DNA from: Pseudoalteromonas sp. N1230-9
Lineage (GTDB): Bacteria > Pseudomonadota > Gammaproteobacteria > Enterobacterales > Alteromonadaceae
Reading direction: 5' to 3'
DNA: 64,000 nt
Assembly (NCBI RefSeq): GCF_032716425.1
Contig: NZ_CP090420.1
Coordinates: forward strand, 372,001 to 436,000
The position numbers were made by a program, and so were the translations under genes. The notes beneath the pieces were generated by a model, which saw nothing but the letters and a program-made list of their open reading frames with translations, was not told where the DNA came from and did no database searches. Shown here piece after piece: positions 1 to 64,000 of the stretch (the first letter of the stretch is position 1; the number at the start of each line of letters is the position of its first letter).

Positions 1-647
1 GCACCCACTGGGCCGCGCTCTGGTAAAATATAGGCATGGCCATAGTTTTCACAAATATAGCCACGGGCTGTATCTGTTAATAAATCAACTGCAAATTTAA
101 TCCCTCGAGGAATAACTGCAATTTCACCTGCACGAATGGTCAGTTTACCGCACTCGGTTCTCAGCAATAGCTCACCGTGTTGCGGCACAAACAACATTTC
201 ACCATCTGCATTATAAAAGTAACGGTTTTGCATTGATTTATTGGCTACATAAATATGAATACCAATACCTGTTTGTGCATTTGCACTGCCGTTGGCAGCC
301 ATGGTGACTAAACCATCAATAAAATCAGTTGGCTTTTCAGGTATTTCAATTGGATCCCAACGTAGCATGGTGGGTGGCGTTGGTACTTCTGTGATAGGTG
401 CAGTGCGAATAAGGCCATTATCAATTGGTGTATAATCACCTTGTACAACTGATGGGCGAATGCGGTAAAACCATGTTCGTCGGTTATCAGCACGGGGCGC
501 TGTAAATGCCGTTGTGCTGAACTGCTCAGCATATAAATCGTATTTTACTTTTTGTGGGCTGAATTGACCGATAGGTAATGCATCGGGTAATGCTTCGGTT
601 TCAAATTCATTACCAAAGCCTGTCATATATTGTAATTCGTTATTCAT
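1..647 (-). CDS. hmgA: Homogentisate 1,2-dioxygenase (5' part, runs off the left edge)
   Basis: Ring-cleaving iron dioxygenase that turns homogentisate into maleylacetoacetate in tyrosine/phenylalanine breakdown. The first 215 codons are present; the C-terminal part with the iron ligands is outside the window. The N-terminus reads MNNELQYMTGFGNEFETEAL, the characteristic opening of HmgA, followed by RTWFYRIRPSV and a cupin-like stretch (FVPQHGELLLRTECG, VIPRGIKFAV). The ATG at 647 has a good ribosome site (AGGAG) 8 bases upstream. A MarR-family gene is transcribed divergently 103 bp away, with a palindrome between, so local repression relieved by a pathway intermediate is likely. That regulatory link is inferred. 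Confidence 0.93.
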   Translation of the reverse strand, partial: MNNELQYMTGFGNEFETEALPDALPIGQFSPQKVKYDLYAEQFSTTAFTAPRADNRRTWFYRIRPSVVQGDYTPIDNGLIRTAPITEVPTPPTMLRWDPIEIPEKPTDFIDGLVTMAANGSANAQTGIGIHIYVANKSMQNRYFYNADGEMLFVPQHGELLLRTECGKLTIRAGEIAVIPRGIKFAVDLLTDTARGYICENYGHAYILPERGPVG

Positions 648-677
648 CACTAGACTCCTGAAAGGTTTTAGGTAAGA

Positions 678-695
678 TACTCTCATGTGAGAGTA
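678..695. promoter_or_regulatory. 18-bp perfect palindrome, probable MarR operator
   Basis: TACTCTCA-TG-TGAGAGTA has two perfect 8-base arms around a 2-base centre, in the 103-bp space between divergent hmgA and the MarR gene. Size and symmetry fit a MarR dimer site. Which protein binds it is inferred from position. Confidence 0.65.
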
Positions 696-750
696 AATTC
701 AAACCACGCTGAATTTCATTATGTAAACATTCTTTGACAGTAGTGAAGCC

Positions 751-1206
751 ATGACAACAGATAAACAGCCAACACTCGATTTACAAAAATTCTTACCTTA
801 CTCACTGACTAATATAGCTGTGCAAATGAGTGATCAGTTTAGTGAACTATATCAACAACAATTTGATTTAACGGTGCCGCAATGGCGCGTTATTGCCAAT
901 CTCGCTCAATATGGTCAGTGTAGTTCAAAAGCTTTGTGTGATATGGCACAAATGGATAAATCGACTGTATCCCGTGCAGTAAAGTCACTATTAGCAAGAG
1001 AGCTCTTAACGGCGAAACCAGACCCGATAGATAAACGTGCAAACTTGCTTATGTTGTCTAAAAAAGGGGTCTGTTTACATGAACAAATTGTACCCAAAGC
1101 AATTGCATGGCAAGCACATTTAGTTAGTGGCTTAGATAATCATGAATTAACACAATTTTTTAACATTCTTACTAAGCTTTCCAATCACTTAAATAAAAAT
1201 GTGTAA
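751..1206 (+). CDS. MarR-family transcriptional regulator, divergent from hmgA
   Basis: A 151-residue winged-helix regulator of normal MarR length. The recognition-helix region reads MAQMDKSTVSRAVKSLLARELL (about residues 66-87) and is followed by the wing segment DPIDKRANLLMLSKKG, with the D-R pair typical of the family. Flanking helices should form the dimer interface. It shares an intergenic region and a palindrome with hmgA, so it probably controls homogentisate catabolism and itself. The ligand is unknown. No strong Shine-Dalgarno sequence precedes the ATG, but the start agrees with family length. Confidence 0.88.
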   Translation: MTTDKQPTLDLQKFLPYSLTNIAVQMSDQFSELYQQQFDLTVPQWRVIANLAQYGQCSSKALCDMAQMDKSTVSRAVKSLLARELLTAKPDPIDKRANLLMLSKKGVCLHEQIVPKAIAWQAHLVSGLDNHELTQFFNILTKLSNHLNKNV

Positions 1207-1257
1207 ATCTGTAATCAGTGCTTTATAGCAATTGATTTAGGCAATCTATACGTATAT

Positions 1258-1276
1258 GATAATGGCTATCATTTAC
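1258..1276. promoter_or_regulatory. Fur box upstream of the iron-transport operon
   Basis: GATAATGGCTATCATTTAC matches 14 of 19 positions of the classical Fur consensus, with the inverted core ATAATggctATCATT... intact. It lies 25 bp upstream of the first gene of an ABC operon whose other members look like ferric-iron transport proteins, so iron repression is expected. Confidence 0.75.
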
Positions 1277-1300
1277 AATTAGAAACTTGGATGTCTCCCT

Positions 1301-2113
1301 ATGAAATTAGCGTTAAACACCGTGAAAACGCTAGGCCTTAGCCTAGTATTAGCATCTACTTTTATTGCCCAACCTGTATTGGCAAATGGCCCAATTGGTG
1401 AGCACGTTAATCATCTAAAAGAAAATTTAAAAGATTATTCTGAGGACGTAGAGTGGATGATCGGCAAAGTAGACACTTTGGTAACCGATTACGAAACAAA
1501 AGGTGCAAAAGCGGTAAAAAGCGATGACCTACTCGAATATTGGGAATCGGTGAAGTTTCACAGTGCGATAGAAACAAACTACGTACCGGTTTATGCATCA
1601 ATTTGGCAGAGTATCTATGGCATTAAAATGGCCATTGATGATAAAAAGCCAGCAAGCGAAGTACGCACGCACCAAAAGGCCTTGAATGCTGCCTTGTGGC
1701 AAGGTTTAGGAGCTGTTAAACTGGCTGCCGACTTTCAGCAAAAAGGTTTATTAAAAGCTGTAAAAGCAACGGCTTCTGAAACAATGACGCAAAGTGCAAC
1801 AATTGATGAAATTAAACACAAGTTAGATCGTGTTGTTGCAAAATATGCAGAGCGTTTAAGCGAAGAAGCAACACAGATTGTACACGATACTTACCTTCAC
1901 TTATTCGAAGGTGTTGAAGGTACACTGATTGAAAAAGATGCGAAGTTAGTAGAAGTTCTCGAAAAAGATTTTAACGTAACCCTGCCAAAAGCTATTTCAG
2001 ATAAAGGGTCTGTTGACCAAGTACGTGCAGTGGTTGTTGATATGCAAGAAAAACTAGATCGCGCTAAGGTGTTACTAGAAGAAGCCGAAAAAGCACGTAA
2101 GGATGTATTTTAG
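1301..2113 (+). CDS. Predicted periplasmic helical protein, first gene of the iron ABC operon
   Basis: A 270-residue protein with a clear signal peptide (about 1-28, cleavage after VLA). The mature part is almost entirely helical and charged, with repeated helices rich in Lys/Glu and no cysteine. I do not recognise the family with certainty. It is the first gene after a Fur box, and its stop codon overlaps the GTG start of the solute-binding protein by one base (TAGTG), so the two are translationally coupled. A role in periplasmic iron handling or in assisting the transporter is an inference from this context only. The ATG at 1301 is supported by the signal peptide; its ribosome site is weak. 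Confidence 0.8.
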   Translation: MKLALNTVKTLGLSLVLASTFIAQPVLANGPIGEHVNHLKENLKDYSEDVEWMIGKVDTLVTDYETKGAKAVKSDDLLEYWESVKFHSAIETNYVPVYASIWQSIYGIKMAIDDKKPASEVRTHQKALNAALWQGLGAVKLAADFQQKGLLKAVKATASETMTQSATIDEIKHKLDRVVAKYAERLSEEATQIVHDTYLHLFEGVEGTLIEKDAKLVEVLEKDFNVTLPKAISDKGSVDQVRAVVVDMQEKLDRAKVLLEEAEKARKDVF

Positions 2114-3153
2114 TGAAGCGTAGGACCTTTATTCAAGGCCTGGCTGCGTTTGGGGTAGTGGGCGCAATGCCGCTACCTCTATCACAAGCCTTTGCAGCGA
2201 CTGCTGCAAGCCCAATTTCAGTGAAAGACTTACCAGCCCTTGAGGGTGATTTAACATTATATTTAGGCCGCGGCGAAGGCGGTTTGTATGAAAATGTACT
2301 GCAATCAATCCAAAAGAAAAACCCAAAACTTAATTTATCGATTCGACGTGGGCCTACTGCAGCATTAGCTAATATGATTGTTGCGGAAGCAAAAGCGGGT
2401 GTAAAACGTGCTGATTTATTTTGGGCCGTTGATTCTGGTGCAATTGGCTTAGTTACAGACGCAGGCCTGGCTAAACCTTTACCAAGTGATTTAGAAACAC
2501 AGTTACAACCACAGTTTCGCTACCCTGGTTGGGCTCCAGTGACAGGTCGCATTCGTACATTACCTTATAACACTAAGCGCCTTAGCAAAGATCAGATCCC
2601 AGATAGTATTATGGCGATTGCAGATAGCGATTTATCAATCGGCTGGGCACCGGCTTATGCGTCATTTCAATCGTTTGTAACAGCAATGCGTATTCTTGAA
2701 GGTGAAGATAAAACAGCTAAATGGCTTAAGAAAGTTCAAAAGCGCTCAAAAACCTATGCGGGTGAGCTTGGTGTAGTGATGGCGGTTGAACGTGGTGAAG
2801 TTGATATTGGTTTTGCAAATCATTATTACACATTACGTCTTAAGTCAGGTAAACCAGATGCTAACCTAGACCTTGCGTTCACGAATCAAGATGCCGGTTG
2901 TTTAGTAAATGCGTCAGGTGTGTTATCGCTGACCGACAATCCTAATGCAATGAATTTCATGCGTTACTTGTTAAGTGAAGAAGTACAAAGTTACTTAGCG
3001 CGCGAAGCCTATGAAATTCCACTGATCCAAGGTATTGAACAACCAGCTGGTTTACCAGCATTAATGGATGTTTCACCGCCGAAAATCGATTTAACTCAAT
3101 TGGCAGATTTAAGGCCAACACTCGACCTTATGCGCAGTAGCGGTGTTTTATAA
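2113..3153 (+). CDS. ABC transporter solute-binding protein, probably ferric iron
   Basis: Family 1 extracellular solute-binding protein of about 346 residues, similar in layout to FbpA/FutA iron-binding proteins. The N-terminus has twin arginines followed by a hydrophobic stretch (KRRTFIQGLAAFGVVGA), which suggests Tat export. The mature part has typical hinge segments (DLFWAVDSGAIG, VERGEVDIGFANHYY). The YY pair in NHYYTLRL resembles the tyrosines that bind Fe3+ in this family. The start is GTG, overlapping the upstream stop (TAGTG); its own stop overlaps the permease ATG (TAATG). The iron substrate is inferred from the Fur box and family likeness; thiamine or sulfate relatives are less likely. 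Confidence 0.85.
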   Translation: MKRRTFIQGLAAFGVVGAMPLPLSQAFAATAASPISVKDLPALEGDLTLYLGRGEGGLYENVLQSIQKKNPKLNLSIRRGPTAALANMIVAEAKAGVKRADLFWAVDSGAIGLVTDAGLAKPLPSDLETQLQPQFRYPGWAPVTGRIRTLPYNTKRLSKDQIPDSIMAIADSDLSIGWAPAYASFQSFVTAMRILEGEDKTAKWLKKVQKRSKTYAGELGVVMAVERGEVDIGFANHYYTLRLKSGKPDANLDLAFTNQDAGCLVNASGVLSLTDNPNAMNFMRYLLSEEVQSYLAREAYEIPLIQGIEQPAGLPALMDVSPPKIDLTQLADLRPTLDLMRSSGVL

Positions 3154-4652
3154 TGCGCATACCTGCTTCTTATCCCATGGCGCTGCTTGCAGCGCTTTTG
3201 GCGTTAGTGCCAGTTTATATTCTGATCACACTAGCCAGTGATGCGACGGCTGTTTTTGATAGTCATAATTTAAAAATTCTTGGTAACACCTTATCGCTTA
3301 TGGTGTTAACTGTATTAGGCTCTATTTTAATTGGCGTGCCTCTGGCGTTTATTAGTGCCTATGTACAACTTCCTTTTAAAAAGCTTTGGTTAGTGTTATT
3401 TGCAGCTCCACTTGCAATTCCAAGCTATATTGGTGCGTTTACACTCTATGCGGCATTTGGCCCAGGTGGTGAAATTAACCAGCTGTTAGGGTTTGAAACC
3501 CCAGCTATGTATGGCTTACCTGGTGCTGCCATTGTAATGACCCTGTATACTTTTCCGTTTGTTATGCTAACAACACGTTCTTCTTTACTTAGCCTCGATG
3601 CGAGTATGGTAAATGCTGCTCGTACTTTAGGTATGTCGATGAGCATGAGTGTGTTTAAAGTTATTCTTCCGCGTGTAGTTAATGGGATTGCCGCTGGCTC
3701 ATTACTGGTCGCCCTATACACACTATCAGATTTTGGCACGCCGGCGATGATGCGTTTGGATACCTTCACCCGTGTTATCTATGTCGAATACAATGCATTT
3801 GGTTTAAGTCGTGCTGCGATGTTATCGCTGCAGTTAATGGTGATAGTTGGCTTTTTATTGTTCATCGAATCGCAAATTAAAACCACGTCAGAGCGTCATG
3901 GTCGAGCTTTGATGTTATTTCCAACAAATGCGCAAAAACTGGCAATGCTAGTAACATTTTTGCCAGTATTGTTATTGGCAATATGTTTACCACTGGCAAT
4001 TTTTACCCTATGGCTTGCCCGTGACGGAATTGCTGATTTTGATTTCAGCATTGCTTGGAATTCGGCTTATGCTTCTGGGATTGCTGCTATTGCAGCTGTG
4101 GTTGTTGCTGTGCCAGTTGCTCATGCCGCACTAAGCGGTAAAGTAGGGCGCTTTATGGAACGAGTAACCTATTTTGGTTTTGGTATTCCAGGTATCGTAA
4201 TGGGAACTGCCCTAGTTTATGGTGGCTTACAATTACCGCTTTTATATCAAACATTGGCATTATTGGTCATCGCTTATGTACTGCGGTTTTTACCGCTTGC
4301 TGTTGGTTCTGTGCGTACTAGTACTGAACACTTAGATTCAAGCTTAATCAAATCAGCGCGCGTACTAGGTGCAAGTCCACGTGAAGCATTTATGCGTATC
4401 ACCTTGCCTTTAACACTGCGCGGTATTATTGCCGGTGCGGCTTTGGTATTTTTAGAATCAATGCGTGAGCTTGAAGCGACACTTTTATTAGGCCCGACAG
4501 GGTTTGAAACCCTTTCAACGTATTTATGGCGTGTTTATGAAGCCGGCTATTTTGGCCGTGCTGCAATACCAGGCTTATTGTTGGTAGTGATATCAGCTTG
4601 TGGCTTGGCTATAATGCTCTCTGGTGAAAAGCGCAGTCAATTAGAACATTAA
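3153..4652 (+). CDS. ABC transporter permease, FbpB/ThiP type
   Basis: A 499-residue inner-membrane permease with about 12 predicted transmembrane segments arranged as two homologous halves, the fused form usual for FbpB-like iron permeases. Each half carries an EAA-type coupling loop: residues near NAARTLGMSMSMSVFKVILP in the first half and KSARVLGASPREAFMRITLP in the second. Each loop would contact one copy of the ATPase. The gene is coupled to the solute-binding gene by TAATG and is followed after 12 bp by the ATPase gene. Confidence 0.9.
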   Translation: MRIPASYPMALLAALLALVPVYILITLASDATAVFDSHNLKILGNTLSLMVLTVLGSILIGVPLAFISAYVQLPFKKLWLVLFAAPLAIPSYIGAFTLYAAFGPGGEINQLLGFETPAMYGLPGAAIVMTLYTFPFVMLTTRSSLLSLDASMVNAARTLGMSMSMSVFKVILPRVVNGIAAGSLLVALYTLSDFGTPAMMRLDTFTRVIYVEYNAFGLSRAAMLSLQLMVIVGFLLFIESQIKTTSERHGRALMLFPTNAQKLAMLVTFLPVLLLAICLPLAIFTLWLARDGIADFDFSIAWNSAYASGIAAIAAVVVAVPVAHAALSGKVGRFMERVTYFGFGIPGIVMGTALVYGGLQLPLLYQTLALLVIAYVLRFLPLAVGSVRTSTEHLDSSLIKSARVLGASPREAFMRITLPLTLRGIIAGAALVFLESMRELEATLLLGPTGFETLSTYLWRVYEAGYFGRAAIPGLLLVVISACGLAIMLSGEKRSQLEH

Positions 4653-4664
4653 GGATCAGTATAA

Positions 4665-5675
4665 ATGCTATCAGTTAGTAAGCTGTCTATCGATTATGGT
4701 AGCAATCGTGTGGTGAGTGATCTTAATTTATCACTTGGAGAGAGTGAGATCCTTATGCTAGTTGGTCCAACTGGCTGTGGTAAAAGTACAATTTTGCAAG
4801 CTCTGGCAGGGCTTATTCCTATCAGCGAAGGTGAAATTAATTTAGGCACATGGCGTGCTACTCCAAAGCTCAAAGTGCCGCCTGAGAAACGCAAAGTAGG
4901 TATGGTTTTTCAAGACTTTGCGTTGTTCCCGCATTTAACGGTGCAACAGAATATATGCTTTAGGTTGACCGATACATCCAAAGCAGATCATTGGATAAAG
5001 TTACTGGGTCTTGAGGCGTTTCGTAATAAAAAGCCTGCAACACTATCAGGTGGCCAAAAGCAACGTGTCGCGCTTGCGCGTACATTGGCTCATGAACCTG
5101 ATTTTGTACTGCTTGATGAGCCCTTATCTAATCTTGATGCAGCGCTTAAAGATACTTTACGATGGGATATTCGTAATGCATTAAAAGATGCTGGCGTCCC
5201 TGCTATTTGGGTCACTCATGACCAAGAAGAAGCCCTATCCATTGGTGACCGTGTTGGTGTACTAAAAGAGGGGGTAATTCAGCAAATCGATACCCCTGAG
5301 CGTTGTTTTAGCTTACCAACAAACCGTTTTGTGGCTCGTTTTTTAGGTGAAGCGAGTTTCATAGCAGGTCAATGTGAAGGTGATATAGCTACAACAGACT
5401 TAGGTAATGCCCCTGCAATTAAAGTTGACCACAATGCCGCAGCGGTTGATGTGCTATTGCGACCTGATGATGTTCATTTAATTCAAAATGCACAATCGTC
5501 AAATGGTGTGGTTACATGGGTGCGCTACGAAGGTGGTAGCCGTTTATGTGCTGTAGAACTTGCCTGCAAAACAACAGTTACAAGCCGTGTAAGCCATGAA
5601 GTCGTTGTGCGGCCGAATGACCACGTACATGTATCAATTAACACAACCCATCCGCTGGCCGTATATTCGCGCTAA
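4665..5675 (+). CDS. ABC transporter ATPase, FbpC-like
   Basis: ATPase subunit of 336 residues. It shows Walker A (GPTGCGKST, near 34-42), a Q-loop (VFQDFALFPHLT), the signature LSGGQKQRVALARTLA, Walker B with catalytic Glu (FVLLDEPLSNLD) and the H-loop (WVTHDQEE). The last third is a TOBE-like regulatory domain, as in FbpC/PotA. It is the last gene of the operon and is followed within 10 bp by a strong hairpin terminator. Confidence 0.93.
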   Translation: MLSVSKLSIDYGSNRVVSDLNLSLGESEILMLVGPTGCGKSTILQALAGLIPISEGEINLGTWRATPKLKVPPEKRKVGMVFQDFALFPHLTVQQNICFRLTDTSKADHWIKLLGLEAFRNKKPATLSGGQKQRVALARTLAHEPDFVLLDEPLSNLDAALKDTLRWDIRNALKDAGVPAIWVTHDQEEALSIGDRVGVLKEGVIQQIDTPERCFSLPTNRFVARFLGEASFIAGQCEGDIATTDLGNAPAIKVDHNAAAVDVLLRPDDVHLIQNAQSSNGVVTWVRYEGGSRLCAVELACKTTVTSRVSHEVVVRPNDHVHVSINTTHPLAVYSR

Positions 5676-5683
5676 CTAATAAA

Positions 5684-5707
5684 AAGCCCGCCTAATTAGG
5701 CGGGCTT
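5684..5707. terminator. Bidirectional rho-independent terminator
   Basis: A perfect 24-base palindrome, AAGCCCGCCTAA/TTAGGCGGGCTT. The minus-strand transcript ends in a T run, so it certainly serves the receptor gene on that strand and probably also the iron operon on the plus strand. Confidence 0.85.
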
Positions 5708-5725
5708 ATAATTTGCTTTTAACTA

Positions 5726-8700
5726 TTAGAAGCTATAACGAACCCCGATACGCATCTCCCATAAAGAAGGTTCAGTTTGTACACTCGTACCAGCAGGGTT
5801 GTTGAAAGAGCTATAAACGTACTGACCATCAACAATGTCAGCTGTTACAGCACTTTGTAACGAACTACCTGATTTTAAAACACCCCAATCATCATTTAAC
5901 AGATTACCGATGTTTTTAATTACGAAATAAGCAGAGCCTTTTTGATCAGGCGTGAAGCCCATGAACTCTTGCTCAACTTTTAGATCGAATGTAACCCACC
6001 AGTCGCCATCAATATTATTACGTTTTTGGATCTCACCTCGTTTTAAGCCTTCACTTTCAATCCAGTTATTAAAGGCGGTTTGATCGAAGTCAGGTCCATA
6101 AACAACTGCTGCATCATCAACTTCTGGTACATATAAAAGTTGGCGACTCGCATCATTAAAGCCTAAACCACCTGAATCTCTATCAAAGGTATACGAGTAT
6201 GGGTTAGTCTGTTGTGCTTGACCAAATAGGTTGAACTTAGTTTCGTAGCCATCAAAAATTTCATGGCTATAACCTAAAGATAATGTAAAGCGATGAGGTA
6301 TCTCATAATTAGAAGTTGTCACCCCAGGATTCTCTGAATCAGATACCGCAATAAAGTGGTAATTAGAGAATGCTACAGAGCTTGTCATTGGGCTCACATC
6401 TTTAGCCACGGTATAAGCATAAGAAAGCGCTAAATCTATGCCATTATCAAATGCTTTATTCATCGATAAAGAAAGTACATGTGAATAAGCATCGCTGCCT
6501 TCTACGTTTGTCAGCATAAAGTCAGATACACGTGGGTGTAAAACATCGTTGTAAACAGGGCGGCCATCTGGCGCTGTGTCTGTTTGTACGTTGGCGATGT
6601 TGCGAATGATTGCTGAGTCTTGTTTATCTGTATAGAGATAATCAACATTGAACACATAATCATTGCTGGTGATGTAAGTACCACCTAAAGAGAACTTCCA
6701 TTCTGAAGGAATTTCAAAGTCAGGGTCTGTCACATTTGCGCTTGCATCTGCACCACCTTGTCCAACCTCGTCATAGAGTGATTGAGGAATGTCATAACCT
6801 GGCATACCGCCACCATTAAATGCAATGGCATCATCACCAAGAATTTGTAAACCTCTTTGGTCAATCTGAATATTTCGTACACCGTCATTAGAGTAGCTGT
6901 TCGAAACCCAAACATTTGGATTACCACCCGAATATAGACCAAAACCACCACGCAACTCTAATTGATCGTTATAAATCCAGTTGATGCCTAAACGCGGTTG
7001 AAGAAGGTCAATACCATCGAGGTTTTGGCTATTTGAAAAGCCATATCTGTCTTCAAAGTTTTGGTTATGGGTTGGTTTATCGCTGCTTGTATACCAATCA
7101 TAACGTAGACCCGCTGTAATCGTGATATCGTAGTCAATTAGCTCAAATTTATCTTGAAAGTAAACGGTGTTTAAAGCGTAAGCAAATTCGCCTGCTGCAT
7201 CGTCTGGATTTTGTGATGATGCGTTGCCATAGTAAACACGCGCAATACCATTTTCAAAATCTTCTATTGAACTAAAGCGATATTCGCCTTCTGTGTGCTG
7301 AACAAATAAGTTGTATACATCCAGTTCTTCACGCTCATATCCAAATGATAATTCATGATCTTCTAAATAATATGTGCCACCTAATTTAAGTGATAGGTTG
7401 TCATAATTTAGGATATTTGATTGGCGAGAATCATCAGGGCCGATATAAACATCAATATCACCTGTGTCGATACGGAATTCACCAAAACCAGATGCAGCAT
7501 CTAATGATTGTTGGCGGTTATCGAGTTTTGAATAACCCACTCTTACTTCTGTTGAAAAGTTATCTGTCCAATCAGAGTAAACAGAGGCAACATAAGATTC
7601 TAATTTAGCGCCACGCTCATAGAAGTGGTTTGAAAGAGCTATTTCGTTAGAATCTGCATCAGATTGAGCTAGAGAGAAGCCATCATTATAGTTATACACT
7701 AGGCTTGCACGGTGGGCATCGTTAATGTTCCAATCAAGCTTTACTAAAATCTTTTCGTCTTCGACAGGTAGGCTTGGAATCATACTACCTGGGTCGTAGT
7801 TGTAGTTATCTTTTGAGATTTGTGTAATGCGATCGATCGTTGCTTGATCAATACGGTTGTCAGCAAATGGAATATAATCGAAGATTTGCGCGCCTTCTAG
7901 TTTCTCATAAGAGGTAAAAAAGAATAGCTTATCTTCAATTAAAGGTAGACCTAGGTTAAAACCATAACGTTTCTCAGTGTAGTTTCCTGTATCAAGCTTT
8001 TTACCTTCGATAGAGTCGCCTGACATTGAGTCATTGGTATAGTCGTAAAATAAACCACCATGAATTTCATTGGTACCTGATTTTGTTACCGCATTAATAT
8101 TACATGATGTAAAACCACCGTATTGCACGTCGAATGGCGCAAGTTCAACAGCCACTTGGTCTATAGAATCGAATGAAAATGGCATGCGTTCGGTAGGGTA
8201 GCCGCTCGAATTTAAACCAAAGTTATCATTCATGCGCACACCATCAACAGTCAAGCTGTTAAAGCGAGGATTACCGCCGCCACAATTAATTGAGTTTGCA
8301 TTTGTTTCATCAATAAAGATGCGCGGGTCGGCGCGAATAATGTCTTTCAAATCACGGTTTATGGCAGGGCGAGACTCTAGATCTTCAAGTGAGAAATGAC
8401 TTGCAGGACCTGTGCTGCCAGTTTGTGCGCTTATCGGTGCGCCAGATACCACGATTTGTTCCATTTGCTGTGTTTGTAAACTAACAGTCACAGGGTAATC
8501 TTGACCTAAAGTCAAATAAATACCATCAAGTTGTTGATCTTCATATTGATCAGAATCGACGATAATTTTGTAAGGGCCACCGACGCGAAGGCCTTGGCTT
8601 GAAAAATTACCTTCATTTGTTACTGTCGTTTTTTTAACTGAGCCTGAAGGGACATGGATTATTGTTATTTGTGTGCCAGCAGCAGGGTTGCCATTCGGGC

Positions 8701-8815
8701 CTGTAACTTGTCCTTTGATAGAAGACGAGGTTTCATTAGCCATTGCAGCATGGCTGAACGTTAAACAAGTCGCAACAGCGATTGCCAGTGTACTTTTATT
8801 AAATGTTGATTTCAT
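5726..8815 (-). CDS. TonB-dependent receptor, Oar-like, first of a tandem pair
   Basis: Outer-membrane receptor of about 1029 residues. The start at 8815 is chosen because it gives a clean signal peptide (MKSTFNKSTLAIAVATCLTF...AMA); a start 25 codons upstream would bury it. After the signal comes a carboxypeptidase-regulatory-like beta domain (SSIKGQVTGPNGNPAAGTQI), then a plug (RDLKDIIRADPRIFID, NSLTVDGVRMNDNFG, INAVTKSGTNEIHGG) and a beta barrel ending in RIGVRYSF. This architecture marks Oar-like proteins whose substrates are mostly unknown. The plug has two cysteines (INCGGGN and FTSCNIN) that the neighbouring paralogue lacks, possibly a disulfide. It has its own terminator. Confidence 0.92.
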   Translation of the reverse strand: MKSTFNKSTLAIAVATCLTFSHAAMANETSSSIKGQVTGPNGNPAAGTQITIIHVPSGSVKKTTVTNEGNFSSQGLRVGGPYKIIVDSDQYEDQQLDGIYLTLGQDYPVTVSLQTQQMEQIVVSGAPISAQTGSTGPASHFSLEDLESRPAINRDLKDIIRADPRIFIDETNANSINCGGGNPRFNSLTVDGVRMNDNFGLNSSGYPTERMPFSFDSIDQVAVELAPFDVQYGGFTSCNINAVTKSGTNEIHGGLFYDYTNDSMSGDSIEGKKLDTGNYTEKRYGFNLGLPLIEDKLFFFTSYEKLEGAQIFDYIPFADNRIDQATIDRITQISKDNYNYDPGSMIPSLPVEDEKILVKLDWNINDAHRASLVYNYNDGFSLAQSDADSNEIALSNHFYERGAKLESYVASVYSDWTDNFSTEVRVGYSKLDNRQQSLDAASGFGEFRIDTGDIDVYIGPDDSRQSNILNYDNLSLKLGGTYYLEDHELSFGYEREELDVYNLFVQHTEGEYRFSSIEDFENGIARVYYGNASSQNPDDAAGEFAYALNTVYFQDKFELIDYDITITAGLRYDWYTSSDKPTHNQNFEDRYGFSNSQNLDGIDLLQPRLGINWIYNDQLELRGGFGLYSGGNPNVWVSNSYSNDGVRNIQIDQRGLQILGDDAIAFNGGGMPGYDIPQSLYDEVGQGGADASANVTDPDFEIPSEWKFSLGGTYITSNDYVFNVDYLYTDKQDSAIIRNIANVQTDTAPDGRPVYNDVLHPRVSDFMLTNVEGSDAYSHVLSLSMNKAFDNGIDLALSYAYTVAKDVSPMTSSVAFSNYHFIAVSDSENPGVTTSNYEIPHRFTLSLGYSHEIFDGYETKFNLFGQAQQTNPYSYTFDRDSGGLGFNDASRQLLYVPEVDDAAVVYGPDFDQTAFNNWIESEGLKRGEIQKRNNIDGDWWVTFDLKVEQEFMGFTPDQKGSAYFVIKNIGNLLNDDWGVLKSGSSLQSAVTADIVDGQYVYSSFNNPAGTSVQTEPSLWEMRIGVRYSF

Positions 8816-8908
8816 GAGGTTTCCCGTTATTAAATTATGATACTTACTGGGTGTAAGTACCTTTCCTTTTTTAAAATCAATGTGTGTCATTTTTATTACA
8901 GATATAAA

Positions 8909-8932
8909 AAAGCCCGTAATTAAACGGGCTTT
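8909..8932 (-). terminator. Rho-independent terminator of the upstream receptor gene
   Basis: AAAGCCCG and CGGGCTTT arms (8 bases) around an 8-base loop. On the minus strand it is followed by T residues. It separates the two paralogous receptor genes. Confidence 0.82.
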
Positions 8933-8944
8933 AAACAGTATAGA

Positions 8945-11900
8945 TTAGAACTTGTAACTAATACCAATTTTAGCTTGCCATGCAGAAGCACTTTGGTCGA
9001 TTAGTGTGTAATTTCTTACATCGGCACCATTGTACGCTTCATCAATTATATAGCGGCCTTGGTCATCTAAACCACCAAAGTCATAAACTGATTGGTCTTG
9101 ATAGCTAAGGCGTTTTTCAATGCCCCAGTCGCTATTAAGTAAGTTAGCAAAGTTATCAATCATGAAATACACTTCACCGCTATGACCTTTAGCGAAACCT
9201 GGGATTTCTTGCTTAACGCTGATATCCATAGTTGTTACCCAAGGCATAGTACCTGTATTACGGTCTAAGATTTCACCACGCTCAGAAATACCCGCTCTAT
9301 CAAGTAGTGTTTCAAGCTCACCCCAAGTAAGTTGCGATTCATCCCAGTTTACATTCGGGTCATCCGCACCAGTTGGAATATAAGCTAAGTATGCAGAGCT
9401 TGAGTAGAAGTCACGCGAGTCGCCTAGCGCACCGTCTTGGTACGAAGCCATTGTGTGACTGTAAGGGCGACCTGAACGACGCTCAAAGTAAAGGTCAAAC
9501 TTAGTGTTATAGCCTTTAAAGAATTCAGTGTGGTAGCTGATATTCACTTTGAAGCTATGTTCTACTTCATAGGCACCACGCTGTGCTAAGTCTTGGTTAC
9601 GGTTTTTAGTAACACTGTGCTGGTAGTTACTTTGCGCTTGTGAAGATGAACCTGAAGACGCTTCAGTGATATCTTGGTGTGCATAGCTTGCTGAGATGTA
9701 TAAACCGTTATCCCATTCTTTTGCAAGTGCTGTTGAGAAGATAACTGAACGGCCATCATCAGATGAATTTGTTAGCATGATATCGAAGTTATCAGCTAAA
9801 TCACCTGAGTAGATGCTTTCTTGGATTAAACGCTCGCCATCAGCCGCAACGCCCACAGGTACGATAGCTGTGTTGTGCCAAATTGCTTCGTTTTCTTTCT
9901 TGTGGTAAGCGATTTCAGCTTGCCATTTGAAACCATTACCAAGTAATTCAGAGTCAAAGTCATACTCGAAACCAATTTGGCTACGGATGCTTGAAGGTAA
10001 TTTAAAATCAGGGTCAATGTAGTTTGTGCTACCCGCACCTTTTGTCAGTGAATCTTGAATTGCACCTGGTACAGATGTGATATCTGCAGGGTTATTTGCG
10101 TAGTAATCATTAATAACTGATTGTGGTGCATCAACAAGTGTAATACCGTCTTTTTGGTACGAGTTGTTATACCAAACGTTAGGAATACCACCTTGGAAAC
10201 GACCTACACCACCGCTGATTGTTAGGTTTTCTGTTGCGTAATATTTAAACCCAACACGTGGTAGGATGATATCGACGCCATCAAGATTCTCTTGATTTGA
10301 AAAACCGTAAGTCTCTAGGAAGTTTTCATTTAGAGTTGGCTTGTCGTCAGATGCTAAACGCTCATAACGAATACCAGCATTTACTTCTAAATCGTCACCA
10401 ATATAAAAAGTATCTTCTAGGTAGATTGCTAATTGGCTACGCGTTGCATCATATGCTGTGTCTGCAGCATTGTTTGTATAGGCATTTGCGTAAGAGAAGT
10501 CATAAGTACCATTAAAGTTACCCACCTCACGGTTTGCAAAACCTGCAACACTGTCAAACTCCCATGAACCTAATGAATTTGCAGCAAATAGGTTATACAG
10601 ATTGAGTGATTCATACTGAATACCGAAGTTAAGCTCATGCTCATCCAGAAGGTAAGTACCATCAAATGTTAATGTTAGGTTTTCAGTTGAAGACTCATTC
10701 GCGTGACGGTATTGGTTGGTACCAAATTCATACGCTGGACCACGGTAGTATTCTTCAACTTTTACGCTACCAATATTCGAGTTTGTTAAGCTGTTTGAAC
10801 TGACATCTTTATACGCGATACCAATTTCTGATGAGAAAACATCGCTCCAATCTGAGTAAAGTTTTGTCGAGAAATTGTTGAACTTAGTTGCATAAGTATA
10901 ACGGCTTGAAGCAAGTAATACCGTGTCACCGCCAGTGCCGAAGTTGCGCTCTTCTTGGTCGTCTTGCCACTGATATGTGAAATCTAGACGATGTGCATCG
11001 CTGATGTTCCAGCTTAGTTTAACAAGTAATGATTCATTTGTATCTTCAGGATCGCCACCTAAAGAGTCTTGGAAACCATATACATTGTCTAATACAGATA
11101 AAAAGTTATTTAGTTGCTCTTCTGTTACATCGTATTCGTTCGTTGCACCAGAGCCTTCAAAACCATAATCTAAATCTAGTTCGCTCTTCCAGCTGTTGTA
11201 GTTTACAAAATAGAAAAGCGTGTCTTTAATTAATGGACCGCCCACGTTAAAACCAAAACGTTCTTCTGTTTGAATTGGTTCTACTTTGTTAATTTCAAAT
11301 GTTTTATGGCCATCTTCGTCTAAAACAGGGCGACCATCAGCATAAACTTCTGAAATATTGTCTACATCACCTGCCATATCAGGTGTTGAGGTTTCGTAGA
11401 AACCTGAGAACTTAAATTCATTTGTACCAGATTTTGTTACGGCATTAATTGTACCACCACCAAAGTTACCTTTTGATGCTGAGAAAGGTGATACATCAAC
11501 AGAAATTTGCTCAATTGCATCAAGTGCAACAGGTGGTTGAGCAGTAGGGTAGCCGCCATAGTTTAAACCGAAGTCATCGTTTTGGCCGATACCATCAACA
11601 GTTAGGCTATTTGTACGCGGGTTATTACCGGCAAATGTAAGCTCACCACTACCATTGATATTTGCAAGAGGGTTTAATCGCGCTACATCTTTAATGTCTT
11701 TGTTAAAGCTTGGCATATTGTTGATTGTGTCTTCACCGAAAACACTGCTCGAACCGCCAGACTGTTGAACAATTTTATAGCCAGAAACTTCAATTTTTTC
11801 CATTGCTAATGAGTTTAATTGTTCTTGTAAGCGGTAAGTATCACCAAGCTCTAAGTAGATATTCTCTACCATGCTGTCACTGTGTGTATCTGAGTCGATA

Positions 11901-12151
11901 AATACAGTGTATGGGCCACCAACACGTAGACCATTGGCGATGAAAGTACCGCTTTCATTTGTAGTTAATTCACTGACTGTGCCAGTTGGTTGGTGAATAA
12001 CCTTTATTTTAACATTTGCAGCTGCTTCACCAGAAGGCGTTGTGATTTTACCTCTCATTGAAGATGAGGTATCTGCAGCCATAGCACTTGTTGAAACACC
12101 AAGAGCTAATATAACTGCTCCGGTTAATTTCGAAAGGCGTAACTTATTCAT
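8945..12151 (-). CDS. TonB-dependent receptor, Oar-like, second of a tandem pair
   Basis: A 1068-residue outer-membrane receptor, clearly paralogous to the downstream one. It has a signal peptide (1-25, ending SAMA), a carboxypeptidase-regulatory-like domain (SSMRGKITTPSGEAAANVKI), a plug with RTNSLTVDGIGQNDDFG and NAVTKSGTNEFKFSG, and a barrel ending in AKIGISYKF. Its start codon lies only 32 bp after the stop of the S1/P1 nuclease gene on the same strand with no visible terminator, so the two may be cotranscribed. Both receptor genes have GGGAAA shortly upstream of their start. The substrate is unknown. Confidence 0.92.
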   Translation of the reverse strand: MNKLRLSKLTGAVILALGVSTSAMAADTSSSMRGKITTPSGEAAANVKIKVIHQPTGTVSELTTNESGTFIANGLRVGGPYTVFIDSDTHSDSMVENIYLELGDTYRLQEQLNSLAMEKIEVSGYKIVQQSGGSSSVFGEDTINNMPSFNKDIKDVARLNPLANINGSGELTFAGNNPRTNSLTVDGIGQNDDFGLNYGGYPTAQPPVALDAIEQISVDVSPFSASKGNFGGGTINAVTKSGTNEFKFSGFYETSTPDMAGDVDNISEVYADGRPVLDEDGHKTFEINKVEPIQTEERFGFNVGGPLIKDTLFYFVNYNSWKSELDLDYGFEGSGATNEYDVTEEQLNNFLSVLDNVYGFQDSLGGDPEDTNESLLVKLSWNISDAHRLDFTYQWQDDQEERNFGTGGDTVLLASSRYTYATKFNNFSTKLYSDWSDVFSSEIGIAYKDVSSNSLTNSNIGSVKVEEYYRGPAYEFGTNQYRHANESSTENLTLTFDGTYLLDEHELNFGIQYESLNLYNLFAANSLGSWEFDSVAGFANREVGNFNGTYDFSYANAYTNNAADTAYDATRSQLAIYLEDTFYIGDDLEVNAGIRYERLASDDKPTLNENFLETYGFSNQENLDGVDIILPRVGFKYYATENLTISGGVGRFQGGIPNVWYNNSYQKDGITLVDAPQSVINDYYANNPADITSVPGAIQDSLTKGAGSTNYIDPDFKLPSSIRSQIGFEYDFDSELLGNGFKWQAEIAYHKKENEAIWHNTAIVPVGVAADGERLIQESIYSGDLADNFDIMLTNSSDDGRSVIFSTALAKEWDNGLYISASYAHQDITEASSGSSSQAQSNYQHSVTKNRNQDLAQRGAYEVEHSFKVNISYHTEFFKGYNTKFDLYFERRSGRPYSHTMASYQDGALGDSRDFYSSSAYLAYIPTGADDPNVNWDESQLTWGELETLLDRAGISERGEILDRNTGTMPWVTTMDISVKQEIPGFAKGHSGEVYFMIDNFANLLNSDWGIEKRLSYQDQSVYDFGGLDDQGRYIIDEAYNGADVRNYTLIDQSASAWQAKIGISYKF

Positions 12152-12183
12152 TATGTTATTTCCCGTGTTAGAGGTTTGTTGGT

Positions 12184-13047
12184 TTATAGTTCACTGTTAG
12201 CTGGCATCTTAAGTGCCTTTACTAACGGTTTTGCTGATTTATCAAATAATGAGTTTAATAAACCGGCTAATCTAATCCCGCCTTGTTGTAGACGAGTTTT
12301 TACAATTGGTAAATTTTTATAGATATAACTGTAACTTACATTTGTTTCATTTTCTTTATAGAGTGAATTAGCAATGTTGTTTGATTCAATCAACCAATCA
12401 CTTGGCGAACTTGCAAGGTAATCTGATATTAATGTTTGGTTTGATGTATCAACGAACTTGGCAAACTCTGTGTAAGATAAATTTTCGTTTTCTATTAATT
12501 TAGTGTCCCAAAGGCTGTGTAGGTTAGTATCTTGCCCAAAGAATGTGACAGAAATGCGATTGCCACCGCGGTCTTCGCTGCGACCAGCGTGGAAAGGTTG
12601 ATGGCTATCACCAACAAGGTGTACTAAAAAGCGTAATGCGAATTGCTTTTCAGCTAATGATGCTTTTTCGTTTTTTAATACTGAAATTGAATATTCGATA
12701 CCTTCTAGGATATCTGCGACTGTTTCTTTGTTGTGATGAGAGTGTGCATCATAGCTTGGTTTTGCATCATCTTTAGAAAAGTTTATGTAGTGCCAGCGTG
12801 ATGACTTTTTTTGCCAGAATTCTTCTGGTGCAGAGCGCATTTCATCAGCCCATGTGGCTATTTGAGGGAGCGATTCACCATCTAGTAAGGGAACTAAAGC
12901 GTCTCGTGTGGTGTCGGTAATATGCATTGCTGCTAATTCACCAACAATTCGATGGCCATTTTGACCCCAAGCATGTGCAGGGGCGGCAGATAAAACAGAA
13001 ATTACTGGTGTAGTTAACAGCAACATCTTCATTGTTTTTAGTAACAT
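12184..13047 (-). CDS. Secreted S1/P1-type nuclease
   Basis: Zinc-dependent S1/P1 nuclease of about 288 residues that degrades single-stranded nucleic acids outside the cytoplasm. The signal peptide ends AHA and the mature protein begins with the obligatory Trp (WGQNGHRI). The trinuclear zinc ligands are visible: N-terminal W and H, D in TWADEM, H in WHYINF, the HLVGDSHQPFH block and HSLWD. I chose the ATG at 13047 because it directly precedes the signal sequence; a longer TTG-started reading adds an unlikely leader. The C-terminal extension (LFDKSAKPLVKALKM) is not part of the catalytic core. The gene sits directly upstream of a TonB receptor. Confidence 0.9.
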   Translation of the reverse strand: MLLKTMKMLLLTTPVISVLSAAPAHAWGQNGHRIVGELAAMHITDTTRDALVPLLDGESLPQIATWADEMRSAPEEFWQKKSSRWHYINFSKDDAKPSYDAHSHHNKETVADILEGIEYSISVLKNEKASLAEKQFALRFLVHLVGDSHQPFHAGRSEDRGGNRISVTFFGQDTNLHSLWDTKLIENENLSYTEFAKFVDTSNQTLISDYLASSPSDWLIESNNIANSLYKENETNVSYSYIYKNLPIVKTRLQQGGIRLAGLLNSLFDKSAKPLVKALKMPANSEL

Positions 13048-13264
13048 TGGTTGAGCGTCCAAAGTGAATGTTTGCTTAATCAAATTTTCTGGTGCCAATT
13101 CTCCTGAATTTTGAGATAAATAGAAAGGACTCAATAAGATTCATAATTTCTTGTTCATAAAGTAATAAAATCATTACCTTACAGTGTTTAAGTAAAATTA
13201 CTTGTTGTAATAAGTAAGAATAATTGTTCAAATAGAGGCTAGCACGAGCAAGTGGTTAGTAAAA

Positions 13265-14167
13265 TTGAGTTTAAGAACTATATTAATAAAAAAATCATCG
13301 ATTGTTACATTTTTGTTTCTGTCTATTATTTTGTTTTTCTGCATTGGTTTCATACAGGGAAGAGCAGTTGCACCTGACTTAAAATCGTTTATTGAAACCT
13401 CGTTTACCTGCAGTACAAAGTCAGACAGCAATTTAAATGATTTGGTCGTTTATGTGTCTGGAAAAACACTCGCTGAAGATGTAGCAACATCCTTGTGTGA
13501 TGATTTAACTATTAGTAAACAGTATGGAAAGGTTACGTCTTACTGGGGCTATAAAACATCGGATTCTATCGAGTTTTTAGGCAAAGGAATTGCAGACTTA
13601 ATCCTCGCAAAAGAGAATTTAATTGACGCATTCATGGCACAATCCACTTATAACTATCAAGCTGTTGTCGGTTTTCCTGATTACACCGCTTACCTTATTT
13701 CAAGTAAAGAAAAGCCACGAATTGAAAAGTCGTACTTTTTAGACAAACGTATTGGGTTACTGGATTATCCAACAAGCCGTTCAGGCCACATATTACCCAA
13801 ACAACTTTTTAAAACATTAGATATAAATTTAGAAAACTTAAATATTACTTATGCGAGTTCTCATACAGAATTAAGAGAATTACTGGCCAGTGGTAAAGTT
13901 GACTTAATTTCATCCTATTGGCAAGACAGTGATCAAGCTAGTTTTTCAGTTAATTATATAACACCGATAAGAGATAACATTAGTGGCAGCCGCTGGTATT
14001 TAAAAATGCAAGATGAAAACACTGACCTTTTATGTGCTGTTCAGGCACGCCTCACGGATTTAGCTCGCAATCAAAGTTCTCACTACTTTAATCATGTTGA
14101 ATCATTTTGGGATTGTAAAAGCGATGCAAATAAGCAGTCAGTAGAGGTCATCAATGCTTCTAAATAA
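13265..14167 (+). CDS. Periplasmic binding-protein-like protein of unknown function, PhnD-like fold
   Basis: A 300-residue protein with an N-terminal hydrophobic helix (about 13-32, signal anchor or signal peptide). The region after it resembles type 2 periplasmic binding proteins of the phosphonate-binding group: VVYVSGKTLAEDV, GKGIADLILAKEN, LLDYPTSRSGHILPKQLF and LLASGKVDLISSYW. No permease or ATPase gene is nearby, so it is more likely a sensor or adaptor than a transporter part. The start is uncertain; no ATG lies near the N-terminus and TTG at 13265 is the best choice. It overlaps the next gene by 14 bases. I assign no function. Confidence 0.72.
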   Translation: MSLRTILIKKSSIVTFLFLSIILFFCIGFIQGRAVAPDLKSFIETSFTCSTKSDSNLNDLVVYVSGKTLAEDVATSLCDDLTISKQYGKVTSYWGYKTSDSIEFLGKGIADLILAKENLIDAFMAQSTYNYQAVVGFPDYTAYLISSKEKPRIEKSYFLDKRIGLLDYPTSRSGHILPKQLFKTLDINLENLNITYASSHTELRELLASGKVDLISSYWQDSDQASFSVNYITPIRDNISGSRWYLKMQDENTDLLCAVQARLTDLARNQSSHYFNHVESFWDCKSDANKQSVEVINASK

Positions 14168-15101
14168 AGATAAGCTTTTTAATACAATCGTGTTTTTGTT
14201 TACAACTGCACTCTTAGTTGCAAGCTTCTATAGTGCAAAATTTTACAAAATGCAGATGAATAATGAATTGTCTGTTGCAAAGGTGCAAAGCAGGATCGCG
14301 CTGGACTTGAACTACTTAAACTTACCTGATGATTTTTTGAAGCACTCAGGCAGTAAAGAAATGGTTTCAAATTACATTACTCAGCTAAATGCTCGAATTA
14401 ATCAATCAGGGGTAGCAGTTTATTCTATAGCGGGAATTTCAAATTCAACAGTGCAAGGGGCGCATTTTCCAACTCAATTACAAACCCCGAACAGAAGTGT
14501 GTCAATTACTTTTACTTTTAACAATAGTCTATTAGTAAAGTCTGATATTGCCGTTTTAATTTTTGTGATTTTAATAGCGTCATTATTTACATATTTAGTT
14601 AGCCAGAGCAGGCAGTCATCTTTTAGTGCAATTGAAGCGACAGCTGATGATGAACCAATACTTGCTGAGGCAGCTAAACTTGTTGTCGATTTAAACACGA
14701 AAACATTTTCATCAAGCGCACTTGAAGAAAAGTCAGTTGCGCTAGCGAATAAGCCATTGTGCTTTTATTTAGCATTGGTTGAGTTTTGTATCCAATATCC
14801 TGATGTTGTGCTTAATCAAAATAAAGATGTGCCAGATGAGTTGTTAAACCTTGCTAATAAATATTTTTATCGTTTAGTAGAGCTTGGTCATACAATCAGA
14901 AAGCGCCCGAACTTTACCAATAGTCTTGAGAAAACCTTAAGTGAAATTAGGGCTGCATTGGATGAAGTTTGGCAGGATGAGCCTGAACTTAAAGAAATAT
15001 ATTACCCTCCTAAAGCATATGGTGAAGGTTCTCGATCTCGATTGCATCACTATGGTTTAAAAGCAATTTCCTGTGATGATATCGAAGTAATAGGGAAGTA
15101 G
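14154..15101 (+). CDS. Two-transmembrane protein with a cytoplasmic domain, function unknown
   Basis: A 315-residue protein with a transmembrane helix at about 10-29, a predicted periplasmic region of some 95 residues, a second helix near 126-148 and a cytoplasmic part of about 165 residues. The last section is helical (FYRLVELGHTIRKRPNF) and ends with the distinctive GSRSRLHHYGLKAISCDDIE. This layout resembles a one-component membrane sensor, but I see no kinase, GGDEF or recognisable HTH motif. It overlaps the upstream binding-protein-like gene by 14 bases, so the two products probably act together. Family not recognised. Confidence 0.7.
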   Translation: MLLNKDKLFNTIVFLFTTALLVASFYSAKFYKMQMNNELSVAKVQSRIALDLNYLNLPDDFLKHSGSKEMVSNYITQLNARINQSGVAVYSIAGISNSTVQGAHFPTQLQTPNRSVSITFTFNNSLLVKSDIAVLIFVILIASLFTYLVSQSRQSSFSAIEATADDEPILAEAAKLVVDLNTKTFSSSALEEKSVALANKPLCFYLALVEFCIQYPDVVLNQNKDVPDELLNLANKYFYRLVELGHTIRKRPNFTNSLEKTLSEIRAALDEVWQDEPELKEIYYPPKAYGEGSRSRLHHYGLKAISCDDIEVIGK

Positions 15102-15114
15102 CATACTACTTCCC
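15093..15114. terminator. Hairpin between convergent genes, probable terminator
   Basis: GGGAAGTAG / CTACTTCCC, nine perfect pairs with loop CATA. The hairpin includes the stop codon of the plus-strand gene. It lacks a long T run, so termination is probable but not certain. Confidence 0.5.
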
Positions 15115-15123
15115 ATGCTTTAC

Positions 15124-16731
15124 TTATTCAGGTGCGTAATCAGCCGCTGTTAAAGGACTATTTTCTTCGAAGAAGCGCTTCAATGCTTGGGCATCCGTGT
15201 CATCTGTACTTACGAATCCCTGCCTATTCGTCAATGTTGGGTAACCATCGCCCCCTGATGCGTTGTAGCTATTGATACTCATACGATAAATTTTGTCCAT
15301 ATCGAGTGCCTTACCATTAATTTTTACATCGTTGAGCTGCCCATCTTGTCTACTAAAACTAAGTTTATGGTACTGTAAATAAGCGCCTGAGTCGGGTGGG
15401 AATGAGGTCACAACTGACAGATAATCGAACAGTTCTTTTCCTGTTATATCAATGTAAGTAATGCGGTTTTTGAAGGGGTGAACTTTCAAAATATCTTTAT
15501 AACTAACATCACCTGCTTGAATGCTATCCCGAATACCACCGCCACTGATCAAGCCAAAATCAGCTCCAACAGATTGCATTTGAGCGGCGATAATTACACG
15601 AGCAAGATTAACTTGTTCGTAGCGTGCTTTGCTGCGGTCGCCTTCAAGTTTAGCATCGACTGAGCCAATCTTGCCCGCAATCTGAGCAGCCCCTTTTTTC
15701 TGATAAACCGCAAGCACATCGTGGACTGTCTTATCTGGTTCAATATAGTCACCAGCAAGCTGCTTATTGCCCTGTTTATTTGTGGTATACAAGTTCACGG
15801 GGATCAATTCATAATTTAGTAGAGTTAATTGCCCATTTTCTAATTTAAATTCCGCTTTACCAACATACTTACCCCACTCATGAGCTTGCATAATCCAAGT
15901 ACCATTTTGTTGGTCTGGTTTACAGTCTTTACCAGGCGCAAAGCTTTTATCGGCAACGTTCGCACTTGACATACAAACGGGTTCTTGCGAATGACCACCA
16001 ACAATAATATCAAGTGTACCCTTTGGGAGGTTACGTGCCATCGTTACATCTCCAGGCGCGTTGATACCGAAGTTAGCGTCTACATAATGGCCCATGTGAG
16101 TTACAGCAATCGTAATATCTGGCTGATATTGGGCTTTGAGTGTCGGCGCTAAATTTGCTGTTACTTGAGTTGGATCTTTAAAATCAAGGCCGCCAATGTA
16201 CTGCGGGTTCCCTATTTTTGCTGTGTCAGTCGTTGTTAAACCAATTACCGCAATTTTAAGTCCATTTTTGTCAAATATTTTGTAGCCTTGATAGCGCGCC
16301 TTGCCTGTTTCTTTATCTATAATATTGGCAGATAAAAACGGAAAGTTTGACCACTTTTGCTGCTGATCAAGTACAGAGAGCGGATTATCGAACTCATGAT
16401 TACCAATTGCCATTGCATCATAGCCGATGAGTGACATACCTTTGAAATCAGGTTCTGCATGTTGAAGATCCGATTCTGGAATACCTGTGTTGATGTCACC
16501 ACCCGAAAGTAATAAAACAGCATGGCCTTGAGCTTTTGCTTCAGCTCTTAGCTGGTCTATCAGAGTTTTACGGGCTGCCATACCATACTCACCTTGTTCG
16601 TTATGCCAAAAACGACCGTGATTATCATTAGTATGTAGAAGAGTAAAGTACTGAGAATTGGTATCTTTTTCTTGGAAGGTGCTGCAAGCGGTTAGTGAAA
16701 ACAGCAGCGACGATAAAATAATAAAACGCAT
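15124..16731 (-). CDS. ushA: 5'-nucleotidase/UDP-sugar hydrolase lipoprotein (UshA/NutA family)
   Basis: A 535-residue metallophosphoesterase that would hydrolyse extracellular nucleotides to nucleosides and phosphate. The lipobox LTAC at residues 13-16 predicts a lipid anchor, as in Vibrio NutA; E. coli UshA is a soluble periplasmic protein. Metal-binding motifs are visible in order: HTNDNHGRF, LLSGGDINTG, IGNHEFD, THMGH and VGGHSQE. The C-terminal substrate domain carries the conserved GGGIRDSI and NSYNASGGDGYP. With the secreted nuclease nearby it could take part in scavenging extracellular DNA, though the genes are not in one operon. Confidence 0.93.
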   Translation of the reverse strand: MRFIILSSLLFSLTACSTFQEKDTNSQYFTLLHTNDNHGRFWHNEQGEYGMAARKTLIDQLRAEAKAQGHAVLLLSGGDINTGIPESDLQHAEPDFKGMSLIGYDAMAIGNHEFDNPLSVLDQQQKWSNFPFLSANIIDKETGKARYQGYKIFDKNGLKIAVIGLTTTDTAKIGNPQYIGGLDFKDPTQVTANLAPTLKAQYQPDITIAVTHMGHYVDANFGINAPGDVTMARNLPKGTLDIIVGGHSQEPVCMSSANVADKSFAPGKDCKPDQQNGTWIMQAHEWGKYVGKAEFKLENGQLTLLNYELIPVNLYTTNKQGNKQLAGDYIEPDKTVHDVLAVYQKKGAAQIAGKIGSVDAKLEGDRSKARYEQVNLARVIIAAQMQSVGADFGLISGGGIRDSIQAGDVSYKDILKVHPFKNRITYIDITGKELFDYLSVVTSFPPDSGAYLQYHKLSFSRQDGQLNDVKINGKALDMDKIYRMSINSYNASGGDGYPTLTNRQGFVSTDDTDAQALKRFFEENSPLTAADYAPE

Positions 16732-16806
16732 AATTGTTTGCCATATTAAAGCAGTAGGTTAATTATGCGCTTAGTTTAAACGACTTAGGTTTAAATTAAA
16801 TGACTT

Positions 16807-17004
16807 TTAATAATTTTTATTGTCATTTTCAAAATTTAACTCACCTGTCGCGGCTAATTGACGCCGTTGAAGCTCTTGCTCAGCATAGTGTGATTTTTGA
16901 TGATTATTACCTACCATCCAGTTTAAAAAACTGGCCGGTAATTTATTGTAAGGCTCACCTTGGTGTAAGCCAAAATCGCAAATAGCGCTTTCTTTATTCG
17001 CCAT
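16807..17004 (-). CDS. Small DUF3820-like protein
   Basis: A 65-residue protein with a good ribosome site (AGGAA) 7 bases before the ATG. The segment FGLHQGEPYNKLPASFLNWMV follows the pattern FGKHKG-LxxLPxxYLxWL of DUF3820 proteins and of a small domain also found beside some exonucleases. No signal peptide or membrane helix. Function unknown. The opposite strand also has a 61-codon reading frame here, but it has neither a ribosome site nor any recognisable motif. Confidence 0.7.
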   Translation of the reverse strand: MANKESAICDFGLHQGEPYNKLPASFLNWMVGNNHQKSHYAEQELQRRQLAATGELNFENDNKNY

Positions 17005-17245
17005 GGTTAATTCCTATGTGTTCATTGTTGTCGTGTGAATACTAACAAACTCAGCTAATTTGATAAGACGATTTGGCTTTAATTTATCAAGTTTTTATAA
17101 CATTAATGAATATACGGTGTGAACAATTGTAATTAATATGTAATCAACTTGATTTGTTTTGTGTAACAAGTTTTCCCTCTATTCAATAGCAGTTAGTTTT
17201 TATTTAACCTCATCATCTCAAAATAAAAACTATCAGGAAGAGACA

Positions 17246-17989
17246 ATGAAAAAAAATTTGTTAGCGTCTGCATTACTCATAATAGGTTTTCAATCGAATG
17301 CAACCATCGTAGAAATGCAAACGAATCAAGGCACGGTTACAGTCAATCTCTATGATCAACATACCCCTGTGACCGTTGCAAACTTTTTAGAATATGTGTC
17401 AGATGGCTCATATAATGGAAGTCTTATTCATCGTTCTGTGGACGATTTTGTAGTGCAAGGCGGTGGTTTCACATTCGATACAGATTTTACAGCAATAGAA
17501 AAGAAAGCAGCCATTGCGAATGAACCAGTCCTATCTAATGTAAAAGGAACCATTGCTATGGCTAAACAAAGTGGTAATGCAAACAGTGCCACAAGCCAAT
17601 GGTTTTTCAACTTAAAAGATAATAGCGCTAATTTAGACGTTCAAAACGGTGGCTTTACAGTATTTGGTGAGATCACACAAGAAAGCTTTGAGGTGCTGAC
17701 TAAAATCACTGATCTTGTACATTGTGGCGAAATCCCCGTAGTTGGTTTAAACGAAGACCAATGCCCAGAAACAACCGCTGGCTTTAATGGTGAAAATTTA
17801 GTGACTATTAACAGTGTTGTGGTTATTGATGAAAATCCTGATTCATCAGCAGGTTTGTCACCAGTAGAAAATACATTAATAGACGATGATGACAAGGGTG
17901 GAGATTCTGGTTCAAGCAGTGGCTCAATGGCTTGGTTGATGTCGATTTTGGCTGCCAGCGTTTTCTACCGTAGAAAGTTTATACAGTAG
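17246..17989 (+). CDS. Secreted cyclophilin-type peptidyl-prolyl isomerase with a GlyGly-CTERM tail
   Basis: A 247-residue protein. The start at 17246 is chosen for the CAGGAAGAG ribosome site and the signal peptide MKKNLLASALLIIGFQSNA. The cyclophilin domain (about 20-190) shows QTNQGTVTVNLYDQHTPVTV, SLIHRSVDDFVVQGGG, NANSATSQWFFNL and FTVFGEIT. It accelerates cis-trans isomerisation of prolyl bonds in exported proteins. After a Gly/Ser/Asp linker the C-terminus is a GlyGly-CTERM signal: GGDSGSSSGS, a hydrophobic helix, then YRRK. Such tails are known to be handled by rhombosortase and usually belong to type II secretion substrates. Confidence 0.9.
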   Translation: MKKNLLASALLIIGFQSNATIVEMQTNQGTVTVNLYDQHTPVTVANFLEYVSDGSYNGSLIHRSVDDFVVQGGGFTFDTDFTAIEKKAAIANEPVLSNVKGTIAMAKQSGNANSATSQWFFNLKDNSANLDVQNGGFTVFGEITQESFEVLTKITDLVHCGEIPVVGLNEDQCPETTAGFNGENLVTINSVVVIDENPDSSAGLSPVENTLIDDDDKGGDSGSSSGSMAWLMSILAASVFYRRKFIQ

Positions 17990-18015
17990 AAGGTTCATAC
18001 CTTGAAAAATAATGT

Positions 18016-18034
18016 AAGGCGCAATTTGCGCCTT
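18016..18034. terminator. Bidirectional hairpin terminator
   Basis: AAGGCGCAA-T-TTGCGCCTT lies between the convergent cyclophilin and MAPEG genes and overlaps the last two bases of the MAPEG stop codon. The arms are perfect, but no long T tract follows on either strand. Confidence 0.6.
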
Positions 18035-18446
18035 AGAAAATTCTTATTAAAATCATTAACCACATGATAAGCATGATGAAACTACTGATTACAAAGCTAT
18101 AATAACGTAGCTTTAGTGTGTTTGTTGTTAAGTGAATTACACTGTGTAATAACCTTAGTCCAACATAAATCCATGCAAGAATTACAAATACAAACCCAGC
18201 TGCGTTAACCTGTAAAGCCGTTAAACAGGCAATGAAAAACAAAATCGGCATTTCAAACTGGTTTATAAAGTTTCGATCTGCGACTCTAACCTCAGAACCA
18301 GCCTTATCTAGTTCCATTGTTAAAAAGTCTTGCATTTTTATGACTTTATTTCTTGCCGCTGTGAAACGGCGCCTTCCCATAATCACCATGATAGAGAATG
18401 TAAGTAATACCTGAGTGAACATTGCCGCAATTAGCCACTTTTCCAT
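18033..18446 (-). CDS. MAPEG-family membrane protein
   Basis: A 137-residue inner-membrane protein with four predicted helices and the MAPEG pattern: a first helix, the loop with ADRNFINQFEMPILFF, then AWIYVGLRLLHSVIHLTTN near 91-109. Eukaryotic relatives are glutathione-dependent enzymes of eicosanoid metabolism. The bacterial members are mostly uncharacterised and no substrate is suggested here. Convergent with the cyclophilin gene and divergent from the M16 protease gene 167 bp away. Confidence 0.85.
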   Translation of the reverse strand: MEKWLIAAMFTQVLLTFSIMVIMGRRRFTAARNKVIKMQDFLTMELDKAGSEVRVADRNFINQFEMPILFFIACLTALQVNAAGFVFVILAWIYVGLRLLHSVIHLTTNTLKLRYYSFVISSFIMLIMWLMILIRIF

Positions 18447-18613
18447 AGCTCATCCTTTGTTATAGTTATTCAGTTGATATTCGAGCCGTAAGTACTTATT
18501 TTTCACAATGTGTTACAAAGTTTTAGAGTCTATACCCTAATAAGCATTGAATTGCGGCCTATATGAGCACATGATAAATAAAAACACAGTCAATTTCTAA
18601 TGGATACGAAATA

Positions 18614-21490
18614 ATGAAAAAAATAATGGGCTTGAGTGCTATTGCATTTGCCGTCTTAGCAGGGTGTAGTTCAGCACCAAATCAAACAACTAACCCAAAC
18701 TTAATTCCCGAATCGCTTATTGTTAGTCCTAATGACACTCGCGAATATAAAACCCTCAAGTTAGCCAATGAAATTGATGTGATTTTAATCTCGGACCCAA
18801 GTGCCGAAAAATCAGCTGCTGCATTGAGTGTTGGGGTTGGTTTGTTGCACGACCCTATGAGTCAACAGGGGATGGCTCACTATTTAGAGCATATGTTATT
18901 CCTTGGCACAGAAAGATACCCTGATACCAAGGGCTATAGTGATTTTATGACTAAAAATGGTGGTGCACATAACGCCTATACTTGGTTAGATATTACCAAT
19001 TACATGTTTAAAGTTAACAACGACGCATACGACGAAGCGCTTGATCGTTTTGCTGATTTCTTTAAATCGCCCAAGCTTTATCCTGAGTACACTGATAAAG
19101 AAAAAAATGCCGTAAATGCAGAATGGTCTATGCGTCGTGAAATGGACTTTTTCGGCCAGTTTAAGCTTGCTCGACAAATGATGGGGGAGCATCCAGCAAA
19201 CCGATTCTTAATTGGTAACTTGGAAACATTAGGCGATAAAGAGGGCAGTAACCTTCATAAAGAAACTGTGGCTTTTTATAACAAGTATTACTCGTCTAAC
19301 ATCATGAAAGTAGCGATGATTTCAAATCGTCCGCTAGCTGAAATGGAAGCAAAAGCGAAGCAGTATTTTGCAGACATTGAAAATAAGCAGATAGAAAAGC
19401 CAACTGTGACTGATAAGCTCGACTTTAGTAAAGCAGGTGGTAAACGTGTTTATTACTCTCCGAATGAAGATGTTAAACAATTAGAGTTGGAGTTTACTAT
19501 CAAAGACAACAGCGCTGAGTTCGCTGTTAAACCTAATCGCTTTGTGTCTTATTTACTTAGTAATGAAATGCAAGGCAGCCCTGCACAAATCCTTAGAGAT
19601 AAAGGCTGGGTTTCGCATTTATCTGCAAGCGATGCGCCGACTCAATATGGCAACTATGGCACCCTTAAAGTTAGTATTGAGTTGACCGATTCTGGCATGC
19701 AAAACCGTGAAGAAATAGTTGCGACTATCATGCAGTACATTGCATTAATCAAAGAGCAGGGTGTTGATAGTAAATACTTCAATGAAATTCGAACATCTTT
19801 AAATAATGAATTCCAATTTTTAGAAAAAGGTGACGAGTTTGGTTATGTCAGTAATCTAACCGATAGTATGCAGAAATTCCCTGTAAATAATGCAATCAAT
19901 GCGCCTTATTATTATGCAAAATTTGATGCTGACGCTGTGCAGAATGTACTGTCGCAATTAAATGAAGATACTCTTCGCATTTGGTACATATCAAAACAAG
20001 AAGAGACTGATTCACAGCTGCATTTTTATGATGGCAAATACCGTATTGAAGATATCAGTGAAGAAGAAATTGGCAGTTGGAATAAGCCGAGTCAGTATGA
20101 ATTAGCTCTACCGACTGTAAACCGCTTGCTACCCGAAAGTTTTGCAATCAAAACAGCTGAATTTAAGCAACAGGCTCATCCAGAGCTGGTGTTTGATGAA
20201 CAAGGAGTGAAGGTATGGCGTCAAGCAAGTCAACAATTTGCAGAGCAGCCAAAAGGGCTTGTTGAGGTTTATATCAATACACCTGACGCACTGGTTGATG
20301 CAAAGGCGAAAGTTCTTTACTCGGTTTGGGCGGATATCTATAACTTACAGCAAAGTAAATTAAGCACAGAAGCAGCCGTTGCAGGTATGAGTTTAGGGCT
20401 ACAGCCTAGTAATGGTCTGGTTTTATCATTAAGCGGCTTTACTGATAAACAAGATGTTTTATTGGCACAAGCACTTGAAAACTTACAGCTAGAAGTATCA
20501 AAAGAAGGCTTTGAACAAGCAATTGACCGCTATAAGCGCGATTTATTGAACCAACAGCAACAGTTTCCTTTCTATCAAGCGTTTGGGGAATACTCGAAAT
20601 TAACACGCAGCGGTAAATTTGACACCGAGGCACTCATTGCAGCAGCCAATGCTTTAACGCTCGCTGATTTTACTGCAATTAAGCAGTCGACCTTGGCAGC
20701 TAATGACCTACGTGTATTTACCTTCGGCAATTATAATCAAGACGATGTAAACTCGATTGCCAATAAATTGATAGCTATCTTGCCTAAGACGCACAAAGTA
20801 TCGAAATTTGCTCGCAGCAAAGCGTGGTTACCTAAGCTAGGTGAGCGCATTGTGTTACAAAAAGATATTATTGTCGCTGACGTTGCAGTTATCGATATGG
20901 TTGTTCATCCGACCCCAGGGTATAAGCAGCAAGCACAAGCTCAAGTATTACAAAACCACTTTAGAACAGTTGCTTTTGATAAACTACGTACTGAAGAACA
21001 ACTTGCTTATGCGGTTGGTGCACTTGCTCGCCCAATTGAAGATTACTCAGCACTTGGGCTTTATATCCAAACGCCAGTTAAAGGTCCAAAAGAAATGCAA
21101 GCTCGCTTTGATGAATTTAAAAAGCAATACGCAGTTGAGCTTGATAATATGACAGAAGACACCTTTATGCAGCTTAAGAACGCCACCCTTGTGTCTTTAA
21201 AAGAGCAGCCTAAAAATCTTGGCGATGAAATGGCCCCTTTAATTTCTGATTGGTATCGCGAAAACTTTAACTTTGATTCTAAAGATAAACTGATTGCTGA
21301 GGTTGAAAAAGTAACCTTAGCTGATCTTAAAGATTACTATAAGAAAACGATGTTAAATGCTCAAGCACCGCGTTTGAACATTCAACTGCGTGGTAGTAAA
21401 TTTGCGGATAAGCCATTCGCTGATCTGGAAAATCAGATTAAAGTTGATAACTTAGAAACCTATTACAAAGGAATTCAATTCCAAAAATAG
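18614..21490 (+). CDS. M16 zinc metalloprotease lipoprotein (pitrilysin/insulysin type)
   Basis: A 958-residue peptidase. It is a predicted lipoprotein (lipobox LAGC near residues 15-18). The inverted zinc motif HYLEH is followed about 75 residues later by the downstream zinc ligand in NAVNAEW. Length and four-domain layout match the pitrilysin/insulysin clamshell proteases that degrade short peptides in a closed chamber; the C-terminal half has the substrate-holding segment FRTVAFDKLRTEEQLAYAVG. Lipid anchoring differs from soluble periplasmic pitrilysin of E. coli. A strong terminator follows. Confidence 0.93.
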   Translation: MKKIMGLSAIAFAVLAGCSSAPNQTTNPNLIPESLIVSPNDTREYKTLKLANEIDVILISDPSAEKSAAALSVGVGLLHDPMSQQGMAHYLEHMLFLGTERYPDTKGYSDFMTKNGGAHNAYTWLDITNYMFKVNNDAYDEALDRFADFFKSPKLYPEYTDKEKNAVNAEWSMRREMDFFGQFKLARQMMGEHPANRFLIGNLETLGDKEGSNLHKETVAFYNKYYSSNIMKVAMISNRPLAEMEAKAKQYFADIENKQIEKPTVTDKLDFSKAGGKRVYYSPNEDVKQLELEFTIKDNSAEFAVKPNRFVSYLLSNEMQGSPAQILRDKGWVSHLSASDAPTQYGNYGTLKVSIELTDSGMQNREEIVATIMQYIALIKEQGVDSKYFNEIRTSLNNEFQFLEKGDEFGYVSNLTDSMQKFPVNNAINAPYYYAKFDADAVQNVLSQLNEDTLRIWYISKQEETDSQLHFYDGKYRIEDISEEEIGSWNKPSQYELALPTVNRLLPESFAIKTAEFKQQAHPELVFDEQGVKVWRQASQQFAEQPKGLVEVYINTPDALVDAKAKVLYSVWADIYNLQQSKLSTEAAVAGMSLGLQPSNGLVLSLSGFTDKQDVLLAQALENLQLEVSKEGFEQAIDRYKRDLLNQQQQFPFYQAFGEYSKLTRSGKFDTEALIAAANALTLADFTAIKQSTLAANDLRVFTFGNYNQDDVNSIANKLIAILPKTHKVSKFARSKAWLPKLGERIVLQKDIIVADVAVIDMVVHPTPGYKQQAQAQVLQNHFRTVAFDKLRTEEQLAYAVGALARPIEDYSALGLYIQTPVKGPKEMQARFDEFKKQYAVELDNMTEDTFMQLKNATLVSLKEQPKNLGDEMAPLISDWYRENFNFDSKDKLIAEVEKVTLADLKDYYKKTMLNAQAPRLNIQLRGSKFADKPFADLENQIKVDNLETYYKGIQFQK

Positions 21491-21510
21491 GATTTATATT
21501 TCAATAAATC

Positions 21511-21536
21511 AAAGCCCAAGCATATGCTTGGGCTTT
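21511..21536. terminator. Bidirectional rho-independent terminator
   Basis: AAAGCCCAAGCAT/ATGCTTGGGCTTT is a perfect 26-base palindrome between the convergent protease and antiporter genes, followed by T residues on the plus strand. Confidence 0.88.
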
Positions 21537-21541
21537 TGTTC

Positions 21542-22924
21542 TTATGCAATAAGTAAAAAACCAATAAATGCAGCTGTTGCTGCCAATATGGTATAGGGTA
21601 GTTGAGTAATAGCATGGCTCACTAAATCGCAACCAGAGCCTTGTGCAGCCAGTACCGTTGAATCAGAATAAAAGCACGCTTGGCTGCCAAAAGAAGAAGC
21701 CGACAGCAATGCGCCAATCACCAAAGGAATATTCGCATCAATTGCATAGGCAAGAGGCATAACTATAGGGATAGTGACCGCGAAAATACCCCAGCTTGAA
21801 CCCGTTGCAAAGGCAAGCACTGCCATAGCTAAAAATACCATTGCAGGCAGGTATTGTGCCGTCATGTAGGGGCTTAGTGTATTAATAACATATTGTGGTA
21901 GCATTAATTGGTCACACACATCTTTGAAAATAAATGCAGCGACTACAGTGCCAATTGCCGGAATCATACTTTTAAATCCATCGAGCATGCGTTCTACTAG
22001 CTCTGACAACGTCATTAGCTTTTGCAGCATATAAAAGGGTAATACAATGGCAAAAGTTGCGAGCAGCCCTTTAAATACATCAATCTCAAAGTAGACAGTG
22101 AATGCCACCAGCAAAATAATGGGCACTAAAAAGTTGTAAAGTTTGCCATTACTTGCGGCAGTCTCAAAGTTCTCTTCGGCCGCTTTTACTGCATATTCAT
22201 CAGCTGTCTGGATATCGGTGTATTGACTGTTTGATATCTCGATTTGATGATTCATGGCACGTAGCTGCGCTTTTTTCATCGGGCCAAAGGCTGGGATGAT
22301 GTTTACGCTCACAAGTAATACAACGAGTACAGCAAACCACGCGTAGAGCATGTATGGAATTGCTTGAATATACACAGCAATGCCTTGGCCTTCAGGTGCT
22401 ACATTGTTATCAACTAATAAACCACCAAAAAATACTGCCCACGTTGATAGCGGGACTAGTACACAGATAGGCGCGGCAGTTGAGTCGACCACATAGGCGA
22501 GCATTTCACGGCTGATTTTAAATTTATCGGTAATACGTTTCATGGTTTCACCAACCGTTAACGCATTAAGGTAATCGTCTATAAAAATAATGACGCCTAA
22601 CACAAATGTCATAACGAGTGATGAACGTTGTCCTTTAGCAAATTTTAATGCTAATTCAGCAAATGCACTTGCGCCGCCTGTGCGCACTAATAAAGCGATG
22701 AGAGCACCGAAGCCCCCGCACACTAATATAAGCCAAGCAATGGTTTCGTCTTGCATTACTTTTAATGAGATATCAGCAAAATTAGACAATACAGCAGTAG
22801 GGCCTAGCATGGCTAAACCAAACAAAGCACCAATAAGTAATGATAATATAGGGCGGCGTAAAAATACGGCCAAAACCACTACTAATATAGGAGGTAGTAA
22901 ACTTAACGCAGAAGGTTCTTGCAT
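21542..22924 (-). CDS. NhaC-family Na+/H+ antiporter-like transporter
   Basis: A polytopic membrane protein of about 460 residues with some 11-12 helices. Typical NhaC-family segments are visible: GGFGALIALLVRTGGASAFA, FVLGVIIFIDDYLNALTVG with the conserved acidic pair, ISREMLAYVVDSTAAPICVLVPLSTW, and FATGSSWGIFAVTIPI near the end. Family members exchange Na+ for protons, or sometimes transport organic acids or amino acids, so the substrate is open. The ATG at 22924 is preferred because it begins directly before the first helix; a TTG at 22972 would add 16 residues. No clear ribosome site is visible. Confidence 0.88.
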   Translation of the reverse strand: MQEPSALSLLPPILVVVLAVFLRRPILSLLIGALFGLAMLGPTAVLSNFADISLKVMQDETIAWLILVCGGFGALIALLVRTGGASAFAELALKFAKGQRSSLVMTFVLGVIIFIDDYLNALTVGETMKRITDKFKISREMLAYVVDSTAAPICVLVPLSTWAVFFGGLLVDNNVAPEGQGIAVYIQAIPYMLYAWFAVLVVLLVSVNIIPAFGPMKKAQLRAMNHQIEISNSQYTDIQTADEYAVKAAEENFETAASNGKLYNFLVPIILLVAFTVYFEIDVFKGLLATFAIVLPFYMLQKLMTLSELVERMLDGFKSMIPAIGTVVAAFIFKDVCDQLMLPQYVINTLSPYMTAQYLPAMVFLAMAVLAFATGSSWGIFAVTIPIVMPLAYAIDANIPLVIGALLSASSFGSQACFYSDSTVLAAQGSGCDLVSHAITQLPYTILAATAAFIGFLLIA

Positions 22925-23211
22925 TATATTTTTCACACAGTTAAGCAATGCGAGATTGCTTACAGAAATCAAAAGTCTTTCGACTCAAGTAACTGCTTTA
23001 CGCGAACACACTTTTATGGACCCATAAGGGAAAGTGCCTGCGTTGGCTGGCGCCAGACAGTATAGAGGGTATACTGCTTTTGTTTTGCCCAAAACATCGC
23101 ACGAAAAATAATCCTGAATTTTAATTTAGTCAATAAGAATTTTTATCTTATCCAAATTAATTTAATTGCAGTATTTATGTTAGGCTATCAATTAGTTTAA
23201 CGGGGGTTTTT
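22925..23211. other. Intergenic region with hairpins between divergent antiporter and Nudix genes
   Basis: Holds several inverted repeats: CAGTATA-GAGGG-TATACTG at 23058-23076, a short CTGGCGCCAG palindrome at 23048-23057, and complementary CACTTT/AAAGTG around 23008-23037. If the antiporter transcript starts near 23080 they would fold as a structured leader of about 150 bases. I could not match it to a known riboswitch. Downstream of 23080 the sequence is AT-rich and likely holds the Nudix promoter. Confidence 0.4.
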
Positions 23212-23616
23212 ATGGCTTTTTCAGATACATACAGATTAAGTAGTCATGCGGTAATCACTAATCCACAAGGTCAGGTGTTATTGCTGAAAGCTAATTACGG
23301 ACAAAAAAGCTGGGGGCTACCTGGTGGCGCTTTAGATAAGGGCGAAACCATTCATCAAGCACTCATACGTGAATGCGATGAAGAACTAGATTGTGATGTA
23401 CAGATTGCCTACTTAAGTGGTGTTTATTACCACACAGCGTTTAATTCGCATGCATTTATATTTAGAGCTTTTCTGCCTGAACATGCAAAAATAACCCTAA
23501 GCGACGAGCATACTGACTATGGGTATTTTAACCTTGATGAGCTTTCTGATGTTCAAAAGGAACGTGTCCTTGATTGTCTCAATTTTACCTCAGATGTTGT
23601 TAGTAAAGTATTTTAG
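23212..23616 (+). CDS. Nudix hydrolase
   Basis: A 134-residue Nudix protein. The Nudix box begins GGALDKGETIHQALIRECDE near residue 41 and continues with the conserved Glu residues; the usual Gly near its end is Asp. The ATG follows ACGGGGGTTTTT, an acceptable ribosome site. Proteins of this family cleave nucleoside diphosphates linked to another group; the substrate cannot be told from sequence. A GNAT gene follows after 9 bases, so the two probably form an operon. Confidence 0.9.
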   Translation: MAFSDTYRLSSHAVITNPQGQVLLLKANYGQKSWGLPGGALDKGETIHQALIRECDEELDCDVQIAYLSGVYYHTAFNSHAFIFRAFLPEHAKITLSDEHTDYGYFNLDELSDVQKERVLDCLNFTSDVVSKVF

Positions 23617-23625
23617 GAGCGTGTT

Positions 23626-24117
23626 ATGAGCGATATTTTTTTACGTGCCGGGTACCCAAGTGATGATAGTTTTATTCTAAAACTGTTAAATCAGACATCG
23701 TTTTTAAAGCATATTGGCGATAAAGGTATCAAAACGCATGCTCAAGCTCAGCATTACATACAACAAACTTTTATCAATAGCCACCAGCAAAATGGTTTGG
23801 GCTGTTATATCGTTTGCCTCGCTGACGAAACACCCGTTGGAATGATTGGGCTTTTTCAAAGAGATGCATTGGCAATTCCTGATTTAGGTTTTGCCCTTTT
23901 AGCTGAGTATGAGGGGCGGGGAATTACAACAAAAGCGGCATCTTTATTGTTTGCAAAAGAGTACGTGAGAAATATTGACTTGTTAGCTGCTATGACATCA
24001 TTACAAAATGTCGCATCGCAAAAAGTGCTAATAAAATTAGGGTTTGAAGATGTTGGTGACCTTATTATCAATGATGACCACCAACCTCTGAAAGTTCTTT
24101 TAAAGAGTAAGTTTTGA
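23626..24117 (+). CDS. GNAT-family N-acetyltransferase, RimJ/RimL type
   Basis: A 163-residue acetyltransferase. It begins with an arginine-containing strand typical of the group (IFLRAGYPSDDSFILKLLNQ), has strands PVGMIGLFQRD and DLGFALLAEYEGRGITTKAA where the acetyl-CoA binding loop lies (EGRGITT), and ends with ASQKVLIKLGFEDVG, the closing motif of RimJ-like members. The acceptor is unknown. The last 18 bases overlap the 3' end of the convergent pqiC gene. Confidence 0.88.
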   Translation: MSDIFLRAGYPSDDSFILKLLNQTSFLKHIGDKGIKTHAQAQHYIQQTFINSHQQNGLGCYIVCLADETPVGMIGLFQRDALAIPDLGFALLAEYEGRGITTKAASLLFAKEYVRNIDLLAAMTSLQNVASQKVLIKLGFEDVGDLIINDDHQPLKVLLKSKF

Positions 24118-24711
24118 TAACTCTGCACCGACTTCTTGGTTAATTTCAAGCCATGTTGATTCTAACGTCATAACAAGACCTTCATAACCATCTTCGTCAA
24201 GAGGCGTAATTTCGTTAAAGTAGTTTATCGCTTTTAGCTGTCTACCCGACTCAGGTGTTGTGTAATATAAGCGCCATAATCCAGCTATATTCGCATTACC
24301 ATTTTGATCACCATTAAAGTGGTGTAGCTCGTACTCTAATTCATAATAAGTTTGCTGGTCTATATCTGTAATGACAGGTAAGCCTTTAATTACCATCCAG
24401 TTTTCTAGCTTTGTATAGAGAGTTTGATGCGCACTTGACGTAAGCATTAAATCCGGTGACTCATTCCAAAGGTGATAATTAGCTGCATTTATGCGGTTAT
24501 TATCGAGCACCATCGCAATACCCCGGTTATTTAATGAACCTCGTAGTTGTACCGTATTAACTCTTAGTTGAGCTTGGGTTTCGTCACTTAAACGTTTCAT
24601 CGCAGTTATAGGCTGCGAGAATTGGTAATACTGCATTGTTGAAAATGACGTTTGACTACATGCAGATAGTACGAATAGCGAGCTTACAAAAGCAATTAGT
24701 TTATAGTTCAT
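24100..24711 (-). CDS. pqiC: PqiC outer-membrane lipoprotein
   Basis: A 203-residue lipoprotein (lipobox LSAC at 15-18) of the ABC-type transport auxiliary family. In E. coli PqiC forms the outer-membrane partner of the PqiB tunnel. It is the last gene of a compact pqiABC operon; its ATG overlaps the pqiB stop by one base. It overlaps the GNAT gene at the 3' end. Confidence 0.88.
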   Translation of the reverse strand: MNYKLIAFVSSLFVLSACSQTSFSTMQYYQFSQPITAMKRLSDETQAQLRVNTVQLRGSLNNRGIAMVLDNNRINAANYHLWNESPDLMLTSSAHQTLYTKLENWMVIKGLPVITDIDQQTYYELEYELHHFNGDQNGNANIAGLWRLYYTTPESGRQLKAINYFNEITPLDEDGYEGLVMTLESTWLEINQEVGAELSKLTL

Positions 24712-26366
24712 TATTGTTTCCTTGGTGTCGGATCAGCAGGAAGGTCTTTATCGAAAATCAACATATTTGGTTGCTGATTTAGGCCACGCGTTAGGGGCTG
24801 TAGCTCTTCACTTAAGCGTTTAAACTCAGAAAGAGTAGTCTGCAATTGTTGGTGAAACGCTGACCCTTGTTGATAGCTTGCCATGGTTTTTTCGAACTGT
24901 TTCATGGTTTTATCAAACTGCTGCATACTTTTGGTCATTTCTGCAAAGTTTCTATTAATATCACCCGGTAAGTCTTGCGTATCTTGCTTATTGAGCAAAT
25001 CACGCATGTCATGCGCAAGCGCTTGATATTCTGAGAATGTGGTTTGCATTTGCGCTAAGCTGTCTTCTATTTTTAAATTATTTACTTTATTTAAAACATC
25101 TGAAACTTGATCGGCAATAACAGTAATACCGCTGGATATACTTGGGAATACAGTATATTCAGCAACTTTTGATAAACTGGCCGGCTCGGCGTTATTGTAA
25201 ATATCTAAGTCGACATAAACTGCACCTGTTAAAAGGTTACCTGGTTTTAAAGAGGCTCTAAGGCCACTTTTTACCCAGCCATCTAAACTTGAATGCCAAA
25301 ACTCACGTGCTGCTGTACTGTCGTGATATAAGCGACCATATTCAACCTTTATAAGCGCAGGAACAGCGGTGTTGTCTGTTCTAAAGTGTGCAGGTTTCCC
25401 ATTGATAATAACGCTTGCAGGTGCTTCAACAACGGTTCCAATTCTCATTCCTCTGTACTCAACGGGGGCACCTGCTCTTAAGCCTCGAATCGATTGTTCA
25501 AACTCAATTAAATAGTAGTCAAAGTCATAAAAACGTTCTTCAAGGGCTGCTTTATAACTGTTACTTAATGAAAAGCTATGGCCATTAGTTGCAATTTCGC
25601 CCGGTGTTTGTTGCTCTGGTATACCTACAGATATTCCGCCTTTTAGAAGTTTGCTTAATGAACCCGTATTGACATTAATTCCATCCGCAGAGAGGTCAAT
25701 TTCAATACCAGAGTTAACCCAAAAAATAGAATTCAATGTGATTAAGTTTTGATAAGGCTCATTAATAAAAATACCATACTTCATTGCCTGGTTTTTCCAA
25801 TCGAAAGTCGCGGTTTCTATTTGGCCTATTTTGTAGTCTTTAAAGTATATTCCTGTGCTAACGTCTAGCACTTCAGCGTTATAACTCAATAAGGTAAAAC
25901 GCCCTCCTTTAACGTCATTTGCAATCAAAGCAGGTTCATCTTGAAGCTTAAACTCATCCGCTAGCTTTTTGCTTTCACCAGGCGAAAACTCTAAATATAC
26001 GCCCGATAATAGCGTGCTCATGCCACTGATACCTGTGTCATCAATTCGTGGCTTTACCACCCATATTTTTGCATCATCGGTGAGTAAGTCTTCATAATGT
26101 TTATCTATCTGGGCACGTGCAATGACGCTATTTTGTTTGTCAGATAGTCTAACATGGTCAACTTGACCTATTTTTACACTTCGAACTTTAATTTCTGTTT
26201 TGCCAGCGACAATCCCTTCAGCGTGAGGCATTCTTATAAAAATTGTGGTGCCTTGATTTGCCTGATATTGATATAGCATCCAGGCGCCTATCAGTAATGC
26301 CACTAATGGAATAATCCAAATAGCGGAAATATTTGGCGCTGTTTTTATTTTAGCTGTTTCGCTCAT
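24711..26366 (-). CDS. pqiB: PqiB, MCE-domain protein of the Pqi envelope lipid-transport system
   Basis: A 551-residue protein with one N-terminal membrane helix (about 14-32) and three MCE domains (roughly 40-140, 155-250 and 285-400), followed by a long helical needle (about 405-530). This matches E. coli PqiB, whose hexamers stack MCE rings with a coiled-coil needle to bridge the periplasm. The domain openings are readable: IFIRMPHAEGIVAGKTEIKV, RFTLLSYNAEVLDVSTGIYF and FEQSIRGLRAGAPVEYRGMR. It overlaps pqiA by 4 bases (ATGA). Confidence 0.95.
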   Translation of the reverse strand: MSETAKIKTAPNISAIWIIPLVALLIGAWMLYQYQANQGTTIFIRMPHAEGIVAGKTEIKVRSVKIGQVDHVRLSDKQNSVIARAQIDKHYEDLLTDDAKIWVVKPRIDDTGISGMSTLLSGVYLEFSPGESKKLADEFKLQDEPALIANDVKGGRFTLLSYNAEVLDVSTGIYFKDYKIGQIETATFDWKNQAMKYGIFINEPYQNLITLNSIFWVNSGIEIDLSADGINVNTGSLSKLLKGGISVGIPEQQTPGEIATNGHSFSLSNSYKAALEERFYDFDYYLIEFEQSIRGLRAGAPVEYRGMRIGTVVEAPASVIINGKPAHFRTDNTAVPALIKVEYGRLYHDSTAAREFWHSSLDGWVKSGLRASLKPGNLLTGAVYVDLDIYNNAEPASLSKVAEYTVFPSISSGITVIADQVSDVLNKVNNLKIEDSLAQMQTTFSEYQALAHDMRDLLNKQDTQDLPGDINRNFAEMTKSMQQFDKTMKQFEKTMASYQQGSAFHQQLQTTLSEFKRLSEELQPLTRGLNQQPNMLIFDKDLPADPTPRKQ

Positions 26367-27601
26367 GCCAAGTTCTCTTGTTTAGCGGTTTTTAAATTAG
26401 CAGGGCTATCCCATAATAATCTAGGATCAAATGCATGGGCTGCAAGCATTTGGCAAATAACCATAGTTGTAAAAAAGACGGTACCTATTCCAGGTGTTAC
26501 AGACATCAAATTCCCCAGTTGCACCAAGGCTACTAAAATTGCTACCACAAAGACATCAATCATTGACCATTTACCTATAAATTCAGTTAATTGATAAACT
26601 CGTGTGTAACTTTTGGTTTGCCTATTAGCAGGACGTGTAACCATAAAGCATAGAAAGCTCAGTACCAGTGCTTTTGCCAAAGGCACCACAACGCTTGCTA
26701 GAAAGATAATCATAGCAATGGGATATGAGCCACTCGCCCATAAAATCATAACACCACCGATTAAAGTTGATGGCGTTTCGTCACCAAGGCTGGTTGTATA
26801 CATGATAGGGTAGACATTAGCAGGGATATAACACGCAACCGACGTAATTAACCAAGCAGCCGCTTTTTGAATGCTATTGGGATTGCGGCTAAAGGTTTTA
26901 GTTTCACAGCGTGAACACACCTCTGTATTACATAATTGACCACATACATGGCAGGCTTTAAGGCCTTGATCAATTGCTCTTGTATTGGGTAGCGTTTGCT
27001 CTATATAAATAGGTTCTCTTAGTTGTTGCCATAAACGTTGTTTGTTTAAGCGCGTTGTTGCGGCCACGTAGCAGACAACAAAGGCAACATAAGACCAGAA
27101 ACTAACGCCAAACGTGATATCTGCCATGGACATGATCTTCACCATGCTGACCATAACACCTATCAAAAATATCTCTGACATTATCCAAGGTTCAAGTGCA
27201 AAGGTAACCTTTAACAAGCGTTTTCCCCATTCATAAGGTAAAGCTTTAAGTAAACCTAAGTGTAAGGGAATGATCAAAACTAAAAGTAACATAGGCAGCC
27301 CGATGATACTTGTATCAATAAAGAGGCCTAAAAAGTCATTGTCGTAGTTAAATAAAATGCGAGCTGCGTCTGGGAGGGTAATCGTTTGGGTTATGCCGCT
27401 ACTACTGAATGATAAAAATGGATAGAACATACTGCTAAGCAGCATAAAGATAGCACTTAAGCTAAGCGCGACAACACTACTGTCTTGATTGGCTTTTGAA
27501 ACCGACAGTTTAGTATTGCAGTGAGGGCATACAGCCATTTGTTTTGCACTAAGGTGCGGTATCTCGATGACAAGATCACAACTAGGACATGCTGTTTGCA
27601 A
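26363..27601 (-). CDS. pqiA: PqiA inner-membrane protein
   Basis: A 412-residue membrane protein made of two similar halves of four helices each. Each half is preceded by a cytoplasmic zinc ribbon: CPSCDL...CPHC at 5-29 and CHVCGQLC...CSRC near 212-230. E. coli PqiA has the same size and layout and works with PqiB/PqiC in envelope lipid traffic. First gene of the operon, divergent from a periplasmic binding protein gene 139 bp away. In E. coli the operon responds to paraquat through SoxRS; no such box was identified here. Confidence 0.93.
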   Translation of the reverse strand: MQTACPSCDLVIEIPHLSAKQMAVCPHCNTKLSVSKANQDSSVVALSLSAIFMLLSSMFYPFLSFSSSGITQTITLPDAARILFNYDNDFLGLFIDTSIIGLPMLLLVLIIPLHLGLLKALPYEWGKRLLKVTFALEPWIMSEIFLIGVMVSMVKIMSMADITFGVSFWSYVAFVVCYVAATTRLNKQRLWQQLREPIYIEQTLPNTRAIDQGLKACHVCGQLCNTEVCSRCETKTFSRNPNSIQKAAAWLITSVACYIPANVYPIMYTTSLGDETPSTLIGGVMILWASGSYPIAMIIFLASVVVPLAKALVLSFLCFMVTRPANRQTKSYTRVYQLTEFIGKWSMIDVFVVAILVALVQLGNLMSVTPGIGTVFFTTMVICQMLAAHAFDPRLLWDSPANLKTAKQENLA

Positions 27602-27740
27602 ACTTTGGTACTCTTAAACAAGAACTTAGTTAATTTTGCACCAATTAACCGCTAAATACAAATGCAAGCACTCAAGTTCTGGACTAGTATTGAGCATAGT
27701 GTCAGTGAAAATATTTCGGCCCAAAACTTTAAGGTGGAAT

Positions 27741-28517
27741 GTGAGTCGTACATTAATACTTTTGTTATTTATGTTTTCTTTTAAAGGCGAGTGCGTGTCT
27801 GAGCAGAGCCACGAAATGCAGCTTGTTGTGGCTGCAAGCTCTTTTTTACCTCCTTATATAGTCAAGCAATCAAACAGCGGTATTCAAATTGAAATTTTAA
27901 AAGCAGCGTTACAAGCACAAGGTATTGCTGACCCTACTATACACTACATGTCTAATAAACGAGCCGAGCAGCAGTTATTGCAGGGTAAAGTTGATATCGT
28001 TCTGAACTTTCCTCCGACTGCCATAGCAGACATTTATAAAAGTGAGCCACTTGTAATGTATCAGAATGTGGCAATAAGCTTGGCAACAAACGAGTTTGCT
28101 ATTAATTCAGTGTTTGATCTTGCTGGTAAGAGTGTTTTAGCATTTCAAAATGCAATAAATTTTATAGAGCAACCATTTAAGTCTGTTTCAGAAAATTTGG
28201 CCTCCTACGACGAAGTCGTTAATCAAGAAGCACAAGTTGACCATCTAATGAAAGGGTGGGTAGATGTTATAATAATAGAGCGTCGTGTCTTTCTTTTTTA
28301 TTTAGAAAAATATAAACAATCTAGCAAGGTACTTCCTTTTGTTGTTCACCCAATATTTAAAGAAGCGCCAAGACCTGCGTACTTTTCTAACAAAGCACTT
28401 AAAGATAGCTTTAACCTTGGTTTAGGTAAGATTATTGAATCAGGCGAATATCAAGCAATTATCCGCCTAGATGGCACTGAGTATGCGCAGCTATCAACAG
28501 AGGAATTACGCGAATAG
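27741..28517 (+). CDS. Periplasmic amino-acid-type binding protein without a transporter
   Basis: A protein of about 258 residues similar to family 3 solute-binding proteins. I chose GTG at 27741 because AAGGTGG stands 3 bases upstream and the product then begins with a signal peptide (SRTLILLLFMFSFKGECVS); an upstream ATG-less extension is unlikely. Features include LVVAASSFLPPYIV, QIEILKAALQAQG, RAEQQLLQGKVDIVLNFP and a late Arg/Tyr-rich region. No permease or ATPase gene is adjacent, a common state for orphan binding proteins in marine gammaproteobacteria. The ligand is unknown. Overlaps the convergent thioesterase gene by 12 bases. Confidence 0.8.
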   Translation: MSRTLILLLFMFSFKGECVSEQSHEMQLVVAASSFLPPYIVKQSNSGIQIEILKAALQAQGIADPTIHYMSNKRAEQQLLQGKVDIVLNFPPTAIADIYKSEPLVMYQNVAISLATNEFAINSVFDLAGKSVLAFQNAINFIEQPFKSVSENLASYDEVVNQEAQVDHLMKGWVDVIIIERRVFLFYLEKYKQSSKVLPFVVHPIFKEAPRPAYFSNKALKDSFNLGLGKIIESGEYQAIIRLDGTEYAQLSTEELRE

Positions 28518-29306
28518 CGCAACAGTTTGACGACTAAGTGCGATTAGTTTGCCGTCTTCACTCCAAATACAGCCATCTTCAAGGCCATAACCATCTTTAC
28601 TGTGGTGAGTGATTGCCTCATAGCCTATCCATGCATCCGATGCAATGTTAGGTTCCTCAACAAACTCAAGGTACCACGACATGCTACTTGCTGGCGCAGG
28701 TTGCTTATACATTTGAAGAAGCGTTGGTGGCCATGAATCTGTTAGGGCAATAATATGTGCTTCACTCATTTGCTTTGGGGTATGTTTAAATTTCATCCAG
28801 CCACCTAAATGAGAGGTATCAGCACCTGAAAAGGGCATTTGACCATCTTGCAAGCACAGTGCTACGTGTTGAAAAAATGCCGGCATTACTCCTTCCTTAT
28901 AAGGTAGCGTAAAACGCTCATCAACAGGTTTAAGTTGCATTACTTTAGTGACATCAACACGTACAGTTGATTGGCGCTGTGCCCCAAAGCAGGCTTGAGT
29001 AATAACACAGACAGCGCCGTTTTGAACCACTTTAGCAAGCACTTGAGCGCTGTTTTTACCTTCGCGTAATACTTCAACATCAATGGAAAAATCAGTATCA
29101 GCAATTAAAGGCCCCACAAAGTTGGTACTTAAAGATAGTAAACGACGAGAGCTATCAATATGTTGACGAATTGCTTGATACAACAAAGCGGCTGATAACC
29201 CGCCAAAGGCTGTACGGCCCTGACACCAGTTTTCTGGGAACTGCATCACTTTCGTTTTGTCGCAGCCTAGTTCACTCGCTTTGGCGAGTAATTGTTCAAA
29301 ATGCAT
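28506..29306 (-). CDS. Acyl-CoA thioesterase family protein (double hotdog)
   Basis: A protein of about 266 residues with two hotdog halves, as in TesB-like/thioesterase-superfamily proteins. The first half holds NWCQGRTAFGGLSAALLYQAI and a substrate-tunnel helix; the second holds SWYLEFVEE and GCIWSEDGKLIALSRQTVAL. It would hydrolyse acyl-CoA thioesters in the cytoplasm. The ATG at 29306 has AAGGAAAG upstream at good spacing; a start five codons earlier lacks this. Confidence 0.85.
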   Translation of the reverse strand: MHFEQLLAKASELGCDKTKVMQFPENWCQGRTAFGGLSAALLYQAIRQHIDSSRRLLSLSTNFVGPLIADTDFSIDVEVLREGKNSAQVLAKVVQNGAVCVITQACFGAQRQSTVRVDVTKVMQLKPVDERFTLPYKEGVMPAFFQHVALCLQDGQMPFSGADTSHLGGWMKFKHTPKQMSEAHIIALTDSWPPTLLQMYKQPAPASSMSWYLEFVEEPNIASDAWIGYEAITHHSKDGYGLEDGCIWSEDGKLIALSRQTVALFA

Positions 29307-29470
29307 AACTTTCCTTAACATTTATTATTATATTATTGGTTATAGCATAGCAAAAGTGATCAGACCAGTTTACTTACCCTGCAATGAAGCTAAGAAAACA
29401 CCTCTTTTTGAAGAAAAAATGCCCATTTGGAAAATATTTCAAAAAAAAGTAAATTTTTTTCATTTTAATA

Positions 29471-29500
29471 GTTGAATTCAGTTTGTTGCACCCCTATTTA
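29471..29500 (+). promoter_or_regulatory. Heat-shock (sigma-32 type) promoter of dnaK
   Basis: GTTGAA (29471-29476), 14 bases, then CCCCTATTTA (29491-29500) fits the sigma-32 pattern CTTGAA-N13/14-CCCCATNT. It sits 46 bases before the dnaK ATG, as expected for a chaperone gene. Confidence 0.7.
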
Positions 29501-29545
29501 CTAGTCATCGAACGTTTTAACGAATTTTGAAGTTGGAGAAGATTC

Positions 29546-31465
29546 ATGGGTAGAATTATTGGAATCGATTTAGGTACTACTAACTCTTGTGTAGCAGTAC
29601 TAGACGGTGATAAAGCACGCGTTATCGAAAACGCGGAAGGCGATCGCACAACACCATCGATCATTGCATACACGCAAGACGGTGAAACATTAGTTGGTCA
29701 ACCTGCAAAACGCCAAGCAGTAACTAACCCAACTAACACATTATTTGCAATCAAGCGTCTAATTGGTCGTCGTTTTGAAGACGAAGAAGTACAACGCGAT
29801 ATCGGTATTATGCCTTTTAAAATTGTAAAAGCTGATAACGGTGATGCATGGGTTGAAGCACGTGGCGAGAAACGTGCTGCACCACAAATTTCAGCAGAAG
29901 TGCTGAAAAAAATGAAGAAAACAGCAGAAGACTTCTTAGGTGAAGCGGTTACTGAAGCAGTAATCACTGTACCTGCATACTTTAACGATTCACAACGTCA
30001 AGCAACTAAAGATGCTGGCCGTATCGCGGGTCTTGAAGTTAAACGTATCATCAATGAGCCAACAGCCGCTGCTCTTGCATACGGCATGGACAAAAATAAA
30101 GGTGAAAACGTTGTTGCGGTATACGACTTAGGTGGTGGTACTTTCGATATCTCTATCATCGAAATTGACGAAGTTGAAGGCGAGCACACATTTGAAGTGC
30201 TAGCAACTAACGGTGACACTCACCTAGGTGGTGAAGACTTTGATAACCGCGTTATCAATTACTTAGTTGAAGAGTTCAAGAAAGACCAAGGTATTGACCT
30301 TAAAAATGACCCGCTTGCAATGCAACGTGTTAAAGAAGCTGCTGAAAAAGCGAAGATTGAACTTTCTTCTGCACAGCAAACAGAAGTTAACTTACCGTAC
30401 GTGACTGCTGACGCAACTGGTCCTAAGCACATGAACGTTAAAGTTACTCGTGCAAAACTTGAGTCACTTGTTGAAGACTTAGTCACTAAGTCAATCGAGC
30501 CGCTTAAGCGTGCACTCGCTGATGCTGATTTATCAGTAAGCGACGTAAATGACATCATCCTTGTTGGTGGTCAAACACGTATGCCTTTAGTACAAAAAAC
30601 AGTTGCTGAGTTCTTTGGTAAAGAGCCACGTAAAGATGTTAACCCTGATGAAGCTGTTGCTGTAGGTGCTGCGATTCAAGGTGGTGTACTAGCTGGTGAC
30701 GTTAAAGACGTACTATTACTTGACGTATCTCCGTTATCACTAGGTATCGAGACTATGGGTCAAGTAATGACAGCATTAATTGAGAAAAACACGACGATTC
30801 CTACTAAGAAATCACAAGTTTTCTCAACAGCTGAAGACAATCAATCAGCGGTAACGATTCACGTACTACAAGGTGAGCGTAAGCGTGCAAGCGACAATAA
30901 ATCTCTAGGTCAATTTAACCTAGAAGGTATTCGCCCAGCACAACGTGGTACACCTCAAATCGAAGTAACATTCGACGTAGATGCGGACGGTATCTTACAT
31001 GTATCTGCTAAAGACAAAGATACAGGTAAAGAGCAGAAGATCACAATCCAAGCTTCTTCAGGTCTAAGCGATGAAGAAGTAGAAAAAATGGTACGTGATG
31101 CTGAAGCGCACGCTGAAGAAGATAAAAAATTCGAAGAGCTAGTAGCGACTCGTAACCAAGCTGATGCAATGGTTCACGGTACACGCAAGCAAATCGAAGA
31201 AGCAGGTGACGCATTACCAGCAGAAGATAAAGAAGCAATCGAAGCTGCGCTTACAGAGCTAGAAACGGCGATTAAAGGTGATAATAAAGAAGAGATTGAA
31301 GCTAAAACTCAAGCTCTTGCTGAAAAATCACAAAAGCTAATGGAAATTGCACAAGCTAAAGCGCAACAGCAAGGTGGTGCAGATGCTGGTGAGCAACAAT
31401 CATCTGCTAAGCAAGATGATGACGTTGTTGATGCAGAATTCGAAGAAGTGAAAGACGACAAGTAA
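29546..31465 (+). CDS. dnaK: Chaperone DnaK (Hsp70)
   Basis: A full-length 639-residue Hsp70. The ATPase domain begins [20 protein letters not shown] and contains [11 protein letters not shown] and [11 protein letters not shown]. The substrate-binding domain starts after the linker [18 protein letters not shown] (about 388-405). The helical lid ends in a Gln/Ala-rich tail and [15 protein letters not shown], the C-terminal motif seen in E. coli. It binds exposed hydrophobic peptides with DnaJ and GrpE; grpE is not adjacent. Ribosome site GTTGGAGAAG precedes the ATG. Confidence 0.98.
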
Positions 31466-31537
31466 TTGCTCGTAACGCTTCTGCCTAATTTAAAACTAGC
31501 TGCTTTGTTGTGCTATTTAAGTTAGGATGAATCATTG

Positions 31538-31571
31538 AGGCGCGCCAGCGAATTCGCTTGACGCGCCTTTT
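31538..31571 (+). terminator. Hairpin terminator between dnaK and dnaJ
   Basis: Outer arms AGGCGCG/CGCGCCT enclose an inner palindrome AGCGAA/TTCGCT, followed by TTTT. It suggests dnaK is partly terminated before dnaJ, so less DnaJ than DnaK would be made. A small ATGCAG/CTGCAT hairpin also lies just before dnaJ. Confidence 0.7.
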
Positions 31572-31645
31572 GCATGTATATAGATGGTAAACAAACGTTT
31601 AGCATCATGCAGTAAAACTGCATTAAAAAGAGTAGTGTGATACAT

Positions 31646-32782
31646 ATGTCAAAAAGCGATTATTATGAAGCTCTCGGCGTAAGCAAAGATGCAAGCGAAC
31701 GAGACATCAAAAAAGCGTATAAGCGCTTAGCGATGAAATATCATCCAGACCGTACTGCGGGCGATAAAGAACTTGAATCGAAGTTCAAAGAAGTAAAAGA
31801 AGCCTACGAAGTGCTGACTGATCCGCAAAAACGCCAAATGTATGATCAATACGGTCACGCCGCCTTTGATCAAAACGGCGGTGGCGGGCATGGTGGCTTT
31901 GGTGGCGGTCACGGTGACTTTGGTGATATTTTTGGTGATGTGTTTGGTGATATTTTTGGTGGCGGTGGCCGTCGTCAATCTCGCCAACAACGTGGCGCTG
32001 ACCTACGTTATAACATGGACTTGAGCCTTGAAGAGGCAGTTCGTGGTAAAGATGTAGAGATTAAAGTTCCTACTTGGGTTAGCTGTAAACCATGTGATGG
32101 CACTGGTGCAAAAGCTGGTTCTAAACCAAAAACCTGTACTACCTGTCATGGTGCTGGTCAAGTTCAAATGCGCCAGGGCTTCTTTGCTGTGCAGCAAACT
32201 TGTCCGACGTGTCAGGGCACAGGTCAGATTATTTCTGATCCATGTGATAGCTGTCATGGTCAAGGTCGCGTTGAGAAAACGAAAACTTTATCTGTTAAGA
32301 TCCCAGCGGGTGTAGATACGGGCGACCGTATTCGTTTATCTGGTGAAGGTGAAGCAGGTATACATGGAGCCCCAGCAGGTGATTTGTATGTTCAGGTCTC
32401 TGTTCGTGAACACCCGATTTTCCAACGTGATGGTAATAACCTCTATTGCGAAGTTCCTATCGGTTTCACTACGGCTGCTTTAGGTGGCGAAATCGAGGTA
32501 CCAACACTGGATGGTCGAGCAAAACTTAAGATCCCATCGGAAAGCCAAACGGGCAAAATGTTCCGTATGCGCGGTAAAGGTGTGAAATCGGTTCGCAGCG
32601 GTGCTCAAGGTGACTTGATCTGTAAAGTGGTCATTGAAACACCGGTTAACCTAAATGACCGTCAACGTGAATTGCTTGAAGAGCTTGAGCAAAGCATGGG
32701 GAAAGATGGATCGAAAAACCGACCTAAAGAGAAAGGTTTCTTTGATGGTGTGAAGAAGTTTTTCGATGATTTAACTAAATAA
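31646..32782 (+). CDS. dnaJ: Co-chaperone DnaJ (Hsp40)
   Basis: A 378-residue class A J-protein when started at the ATG at 31646 ([12 protein letters not shown]); an in-frame GTG three codons earlier is less likely. The J domain has the essential HPD (about residues 33-35), then a Gly/Phe-rich region ([28 protein letters not shown]). Four zinc-binding repeats follow ([32 protein letters not shown]). It delivers substrates to DnaK and stimulates its ATPase. No clear promoter of its own was seen. Confidence 0.98.
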
Positions 32783-32800
32783 ATTTGGTTAGTTAATAAA

Positions 32801-32828
32801 AAGGCGCTTACTGATAAGCGCCTTTTTT
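32801..32828 (+). terminator. Rho-independent terminator after dnaJ
   Basis: AAGGCGCTTA-CTGA-TAAGCGCCTT, ten perfect pairs with a tetraloop, followed by a T run. Confidence 0.92.
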
Positions 32829-32861
32829 ATTACTAAAAATTACTCTAGTCGTTTAAAATAT

Positions 32862-33098
32862 CTAATTTAGAACCACGTAGTAGTCGCTATTAGCTAAGCA
32901 CCTGCAAAGTGTGACGTCGTCATCATATTGAGTTTTTTGTATTCTGCCTTTTTCAATCCCGAGTAACTGACATTTATTCTGACAATCCACAAAAGCATTC
33001 CACCGTATATATTCATTGCACACAAAGTTAATAGCGAAGAAACAAGTTAAAAGAATGAATATTTGCTTTAACCAATACAGAGTATGTGATTTCAACAT
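32862..33098 (-). CDS. Small hypothetical membrane-anchored Cys-rich protein
   Basis: A 78-residue reading frame with an N-terminal hydrophobic helix (about 10-27) and a polar part containing five cysteines, among them CQNKC and LCRC, which suits an oxidised periplasmic domain. The ribosome site is weak. It stands alone between the dnaJ terminator and ybaK. No family recognised; it could be a chance frame. Confidence 0.5.
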   Translation of the reverse strand: MLKSHTLYWLKQIFILLTCFFAINFVCNEYIRWNAFVDCQNKCQLLGIEKGRIQKTQYDDDVTLCRCLANSDYYVVLN

Positions 33099-33233
33099 GA
33101 CAATTGTCCAAAAACGATTGGTTCTATTAGTCTAGTTGATTATAAAATTCATACCCTAGTACGATTGGTTCTTTATTAAGAATTTTATGTTATGTTGAAC
33201 AAAATGATTATAGAGTAACTTGGATTAGAATTA

Positions 33234-33695
33234 ATGACACCAGCAATCAATTTGTTGAAGAAAAAAGGAATTAAATTTGATGTGCTTTCTTATGACCATG
33301 AGCCAAATCAAAAGCAGTTTGGGCTAGAAGCCGTTGAAAAATTAAATTTACCCGCAGCACAGGTTTTCAAGACCCTGGTTGTTGAAGACAATACTCAGAA
33401 CTTATTCGTTGCCGTGGTGCCTGTGAGCCAGCAGCTTAACCTAAAAATGTTAGCTAAGTTTGCGGGGGTAAAAAAAATAGAGATGGCTCCCCAACAAGCT
33501 GTTGAAAAATCCACTGGCTACATTCTGGGTGGAGTAAGCCCGCTTGGACAAAAAAAACAACTAAAAACTTATATTCATACTAGCGCAAAAAGCTTTGAAA
33601 GCATTTATGTATCCGCAGGTAAACGTGGGCTAGAGATTGCCTTAAATCCAAAAGATCTTATGACTTTAACGCGCGGTCAATACGTAAATTTTTAA
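33234..33695 (+). CDS. ybaK: Cys-tRNA(Pro) deacylase YbaK
   Basis: A 153-residue YbaK/EbsC protein that hydrolyses Cys wrongly attached to tRNA-Pro. It begins TPAINLLKKKGIKFDVLSYDH, has the conserved QVFKTLVVE with the catalytic-region lysine, and the loop STGYILGGVSPLGQKK followed by FESIYVSAGKRGLEI. The length equals the family norm. Stand-alone gene with its own AT-rich upstream region. Confidence 0.93.
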   Translation: MTPAINLLKKKGIKFDVLSYDHEPNQKQFGLEAVEKLNLPAAQVFKTLVVEDNTQNLFVAVVPVSQQLNLKMLAKFAGVKKIEMAPQQAVEKSTGYILGGVSPLGQKKQLKTYIHTSAKSFESIYVSAGKRGLEIALNPKDLMTLTRGQYVNF

Positions 33696-33708
33696 GTAAT
33701 AATTTAAT

Positions 33709-34134
33709 CTAGCTTTTAATATTGTTGATCATTGTTGTCGCTGTTGATATGAATTCAGTTATCTGAGTTTCAGTTAACCCTTCACAAAGCCTAGAATCAA
33801 CCTGTTGCTCTGCAACTTCTAAGCGCGAGAACAGGGCTTTACCTTGCTCAGTAAACGACAAAATCAAACAGCGCTTATCATTTTCGTCGGCACATTTAGA
33901 CACCAACTCAAGCTTGATGAGATCTTTCACTAAGCGTGCTATCTGCGCCTTATCACGCCCCGTTTTCGCAACTATATCGTTCGCTGTGCAGTGCTTTGTT
34001 TCAGCAATAATGTGCAAGCAGCGTACATGTAATGCGTTAAGGCCAAGCTCATTGGCGTTAATGGCTTCGCGTACAGTAACACGGTAACTTTGTGCCAGAG
34101 TAAATAAAGCAGAAGAAAGAGAGGTTTGTGGCAT
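33709..34134 (-). CDS. MarR-family regulator, divergent from a siderophore-interacting protein
   Basis: A 141-residue winged-helix regulator. The recognition segment reads NDIVAKTGRDKAQIARLVKDLI and the wing DENDKRCLILSFTEQGKALF. The intergenic space to the divergent gene (102 bp) holds two TTGAC/GTCAA-type palindromes, so it probably represses both itself and that gene. The ligand is unknown. It is unrelated in detail to the MarR protein near hmgA. Confidence 0.88.
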   Translation of the reverse strand: MPQTSLSSALFTLAQSYRVTVREAINANELGLNALHVRCLHIIAETKHCTANDIVAKTGRDKAQIARLVKDLIKLELVSKCADENDKRCLILSFTEQGKALFSRLEVAEQQVDSRLCEGLTETQITEFISTATTMINNIKS

Positions 34135-34155
34135 GGTTCACCTAGTTATTATTAG

Positions 34156-34168
34156 TTGACAAAGTCAA
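34156..34168. promoter_or_regulatory. Operator-like palindrome 1 (MarR/siderophore-interacting intergenic region)
   Basis: TTGAC-AAA-GTCAA, perfect 5-base arms. It shares the TTGA half-site with the second palindrome 12 bases further on. Confidence 0.55.
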
Positions 34169-34178
34169 TCAAAAGCGT

Positions 34179-34199
34179 ATAGTTGACTATATCAACTAT
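34179..34199. promoter_or_regulatory. Operator-like palindrome 2 (MarR/siderophore-interacting intergenic region)
   Basis: ATAGTTGA, 5 bases, TCAACTAT: perfect 8-base arms 38 bp upstream of the plus-strand gene. Probable binding site of the adjacent MarR protein. Confidence 0.62.
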
Positions 34200-34236
34200 T
34201 GGGGCGTTGTGCAATTTAACCAGCTAGGAGACTAAC

Positions 34237-35010
34237 ATGGCTAGAAAAGTTCGTCGTGCAAACGTATTAAGTACTACACGTATTTCCCCACATCTACAAA
34301 GAATTGTTGTTGGCTCAGAGGAGTTTGCCGATTTTCCACAAGATGCAAAAGGTGCGTACGTAAAGGTATTACTCCCGCATGCCGGTGAATCTAAGGTTGA
34401 ACTTGATTTACACGCAGAGCATCCAGCATTAATGCGCTCTTACACTATTCGTGATATAAACCCCGTTAACGGTGCAATTACTCTTGATTTTGTTGTTAAT
34501 CAACATCAAGGCGTGGCAACCAACTGGGCACAAAATGCGTGTGTAGGCGACGAGGTAGGTATAGCAGGCCCGGGCCCTAAAAAACTCACTGATTTTACGC
34601 AAACACATTATTTAATGCTGGCAGATTTAACCTCTGTCAATGTAATCAATGGCTACTTACAAGCCCTGCCACAAGATGCCACTGTCGATGTCATTATTCA
34701 TGTTGCTGATAAAGCCGACATCATTGAGCTTGAGCAAATTGAAGCACACAGCCAACATAGTGTTGAATGGCTAGTTACAGATGAGCCAGAAACAGAACTG
34801 CTCGACCAAGTAACACGCTTATGTGCAAGCTATAACACGCAACCTATGGTGTTTATGGCACTAGAAGCAAACTTGGTAAAAGCAATTCGCCGTTTAGTAA
34901 CAAGCAGTTTTGCGATTGACCATGAACACATTGTTGCATCGGCCTATTGGAAGCGTGGTATTGATGCCGATGGCCTAAAGGTGGAAAAACAGCAACAAAG
35001 CCGTGCTTAA
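34237..35010 (+). CDS. Siderophore-interacting protein (ViuB/SIP family flavin reductase)
   Basis: A 257-residue FAD-binding protein that would reduce ferric siderophores to release iron. The FAD-binding segment RSYTIRDINPVNGAITLDFVV, the phosphate-binding G-V-A-T-N-W region (HQGVATNWAQNACVGDEVGI) and the C-terminal AYWKRGIDADG are all typical. A ribosome site CTAGGAGAC precedes the ATG. It is divergent from a MarR gene with two operators between them, and it is followed by a flavin-dependent monooxygenase gene, perhaps in the same transcript. Confidence 0.92.
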   Translation: MARKVRRANVLSTTRISPHLQRIVVGSEEFADFPQDAKGAYVKVLLPHAGESKVELDLHAEHPALMRSYTIRDINPVNGAITLDFVVNQHQGVATNWAQNACVGDEVGIAGPGPKKLTDFTQTHYLMLADLTSVNVINGYLQALPQDATVDVIIHVADKADIIELEQIEAHSQHSVEWLVTDEPETELLDQVTRLCASYNTQPMVFMALEANLVKAIRRLVTSSFAIDHEHIVASAYWKRGIDADGLKVEKQQQSRA

Positions 35011-35077
35011 TTAGCATTTGAAAAATAGCCATTCGCTCTCATTAAATAATTATAAAGAGTTAAATTTTGGAGAGCGA

Positions 35078-36073
35078 ATGTCAGACCTTAGCAATACACC
35101 TTTTTCATTGCTTGAATTGAGCCCAATGAAAGAGCACGAAACCGTTTCGCAAACACTAGCAAATAGCGTTACCTATGCACAAACAGCCGACAAACTGGGT
35201 TTTAATCGGTTTTGGATGGCAGAGCATCACAATATGCGTGGTATCGTGTGTGCCGCAACTTCTGTACTGATAGGCCACATAGCAGGCAAAACCCAGAATA
35301 TCCGCGTAGGTGCAGGTGGGGTGATGTTACCTAACCACCCACCGCTGGTGGTTGCTGAGCAATTTGGCACCCTAGAAAGTTTATACCCCGGTCGCATTGA
35401 TTTAGGGCTAGGCCGTGCCCCAGGTAGTGACCCAATTACCAGCCGTGCTTTGCGCCGTGACGAACAGCGCGCTGAGCACTTCAATGATGAAGTATCTGAA
35501 CTTCAAGGTTTACTTGGCCCATATAAAGGTGACTCTCCAGTACGCGCAATTCCAGGTGAAAATACGAATGTCCCTATCTGGTTACTTGGCTCAAGCCTTT
35601 ATAGTGCTGGGCTTGCAGCTAAAAAAGGGTTGCCGTATGCATTTGCTGGTCATTTTGCGCCACGCTTTGTTGAAGATGCCATTGCTTTGTATCGCAGAGA
35701 GTTTCAGCCATCTGAGGTGTTAGATAAGCCATACGTCATGCTCGGTTTACCTGTTGTTGCCGCTGACACCGACGAACAAGCACAGTTTTTAGCAACCACA
35801 GCGAAACAACGTATTTTAGCACTTATGCGCGGTAAGCCACTTTGGCTTAAAGAACCTGTTCAAACCATGGAGGGGTTATGGACAGCACAAGAAAAAATGC
35901 AAGTAGAAAGCTTTTTAGGGCTTTCAGTTGTTGGCGGTCAAGCGAGTGTTAAGCATAAGCTGAGTATGATTAAACAAACGCTACAGGTTGATGAGTTTAT
36001 TTTTACAAATGACCTGTATGAATTGAGTGACAGACAATATGCGCTGGAAATATTAGCAAGCATCATGCACTAA
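35078..36073 (+). CDS. LLM-class flavin-dependent oxidoreductase (YhbW-like, luciferase-like)
   Basis: A 331-residue bacterial-luciferase-like monooxygenase. The start at 35078 is chosen for GGAGAGCGA just upstream and because the product then begins MSDLSNTPFSLLELSPM. Motifs include NRFWMAEHHNMRGIVCAAT, RVGAGGVMLPNHPPLVVAEQ, RIDLGLGRAPGSDP and WLLGSSLYSAGLAAKKGLPY. It would use reduced flavin and oxygen; the substrate is unknown. The flavin reductase-like protein 67 bp upstream could in principle supply reduced flavin, which is only an inference. Confidence 0.9.
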   Translation: MSDLSNTPFSLLELSPMKEHETVSQTLANSVTYAQTADKLGFNRFWMAEHHNMRGIVCAATSVLIGHIAGKTQNIRVGAGGVMLPNHPPLVVAEQFGTLESLYPGRIDLGLGRAPGSDPITSRALRRDEQRAEHFNDEVSELQGLLGPYKGDSPVRAIPGENTNVPIWLLGSSLYSAGLAAKKGLPYAFAGHFAPRFVEDAIALYRREFQPSEVLDKPYVMLGLPVVAADTDEQAQFLATTAKQRILALMRGKPLWLKEPVQTMEGLWTAQEKMQVESFLGLSVVGGQASVKHKLSMIKQTLQVDEFIFTNDLYELSDRQYALEILASIMH

Positions 36074-36247
36074 TACGGTTTAGCAAATAGTGAATGCGTG
36101 TAATGATTTTTTATGCGCATTGCTTAAGCCCTTGCACTCACTTGTTAAACGGTTTTATAGATTGATTTAATTTAATTATTCCGTTTTAAGGATTGAATTT
36201 AACTTTATACAATACATTTATTAACCATTACCCTAGGAAGGTGCACC

Positions 36248-37204
36248 GTGAAATCTCAAACAATTGCCGCAGTAGAACCACAAACAAAAACAGCATTAAT
36301 CGCTGAGGGTGGTGGGCAACGAGGGATTTTTACCGCAGGTGTACTCGATGCGTGGTTAGAAAATAATTACGACCCATTCGATTTATTCATTGGCACATCG
36401 GCAGGCTCACAAAACTTAACAAGTTATTTAGCGCGCCAAAAAGGTTATGCAAAACGTCTGATCAGAGGGCTTTCTCGCCATAAACGTTTTTTTCAACTTG
36501 GCCGTGGACTGTTTGGTAAAAGCATTGTCGATCTTGATTGGTATTTTGACAAAACCAAAGAAGTAAACCGTGCCTTAGATTTTAAAACAGCAACACAAAG
36601 CCTAGGTAATCGCGAACTGTTGATTACAACCACTAACGCGGCTGACCGTAAACCGTATTACTTGAGCCCGAATGGTGAAGATACGCAATGGTTGGCCCTG
36701 TTAAAAGCATCAAGTGCATTACCGTTTTTATATAAAGATGGTGTTAACTTAACTCCTTGGCTTACTACCAAAGCCGCAAATGATGCCATTATTCAAAGCT
36801 CTAATACTGATTTAGTTCATGATATGTATTTAGATGGTGGCCTAGCTGCACCTTTACCCGTGAAAGAAGCCTATAACCGTGGTGCCCGCGATATTGTGGT
36901 TATTCGTACTGTTGATGAAAACTTCCAAGTGCAATCGGAATGGGTTAATAAGCTAAAGACACTCGTTCGCGTATCAGGCTATTGCCCCAAAACATTTGAT
37001 TACCTAGTTCAGCACGAACAAGCATATCAAGATGAATTAGATTTCATTGCAAACCCGCCAAGTGATGCCCGTATCACACAAATTTTTGCAGGCGATAAAC
37101 TACGCAGTAAGCTATTAGGTAGTACAGATTCAGATCTTCGTTATGATCACAAATTAGGTTTAGCAGCAGGCCGTGCATTTCTACAGCAACAACTGCTAAA
37201 TTAG
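36248..37204 (+). CDS. Patatin-like phospholipase (YjjU-like)
   Basis: A 318-residue patatin-fold lipid acyl hydrolase. It has the oxyanion motif GGGQRG (about 20-25), nucleophile elbow GTSAG (Ser near 57) and the catalytic dyad Asp in DGGLAAP. The GTG start at 36248 is preceded by AGGAAGG. No signal peptide, so cytoplasmic or membrane-associated. It stands two genes away from another, dissimilar patatin-like gene with an amino acid symporter between. Confidence 0.9.
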   Translation: MKSQTIAAVEPQTKTALIAEGGGQRGIFTAGVLDAWLENNYDPFDLFIGTSAGSQNLTSYLARQKGYAKRLIRGLSRHKRFFQLGRGLFGKSIVDLDWYFDKTKEVNRALDFKTATQSLGNRELLITTTNAADRKPYYLSPNGEDTQWLALLKASSALPFLYKDGVNLTPWLTTKAANDAIIQSSNTDLVHDMYLDGGLAAPLPVKEAYNRGARDIVVIRTVDENFQVQSEWVNKLKTLVRVSGYCPKTFDYLVQHEQAYQDELDFIANPPSDARITQIFAGDKLRSKLLGSTDSDLRYDHKLGLAAGRAFLQQQLLN

Positions 37205-37323
37205 TTGGGAGCAGGCTCAGTTAATTAATCTCACTGCCTACTTGAGATATTTTTAAATAGAGTTAAAGTGGTTGGCTATTCACTTTTTGTGACTTTTTAT
37301 CTAAAGAGCAATAAAGGCTTGCC

Positions 37324-38733
37324 ATGTTTAACACAGCTGTATCGACAATCAATGGTCTTCTTTGGGGAGAAGGCCAAATTCTTATTTATATTCTTCTGTT
37401 TGCTGGGATCTGGTTTTCGGTAAGGCTAAAAGCAATCCAACTGGTTAAGTTTCGCCATATGTTTAGCTTGTTAAAGTCGAGTAGCAGCACAGATAAAAAC
37501 TCAATTAGCTCATTTCAAGCCTTATGTACAGGTCTTTCAGCCCGTGTCGGAACTGGTAACCTTGCAGGGGTTGCCGTTGCTATTTCGTTAGGGGGCAGTG
37601 GTGCAATATTTTGGATGTGGGTGATTGCCATTTTGGGCATGGCCACAGGCTTTGCCGAAAGCGTACTTGGGCAAGTCTATAAAGTCAGGGATGCCAACGG
37701 CGAGTTTAGAGGCGGGCCAGCTTATTATATTCAACAAGGATTAGGCAGCAGAACACTTGCAGTGTGTTTTGCCTTTTGCTTGTTCCTTGGTTATGGGTTT
37801 ACGTTTAGTGCCATGCAAACGAATACCATTACCGATGCCCTTAATTACGCATTTGAAATTCCAACACTCTATTCAGGTATTGTGATCACTATACTGGCAG
37901 GCTCTATTATTTTAGGTGGCTTTAAAGCTATTGCCCGCTTTGCTGAACGTATTGTGCCAGTAATGGGCATTTTATTTGTACTTGCTGCCATCATAATTAC
38001 TTTACTGAATATCGGCAAAGTGCCTGCGATGATTGAAGATATTTTACTTTCAGCCTTTGGCTTACAAGAGGCAGGCGCAGGGGCTATGGGCGCAGCAATT
38101 AAAAATGGTATTCAGCGAGGGCTTTATTCCAATGAAGCCGGAGCGGGTAGTGTACCCCATGCATCAGGGTGCGCATCGCCAGTACCTAATCATCCGGTCA
38201 CTCAAGGCTACATTCAAATGCTAGGCGTGTTTTTCGATACTATTGTGCTGTGTAGTTGTACTGCGGTGATTATTTTATTAGCTGATATTGATATTAGTGG
38301 CGAAATGGAAGGAATACGCTTAACTCAATCTGCAATGACAGCTCATATGGCCGCTGGTGGCATTTACTTTGTAGCAGCTGCTATTTGTTTATTTGCGTTT
38401 ACTTCTGTGGTTGCAAACTATGCCTATGCAGAAAGTAACCTTCATTTATTTAAACTAGATAATAAACTCGGCCGAGGTATTTATACCTGTTTATATTTAT
38501 CCATGATGATTTGGGGGGCATCGGCCACGATTAAACAAGTGTGGGATCTCGCAGACATTGCTTTAGGTTTAATGACAGTGGTGAACGTTATCGCTATCAT
38601 ACGCTTAACGCCAACCATCTTATCTGTGACAAAGGACTACCATAGTCAACGTGAAGCAGGGCAAGAACCCAGTTTTGATTCTGAAAAAGTACAGGTTCAA
38701 GGTCAAACAGAACAAGGGATTTGGCGAAAGTAA
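37324..38733 (+). CDS. Sodium:alanine/glycine symporter (AGCS family)
   Basis: A 469-residue membrane transporter with about 11 helices. Family signatures are clear: FQALCTGLSARVGTGNLAGV near the N-terminus, FRGGPAYYIQQGLG, and GLYSNEAGAGSVPHASG. It takes up small neutral amino acids with Na+. Flanked by two patatin-like genes on the same strand; it is only 28 bp from the second, suggesting cotranscription. Confidence 0.94.
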   Translation: MFNTAVSTINGLLWGEGQILIYILLFAGIWFSVRLKAIQLVKFRHMFSLLKSSSSTDKNSISSFQALCTGLSARVGTGNLAGVAVAISLGGSGAIFWMWVIAILGMATGFAESVLGQVYKVRDANGEFRGGPAYYIQQGLGSRTLAVCFAFCLFLGYGFTFSAMQTNTITDALNYAFEIPTLYSGIVITILAGSIILGGFKAIARFAERIVPVMGILFVLAAIIITLLNIGKVPAMIEDILLSAFGLQEAGAGAMGAAIKNGIQRGLYSNEAGAGSVPHASGCASPVPNHPVTQGYIQMLGVFFDTIVLCSCTAVIILLADIDISGEMEGIRLTQSAMTAHMAAGGIYFVAAAICLFAFTSVVANYAYAESNLHLFKLDNKLGRGIYTCLYLSMMIWGASATIKQVWDLADIALGLMTVVNVIAIIRLTPTILSVTKDYHSQREAGQEPSFDSEKVQVQGQTEQGIWRK

Positions 38734-38760
38734 TCTAAAACAATAACGAGAAAAGTAACC

Positions 38761-39810
38761 ATGATAGATATTTACGCAGGGCCAAGTGCTGCAAAAATAA
38801 TAAAAGAGCAAGGCCTGTCTGCTGATTTGTTTAATACCTTTTTAGGAGCAAGCGGCGGCCCCAAATGGTTTACATTATTTGGTTTGGATAAATATCTATT
38901 TGGTGAATTTTTTAAAGACCGTACCACGCCTCTAAACTTGTTAGGGTCAAGTGCAGGGGCATTTAGAGCTGCCTGTTTTGCACAAAACGACCCTGTTGCT
39001 GCAATATCTCGATTAGCAAAGTCATATTCTGAAACACGTTATTCATCGAATAAAGCAAAACCAGAAGAAATAACAACAAAAGCACGAGAGTTATTAAGCA
39101 CTGTTTTTGCTGAAAATGGTATTCAAGAAATCATTAACAACCCGATTTTTAAAGCCCACTTTATAGTTGCAAAATCGAATGGCTTTACAGCATCAGAAAA
39201 CAAAGTAATGCAGTTAATGGGGTTATCTAAAAGTTACTTAGCCAATAGAATGAATAGGCGTTTTCTGAGTAAGCAATATGAGCGTTATGTATTTCAGCCT
39301 GCAGATAGTCAGTTATCGTTTTCAGATAACAACATCTTCAATACCCATACTATTGAGCTTAGCGAAGATAATTTAGCCGATGCGTTACTTGCTTCAGGCT
39401 CTATTCCATTAGTCATGCAAGGCATTAAAAACATAACAGGAACACCGCCTGGTATGTACCGTGATGGCGGTATCATTGATTATCACTTTGACTTAACTAT
39501 TCATAATGACGGACTTATTTTATATCCGCATTTTAATAACAACCCTAAAGCAGGGTGGTTTGATAAAAGTTTAAAACGTGGTATTACCCCTAGGAACTAT
39601 GATAATGTGGTGATGATCACTCCATCAGCTGACTTTGTAGCTTCATTACCTTATGGCAAAATCCCTGATCGGAAAGACTTTACTGAGCTTGATGCCGATA
39701 CACGGATTAAATATTGGCAGCAAGTATTCAAAAAAACCGAACGACTGGCAGAGGCATTTGATGCGGTGTGTACTAAAACTCACACTCCGAAAATACACCT
39801 TATTAAATAA
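38761..39810 (+). CDS. Patatin-like protein
   Basis: A 349-residue patatin-family protein that differs from the first one. The oxyanion-type loop reads GASGGPKW (about 29-36), the elbow GSSAGAFR (Ser near 63) and the Asp motif DGGIIDYH (about 239). All catalytic elements are present, so it is probably an active lipid hydrolase. A KAHFIVAKSNGFT segment in the middle is not found in the upstream patatin. No signal peptide. Confidence 0.85.
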   Translation: MIDIYAGPSAAKIIKEQGLSADLFNTFLGASGGPKWFTLFGLDKYLFGEFFKDRTTPLNLLGSSAGAFRAACFAQNDPVAAISRLAKSYSETRYSSNKAKPEEITTKARELLSTVFAENGIQEIINNPIFKAHFIVAKSNGFTASENKVMQLMGLSKSYLANRMNRRFLSKQYERYVFQPADSQLSFSDNNIFNTHTIELSEDNLADALLASGSIPLVMQGIKNITGTPPGMYRDGGIIDYHFDLTIHNDGLILYPHFNNNPKAGWFDKSLKRGITPRNYDNVVMITPSADFVASLPYGKIPDRKDFTELDADTRIKYWQQVFKKTERLAEAFDAVCTKTHTPKIHLIK

Positions 39811-40159
39811 TTTGTCTTTGCCTTAACTACTTAAACTAATTAATCAAGATGTTAGTTTTGTTGTTTTACTGAGAAGTGCTTCGCAAAGCAGCTGTGATTT
39901 AACACCTTTTAGTTAAATCCTGAAGTTGTTTTGGAAGTGCGGGTACTTCATCGGCAACAAAGTCAAATCTATGGAATTGAATATCAGTTCAGGTAGCTTC
40001 AATAGCTGTATTTAAAAGCAAGTTAATAGCCTTGAATAACAATGATGTTAACCTTAAATAATATGTTTAAAATATGAATTAATGCTCAGAAGTAACAATA
40101 TTTGCAATTAATCTAGTTCAAAACCAACAAGGCTTAATTAAAAATATAAATTCAATCTT
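39811..40159. other. 349-bp gene-free stretch with a possible gene remnant
   Basis: AT-rich spacer between convergent genes. On the minus strand, about 39910-40000, a short reading frame without a start reads FDFVADEVPALPKQLQDLTK and then stops; it looks like the C-terminal end of a lost protein, which I cannot name. No convincing terminator, promoter or RNA was found. Confidence 0.35.
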
Positions 40160-43100
40160 CTAGAAATCTGCAGTTATAAAAAACTCGGTACTTTCACCTA
40201 TTTTTGATTGGCAACTAATCGTGCCTTTGAGTTTTTGAACTACAAGGTTATAAACAATATTCATCCCAAGGCCGCTTCCACCCGCCCCTCTTTTAGTGGT
40301 GTAAAAGGGCTCAAATACTTTACTTTGTACTTCCTCGCTCATGCCTTTGCCATTATCTCTATAATGAACGGTAAGCTTAGAGCTTTGAAGTTCTGCTGTT
40401 ATTGTTATCTGACCCTTTTGTCTATTTTCAAAGCCATGTATGAGTGAGTTTAGGATCAAATTTGTGAAAATATGCGCGATAACACCTGGATCAACCTTAA
40501 TCACTAAGTTTTCACTACAGTTAATCTGAATATTATGGCGGCCTTTTTTAAGAGCAGGGGATAAACTACTGACTAAATCGCTTAAATATTCTTTTAAGTT
40601 AATTTCACGTTGCTCATCGTTACTGGTATCTACAGCAACAAGTTTAAAGTTAGTAACAAGTTCGGCTGCTCTATTTAAGTTACGGTAAACGATAGTACCT
40701 GCTTCATTGATATTGTCGATGCATGAAACAAAGTCTTTTCGTGTTAGGGTTTGTGATTCAAATGCAGTGCGCAGTTTTTCAGCAAGCTCTAATAAGTTCG
40801 ACGATGCAGTTACACTAACACCTAATGGGGTGTTAAGCTCATGAGCTACACCGGCGACCAAACGACCTAATGAAGCCATTTTTTCTGATTCAACTAAATG
40901 GTTTTGCGTTTGTTTTAATTGTTTTAGCGATTCTTCTAAATCATTAGTTCGATCAACCACCTTTTCTTCCATTTGACTATAGAGTACAGAATTTTCGATA
41001 GATATCGCCATTTGCCCTATTAGCAAGTTGAGCATGTCTAAATGATTTTGGCCAAATGCATCACTAGTAAGTTCATTTTCTAAATAGACAATACTATTGA
41101 CCCGATTTTTGTAGATAAGGGGTAAGCACAAAATAGATTTTGGTTGATGTTTTTTAATGTAAGGATCATTAGCGAACACTGAATCAACAGACACATTACC
41201 AATTAACGCCATACTTTCGCTACGAATTACATAGCGGATAACACTGGCTGGAATATCAATTGATTTAGTATAAGGTACAGATTTAAATTGGTAATTTGGC
41301 TCATTTAAAATGCCAATATTTTCGACCCACCATTTTGAATTTTTCTTAAGTAACAAAGCAACTTTTGAGGCACCAGAAAACTCCATAACTATAGCAATTA
41401 ATTTATCCATTAACTTATTTATAACCATCTCTTCTGAAAGTACGTTAGCAGCTTGCATCATTGACTGAAGAGCAATTGAACCCGTTGACACTTCCATTGG
41501 TAAATTGGTCGGCGGCACAGACGTTTTATCGTTAGTTAATAGTGAGTTTTCTTTCTTTATATTAATCGATAAGTAATTATAAACTGAATGAGACCTTTGC
41601 TGGTGGAGTGCTGCATAATCGAGTTTGTTTTGACTGATAAGATAATTGGCGAATAACTCATTAGCTAATGCTTCAATTAGCCTGTAGTCGGCTGTTTTAG
41701 CAAGCTCGATTGCTTGATGATATAGAGCAAACACTTCATAGAAAGGTTGGTTATGCAAACTAGCCAATTCTGCCTCTATCAATTTTACCTTATGAAGGAA
41801 GTTATCTTCACAAGAGCAACTCCAAACTTTCAACCGTTCATACATGTGATAAAAGATGCCCTGATATTTAATGGAGTCTAGATAAGCTTCTGGTTTAGCA
41901 AGTAGAACTAAACAGGAATAAAAATAGGCTTCAGGTGTTTTAATTTGCCCGGGAACACCGATTGGGATGATATTTATCTGATCAATAACCGCAAGTGCCT
42001 CACAATATTGTCCCATCAAATAAAGAGCCCTCACTTTTGCATAGAAATACCACGCCTGTGTGATAGGGGAGTCTTCGGCACAAATAAGGTGTTCTTGTTC
42101 ATTGAAAATATCACAGTCAAAACTGTTGTTATTATCGCATTTCCCCATAAAATGCAGTAATGGCACATATGCACCTGGTATGAAAAAACTCTTAGTAGAT
42201 TCTTCATTCTTTTCCTTTAAAAAACTTAAATAGTTATCTGCCTCAGAAAAGATTTGATCGCAAGGTGCTCCTTCTATTATTAAATTTGAAATAATATTAA
42301 CTGCTGCATAGCTGGCGTAGGTCCAATCACCAGCTTGACAACTGAATTGATAGCTTTTTCGAAAACTTTTGGTAGAAAGTGAGAGATGATTACTCCAGTG
42401 ACAAATTGTTAAGCCATACATAAAGTAAACTTTGCCGCGCAATGCAAGATTAGAGTAATTGTCTGCAATTTTTAGTGCAACTTTGCCAAATTCATCTGCT
42501 TTATTAAATTCATTAAGTCTATTAACGCAAACGTAACCGTAAAGAATATATGCAAAAGCTGACTGCTCACATCTGCCATGTTCAAGGCAGAGCCTGCACA
42601 TTTTTACTGAAGCCCACTGCACAACATCTTCATCAGATAATAAATATGCAGTGATCCAAAGGCTGGTAAGTGTATCCAATAGAGCTAATACTTTTTCATC
42701 CTTTAAAGGGGTGGAATCAGAAAGGCTATCAATAGAACGGTGCGCAAGGTATGTATCTATGAGTGAAATCTCGTTCGCTATTTGGCTATCTAAGTCATCT
42801 AACTCAGAGGGGGGAGTTAAATTTAGTACTTTTAGAGCTAAATATTGTGTATTTAGGGCCTCTTGGTAGAGCCCTTGTTGATGATAATCATCCATTTTAA
42901 TCAGTAAAACTCGTGCATGATCTAAAGGTGTGTGCTTATATTTTAATAGCAATTCATAGAATTCATCGGACTCAGTATATTTGTTTAAAATACAATTTAC
43001 TTTGCATAACAAAAGTAAAGCTTCAAAGGTGACACTATAGTTAATTTTAAAATGCTCCAATCCTATTAAGTTTTTAGCATAACAAAGGTAACCGTGTGCG

Positions 43101-45400
43101 GAGTTATAAGCAGCCGAATCAAATGCCTTTTTTGCCGCTAAAAAGTTAATTTCAATTACTTGCTTTATTTCTAATGGGTTAGATAATAGTTCAATTGCTT
43201 TATTAAACTGATTGGCAAGTTCAAACAAGCTTTCTTCAAGTATGTTATTATTAAGTACATATTGATAAAGCAGCCTAGCGATACTAATATGAACTTGCTG
43301 CCGTTCATTATCAGGGATAAGTGAGTAGGCGGCTTGTTGTACGCGGTCATGCAAAAACTTTAATTGTACATTTTCATTAAAGGCAGCTTGTGAAGTAATA
43401 ACATTTGAAATAGGTTGAGGTGTTAATATTAGTTCTTTATCAATAGCAGGGATCAAGTTTTCAATTATCTGTTTTGCGGTGTATTGATTATCTGATAGTG
43501 CAACTAACAAATTTGTGTCGAAAGTATTACTAACACTCGCAGCATATTTTAGTAACTCACAAGCTTTGTTTGGTAGTTCGTTTATCTTTTTTGCCATAAA
43601 ATCAACAACATTATCCGTAATGTTTTCTGCTAAAATTGTGTTTTTATCCCAGTACCAATAATCTTGTTCAATATCATGGTATAGAAGTCCTTTTTCATAT
43701 AATTCCGTAATGAATTGTAAAACGAAAAAGGGGTTGCCTAATGTTTTTTTGAATATAATTTCACTCAAAGACCGACAATCTGCTTCAGGAATATTTATGG
43801 TGTCACTGATAAGCTTATTTATTACCGCTTTTGATAAGTTATTAAGGAAAGCGTGATTTATAGTTGTATTTTGTTTTTTGATGTCTGTTATAAATTTAGT
43901 AAAAACATGCTGTTCATCAACTTCGTTATCACGATATGCTTGGATTATTAATAAGTGGTGTAACTTAGAGTGGCTAAATAAAGATGCGATTAACTCTAGC
44001 GATGCTAAATCAGCCCATTGCATGTCATCTAAAAATAAAATAAAAGGGCGGTTTCTACTGCAAATTGCAGTAATAAAATTCAAAAATAAATTATGCAAAA
44101 TTGTCTTGTCGATATTTTTATTTTCTATGTTTCGTTTTTTTATATTTAGAATTAAATTTAAATCAGAGATTATGTTGCACAAATATATAGCATTTTCACC
44201 TAGATGCTCATTGATAATATCTTGCCAAATCATTAACTCATCGTTAGGCTCTGTTAATATGTATCGACAAAACTTATTTAATGCATCAGTAATAGCAAAG
44301 TAGGGGATATTCCGTTGATATTGGTCATACTTACCTGAACTAAAATATCCATATTCCCCTGTCATTGGTTTATAGACTTCTCTGACCAGTGCTGATTTAC
44401 CCACACCTGAATAGCCAGAGACTAAGAATATTTCACAACTTCCTGTAGCAACTCGTGCGAAGGATTGCATTAATTCATTAATTTCTTTCTCTCGGCCGTA
44501 TAGTTTTTGTGGAATACTAAATTGCTCTGTTGCTTTAAGATTTTTACTTGGAAGCTCAAAATTAGTTAGTGATGAATCTTCCTTAAAGCGATTATTAATC
44601 AGCTCTAAATCTTTAGTTAAGCCCCAAGCAGATTGATAACGATCTTCCGCATTTTTTTTAAGGAGATAGGTAATAACACCAGCAAGAACTTTTGGAATAT
44701 TAGGCTTTACTTTATTAACTGCAGTTACTTTTTTTGCGATATGGCAATGTACGAGAGCAAGTTGATCTTGTTCATTGAAAGGAGGCTGACCAGTTAACAT
44801 TTCATAGAAACTGGCACCTAAAGAATAGAGATCAGTTCGGCAATCTATTTTACGATTAATGCGTCCGGTTTGTTCAGGTGATAAATAAGCTAATGTACCT
44901 TCTAAAACTGCTGGGCTGATTAATCTTTGTGAAGATCTACTCATTGAGGTCGCAATATGTAAACCAAATAACTTGAAGCTAAACAGATCATCACTAATTA
45001 GAATATGACTAGGGCTAATATCTTTATGGATTATTTTTTTAGAGTGTAGGTAACTGATAGTTTCTGAAAGCTTAACTGCAAGGGGCAAAAAATCTCTTAC
45101 TTCAAGTGGGTTCTTATGTATACGCTCTGAAAGAAGTTTTGCAGGGAAATACTCAAAAACAATTGCTGTGCATTCATCTTCGTTGATGAAACTAATTGGT
45201 TTTAAAATATTGGGATGGTTTAGTTTTTCTAAAAAAGCATGCTCTAATACAAGTTTGTTTATTGTATCGTTGTTTCTGTTTGCCTCTTTTAATGATTTAA
45301 TTATTACTAAGTCACCATTTTTTTGTGACTTAGCGCTGTGTAATAAAAAGTAGCTACCGCTGTTGATATAATCAACCAAACTATATCCAGGAACTGGCAA
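40160..45400 (-). CDS. Giant hybrid protein: degenerate Ser/Thr kinase - AAA ATPase - GAF - histidine kinase
   Basis: 1746 residues. N-terminal protein-kinase-like domain (1-275), AAA ATPase of the MalT-like/AAA_16 type (about 300-560; Walker A GYSGVGKS at 329-336, Walker B FILFLDD at 453-459), helical repeats (about 600-1270), GAF domain (about 1360-1490), coiled coil, and a histidine kinase with AHELNTPLG (His near 1520), NLILNSLIHGF, DNGKGM and GSGLGMN. The architecture is known from cyanobacteria and marine bacteria. The kinase domain retains Lys35 and Asp127 but has His132 in place of the metal-binding Asn and Leu144 in place of the DFG Asp, so it may be a pseudokinase. No membrane helix; no response regulator adjacent. 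Confidence 0.93.
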   Translation of the reverse strand: MPVPGYSLVDYINSGSYFLLHSAKSQKNGDLVIIKSLKEANRNNDTINKLVLEHAFLEKLNHPNILKPISFINEDECTAIVFEYFPAKLLSERIHKNPLEVRDFLPLAVKLSETISYLHSKKIIHKDISPSHILISDDLFSFKLFGLHIATSMSRSSQRLISPAVLEGTLAYLSPEQTGRINRKIDCRTDLYSLGASFYEMLTGQPPFNEQDQLALVHCHIAKKVTAVNKVKPNIPKVLAGVITYLLKKNAEDRYQSAWGLTKDLELINNRFKEDSSLTNFELPSKNLKATEQFSIPQKLYGREKEINELMQSFARVATGSCEIFLVSGYSGVGKSALVREVYKPMTGEYGYFSSGKYDQYQRNIPYFAITDALNKFCRYILTEPNDELMIWQDIINEHLGENAIYLCNIISDLNLILNIKKRNIENKNIDKTILHNLFLNFITAICSRNRPFILFLDDMQWADLASLELIASLFSHSKLHHLLIIQAYRDNEVDEQHVFTKFITDIKKQNTTINHAFLNNLSKAVINKLISDTINIPEADCRSLSEIIFKKTLGNPFFVLQFITELYEKGLLYHDIEQDYWYWDKNTILAENITDNVVDFMAKKINELPNKACELLKYAASVSNTFDTNLLVALSDNQYTAKQIIENLIPAIDKELILTPQPISNVITSQAAFNENVQLKFLHDRVQQAAYSLIPDNERQQVHISIARLLYQYVLNNNILEESLFELANQFNKAIELLSNPLEIKQVIEINFLAAKKAFDSAAYNSAHGYLCYAKNLIGLEHFKINYSVTFEALLLLCKVNCILNKYTESDEFYELLLKYKHTPLDHARVLLIKMDDYHQQGLYQEALNTQYLALKVLNLTPPSELDDLDSQIANEISLIDTYLAHRSIDSLSDSTPLKDEKVLALLDTLTSLWITAYLLSDEDVVQWASVKMCRLCLEHGRCEQSAFAYILYGYVCVNRLNEFNKADEFGKVALKIADNYSNLALRGKVYFMYGLTICHWSNHLSLSTKSFRKSYQFSCQAGDWTYASYAAVNIISNLIIEGAPCDQIFSEADNYLSFLKEKNEESTKSFFIPGAYVPLLHFMGKCDNNNSFDCDIFNEQEHLICAEDSPITQAWYFYAKVRALYLMGQYCEALAVIDQINIIPIGVPGQIKTPEAYFYSCLVLLAKPEAYLDSIKYQGIFYHMYERLKVWSCSCEDNFLHKVKLIEAELASLHNQPFYEVFALYHQAIELAKTADYRLIEALANELFANYLISQNKLDYAALHQQRSHSVYNYLSINIKKENSLLTNDKTSVPPTNLPMEVSTGSIALQSMMQAANVLSEEMVINKLMDKLIAIVMEFSGASKVALLLKKNSKWWVENIGILNEPNYQFKSVPYTKSIDIPASVIRYVIRSESMALIGNVSVDSVFANDPYIKKHQPKSILCLPLIYKNRVNSIVYLENELTSDAFGQNHLDMLNLLIGQMAISIENSVLYSQMEEKVVDRTNDLEESLKQLKQTQNHLVESEKMASLGRLVAGVAHELNTPLGVSVTASSNLLELAEKLRTAFESQTLTRKDFVSCIDNINEAGTIVYRNLNRAAELVTNFKLVAVDTSNDEQREINLKEYLSDLVSSLSPALKKGRHNIQINCSENLVIKVDPGVIAHIFTNLILNSLIHGFENRQKGQITITAELQSSKLTVHYRDNGKGMSEEVQSKVFEPFYTTKRGAGGSGLGMNIVYNLVVQKLKGTISCQSKIGESTEFFITADF

Positions 45401-45665
45401 GATAATTCCTTACTAAAAATTAGCTAATACTAATTTAGTATAGTCAATGCTTGTTAATCTTCCATTAATCTAATAAATAAAATAATTAATTAAATCAATG
45501 GTATAGCTTTTTGTTAGTGTTTACCTAAGTTGTATATTTAAATTTTAAAGCCTGATAACCATAACAAAATTATTTTGAAGGATAAAAGATAGCTAGCTTG
45601 AGGTTTGTACTGTTAATAAACTAATATCCCATAAATTACGTTATGTTAAATTTAGTTAAATAATT

Positions 45666-45701
45666 AAAAGTGGGAGTTAGGTTGCTAACTAGCCCACTTT
45701 T
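45666..45701 (-). terminator. Terminator of the SYLF lipoprotein gene
   Basis: AAAAGTGGG/CCCACTTTT with an inner AGTTAG/CTAACT stem; the minus-strand transcript continues with TTTTAATTATTT. The remaining 265 bp up to the hybrid kinase start is AT-rich and contains nothing else that I could identify. Confidence 0.72.
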
Positions 45702-45719
45702 AGAAGGGTTTTAAATAAC

Positions 45720-46283
45720 TTAATTTAGCTCAGAATCTACCCAAAATTTAGTGCCTTTAAGTACTGCTTGTAACGCAAGACCATTTTCGGTTAAAGAATA
45801 AACTGTTACTTGGTCGGCAATTGCTTCGGCAACTAAAGCGCCACCATTATTTTCATATTTAGCAGCTGCATCTGCGTTACCACCGAATGCCCAACCGTGT
45901 TCAATAAAGCGATTTACAGCGGCTTGGTTATGAAAAACCATAACGACATTAAAGTCTTTAACGCCTAGACCTAAGCCTAAACCAGCTTCACCCATATTCA
46001 TGTAAGTTGATTTACCTGTTAGGTTATTTTTAACTACACCATAGCCACCACCAAAGCTAGCTAAAACAACATTTACGTTGGCATTATCAAAAACTGCATA
46101 ACCTGCTGAGTTAGCAATTTGCTGTTTTACATCGGGTTTTTGTGCGTAAAGCTCACTTAGTGTATTATTTTTCATGCTTTGTACTAAAGCACGTTTTTCA
46201 TCGGGAGAAGCGCTTCCTGTAGTAGCACAACCAGTTAGGATGGCTGTAACTAAAATTAAACTTATAGTAAAAAACTTTTTCAT
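45720..46283 (-). CDS. SYLF/YSC84-domain lipoprotein
   Basis: A 187-residue lipoprotein (lipobox LTGC at 16-19). The SYLF domain is readable: KQQIANSAGYAVFDNANVNV, then GGGYGVVKN, GEAGLGLGLGVKDFNVVMVF and a C-terminal strand region VYSLTENGLALQAVLKGTKF. SYLF domains bind lipids; bacterial members are mostly uncharacterised envelope lipoproteins. Stand-alone gene with its own terminator. Confidence 0.9.
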   Translation of the reverse strand: MKKFFTISLILVTAILTGCATTGSASPDEKRALVQSMKNNTLSELYAQKPDVKQQIANSAGYAVFDNANVNVVLASFGGGYGVVKNNLTGKSTYMNMGEAGLGLGLGVKDFNVVMVFHNQAAVNRFIEHGWAFGGNADAAAKYENNGGALVAEAIADQVTVYSLTENGLALQAVLKGTKFWVDSELN

Positions 46284-46347
46284 ACATATTCCTCGAATAT
46301 TTGTATGGCAATGGTTATGATAAATATAGACTAAAAAGATAATATTT

Positions 46348-46377
46348 AAAGTCCAATACTAGACAGTATCGGACTTT
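46348..46377. repeat. Near-perfect 13-bp inverted repeat upstream of a tyrosine recombinase
   Basis: AAAGTCCAATACT-AGAC-AGTATCGGACTTT, 12 of 13 arm positions paired, 44 bp before the recombinase ATG. Arm length resembles recombinase binding arms; it could also be a terminator or operator hairpin. Confidence 0.5.
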
Positions 46378-46421
46378 GTGTTAGTCTTATAACTTGTTAT
46401 TTTACAAGATATTTAATCATT

Positions 46422-47633
46422 ATGCTCGTTGCTCTCGTCGATACACTTAAACAACTGCGCTACCAAATTGCCCATCTTGAAGATGATACTCTTGCTACAG
46501 AATATCCTGAACTTGATAACTTTATACATCAAGTTGGATTGACTGTTGCTGAATCAAGAAAAGACTTAACTTTTCTATATCAATTCTTGTATGTTTACGG
46601 CCGAAAATCAGAAGCAACATTTAATCGCTTTCGAAATGAACTTGAGCGATTCTGCTTATGGGCATGGTTAATTGCTGAAAAATCAGTTTTTGATCTAAAG
46701 CGTGACGATATTGAAGCCTATGTTGATTTTATGGTTGAACCAGATTCAGCCTGGTTATCAAATTCAGTTCAATGGCGTTATAAAGATGAACAAGGGATAA
46801 GACGACTAAATACAAATTGGCGCCCTTTCATCAATAGAGAAAATATAGCAAGCCAACAAACACTCGCCGCTATGTTTACAGCACTCAATGTTTTTTATAA
46901 GTTTGCAATTTTAGAAGAAAAAACATTTGCTAACTTTGTACCCGTTGTTAAAAAGAATAGCCCTTACTTAGTGGTGCAATCGCAAATCAAAATCCCCGAT
47001 ACACTCAGTGATATTCAATGGGAATATGTTTTTGGTGTTACTCGGGATTTATGTGAACAACAACCTGATTTAGAAAGAAATTTATTCACTCTTGCTTGCT
47101 TAAAAGGATTGTACTTACGAATATCTGAGTTATCAGAACGACCTCAGTGGTCACCCGTTATGTCACATTTTTGGCAAGATAATGATGGCTTTTGGTTTTT
47201 AAGAATAATGGGGAAAGGCAATAAATTACGTGATGTTACTTTAAGCGAAGATTTTATCACGTACCTAAAACGTTACAGACTTTACCGTGGTCTACCTGCC
47301 CTGCCCCGCGTTGATGAAGCTGAACCGCTTGTTCACAAAATTCGTGGTAAAGGGGGAATGACTGTTCGACAAATTCGCCGTTTAGTACAGCAAAGTTTTG
47401 ATTTAGCAAAACAATCATTATTAGATGACGGCTTTAAAGATGATGCGGAACAACTTGAAGCTGCCACGGCTCACTGGCTAAGACATACAGGTGCAACACA
47501 CGATGCGCAAACAAGACCTCTTAAGCATTTATCTGAAGATTTAGGTCATGCCAAAATAGCTACAACAGATCAAATTTATATTCAAACTAATATAAAAGAA
47601 CGCGCAAAGTCTGGAATAAAAAGGAAAATCTAA
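46422..47633 (+). CDS. Tyrosine site-specific recombinase (integrase family)
   Basis: A 403-residue tyrosine recombinase. All catalytic positions are visible: Arg233 (LRISEL), Lys265 (MGKGNK), His351 and Arg354 (HWLRH), His376 (LGHAK) and nucleophile Tyr386 (DQIYIQT). The N-terminal half (about 45-175) is the core-binding SAM-like domain. No other phage or transposon genes are adjacent, and it overlaps the antiporter gene by one base (TAATG), so it looks resident rather than part of a mobile element. A role in resolving replicon dimers is possible. No ribosome site is evident at this ATG. Confidence 0.9.
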   Translation: MLVALVDTLKQLRYQIAHLEDDTLATEYPELDNFIHQVGLTVAESRKDLTFLYQFLYVYGRKSEATFNRFRNELERFCLWAWLIAEKSVFDLKRDDIEAYVDFMVEPDSAWLSNSVQWRYKDEQGIRRLNTNWRPFINRENIASQQTLAAMFTALNVFYKFAILEEKTFANFVPVVKKNSPYLVVQSQIKIPDTLSDIQWEYVFGVTRDLCEQQPDLERNLFTLACLKGLYLRISELSERPQWSPVMSHFWQDNDGFWFLRIMGKGNKLRDVTLSEDFITYLKRYRLYRGLPALPRVDEAEPLVHKIRGKGGMTVRQIRRLVQQSFDLAKQSLLDDGFKDDAEQLEAATAHWLRHTGATHDAQTRPLKHLSEDLGHAKIATTDQIYIQTNIKERAKSGIKRKI

Positions 47634-48820
47634 TGGAATATACAATACTTGCGTTAGTCGGTTTAGCTCTTTTATTTTACTCACTGACAATCCGTCAGTT
47701 AGAGCGAACAGAAATTACTGGGCCGATGTTTTTTGTGTTAGTAGGAATTGCAATGTCTTACTTTTTACCGAGCGAGTTTAAGCTAGGCGATGCTGGACTC
47801 AGTGACATTTTACCTTTGGTTGAATTAACCTTAAGCATTTTTTTATTTACCGATGCAGCAAAATCAAAACTAACCGTTTTAAAACATAGTTATCAGTACC
47901 CTAGCCTGTTACTTTTTGTAGCTTTACCATTGACATTACTGTTAGGTGTTGCCGGTGCTTTGTTTTTCTTTTCTGAGTTATCACTTTTTCAATCTGCATT
48001 GATCGCGATTATTTTAACGCCAACTGATGCCGCGCTTAGTAAGGGAATTTTAGAATGTACATCGGTTCCAGAGAAAGTTCGCGAAGGAATAAATACGGAA
48101 AGTGGTTTGAACGACGGTCTTTGCGTACCCATCTTTTTAGTTTTACTTTTATTAGCTCAAAATCCAGAAAGTGCTGTAACTACCGTTGATACTCTACTTG
48201 TTTTTGCAAGAGAGTTAGGAGTAGCACTTGTTATTGCTGGCGTGTCGATGGCCGTCTTTATTCCACTTTTAAAAATTGCATTAGCACGTCATTACTTTGC
48301 AAATAATAGCAGTCCATTTTTATTGATTGGTTTAGTCATGGCAATTTTCTCTTTAACACAGAATTTTCATGGCAGTGGTTTTATTGCTGTTTTTGTAGCG
48401 GGACTTTTATTCGATTACTTAGCCCCTAAAAAAGTACGTTTAACATTAGTTAAAGATTCTGAACATATCGCTGAATTCGTTGCGCTACTGATTTGGTGTT
48501 TATTCGGTTTTGTATGTGGTCACTTAATTGTGAATGATATTACCTGGCCAATTGTTTTTTATGCGCTATTAAGTGTGACGATTTTTAGAATTGTGCCGGT
48601 ACTGCTTTCACTTATGTTTACTAATCTAAACTTCAAAGATAAATTAACTTTTGCTTGGTTTGGTCCACGAGGTTTGGCGTCTATCGTTTTTACTTTAATG
48701 GTGATGGATACAGATATTGTGAACAAAGAGCAAATAGCCACCGTAACATTAACAACCATTTTATTTAGTGTTTTTATTCATGGCGTGAGTACTAAGCCGA
48801 TCGCAAAAAGTTACCAATAA
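47633..48820 (+). CDS. Cation:proton antiporter, NhaP/CPA1 type
   Basis: A 395-residue polytopic membrane protein. Twelve or so helices, with FLFTDAAKSKL, IILTPTDAALSKG (a TPTD-type unwound motif of CPA antiporters) and INTESGLNDGLCVPIF carrying the conserved ND pair. It would exchange Na+ or K+ for protons. Its start overlaps the recombinase stop (TAATG), an odd pairing for an antiporter. A bidirectional terminator follows immediately. Confidence 0.9.
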   Translation: MEYTILALVGLALLFYSLTIRQLERTEITGPMFFVLVGIAMSYFLPSEFKLGDAGLSDILPLVELTLSIFLFTDAAKSKLTVLKHSYQYPSLLLFVALPLTLLLGVAGALFFFSELSLFQSALIAIILTPTDAALSKGILECTSVPEKVREGINTESGLNDGLCVPIFLVLLLLAQNPESAVTTVDTLLVFARELGVALVIAGVSMAVFIPLLKIALARHYFANNSSPFLLIGLVMAIFSLTQNFHGSGFIAVFVAGLLFDYLAPKKVRLTLVKDSEHIAEFVALLIWCLFGFVCGHLIVNDITWPIVFYALLSVTIFRIVPVLLSLMFTNLNFKDKLTFAWFGPRGLASIVFTLMVMDTDIVNKEQIATVTLTTILFSVFIHGVSTKPIAKSYQ

Positions 48821-48822
48821 AA

Positions 48823-48841
48823 AAGGCGCGTAACGCGCCTT
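48823..48841. terminator. Bidirectional terminator between antiporter and ydiJ
   Basis: AAGGCGCG-TAA-CGCGCCTT, eight perfect pairs, with A/T runs on both sides, between convergent genes. Confidence 0.85.
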
Positions 48842-48855
48842 ATTTATTTTAAAAA

Positions 48856-51800
48856 TTAGAGTAGCTCTGCAATTAATTGCAGTGGATGTTTTGGTTTAAA
48901 TTTTTCATAGCGTTTCACTTGGCTACGACAAGAAAATCCAGTTGCTAAAATAGTTTCAGGCTCATTATTAGAAATAATCGGTTGCCAACTCATTTCATAA
49001 AGTGCCCGTGAATTTTCTTGGTTTTGTTTTTCATGGCCATAGGTTCCTGCCATACCACAACAACCTGTACTAGTCGTATCTAGTTGTAAATTTAAATCAG
49101 CAAAAATAGTTTGCCAAACTTTAGATGCATTTGGCATAGCTGTTGTTTCAGTACAATGACTTAACAATTTAAATGGCGAATTCGATTTTGTGGCAAGAGT
49201 AACCTGTTTGAAGTTTTGCGTTTGAAGCCATTCATGCGCAAGTTCAACTTTAAAATCTCCACGGTTCTCTTTTAAAATTGACACATATTCATCTCGGTAA
49301 CACATAACCAAAGATGCATCGAGCCCAACTAAAGGTGCATTGATTTCACTGAGTGAATTTAAAAACTCAGCTGCATTTTTTGCTGTTGTTTTAAATTCAT
49401 TTAAAAACCCTTTTACATGCTGTGCTTTACCATTAGGTTTAAATGGTAATAGCATTGCTTTTTTGCCTAACGCTTTAATGACTTTAATAAAGCTTTCAAC
49501 TAATTCGGCTTCGTAAAAACTCGTAAATGGATCTTGAACTATCAATACATATTCAGCTTGTTGTTCTTTGGAAAGCGAATTAAGTAATTCAAAATTAAAT
49601 TGCTGATCTTTAGAAATACGTTTAGAAAGTTGCGGTACGCTTAAGCTTGGCGTATCAACATAACCAATTGTATTTTTAATTAAACCAGAAACTAGTTTTG
49701 TATTTACAATCGGATTTACCACTTTAGCAAACTTGGCCATTACCGGCGCCGTTTGTTCGATGCCTGCCACTAAGTAATCTTTTGCTGGGCGTGCATAATA
49801 ACTATGGTAGAAATTTAAAAAGCGTGAACGGAATGTTGGTACGTCAACTTTAATTGGGCATGCAGTTGTACATGCTTTACAAGCTAAACATTCGTCCATT
49901 GATTCTTTCACTTCATGAGAGAAATCATAAACGCCCTTCTTCTTATCGCGACTATGTTGATAGCGCTCCCACCAAGTGATTACTTCACCATTGATCAATT
50001 CTTTTTCAACATTGAGTAAATCAATATTTTCAGACTCTTGAAGTCGTAACCATTCGCGCATTAAACTCGCGCGACCTTTTGGTGAATATCGGCGGTCACC
50101 TGTTACTTTATAAGACGGACACATTGGTGATTTTTCATCGTAGTTAAAACACAGACCATTACCATTACAGGTCATCGCGTTATTAAATTCTGTTTTAACA
50201 TCGATAGAAATTTCTTTGTCGAACCAGGCTCGCTTTTGATCGTCAACAGAAACGAGTGAGTCTTTACTTTCAATTGGCGTACAGATTTTACCAGGGTTTA
50301 CTCTGTTATTTGGATCAAATGCCGCTTTAATTTTTCGAAGTTGTGTAAATAAATGCTCGCCAAAAAATTCAGGGCCATATTCACTTCGATATCCTTTGCC
50401 GTGCTCACCCCACATTAAGCCGCCATATTTGGCCGTCAGTTTAACGACTTCATCAGAAATATGACGAAGCAATTTTTCTTGCTCAGGTTCACACATATCT
50501 AAAGCAGGTCGTACGTGTAAAACACCCGCATCAACATGGCCAAACATACCATATTGAAGATTGTGGTTATCGAGAAGTTCGCGAAACTCGACAATGAAAT
50601 CTGCTAAGTTTTCTGGAGGTACTGCAGTATCTTCAGCAAAAGCTAATGGTTTTTGATTGCCTTTTACATTCCCTAAAAGACCCACTGACTTTTTACGCAT
50701 TGCATAAATTTTTAAAATATCAGCCTTGTCATTCGTTAACTGATAACCGATCACGCCATTAGTTTGCTTTGCAACACATTTATCAAGTAACTTACAAAGA
50801 GTGTCTACTTTGTCTTTTATGTCTTCTGGTGAAACCGCATTAAACTCAACCATGTTGAGCCCTTGCATATCTTTGTTTTCAACATCGGTTATTAAGTTCG
50901 ATACTGAATGCCAAATGATATCTTCTCGAGCAAGGTTAAGCACTTTACTGTCGACTGTTTCTACCGAAGTTGCATTTGCTGCGACTAGAAAGGGGGAATG
51001 ACGAAGTGCAGAATCAAAGCTATCGTATTTAATGTTAATTAAAGTCTTAAATTCTGCAATTGGCGTAATGTTAAGTTTCGCTTCTGTAACAATACCTAAA
51101 GAACCTTCGGAGCCAGTAATTAATCGGCTCATATCAAAGGTTTGTAAATCATCAGAAAAAATATGTTCTAAATCGTAACCGGTAAGAAAACGGTTTAAAC
51201 GTGGGAATTTTTCTAAAATAGCATCACGGTTTTCAAGGCCAATATCGATAACTGTTTTATATAATTTACCTACAGTCGTGTTTTGTTCAGCAATTACTTT
51301 TGCTTTTTCAATAGGCATAGAGGTTGTTGACATTTCAGTGCCATCAACAAGATAAGTAGTAAGGCCTAAAACGTGATCACTGGTTTTGCCATAAACCAAA
51401 GAGCCTTGACCAGAGGCATCTGTATTTATCATGCCACCGATTGTTGCTCGGTTACTTGTTGATAAATCGGGCGCAAAGAAAAAACCATAAGGGCGTAAAA
51501 AGTCATTTAATTGATCTTTGATTACACCTGTCTGCACGCGTACCCAGTTTTCTTCGACATTGATTTCTAAGATTTCACGCATATAACGTGATAAATCAAC
51601 AACTATACCGGGTGTTAGCGATTGGCCATTAGTACCCGTACCGCCACCGCGTGGACCAAATGTCAGTGATAAAAACGGATCACGTGAAGCAATTTGCATA
51701 GCAAGTTGTATGTCTTTTGCAGACTTTGGAAAGATGACACCTTGAGGTACTTGTTGGTAAACGCTGTTATCGGTCGATAAACTTAAACGTGTAGAAAAGC

Positions 51801-51900
51801 TTGCATCGGTATCACCACTAAAACCTTGTTTTTTAATTGTTTCTAAGTAATTAGAAACGAGTTCTGTGGCGGCTTGTTGTTGGCTTATTGTTGCTATCAT
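48856..51900 (-). CDS. ydiJ: FAD/Fe-S oxidoreductase YdiJ (D-2-hydroxyglutarate dehydrogenase family)
   Basis: A 1014-residue fusion close to E. coli YdiJ in length. The N-terminal FAD-binding domain has the PCMH motif FGPRGGGTGTNGQSLTPG (about 82-99) and SNRATIGGMINTDASGQGS; an FAD-linked oxidase C-terminal domain follows. A ferredoxin-like part has CLACKACTTACP and an N-terminal Cys-rich stretch (CNGNGLC...CPSY); the C-terminus has a CCG domain (STGCCGMAG). YdiJ-type proteins oxidise D-2-hydroxyglutarate, a by-product of serine synthesis; the exact substrate here is not proven. Stand-alone gene. Confidence 0.93.
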   Translation of the reverse strand: MIATISQQQAATELVSNYLETIKKQGFSGDTDASFSTRLSLSTDNSVYQQVPQGVIFPKSAKDIQLAMQIASRDPFLSLTFGPRGGGTGTNGQSLTPGIVVDLSRYMREILEINVEENWVRVQTGVIKDQLNDFLRPYGFFFAPDLSTSNRATIGGMINTDASGQGSLVYGKTSDHVLGLTTYLVDGTEMSTTSMPIEKAKVIAEQNTTVGKLYKTVIDIGLENRDAILEKFPRLNRFLTGYDLEHIFSDDLQTFDMSRLITGSEGSLGIVTEAKLNITPIAEFKTLINIKYDSFDSALRHSPFLVAANATSVETVDSKVLNLAREDIIWHSVSNLITDVENKDMQGLNMVEFNAVSPEDIKDKVDTLCKLLDKCVAKQTNGVIGYQLTNDKADILKIYAMRKKSVGLLGNVKGNQKPLAFAEDTAVPPENLADFIVEFRELLDNHNLQYGMFGHVDAGVLHVRPALDMCEPEQEKLLRHISDEVVKLTAKYGGLMWGEHGKGYRSEYGPEFFGEHLFTQLRKIKAAFDPNNRVNPGKICTPIESKDSLVSVDDQKRAWFDKEISIDVKTEFNNAMTCNGNGLCFNYDEKSPMCPSYKVTGDRRYSPKGRASLMREWLRLQESENIDLLNVEKELINGEVITWWERYQHSRDKKKGVYDFSHEVKESMDECLACKACTTACPIKVDVPTFRSRFLNFYHSYYARPAKDYLVAGIEQTAPVMAKFAKVVNPIVNTKLVSGLIKNTIGYVDTPSLSVPQLSKRISKDQQFNFELLNSLSKEQQAEYVLIVQDPFTSFYEAELVESFIKVIKALGKKAMLLPFKPNGKAQHVKGFLNEFKTTAKNAAEFLNSLSEINAPLVGLDASLVMCYRDEYVSILKENRGDFKVELAHEWLQTQNFKQVTLATKSNSPFKLLSHCTETTAMPNASKVWQTIFADLNLQLDTTSTGCCGMAGTYGHEKQNQENSRALYEMSWQPIISNNEPETILATGFSCRSQVKRYEKFKPKHPLQLIAELL

Positions 51901-52047
51901 GACGGTGATAAATTAAGGCATTTTGCAAATTATATCATGCTAATAGCCAAGATAAATTGAAGATTTTACAGTTTGTAACACTCTTTTTATCGATTTAGGG
52001 GGCAATACTTTTATACTGTGTATTAAAGCAGCAAATGAGATAGTCAG

Positions 52048-52256
52048 ATGAAAAAAATTGCATTAATCAGTTTAGGTGCCTTGTGCATGTTATTGGGTTT
52101 AGTTTTGTCATTATTCCCGGACCGTCGCTGATCTTCTTTATTGCAGGACTTTTCTGTTTATCTTTTTACTATCCTAAAGCGCGTGATTATTTAACCTTGT
52201 GCCAAAAGGCACTTACTAAGTCATGTGCCTATATTGATAAAAAACTTGCTCGCTGA
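52048..52256 (+). pseudogene. Frameshifted gene for a small PGPG-motif membrane protein
   Basis: From ATG 52048 the frame gives MKKIALISLGALCMLLGLVL then SLFPDRR and a stop at codon 28. In the -1 frame from the same region the reading continues IPGPSLIFFIAGLFCLSFYY, then a basic helical tail ending KKLAR at a TGA (52254-52256). Joined, they make a 69-residue two-helix protein of the PGPGW-like transmembrane type. The total length of 209 bases is one short of 70 codons, so one base is missing near 52112-52118. True inactivation or a sequencing error are both possible. Confidence 0.7.
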
Positions 52257-52260
52257 TTTA

Positions 52261-52528
52261 AAGGGCGTGTTGCCCTTTGTAGATTAGACTTTGTTCACTC
52301 TAGGGGCGATTTAATCGCGGCGCGAGATTTGTAACCTAGTGGGCTAAGTAAAAATCGAGCAACAAAGAGTTAATCGCCCCTAGGAAGAACCCGAAGAGCA
52401 GCGCGTGTTTGACATTGATGCTGCGTTATCACCTATTTATGTGGAACAACCACACTACACAGGCTCTGCCTTGCCTAAATACCAAACACACTGCTGCAAA
52501 ATCAATCATAAAAGGTCAACACGCCCTT
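52261..52528. mobile_element. MITE-like non-coding element with terminal inverted repeats
   Basis: 268 bp bounded by AAGGGCGTGTTGCCCTTT (left) and AAAGGTCAACACGCCCTT (right): the outer 12 bases are perfect inverted repeats. Inside, CTAGGGGCGATT (52300-52311) is repeated inverted as AATCGCCCCTAG (52372-52383). No reading frame of note. It starts 4 bases after the stop of the frameshifted gene. No clear target duplication was seen. The structure suits a non-autonomous element or a large folded repeat. Confidence 0.6.
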
Positions 52529-52537
52529 CGAAGTAAC

Positions 52538-52566
52538 AAAAATGCCAGCTAAGTGCTGGCATTTTT
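52538..52566. terminator. Terminator downstream of ppsA
   Basis: AAAAATGCCAGC and GCTGGCATTTTT, twelve perfect pairs around TAAGT. Works for ppsA on the minus strand and is symmetrical enough to act both ways. Confidence 0.9.
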
Positions 52567-52600
52567 ATATTAGGTTCTTTATTTTAGTTAAATAAAGTAC

Positions 52601-54976
52601 TTAGTCGGCTAATTTCTTAGCAAGATATAACCACGTTTCCAATACTGTATCTGGGTTTAGAGAAACAGAATCAATGCCCTGCTCAACTAACCAAGCTGCA
52701 AAGTCTTCATGATCTGAAGGACCTTGGCCACAAATACCTACGTATTTGCCTTTTGCTTTAGCTGTTTGAATAGCCATTGATAATAGTTTCTTGATTGCAG
52801 GGTTACGCTCATCAAATAGATGGGCAATTAAACCTGAATCACGGTCAAGACCTAATGTTAACTGAGTTAAGTCATTTGAACCGATAGAGAAACCATCGAA
52901 ATACTCTAAGAACTCATCTGCAAGTAACGCGTTTGATGGTAATTCACACATCATGATTACTTTAAGACCATTTTCGCCACGTTTAAGGCCGTGCTCTTCT
53001 AGTAATTCAATAACGCGTTTACCCTCTTCAAGTGTACGAACAAATGGGATCATGATTTCAATATTAGTCATACCCATTTCGTTGCGAACGCGTTTAATCG
53101 CTTCACACTCTAACGCGAAACAGTCACGGAAATCTTCAGAGATATAACGTGCTGCACCACGGAAACCAATCATTGGGTTTTCTTCTTCCGGCTCATATTG
53201 CTGGCCGCCAACAAGGTTTGCATATTCGTTTGACTTGAAGTCAGACATACGAACAATTACACGCTCAGGTGCAAATGCACAACCTAGTGTTGCAATACCT
53301 TCAACAAGCTTAGAAATGTAGAATTCAACTGGCGATTCATAACCTGCCATCATCTCTGAAATTTCAGCTTTAAGCTCGTCTGACTGTGCATCAAAGTTAA
53401 GAAGTGCTTTAGGGTGAACACCAATCATTCGGTTGATTACGAATTCAACACGCGCTAGACCTACACCTGCATGGGGTAAGCGTGCAAAGTCAAATGCACG
53501 ATCAGGGTTACCCACGTTCATCATAACTTTCATTGGTAATTCAGGCATTTCATCAACACGTGAAGTAAGTACTTCGTAATCTAAAATACCTTCGTAGATG
53601 TAACCTGTGTCACCTTCGGCGCACGATACTGTTACATCTTGGCCTGCTTTAATTAAATCAGTTGCGTTACCACAACCAACAACTGCAGGAATACCTAATT
53701 CACGTGCAATGATTGCCGCATGACAAGTACGGCCACCGCGGTTTGTAACAATCGCAGCAGCACGTTTCATGATTGGTTCCCAATCAGGGTCAGTCATGTC
53801 AGTAACTAGAATGTCACCTTGTTGTACTTTGTCCATTTCATCAATTGAATCGAGTACACGTACTGTACCTGAACCAATTTTGTGACCAATTGCACGGCCT
53901 TCAGCAACAACTGTACTTGTACCGTTTAATTGGAAACGCTCCATCACGTTAGCGTCTTCGTTTGAACGAACTGTTTCTGGACGTGCTTGAACGATATACA
54001 GTTTACCGTCGTTACCGTCTTTTGCCCACTCGATGTCCATTGGACGACCGTAGTGTTTTTCAATGATCACAGCTTGCTTTGCAAGTTCTTGAACTTCAGC
54101 ATCTGTGATTGAGAATTTGTTTGAAAGTGACGAATCTACATCAACAATTTCAACTTGCTTACCATGTGACTCATCCGCAGAGTAAATCATTTGAATTGCT
54201 TTTGAGCCAATATTACGGCGAACTACTGCTGGTTTACCGTTAGCAAGAGTTGGTTTGTGAACATAAAATTCATCTGGGTTTACAGCACCCTGTACAACCA
54301 TTTCACCAAGACCATAGCTTGAAGTTACAAATACAACATCTTCAAAGCCAGATTCAGTATCAATACTGAACATAACACCTGAAGAAGCTTTATCTGAACG
54401 TACCATGCGTTGGATACCAGCTGATAATGCAACACCACGGTGATCATAACCTTGGTGAACACGGTAAGAAATTGCGCGGTCATTAAATAGTGAGGCAAAC
54501 ACGTGTTTGATTGCAGTCATTACTGAATCTATACCACGTACGTTTAAAAACGTTTCTTGTTGTCCTGCGAATGAAGCATCTGGCATGTCTTCTGCTGTAG
54601 CAGACGAGCGAACTGCAAATGAAACATCTTGTGATGCGTCGCCATGTAATTGGCTATATGCGTCGCGGATGGCTTGGTCTAGGTTAGGTTGGAATGGTGT
54701 ATCGATAATCCATTGGCGGATTTCGGCACCGACTTTAGCGAGTGTATTTACATCATCCACATCCAATGTGTCTAAAATATCGTGGATTTTTGAGTTTAGC
54801 CCTGATTGTTCAAGGAACTCGTTGAATGCATCAGCGGTTGTAGCGAAACCACCTGGCACTTGAACACCAGCGTTAGCTAGGTTTGAGATCATTTCACCCA
54901 GTGAAGCGTTTTTACCGCCAACACGTGGAACATCTTGCATACCAAGCTCTTGATACCAGAGAACGTATTCTTGCAC
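52601..54976 (-). CDS. ppsA: Phosphoenolpyruvate synthase
   Basis: A 791-residue enzyme converting pyruvate and ATP to PEP, AMP and phosphate for gluconeogenesis. I start it at GTG 54976 (product begins [20 protein letters not shown]) because GGAGA lies 8 bases before and relatives begin there; a longer frame adds seven residues. The ATP-grasp N-domain, the phosphohistidine domain with [21 protein letters not shown] (active His near 415) and the PEP-utilising C-domain ([28 protein letters not shown]) are all present. Divergent from its regulator ppsR. Confidence 0.96.
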
Positions 54977-55129
54977 GGATCTTTCTCCATAAAACAAATT
55001 GTAGTACTAACTGTGAGAGTTAAGAAAGAAAACCTTCTAAAAAGGTCAGCTTCATTCTACACTGGCAACAGACCTCACGTAAACCGTGAAGCCCCTATTT
55101 TGCAGATAAAGGTAATAAAAAGGTTAATT

Positions 55130-55939
55130 ATGAGAACTGCATTCTATATTTCTGACGGAACAGCTATCACCTCTGAAGTCTTTGGTCATGCGACCTTATC
55201 TATGTTTCCTGTTGAGTTTAATCACAAAACAATCCCATTTGTTGAAACAGAAAAAAAAGCAATTGAAGTTAAGAACTTAATTAATTCGACTGCTCAACGT
55301 GATGGTGAGCAGCCACTCGTGTTCTTTACTTTTGTTAACCACGAGCTAAGTGAAATTATTAAATCGTCTTGCGCAGTGTGTTATGACTTTTTATCACAAT
55401 ACAGTGATAAAATTTCTCAAGAGTTAAAAGTTGCGCCGGTACCGAAGGTTCATAGAACGCATTCAATGCACGAGAAAAGTTATGATTTTCGTATTGATGC
55501 GGTTAACTATGCGTTGACTAATGATGATGGCGCTAACATTAAAAACTACTCTGAAGCCGACATTATTTTAGTGGGTGTTAGCAGAAGCGGTAAAACACCG
55601 ACTAGTTTATACTTGGCATTACAATATGGTATTAAAGCAGCTAATTACCCGCTTACAGAAGATGATTTAGAAAGAGGCAGCCTGCCTGAGTGTTTAAAAG
55701 CTTACAAACATAAACTATTTGGTTTAACGATTGACCCTGTTCGCCTTGCCGATATTCGCCAGCGTCGAATGGCAAATTCAAAATATGCGTCTTTAAAACA
55801 GTGTCGTATTGAAGTGCGTGAAGTAGAAATGCTTTATAAAAAGCAGAAGATTCAATTTTTAAATTCAACTCATCATTCTGTAGAAGAAATTTCTGCAAAG
55901 ATTATATCTGATACTGGACTTGAAAGACGTAAGTACTAA
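55130..55939 (+). CDS. ppsR: PEP synthase regulatory protein (bifunctional kinase/pyrophosphorylase)
   Basis: A 269-residue DUF299 protein that inactivates PEP synthase by ADP-dependent phosphorylation of a Thr near the active His, and reactivates it with phosphate. The start at 55130 gives the family beginning MRTAFYISDGTAIT; a longer frame upstream runs through the ppsA start region and is not real. The P-loop GVSRSGKT is at 149-156. It is divergent from ppsA with 153 bp between, the standard arrangement. Confidence 0.95.
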   Translation: MRTAFYISDGTAITSEVFGHATLSMFPVEFNHKTIPFVETEKKAIEVKNLINSTAQRDGEQPLVFFTFVNHELSEIIKSSCAVCYDFLSQYSDKISQELKVAPVPKVHRTHSMHEKSYDFRIDAVNYALTNDDGANIKNYSEADIILVGVSRSGKTPTSLYLALQYGIKAANYPLTEDDLERGSLPECLKAYKHKLFGLTIDPVRLADIRQRRMANSKYASLKQCRIEVREVEMLYKKQKIQFLNSTHHSVEEISAKIISDTGLERRKY

Positions 55940-55960
55940 CTTATTTTAGTATCGGACATT

Positions 55961-55989
55961 AAAAAAGGCTGCAATGTGCAGCCTTTTTT
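55961..55989. terminator. Bidirectional terminator between ppsR and DAHP synthase
   Basis: AAAAAAGGCTGCA-ATG-TGCAGCCTTTTTT, 13 perfect pairs and T runs on both strands, between convergent genes. Confidence 0.93.
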
Positions 55990-56003
55990 TGGATAACTTA
56001 GTG

Positions 56004-57353
56004 TTACTTACGAGCGTCTTTTAATAAGTCAGCAACTAAGAAACCTAGTTCTAAAACTTGATCCGCATTTAAGCGTGGGTCACACTGTGTGCGGTAGCGT
56101 TGTGCTAAATCTTCATCAGACAAGCCATACGCACCACCAGTACATTCAGTCACGTGCTGGCCAGTCATTTCAAGGTGAACACCACCTGGGTATGAACCTT
56201 CAGCTTTGTGTACTGCGAAGAACTGGCTAATTTCACGAAGAATATTATCAAAGCTACGTGTTTTATAACCTGAGCTCGCTTTCTCAGTATTACCATGCAT
56301 TGGATCTGAGCTCCAAATAACTTTACGGCCTTCTTGTTGTACTTTACGTACAAGTGCCGGTAGTTTCTCTGGAAGAACATCAGCGCCCATTCGTGTAATT
56401 AACGTTAAGCGACCTGGAATGTTATCTGGGTTAACTGCATCGATAAGTTTGATTAGCTCATCTGGGTCCATACCCGGGCCAACCTTCACACCAATTGGGT
56501 TTTTAATGCCTTTAAAGAATTCGATGTGTGCATGATCAAGTTGACGTGTACGTTCACCAATCCAAACAAAGTGTGCAGAACAATCGTACCAATCACCTGA
56601 TAAGTGGTCACGGCGTGTTAGAGCTTCTTCATAGCCTAATAATAACGCTTCATGTGATGTAAATAAGTCTGTTTCTTTTAAGCTCGGTGCAACGGTTGAG
56701 TCGATACCACACACTTCCATAAATTCAAGCGCATCTTGAATTCTGTCAGCTAGTTGTTGGTATTTCTCTTTAAGTGGATTTGCAGCAACAAAACCCATGT
56801 TCCAACGGTTTACTTGATGTAAATCGGCTAAACCACCTTGTGCGAATGCGCGTAATAAATTTAACGTTGCTGCACTGTGATGATATGCAGTCATCAATCT
56901 CTGTGGATCAGGTACACGTGCTTGCTCAGTAAATTCAAAGTTATTGATGATATCACCACGGTATGAAGGCAGAGATACACCGTCAATTGTCTCATAATCT
57001 GATGAACGTGGCTTTGCATACTGACCAGCCATACGCGCAATTTTCACGACAGGGCATTTACCGCCATAAGTTAAAACAACGGCCATTTGTAAAAGCGTTT
57101 TAAATGTATCGCGGATATTTGCTGCATTAAAGTCACTGAATGACTCTGCACAATCACCACCCTGTAATAAAAAGGCTCTGCCTTCACATACAGCTTCTAA
57201 TTGCTTGTATAAGCTACGAGTCTCTTCAGCAAATACTAAAGGTGGTGCGCTTTTTAATTGCCCTTCAACTGATTTTAGGGCTTCTTGATCTGGGTACTCT
57301 GGCTGCTGAAGTATCGGCAGTTTTCTCCAGCTGTCTGGGTTCCACGATTGCAT
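56004..57353 (-). CDS. Class II 3-deoxy-7-phosphoheptulonate (DAHP) synthase
   Basis: A 449-residue plant-type DAHP synthase joining PEP and erythrose-4-phosphate, the first step to aromatic amino acids. It shows the N-terminal [20 protein letters not shown], the metal Cys in [25 protein letters not shown], and [20 protein letters not shown] with the catalytic metal His and the Glu in [12 protein letters not shown]. Length and motifs fit AroAII enzymes without a fused chorismate mutase. Sitting next to ppsA/ppsR it draws directly on PEP; a joint role is inferred. Confidence 0.95.
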
Positions 57354-57550
57354 GTTCTTTCCTCATTCCTAACATAGACCGTTAACGAAAACTAACTTAT
57401 TGCACGTACTAAGTTCAAGGACAATATTCAGCTATTTATGATTATTTCGTTATTTGATAAACAGTTTCGATATTAACAATTAAAACTCCAATATTTTATT
57501 GTTCTAAACCAGTTAGTTACACCTGTTTTACGATATTTTTCGTTGATGCA

Positions 57551-57572
57551 TCATAAAAGAACACATCTTACC
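57551..57572 (-). promoter_or_regulatory. Ter-like site 1 (minus orientation)
   Basis: Core GTAAGATGTGTTCTT on the minus strand, preceded by G. One of three near-identical motifs just upstream of tus. Its G6-side end faces the origin, so it should block forks moving leftwards. Confidence 0.6.
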
Positions 57573-57665
57573 TTAAGCAAGCCATAGTGTAACCTCAGCT
57601 TTACATGTATAAAAAATCCTTTTTTAAGTCTACATTGATCAAATTAAAAAGTTGTACTATCAAAT

Positions 57666-57687
57666 ACACTAAAGAACACATCATACT
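57666..57687 (-). promoter_or_regulatory. Ter-like site 2 (minus orientation)
   Basis: Core AGTATGATGTGTTCTT on the minus strand. Its first ten bases match E. coli TerB AGTATGTTGT at nine positions, including the critical G at Ter position 6. Same orientation as site 1. Confidence 0.62.
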
Positions 57688-57772
57688 TTATTATATTCAA
57701 GTGTAAGGTCAGCAATAAGAAGAAATTAACTTTAAATAATCAAGTGATAAGGTTAGAATTGAATTAACTTTA

Positions 57773-57794
57773 AGTAAGATGTGTTCCTATGAGT
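57773..57794 (+). promoter_or_regulatory. Ter-like site 3 on the tus start codon
   Basis: Core AGTAAGATGTGTTCCT on the plus strand, opposite in orientation to sites 1 and 2. It covers the tus ribosome site and ATG (57789), so Tus bound here would also block its own expression, as TerB does for E. coli tus. Confidence 0.62.
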
Positions 57795-58664
57795 ACGAAG
57801 TTAGAAATACGCAGTCAGTTTGATTTAGTAAGTGAGTTAACTCATTTGTTTTGTGAAGAATTAAAGGAAGTGGGTTTTCATAAAGCATCATATTATCAAT
57901 TGCCAGATATCGATATAAACGACGAAAAGAAAGTCCCTTCTTCAATTAGTGTACAAAAAATTGAAGGCAATGATGCTCATAAGTTAATTCTAAATTCTTT
58001 TGGTGATTTTTATAAAAAGACTGGATTAAGCAGTCGAGTATTAAAAAGACATCCAGGTTTATTAGTTTTAAAAGATGTCGATAAGCAACATTTCATTGCA
58101 AGGATAAATCAGTTAAATAAAGCCAAAGCTGATTTTAAAAATAGTGTAATAGCTATCGATAATAATGATGCGCGATTTGAAGCGGTTCACAATGCTGTGC
58201 CTAATCTCATTACACTTTCTGCATATCGTAAAATCCATTTTGAAACTGAATCGCCCTACTCTGTTCGTTTTACTTGGATGCACAAACACGCAACTAAAAC
58301 GCTAACTAAAAAAATGGCCTTAGCAATGCTCGATAAATCGGCTAGTTATTCTAATCCAAGAATGATAGACCAACACTCTTGGCAAGCGCTAGTTGCACAA
58401 GAGCAAAGTCGTGTTGCAAGTTTAGGTGATAAAGAAAAATTACGAATTCGTAGACCAACAAGAGTTAGTCCACAAGTTAATGTAAGATATACAGCTCAAA
58501 ACCGATATCATGTTAGTGCTGCTTTACCTTTTATTTTGATAAACCCAGAACCAGATGTAAAACTGGGTACATTATCTGATTACCAAAAACCAGAAAGTCA
58601 TCCTCGAAAAAGGGAATATGATTTCTTAGTTGATAGACTTTACTTAGAACAAGTAACAGATTGA
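57789..58664 (+). CDS. tus: Replication terminus-binding protein (Tus homologue)
   Basis: A 291-residue protein alignable by eye with E. coli Tus (309 residues). Shared blocks: NAVPNLITLSAYRKI against HLPGLITLNAYRTL, KLRIRRPTRVSPQVNVRY against KLKIKRPVKVQPIARVWY, and the final VDRLYLEQV against IPRLHLYV. The fork-lock pocket is largely kept: Phe130, His134 and Leu140 correspond to E. coli F140, H144 and L150, while Gly149 is Asn139. Tus bound to Ter halts replication forks from one side. Convergent with rep, sharing a terminator, and preceded by three repeats that resemble Ter. It is much diverged, so site specificity will differ from E. coli. Confidence 0.88.
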   Translation: MSTKLEIRSQFDLVSELTHLFCEELKEVGFHKASYYQLPDIDINDEKKVPSSISVQKIEGNDAHKLILNSFGDFYKKTGLSSRVLKRHPGLLVLKDVDKQHFIARINQLNKAKADFKNSVIAIDNNDARFEAVHNAVPNLITLSAYRKIHFETESPYSVRFTWMHKHATKTLTKKMALAMLDKSASYSNPRMIDQHSWQALVAQEQSRVASLGDKEKLRIRRPTRVSPQVNVRYTAQNRYHVSAALPFILINPEPDVKLGTLSDYQKPESHPRKREYDFLVDRLYLEQVTD

Positions 58665-58672
58665 TTATGTTA

Positions 58673-58696
58673 AAAAGGCCACATATGTGGCCTTTT
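58673..58696. terminator. Bidirectional terminator between tus and rep
   Basis: AAAAGGCCACAT/ATGTGGCCTTTT, a perfect 24-base palindrome between convergent genes. Confidence 0.93.
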
Positions 58697-58722
58697 CTTT
58701 ATAGTTAGAAGTATTTAAAAAT

Positions 58723-59937
58723 TTAGTCTTCTACTATTTCTTCAATTTTATCTTCATCGATTAAAACAGCATTTTCAACAATGCGCTTACCACCTTGAAT
58801 TTCGATTCGTTTGTTATGTTTATTTAGCGTAAGAATCTCATCACAAAATTGATCAGATGGATGCATCTCATATGTGTAATCAATAATATTACCCGTTTTG
58901 TCATCTTTGACATTGGTAATGTTATATTCAGAGATAGCACCTTTCTCAATTAAGTCTTTCATTGTCGTTGTCATATCACGACGCAAAGCTTTTAATTTAT
59001 TCTCGGTAATTTCGTCTGTTGAATAAATAGAGCCATATTTTTCCATAATCGATAATAGTCGGAAATGGTAGGTCTTACCGGGTGCCGCATAACGCCATAA
59101 ATGATATAAACGAAGCATCATCCAACGAGATAAACCACGTTTTAATTCTTGAGCACTATTAAAGTAGTAACCTTTGTATTCAAGGTTATCGATCATGTTA
59201 TGAACGAAGGCATTCAAACAAGCTACACATTTTACGTTACCACCCTGACCTTTCTTACCACTAAAATGAAGTGACGATAAAAAGTTCATGTTCGATTCGT
59301 AAAATGAGTCATCAATATCCGAGTTACGCGTATCTGTTGCTGAATATTTAAAAGAAAGTTTAGAACCTTGTAATGCTTCTAATGATTCTTTGATTTGCGG
59401 ATAAGGCATCGACTGACCAACAGCTTTCAGCTCTTGCGCTAATTCATTCATAGAAAAAACAACTGCGTATTGAATACCAGACTTAAAATTGATTTTTACA
59501 ATTTTACCTTTAGAGGCTAATCGAATTAAGGCACGTTCGACCTTTTCTTCACGATCAGATGGCCAAACAAGATATTCAACATCTTCACCATCTTTTCTTG
59601 TGCTTACTACCGCAGGTGTAATTTTGATTTCACCATCATATAGAATGCCGTCTACTTTTTCAGAGATTTTTCGTGTAACGATGGTTTTCTTTGGTGCTTC
59701 TTCAACCGGAAGCTTCTTATGACCAGAACGGACAAATCGTCCCCATAGATCATAATGATTAAATGTATTTGAGTAAGCTCTCAAACCATGTGCAGCATTT
59801 TCAATTGAAACACGCACATCTTTGTTGTCTGTAAATAGTGCAAGACTTTCATTATCTATTGCACTTTCCACCCCGTGGATCTGCCCGCGTAATGTATCGG
59901 GTAAGTTATCTACCGAGATGTTGACCTTTCGGCTCAT
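58723..59937 (-). CDS. Plasmid-type replication initiator protein
   Basis: A 404-residue protein. The ATG at 59937 begins MSRKVNISVDNLPDTLRGQI; a longer frame upstream adds 18 residues in AT-rich sequence. It has two predicted winged-helix regions (about 120-240 and 250-360; for example ELKRGLSRWMMLRLYHLWRY) and an acidic tail, fitting plasmid initiators that bind iterons. It is not RctB, which is far larger. Position decides the call: it lies beside parAB with 17-bp iterons right upstream of its start (60008-60103), which should also make it autoregulated. I cannot name its family more closely. Confidence 0.82.
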   Translation of the reverse strand: MSRKVNISVDNLPDTLRGQIHGVESAIDNESLALFTDNKDVRVSIENAAHGLRAYSNTFNHYDLWGRFVRSGHKKLPVEEAPKKTIVTRKISEKVDGILYDGEIKITPAVVSTRKDGEDVEYLVWPSDREEKVERALIRLASKGKIVKINFKSGIQYAVVFSMNELAQELKAVGQSMPYPQIKESLEALQGSKLSFKYSATDTRNSDIDDSFYESNMNFLSSLHFSGKKGQGGNVKCVACLNAFVHNMIDNLEYKGYYFNSAQELKRGLSRWMMLRLYHLWRYAAPGKTYHFRLLSIMEKYGSIYSTDEITENKLKALRRDMTTTMKDLIEKGAISEYNITNVKDDKTGNIIDYTYEMHPSDQFCDEILTLNKHNKRIEIQGGKRIVENAVLIDEDKIEEIVED

Positions 59938-60210
59938 TGTTCTTATTTCCAATTTTTCTTCGACAGTTAATAACAACACATAAAACTTCAAAAGTTAAAT
60001 GTTTAAGTTAGTATAAACTTGATCCGATCATAATTAATTTCTTTGGATCAGTTTTATACTAACTGTTTCGTAATTGCTGATTTTCAGATCAGATTTTTAC
60101 TAAGTTATAGTTGATAGGTCGCGATTTTACTAACTCAGTTCAAATTATGTCCTGCTTATCACCTTTTTAAAGCAAATTAACACGACATAAATTGCTTTTT
60201 TAAAACAGCA

Positions 60211-60219
60211 TGTGGATAA
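60211..60219 (-). promoter_or_regulatory. DnaA box
   Basis: TTATCCACA on the minus strand, the perfect DnaA consensus, in the middle of the iteron region. Confidence 0.8.
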
Positions 60220-60381
60220 ACAGCCCTTTAGTTAGCATAGATCTGATCTGTACCAACTATAGATCAGATCCATACCAACTTATTGCGCATTTTAGTCATG
60301 CTCTCGGTGTATAACTTTATAATTTAGTTAGTAAAAAATTGATCTATACCACTATTTTTGTGAGTAAAGCAGTGACTAAAC

Positions 60382-60390
60382 TGTGTATAA
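60382..60390 (-). promoter_or_regulatory. DnaA box
   Basis: TTATACACA on the minus strand, matching TTATNCACA, between iterons. Confidence 0.65.
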
Positions 60391-60706
60391 GTCGAAAGCT
60401 CATCTTTTGCTTAGTAATTGGTTGATCTGCGAGTCATTAAAGATCTGATCTTTACCAAGTAAAAACACGATCTGGCTTTTTAGTAAATATTCAATGAAAT
60501 CAGCTATATATTTCACTATTTTAGCATCTTAATCTTATATACCTATATACTTAACCGATATTAAACTTACTTATTTATACTTAGCATTAGTAAAGTTACA
60601 AATTTTTATTAAATGTCTTATAAATAAAAGGTATGTCGCCTTAAATAGTTGTTTACAGCAATTTGAATGGACATTATACTTAAATCATAACTTTGAGGAA
60701 GAAAGT

Positions 60707-61945
60707 ATGTCTATCAATAATAATGCGCTAGCCACTTATAGGTTACTAAAAGCGACAGCAGAAGTTGCTGAAAAATCGCTAGAAGGACGTATTCAACATT
60801 ATCGTGCTCATCTTAAGTCTGAAGAAAAAGAACTTCGGACTTACACTCAAAAAGCAGCCGCAGATCTATTAGGCTGTAATAATCGTACGTTAAAAAGACG
60901 CCACGACAATGGTGATTTTGATGAACTTAATATCAAACGTGGAGCTAATGGTCACTATGCTTACACGTTAGTCAATATCTTTGCTATGGCTGACATCATG
61001 GATATTAAGCCTGATCACCGTACTGTAGATGACAAATTACAAGTTATTGTTATCAATTCATTAAAAGGTGGCTGTGGTAAAACAACTAGCATGGTGAATA
61101 TCGCTGCGGCACTTGCTACTACAAATATCAAGCGTTACCGAATTGGTATTATCGACCTCGATCCGCAAGGTTCTTCATCAAGTTTCTTTCCTCCTAGCGA
61201 GCCAGATCCGATCACTGTCGGTGACTTAATGCGTGATTGTATTGAACTTGAAGAAAACGAAACCTGGGATGAATTGGTTACTAATTCTTTTTTACCAACT
61301 CATATCCCAAATATTCGTATTTTGCCTTCTGGTATGGATGATTTTTACTTTGAGCATGAAACAGCAACTCTATTAAAAGATAGCTCTAGTTACGATAGAA
61401 CACGTCATTATCATAAGTTACTTGAGAAAGTCATTGAACCCGTGAAAGATCAATTTGATCTTATCTTAATAGATACCGCACCTTCCCTTAACTTTATGTT
61501 TTACAACGCGTTAATGGCCTCAACATCCATGCTTATCCCAGTTCATCCAGAAGCTGTAGATTTTGATGCAAATAATAAATACTTAAAACGATTGGGTGAG
61601 ATTTATCATACTGTTGCAGCACTAGGCCATCAAGGCTGGGATTTTATGCAATTCTTGGTAACTAATTATGTGAAAGGAAATCACTCGCAGCGTGACATTG
61701 TCAAAGATGTACGTAGTGCATTTGGTCGCCAAGTTATGAGCTATCCGATTAATCATAGCTCAGCTATTACTGCTAGTTCATCATCTTTTAATACTATTTT
61801 TGATCAAAAAACATCTGATAGCTTAGCTAGCCGAGAGTCACTACTTCGTGCTCAAGAAAATATCAAAGATGTCGTTGATGAACTAGAAATGTTGATTCGT
61901 TCTAATTGGCAATCAACCCAATCATCTCTCAATCCAGCTAAGTAA
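60707..61945 (+). CDS. parA: Partition ATPase ParA (type Ia)
   Basis: A 412-residue type Ia ParA. An N-terminal helix-turn-helix region (about 45-66: TQKAAADLLGCNNRTLKRRH) would bind the par promoter. The deviant Walker A KGGCGKTT is at 120-127, followed by IIDLDPQGSSSSF (Walker A') and LILIDTAPSLNF (Walker B). It moves replicon copies apart with ParB. A ribosome site GAGGAAGAAAG precedes the ATG; parB follows after 14 bp. Confidence 0.95.
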   Translation: MSINNNALATYRLLKATAEVAEKSLEGRIQHYRAHLKSEEKELRTYTQKAAADLLGCNNRTLKRRHDNGDFDELNIKRGANGHYAYTLVNIFAMADIMDIKPDHRTVDDKLQVIVINSLKGGCGKTTSMVNIAAALATTNIKRYRIGIIDLDPQGSSSSFFPPSEPDPITVGDLMRDCIELEENETWDELVTNSFLPTHIPNIRILPSGMDDFYFEHETATLLKDSSSYDRTRHYHKLLEKVIEPVKDQFDLILIDTAPSLNFMFYNALMASTSMLIPVHPEAVDFDANNKYLKRLGEIYHTVAALGHQGWDFMQFLVTNYVKGNHSQRDIVKDVRSAFGRQVMSYPINHSSAITASSSSFNTIFDQKTSDSLASRESLLRAQENIKDVVDELEMLIRSNWQSTQSSLNPAK

Positions 61946-61959
61946 GGTTAATAATAAAA

Positions 61960-62922
61960 ATGGCTAAAAAACGTAAGAATGATACCAGCTTAGATCCATT
62001 TTCAACGTCAATTGAAAGCAGTAGCTTAGATGCGTTACTGGAACAAGCAACAGCTGGAGATGTAGTGAGTATGCCTTCGCCTAGCGATCCTACTCGCTTA
62101 ATTACCTTAGTGTGTAAGGTTATCCCTAGCTCTGAAATTGAAGCTAAAACAAAGGTATATGGTAAAAACCGACGAGTACAATCATTATTAAATGAAAAAT
62201 CAGTCGCTGATATTCTTCCAGCGATTGCCGAAGACGGTCGTAATCAGCACCCTGCCCTATGTTGGGATAAAGGTGACGAAATGCTTGTTTTAGCCGGCTC
62301 TCGTCGTCGTAAAGCATGTATCTTAAGTAACTCTGATTACTTAGTTTTAAGCTCTAAAGATTTCACAGATCAAGATGCTAAAATACTTGCTGTATCATCT
62401 GATCAATATATTGCTCCAAGCCTATGGGAGCTTGGTCAAGCATATCAACAGACCCGTGATGAGCTTATTGCTGAAGGTAAAAAGGGCTCTTATCGTGAGA
62501 TTGCTGCGATTGAGGGAGTATCACACACAGCCATTGCTGATGCTATCAAAGCTTATGAGAACCTACCTTCAACGGTTTTAAGCCTTTACCCAACAGCAAA
62601 CCATGTTGGCCGTGAAGTAGCGAAAAAGCTTATAAGTGCCAAAGAGCGTGATGAACAATTGTTTACCAAACTAGTAAACGATGTCAGCAGAGATAGCGAA
62701 ATAGCGCAAATTAGTAGTGATGATAAACGTGCGTTAGCAATTACTAAGTTATTGACAGCCGAGCCTGCAGCGCCAAGCCGCCGTGAAGCGCTTATCGACA
62801 GTGAGTTTGTCAGCGTACAGCGTAACATTAAAAGCGGCGATTTATCTGTTAAAATCGATAATAAAGTGATGACAGACAAACGCTTAGAGCAGTTAACTAA
62901 GCTTTTAAATAGCTTTAATTAG
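61960..62922 (+). CDS. parB: Partition protein ParB
   Basis: A 320-residue ParB of the SopB/P1 type. Nuclease-like N-terminal motif GSRRRKA (near 112-118), DNA-binding helix-turn-helix around YREIAAIEGVSHTAIADAIK (about 178-197), and a C-terminal dimerisation strand (SVQRNIKSGDLSVKIDNK). Its stop codon (62920-62922) is immediately followed by an iteron. I did not locate parS with confidence. Confidence 0.93.
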   Translation: MAKKRKNDTSLDPFSTSIESSSLDALLEQATAGDVVSMPSPSDPTRLITLVCKVIPSSEIEAKTKVYGKNRRVQSLLNEKSVADILPAIAEDGRNQHPALCWDKGDEMLVLAGSRRRKACILSNSDYLVLSSKDFTDQDAKILAVSSDQYIAPSLWELGQAYQQTRDELIAEGKKGSYREIAAIEGVSHTAIADAIKAYENLPSTVLSLYPTANHVGREVAKKLISAKERDEQLFTKLVNDVSRDSEIAQISSDDKRALAITKLLTAEPAAPSRREALIDSEFVSVQRNIKSGDLSVKIDNKVMTDKRLEQLTKLLNSFN

Positions 62923-63117
62923 TTAGTAAAAGAATGATCCCTCACGCTTTTACTGTTAGTAAAAGCGTGATCTATTCCTCTCTTTTGTTAGTAAAATAAT
63001 GATCTATGACGGGCAAAATTGGTATTTATTACACTCTCAGATCAGTTTTTTACCAACTAATCACCCCTTTACAGGCTTTTTACTCTCATAATTAGATTGC
63101 TTAGTAAAAAATTGATC
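62923..63117. repeat. Iteron cluster B, five 17-bp repeats downstream of parB
   Basis: Same consensus as cluster A. Plus-strand copies: 62923-62939, 62956-62972, 62988-63004, 63101-63117. Minus-strand copy: 63040-63056. The 2.4 kb parAB operon separates it from cluster A. A further copy lacking GATC (AACAGTTTTTTACCAA) lies near 63217-63232. The remaining spacer to 63337 holds nothing else I recognise. Confidence 0.88.
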
Positions 63118-63337
63118 TGTAAAGCCCCTGCCTTGTTATTAACCTGTTTGTATCTTGTGCGATTGTTGTTTGTTAAATGCTCAGTATGTCAGTTTGTAGC
63201 TTTGATTCTCGTTTAAAACAGTTTTTTACCAAGTTATCAGCTCCAACCAGTCCAATATTGCCCAATAGTGCTTTAGCTCTGGGCCGATAGATCATATACT
63301 GGCAGAATTATTTTTTGTTTTTACTGCCAAAAACGTT

Positions 63338-64000
63338 ATGTCTGCTAACTTATCTAAAAGTGACTTGCTAGCTATCTTTGAAGAAATTAAACAAGAGCAA
63401 GAAACTCAGTTTCCTCTATCCGAGCGCTTCATTAAACAGCTATTTAAGCCACATGTGTTAAGTAAAGCAAAAGAATATCATCAGAACGGTCAAATCAACT
63501 GGTTAGAGCATAACAGTGACTTTAGTATTATCGATGCATCAATGTTTGGTAACGAAGGAAATACCTTTACTCAGCATATTGAGATCAGTAAATTACCAAG
63601 TGGTTTTTCGGTTGATTCGCATTGTACTTGTGGCTCTAAAACTAAATGTCGTCATGTCGCAGCTGTGCTTCTTAAGCTAAAAATTGAACATTCAGGTGAC
63701 TATGGCGAAGACTACATCATTAATGATTGGTTTAGTGAACTAAAAACGCTAAAACAAAATACCAGTAATACTGCTAAACAGGTTCTATTATTTGTCCTCG
63801 ATGTAGAGAAGTCTGTTGTAACCCTCACTCCAAAAATTGCTAATTATGACTCAGAACACGACTATACATTAGGTCGAAACCTAACTGAGCAGCAATTAAA
63901 TAGCTTTGTGACTCCTACTGATTTATTAGAATCGGATTTTCGTTTATATAGCTGGATCCGTTCTCAAAATGCCCTTGGTAAATTAGAGCTTAAAGGTCAA
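63338..64000 (+). CDS. SWIM zinc-finger protein, probable SNF2-type helicase (5' part)
   Basis: An open frame of 221 codons from ATG 63338 to the window end without a stop. Residues 98-108 read CTCGSKTKCRH, a SWIM zinc finger (CxC...CxH), followed by VAAVLLKLKIEH. An N-terminal SWIM domain of this kind is usual in bacterial SNF2-family helicases, but the helicase part is not in the window. Transcribed in the same direction as parAB with iteron cluster B between. Confidence 0.78.
   Translation, partial: MSANLSKSDLLAIFEEIKQEQETQFPLSERFIKQLFKPHVLSKAKEYHQNGQINWLEHNSDFSIIDASMFGNEGNTFTQHIEISKLPSGFSVDSHCTCGSKTKCRHVAAVLLKLKIEHSGDYGEDYIINDWFSELKTLKQNTSNTAKQVLLFVLDVEKSVVTLTPKIANYDSEHDYTLGRNLTEQQLNSFVTPTDLLESDFRLYSWIRSQNALGKLELKGQ

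Follow-up and report, generated by a model that had tools for sequence, protein, structure and literature searches.

The Tus-Ter fork trap is known from the chromosome of E. coli, for which six key Tus residues have been tabulated (E47, E49, F140, H144, G149, and R198; PMC10331603), and narrow two-site "type I" traps have been described in other Enterobacterales (PMC8707476). In plasmid R1, the sites terRL and terRR lie beside oriR; one blocks the short-way fork almost immediately, the other ends the long-way fork, and the pair is described as enforcing one-way replication (PMC10331603). In Pseudoalteromonas, one-way replication of most chromids and the position of tus beside ori2 are already published (PMC7858055, PMC6549158; for the position of tus also PMC8347550). 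Coverage was described as one-way in P. tunicata and seven other strains and two-way in three strains, tus as always lying on the chromid, and RepA with ori2 as the minimal replicon, by experiment, in two other species (PMC7858055). A one-way replication profile is also described for TAC125 (PMC13342612). With regard to Ter, the surroundings of the expected ter region on the P. tunicata chromid gave no match to the consensus of E. coli ter (PMC7858055), a ter in the tus promoter was called "tempting to speculate" (PMC6549158, PMC8347550), and the Pseudoalteromonas ter was listed as "only implicated," with a question mark (PMC10331603). We found no Ter sequence for the genus in the accessible parts of the open-licence literature, including PMC8707476, PMC12809603, PMC8496264, and PMC10002438, a body of text from which subscription papers are mostly absent; a term search of the accessible text of PMC12053903 returned no mention of tus or ter sites.

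The locus analyzed here lies in a 64,000-nucleotide stretch (the window; G000:C2:372001-436000) of an 899,511-base chromid, C2, in a Pseudoalteromonas-type genome whose main chromosome, C1, has 3,727,959 bases. It resembles the published Pseudoalteromonas chromids in having tus beside ori2, with RepA, parAB, a candidate dif2 near ori2 (as in most of them), and predicted one-way replication. Like the chromosomal system of E. coli, it has a Tus of the same protein family with the C6-pocket Phe and His, a Ter-like site before tus on the tus strand, and the rule that '-' sites lie to the left and '+' sites to the right of dif. Unlike in E. coli, tus lies on a different replicon from one of its putative traps, and a second trap adjoins an origin. 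Two ter-like sites by an origin recall R1. R1 depends on host Tus, whereas the replicon here, of about 0.9 Mb, encodes Tus itself and, in our reading, would lend it to the chromosome. We consider it highly probable that the locus belongs to a Tus-Ter fork trap whose Ter sequence is new (core GTAWGATGTGTTC) and whose single tus gene, on the chromid, serves the two replicons. Relative to the available parts of PMC7858055, what is added is the Ter sequence together with its polarity and its occurrence around dif1.

The tus locus and its Ter-like motif

The gene order around tus (ppsA, its regulator, DAHP synthase, tus, repA, ori2, parA, parB, helicase, and rmuC) essentially matches that of four annotated Pseudoalteromonas chromids, with one additional gene before tus in THAF3 (Table 1). 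The nearest named plasmid-collection record was P. shioyasakiensis NZ_CP077771, with a Tus 96% identical. At E 0.001, searches of Pfam, NCBIfam, and PHROG gave no family for RepA; in THAF3 and P. xiamenensis, the gene at the same place carries the annotation "replication protein A." The dif2 candidate lies 12 kb left of the Ter-like sites and is identical in sequence in three other genomes (G012, G022, and G025), 12 to 13 kb from tus. Its placing rests on these relatives, since a reversed control of the same looseness also gave 2 matches in the own genome and a stricter dif pattern had no match within the window.

Table 1. Features of the chromid locus (window coordinates) and of the main chromosome (C1 coordinates)
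Feature	Position	Strand	Remarks
dif2 candidate, ATAAATTACGTTATGTTAAAT	45631..45651 (C2:417631)	+	1 mismatch to degenerate dif core
Ter2 site 1, GTAAGATGTGTTCTT	57557..57571	-	exact match; predicted block to forks running leftwards from ori2
Ter2 site 2, GTATGATGTGTTCTT	57672..57686	-	exact match; predicted block to forks running leftwards from ori2
Ter2 site 3, GTAAGATGTGTTCCT	57774..57788	+	exact match; last base directly precedes tus ATG
tus, replication terminator protein, 291 aa	57789..58664	+	PF05472; PDB 1ecr
repA, chromid initiator, 404 aa	58723..59937	-	positional counterparts annotated; see PMC7858055
ori2 region	59938..60706		iteron-like repeats of GATCnGATC / TACCAA type (repeat search); similar repeats in G002
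parA2, partition ATPase	60707..61945	+	PF13614; TIGR03453 under its cut-off
parB2, partition protein	61960..62922	+	phrog_1146 ParB-like; NCBIfam ParB models under cut-off
Ter2-type site	C1:1794804-1794818	-	exact copy, intergenic, inward-facing
Ter2-type site	C1:1851984-1851998	+	exact copy, intergenic, inward-facing

The tus gene was the single match in its genome, leaving the main chromosome without one. Its product matched PF05472 at full length (residues 7-286; E 3.7e-87; 292.6 bits against a cut-off of 22) and the E. coli Tus structure PDB 1ecr at E 4.6e-27, while TIGR02648 and NF002810 of NCBIfam matched under their equivalog cut-offs. As an earlier reading from the sequence alone (the sequence-only reading) had claimed, the lock-pocket residues Phe140, His144, and Leu150 are retained; so are Glu49 and Arg198, and the positions of Glu47 and Gly149 are both Asn. 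We aligned the Tus proteins of 57 genus loci (57 of 59, with G014 and G043 left out). Phe140, His144, Leu150, and Arg232 were invariant, Glu49 was present in 55, Arg198 in 52, and Glu47 in 17, and the Gly149 position held N in 42, G in 9, and S in 6. Leu150 and Ile79 are presumably among the lock residues of E. coli Tus; the Ile79 column was variable and its alignment uncertain. Unlike E. coli Tus, which has Ala173, Gln250, and Gln252 at what we take to be DNA-reading positions, all 57 proteins have Met, His, and Ser there, and these are candidates for reading the altered 3' part of the site. An AlphaFold2 model of Tus was poor (mean pLDDT 53.7, from an alignment of 25 sequences of at least 75% identity). 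Elsewhere, tus homologues were found on 1,586 of 72,556 plasmid-collection records, 1,343 of them typed conjugative. Five genus genomes (G008, G013, G021, G030, and G055) carry a second, distant tus of 23 to 29% identity, and among these five loci a Ter2 site lies near the gene at G013 C10 only. This 98-kb contig (L271; second tus 27% identical) has one exact core site near that gene and two GTATGATGT half-sites around it, the three lying at 1704, 3818, and 4844.

Scanning the window, we found three exact copies of the motif GTAWGATGTGTTCYT upstream of tus, which we call Ter2 sites 1 to 3 and which confirm the places given for them and for tus in the sequence-only reading. The claimed likeness of site 2 to E. 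coli TerB also holds, with 9 of 10 bases agreeing between AAGTATGATG and AAGTATGTTG (TerB as read in MG1655), and the half-site GTATGnTGT is common to E. coli Ter and the Ter2 sites. The E. coli-type core GTTGTAAC is absent, with GATGTGTTC at that place; Ter2 goes on GTTC where E. coli has AACT. The same reading had given GTGTTC in place of TTGTAAC; a new Ter sequence is supported, but the extent of divergence was overstated, since Ter2 keeps the TGT found in the E. coli core (GTATGATGTgttc vs GTATGTTGTaact) and the divergence begins later. In the rest of the window, every further match at up to 3 mismatches had 3; the window total of 6 against a chance mean of 7.3 is at chance level, so the evidence lies in the exact copies and their clustering.

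Across its own genome, the motif had 5 exact copies, 0 with 1 mismatch, and 26 with 2 mismatches, and the reversed-motif control had 15 matches at up to 2 mismatches. All five exact copies are intergenic, three on the chromid and two on the main chromosome around dif1. The exact 15-mer occurred in 59 of 60 genus genomes, the own genome included, and the reversed pattern in 0 of 60; related species are not independent, and such counts are not to be taken as probabilities. Of 196 genomes from elsewhere in the order, 2 had the 15-mer and 49 had a tus-family match, so the motif is not a general tus-operator sequence. When no motif was presupposed, the commonest 12-mers in the 1.5 kb upstream of tus were the motif core, in 55 of 57 loci. 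From 2.6 kb before to 0.5 kb after tus, matches to GTATGATGTGTTC had a bimodal distribution, with 131 exact matches, 44 at one mismatch, 7 at two, and 40 at three, and inside the tus genes, which are shorter, there were only 7, all with three mismatches. Exact in these counts for the 57 loci refers to the core GTATGATGTGTTC, so that GTAAG sites count as one mismatch. The core is GTAWGATGTGTTC, followed by a variable tail; in three genomes that seemed to be without the usual upstream sites (G040, G011, and G053), these are present but end in TCA or TCG.

Site orientation on the chromid and around dif1

On the contigs that carry tus, 138 of 139 exact sites lay within 20 kb upstream of the gene, 115 of them opposite to the tus strand and 23 on the same strand, all of the latter 0 to 17 bp from its start. 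With the looser core, one or more opposite-strand sites were found upstream of tus in 55 of 57 loci, and several loci had 3 to 6 sites stacked against the leftward fork; in P. piscicida NZ_CP074588 there are six on the opposite strand, and a single '+' site directly follows the gene. In the seven loci closest to the window (L159-L165), site 1 has a counterpart at -227 to -230 relative to tus. Site 3 at the tus start, which the sequence-only reading had remarked on, is present here but is not general: a same-strand site stood at the start codon in 36 of 57 loci, just after the gene in 3, and nowhere near tus in 18, which indicates that stopping the long-way fork is not essential. As a separate observation, the 1.32-Mb chromid G017 C2 keeps its Ter sites at tus (151419) and has a dif2-like site at 1057939, about 410 kb from tus (1 mismatch, a weak match at a looseness at which the control also matches), a possible intermediate layout.

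Sites 1 to 3 face inward at 2 to 3 kb from the ori2 region, as the inward pair of a one-way R1-type replicon does. The sites, their conservation across the genus, their placing and orientation, and a broad fit with GC skew are seen in the sequence itself; we infer that Tus binds the sites and arrests forks there, and that the sites enforce one-way replication rather than merely accompany it. The two '-' sites would halt a fork running from ori2 in the direction of tus, the rightward fork would copy nearly the whole chromid, and site 3, the predicted stop for the fork arriving after a full circuit, would end it about 2 to 3 kb from its start. Site 3 is also a predicted tus operator that probably represses the gene; the analogy of TerB in E. 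coli makes such autoregulation plausible. The motif might instead act mainly in transcription, as an operator for Tus or another regulator, with no role in fork arrest. The same-strand copies at the tus start, placed as is TerB in E. coli, would suit such an operator, but most copies are on the opposite strand, as far as 12 kb away from tus, or flank dif1 on the other replicon in a sorted polarity, which an operator does not need, and the own genome has just five exact copies; we regard an operator without fork arrest as very improbable.

The fork-trap reading extends to the main chromosome. The sequence-only reading had described the motif beside the chromid origin, correctly as to the chromid sites, without foreseeing the two on C1, and it had held that random scatter over both replicons would count against it. 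Copies are indeed on both replicons, but they are placed and oriented rather than scattered. The two C1 sites are 57 kb apart in '-'...'+' order with dif1 between them (C1:1824913), and this trap orientation makes it very likely that one chromid-borne Tus serves both replicons. The pair would confine the meeting of forks to the region around dif1.

The same order recurred across the genus. Counting exact 15-mers and the dif matches of the first dif search only, 55 of 57 sites on 33 dif-bearing contigs without tus had '-' to the left and '+' to the right of dif, with sites on both sides in 22 of the 33; the two that did not are both on G013 C1, possibly part of a chromid. A further 29 non-tus contigs, without a dif match, carried 37 exact sites; eight of these contigs had two sites, and the order was '-' then '+' in 6 of them (G004 C17 and G027 C1 were otherwise). 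The exact sites include four of the five in G005. An enlarged, partly hand-picked count gave 78 of 80 sites on 44 contigs; it adds 16 hand-picked looser-core sites (19 entered, 3 of them on dif-less contigs), uses dif matches chosen by hand for seven contigs, and includes two contigs that we read as chromids (G002 C2 and G016 C124). It leaves out looser matches on G024 C5 and C30, G029 C14, G034 C18, G045 C91, G009 C15, and G039 C24, and the other matches with 1 or 2 mismatches of G047, G040, G011, G053, G002, and G016, most of which look like chance, the reversed control giving 8 to 20 per genome.

For comparison, we read three stretches of MG1655, which have a '-' site at 1341751 and '+' sites at 1609162 and 1684231, the last just before tus and on the same strand as tus. 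We take these to be TerA, TerC, and TerB, respectively, and the statement of the left-right rule for E. coli uses an assumed position of dif. Two considerations fix the polarity in Pseudoalteromonas: the GTATG end is shared, and sites of the opposite polarity would keep forks from reaching the dif1 region. Apart from orientation, we observed that one Ter site is at a near-constant 5.9 to 6.1 kb from dif1, on the same side, in 13 genomes (two of them with looser, hand-picked sites), while the distance of its partner varies, which suggests an old fixed site.

The sites flanking dif1 could conceivably be bound by a different, chromosome-encoded protein and merely resemble those of the chromid. 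The chromosome has termination needs of its own and no tus match, but chromid and chromosome sites have one and the same core, which is rare outside the genus, and a TCA tail is present at sites assigned to both replicons in 4 of 6 genomes (G040, G011, G053, and G047; up to 2 mismatches). We give a separate protein very little credence, and a single Tus for both traps remains the preferred reading.

Replication direction and the role of ori2

Outside the window, the chromid had positive GC skew in 17 of 18 sampled 20-kb stretches, with two near zero. Within the window, 5 of 16 4-kb bins were negative, four of them at 48 to 64 kb. This dip had raised the possibility of leftward copying between dif2 and ori2, which we set aside after splitting genes by strand: those left of Ter had the rightward third-position pattern in the window, in a small test of 6 genes, and in 4 of 5 relatives, with P. 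piscicida unclear. The interval in the relatives was taken by position (8.2 to 19.9 kb of each locus), and only P. shioyasakiensis and Bsw20308 have a dif-like core close to its left end. The parA and parB genes had a skew sign opposite to the rightward pattern, and the 20 kb right of ori2 had a weak pattern in P. shioyasakiensis and Bsw20308. On the main chromosome, the skew stayed positive or close to zero as far as 1842 kb, beyond which it was negative. At 20-kb resolution the sign change falls inside the trap (1795 to 1852 kb); since values were near zero already at 1760 kb, outside the trap, the place of the switch is known to tens of kb only. The skew fits a one-way chromid and a two-way main chromosome. 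Together with the counts of site orientation, it supports the fork-trap geometry, polarity, and one-way replicon that the sequence-only reading had proposed.

The strongest open rival places the one-way mode in the origin: ori2 could be intrinsically one-way, like the origins of R1-type theta plasmids, with the Ter sites serving only to give a clean end point or to guard against over-replication. Many theta plasmids start one-way. A natural contrast speaks against this alternative. The chromid of G002 (1,598,238 bases) has a RepA 85% identical to that of the window and an ori2 with similar repeats (59% identity over 749 aligned bases), while its Tus is only 45% identical. On that chromid, all 11 stretches up to 820 kb had positive skew and all 9 from 840 kb on had negative skew, a two-way pattern, although a single genome is concerned and skew records an evolutionary average rather than coverage. 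We found no Ter2 site at its tus locus (2.6 kb before to 0.5 kb after the gene) and no core site with 0 or 1 mismatch in the 100 kb around its dif1. Its sole genome-wide matches to GTRWGATGTGTTC were C2:737390 ('-') and C2:849851 ('+', with GTGTG), a pair that brackets the antipode of ori2 and a dif2 candidate at 819264 (one mismatch, a looseness at which the control also matches), and the skew switch falls inside the pair. Likewise, G016 (Tus 42% identical) has a site pair at C124:20177-118804 around a dif2-like site and none at tus. The layout of these two genomes fits the published two-way chromid lineage.

Apart from this contrast, 3 to 6 stacked sites exceed what would be expected if a leftward fork never formed, and the ter pair of R1 itself is said to enforce one-way replication in the accessible text of PMC10331603. 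We regard an intrinsically one-way ori2 as a serious possibility, a little short of an even chance. The broader proposal, on which our judgment is evenly balanced, is that the place of a few 13-bp Ter sites, not the origin, decides between one-way and two-way copying of a chromosome-sized replicon. RepA and ori2 would emit two forks, and Tus bound beside ori2 would kill one at once; a pair of sites at the antipode would yield a two-way chromid. The same Tus would police the terminus of the main chromosome, tying the two replicons together.

The Ter sequence had been a missing piece in this genus, as the failed search (PMC7858055) and the question mark (PMC10331603) attest. With the site in hand, a genus that has both one-way and two-way chromids, as described in PMC7858055, makes it testable whether the mode is set by the origin or by the terminator, and the control of chromosome termination by a chromid gene becomes testable as well. 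The putative pair would also provide a second, divergent Tus-Ter pair for studies of recognition.
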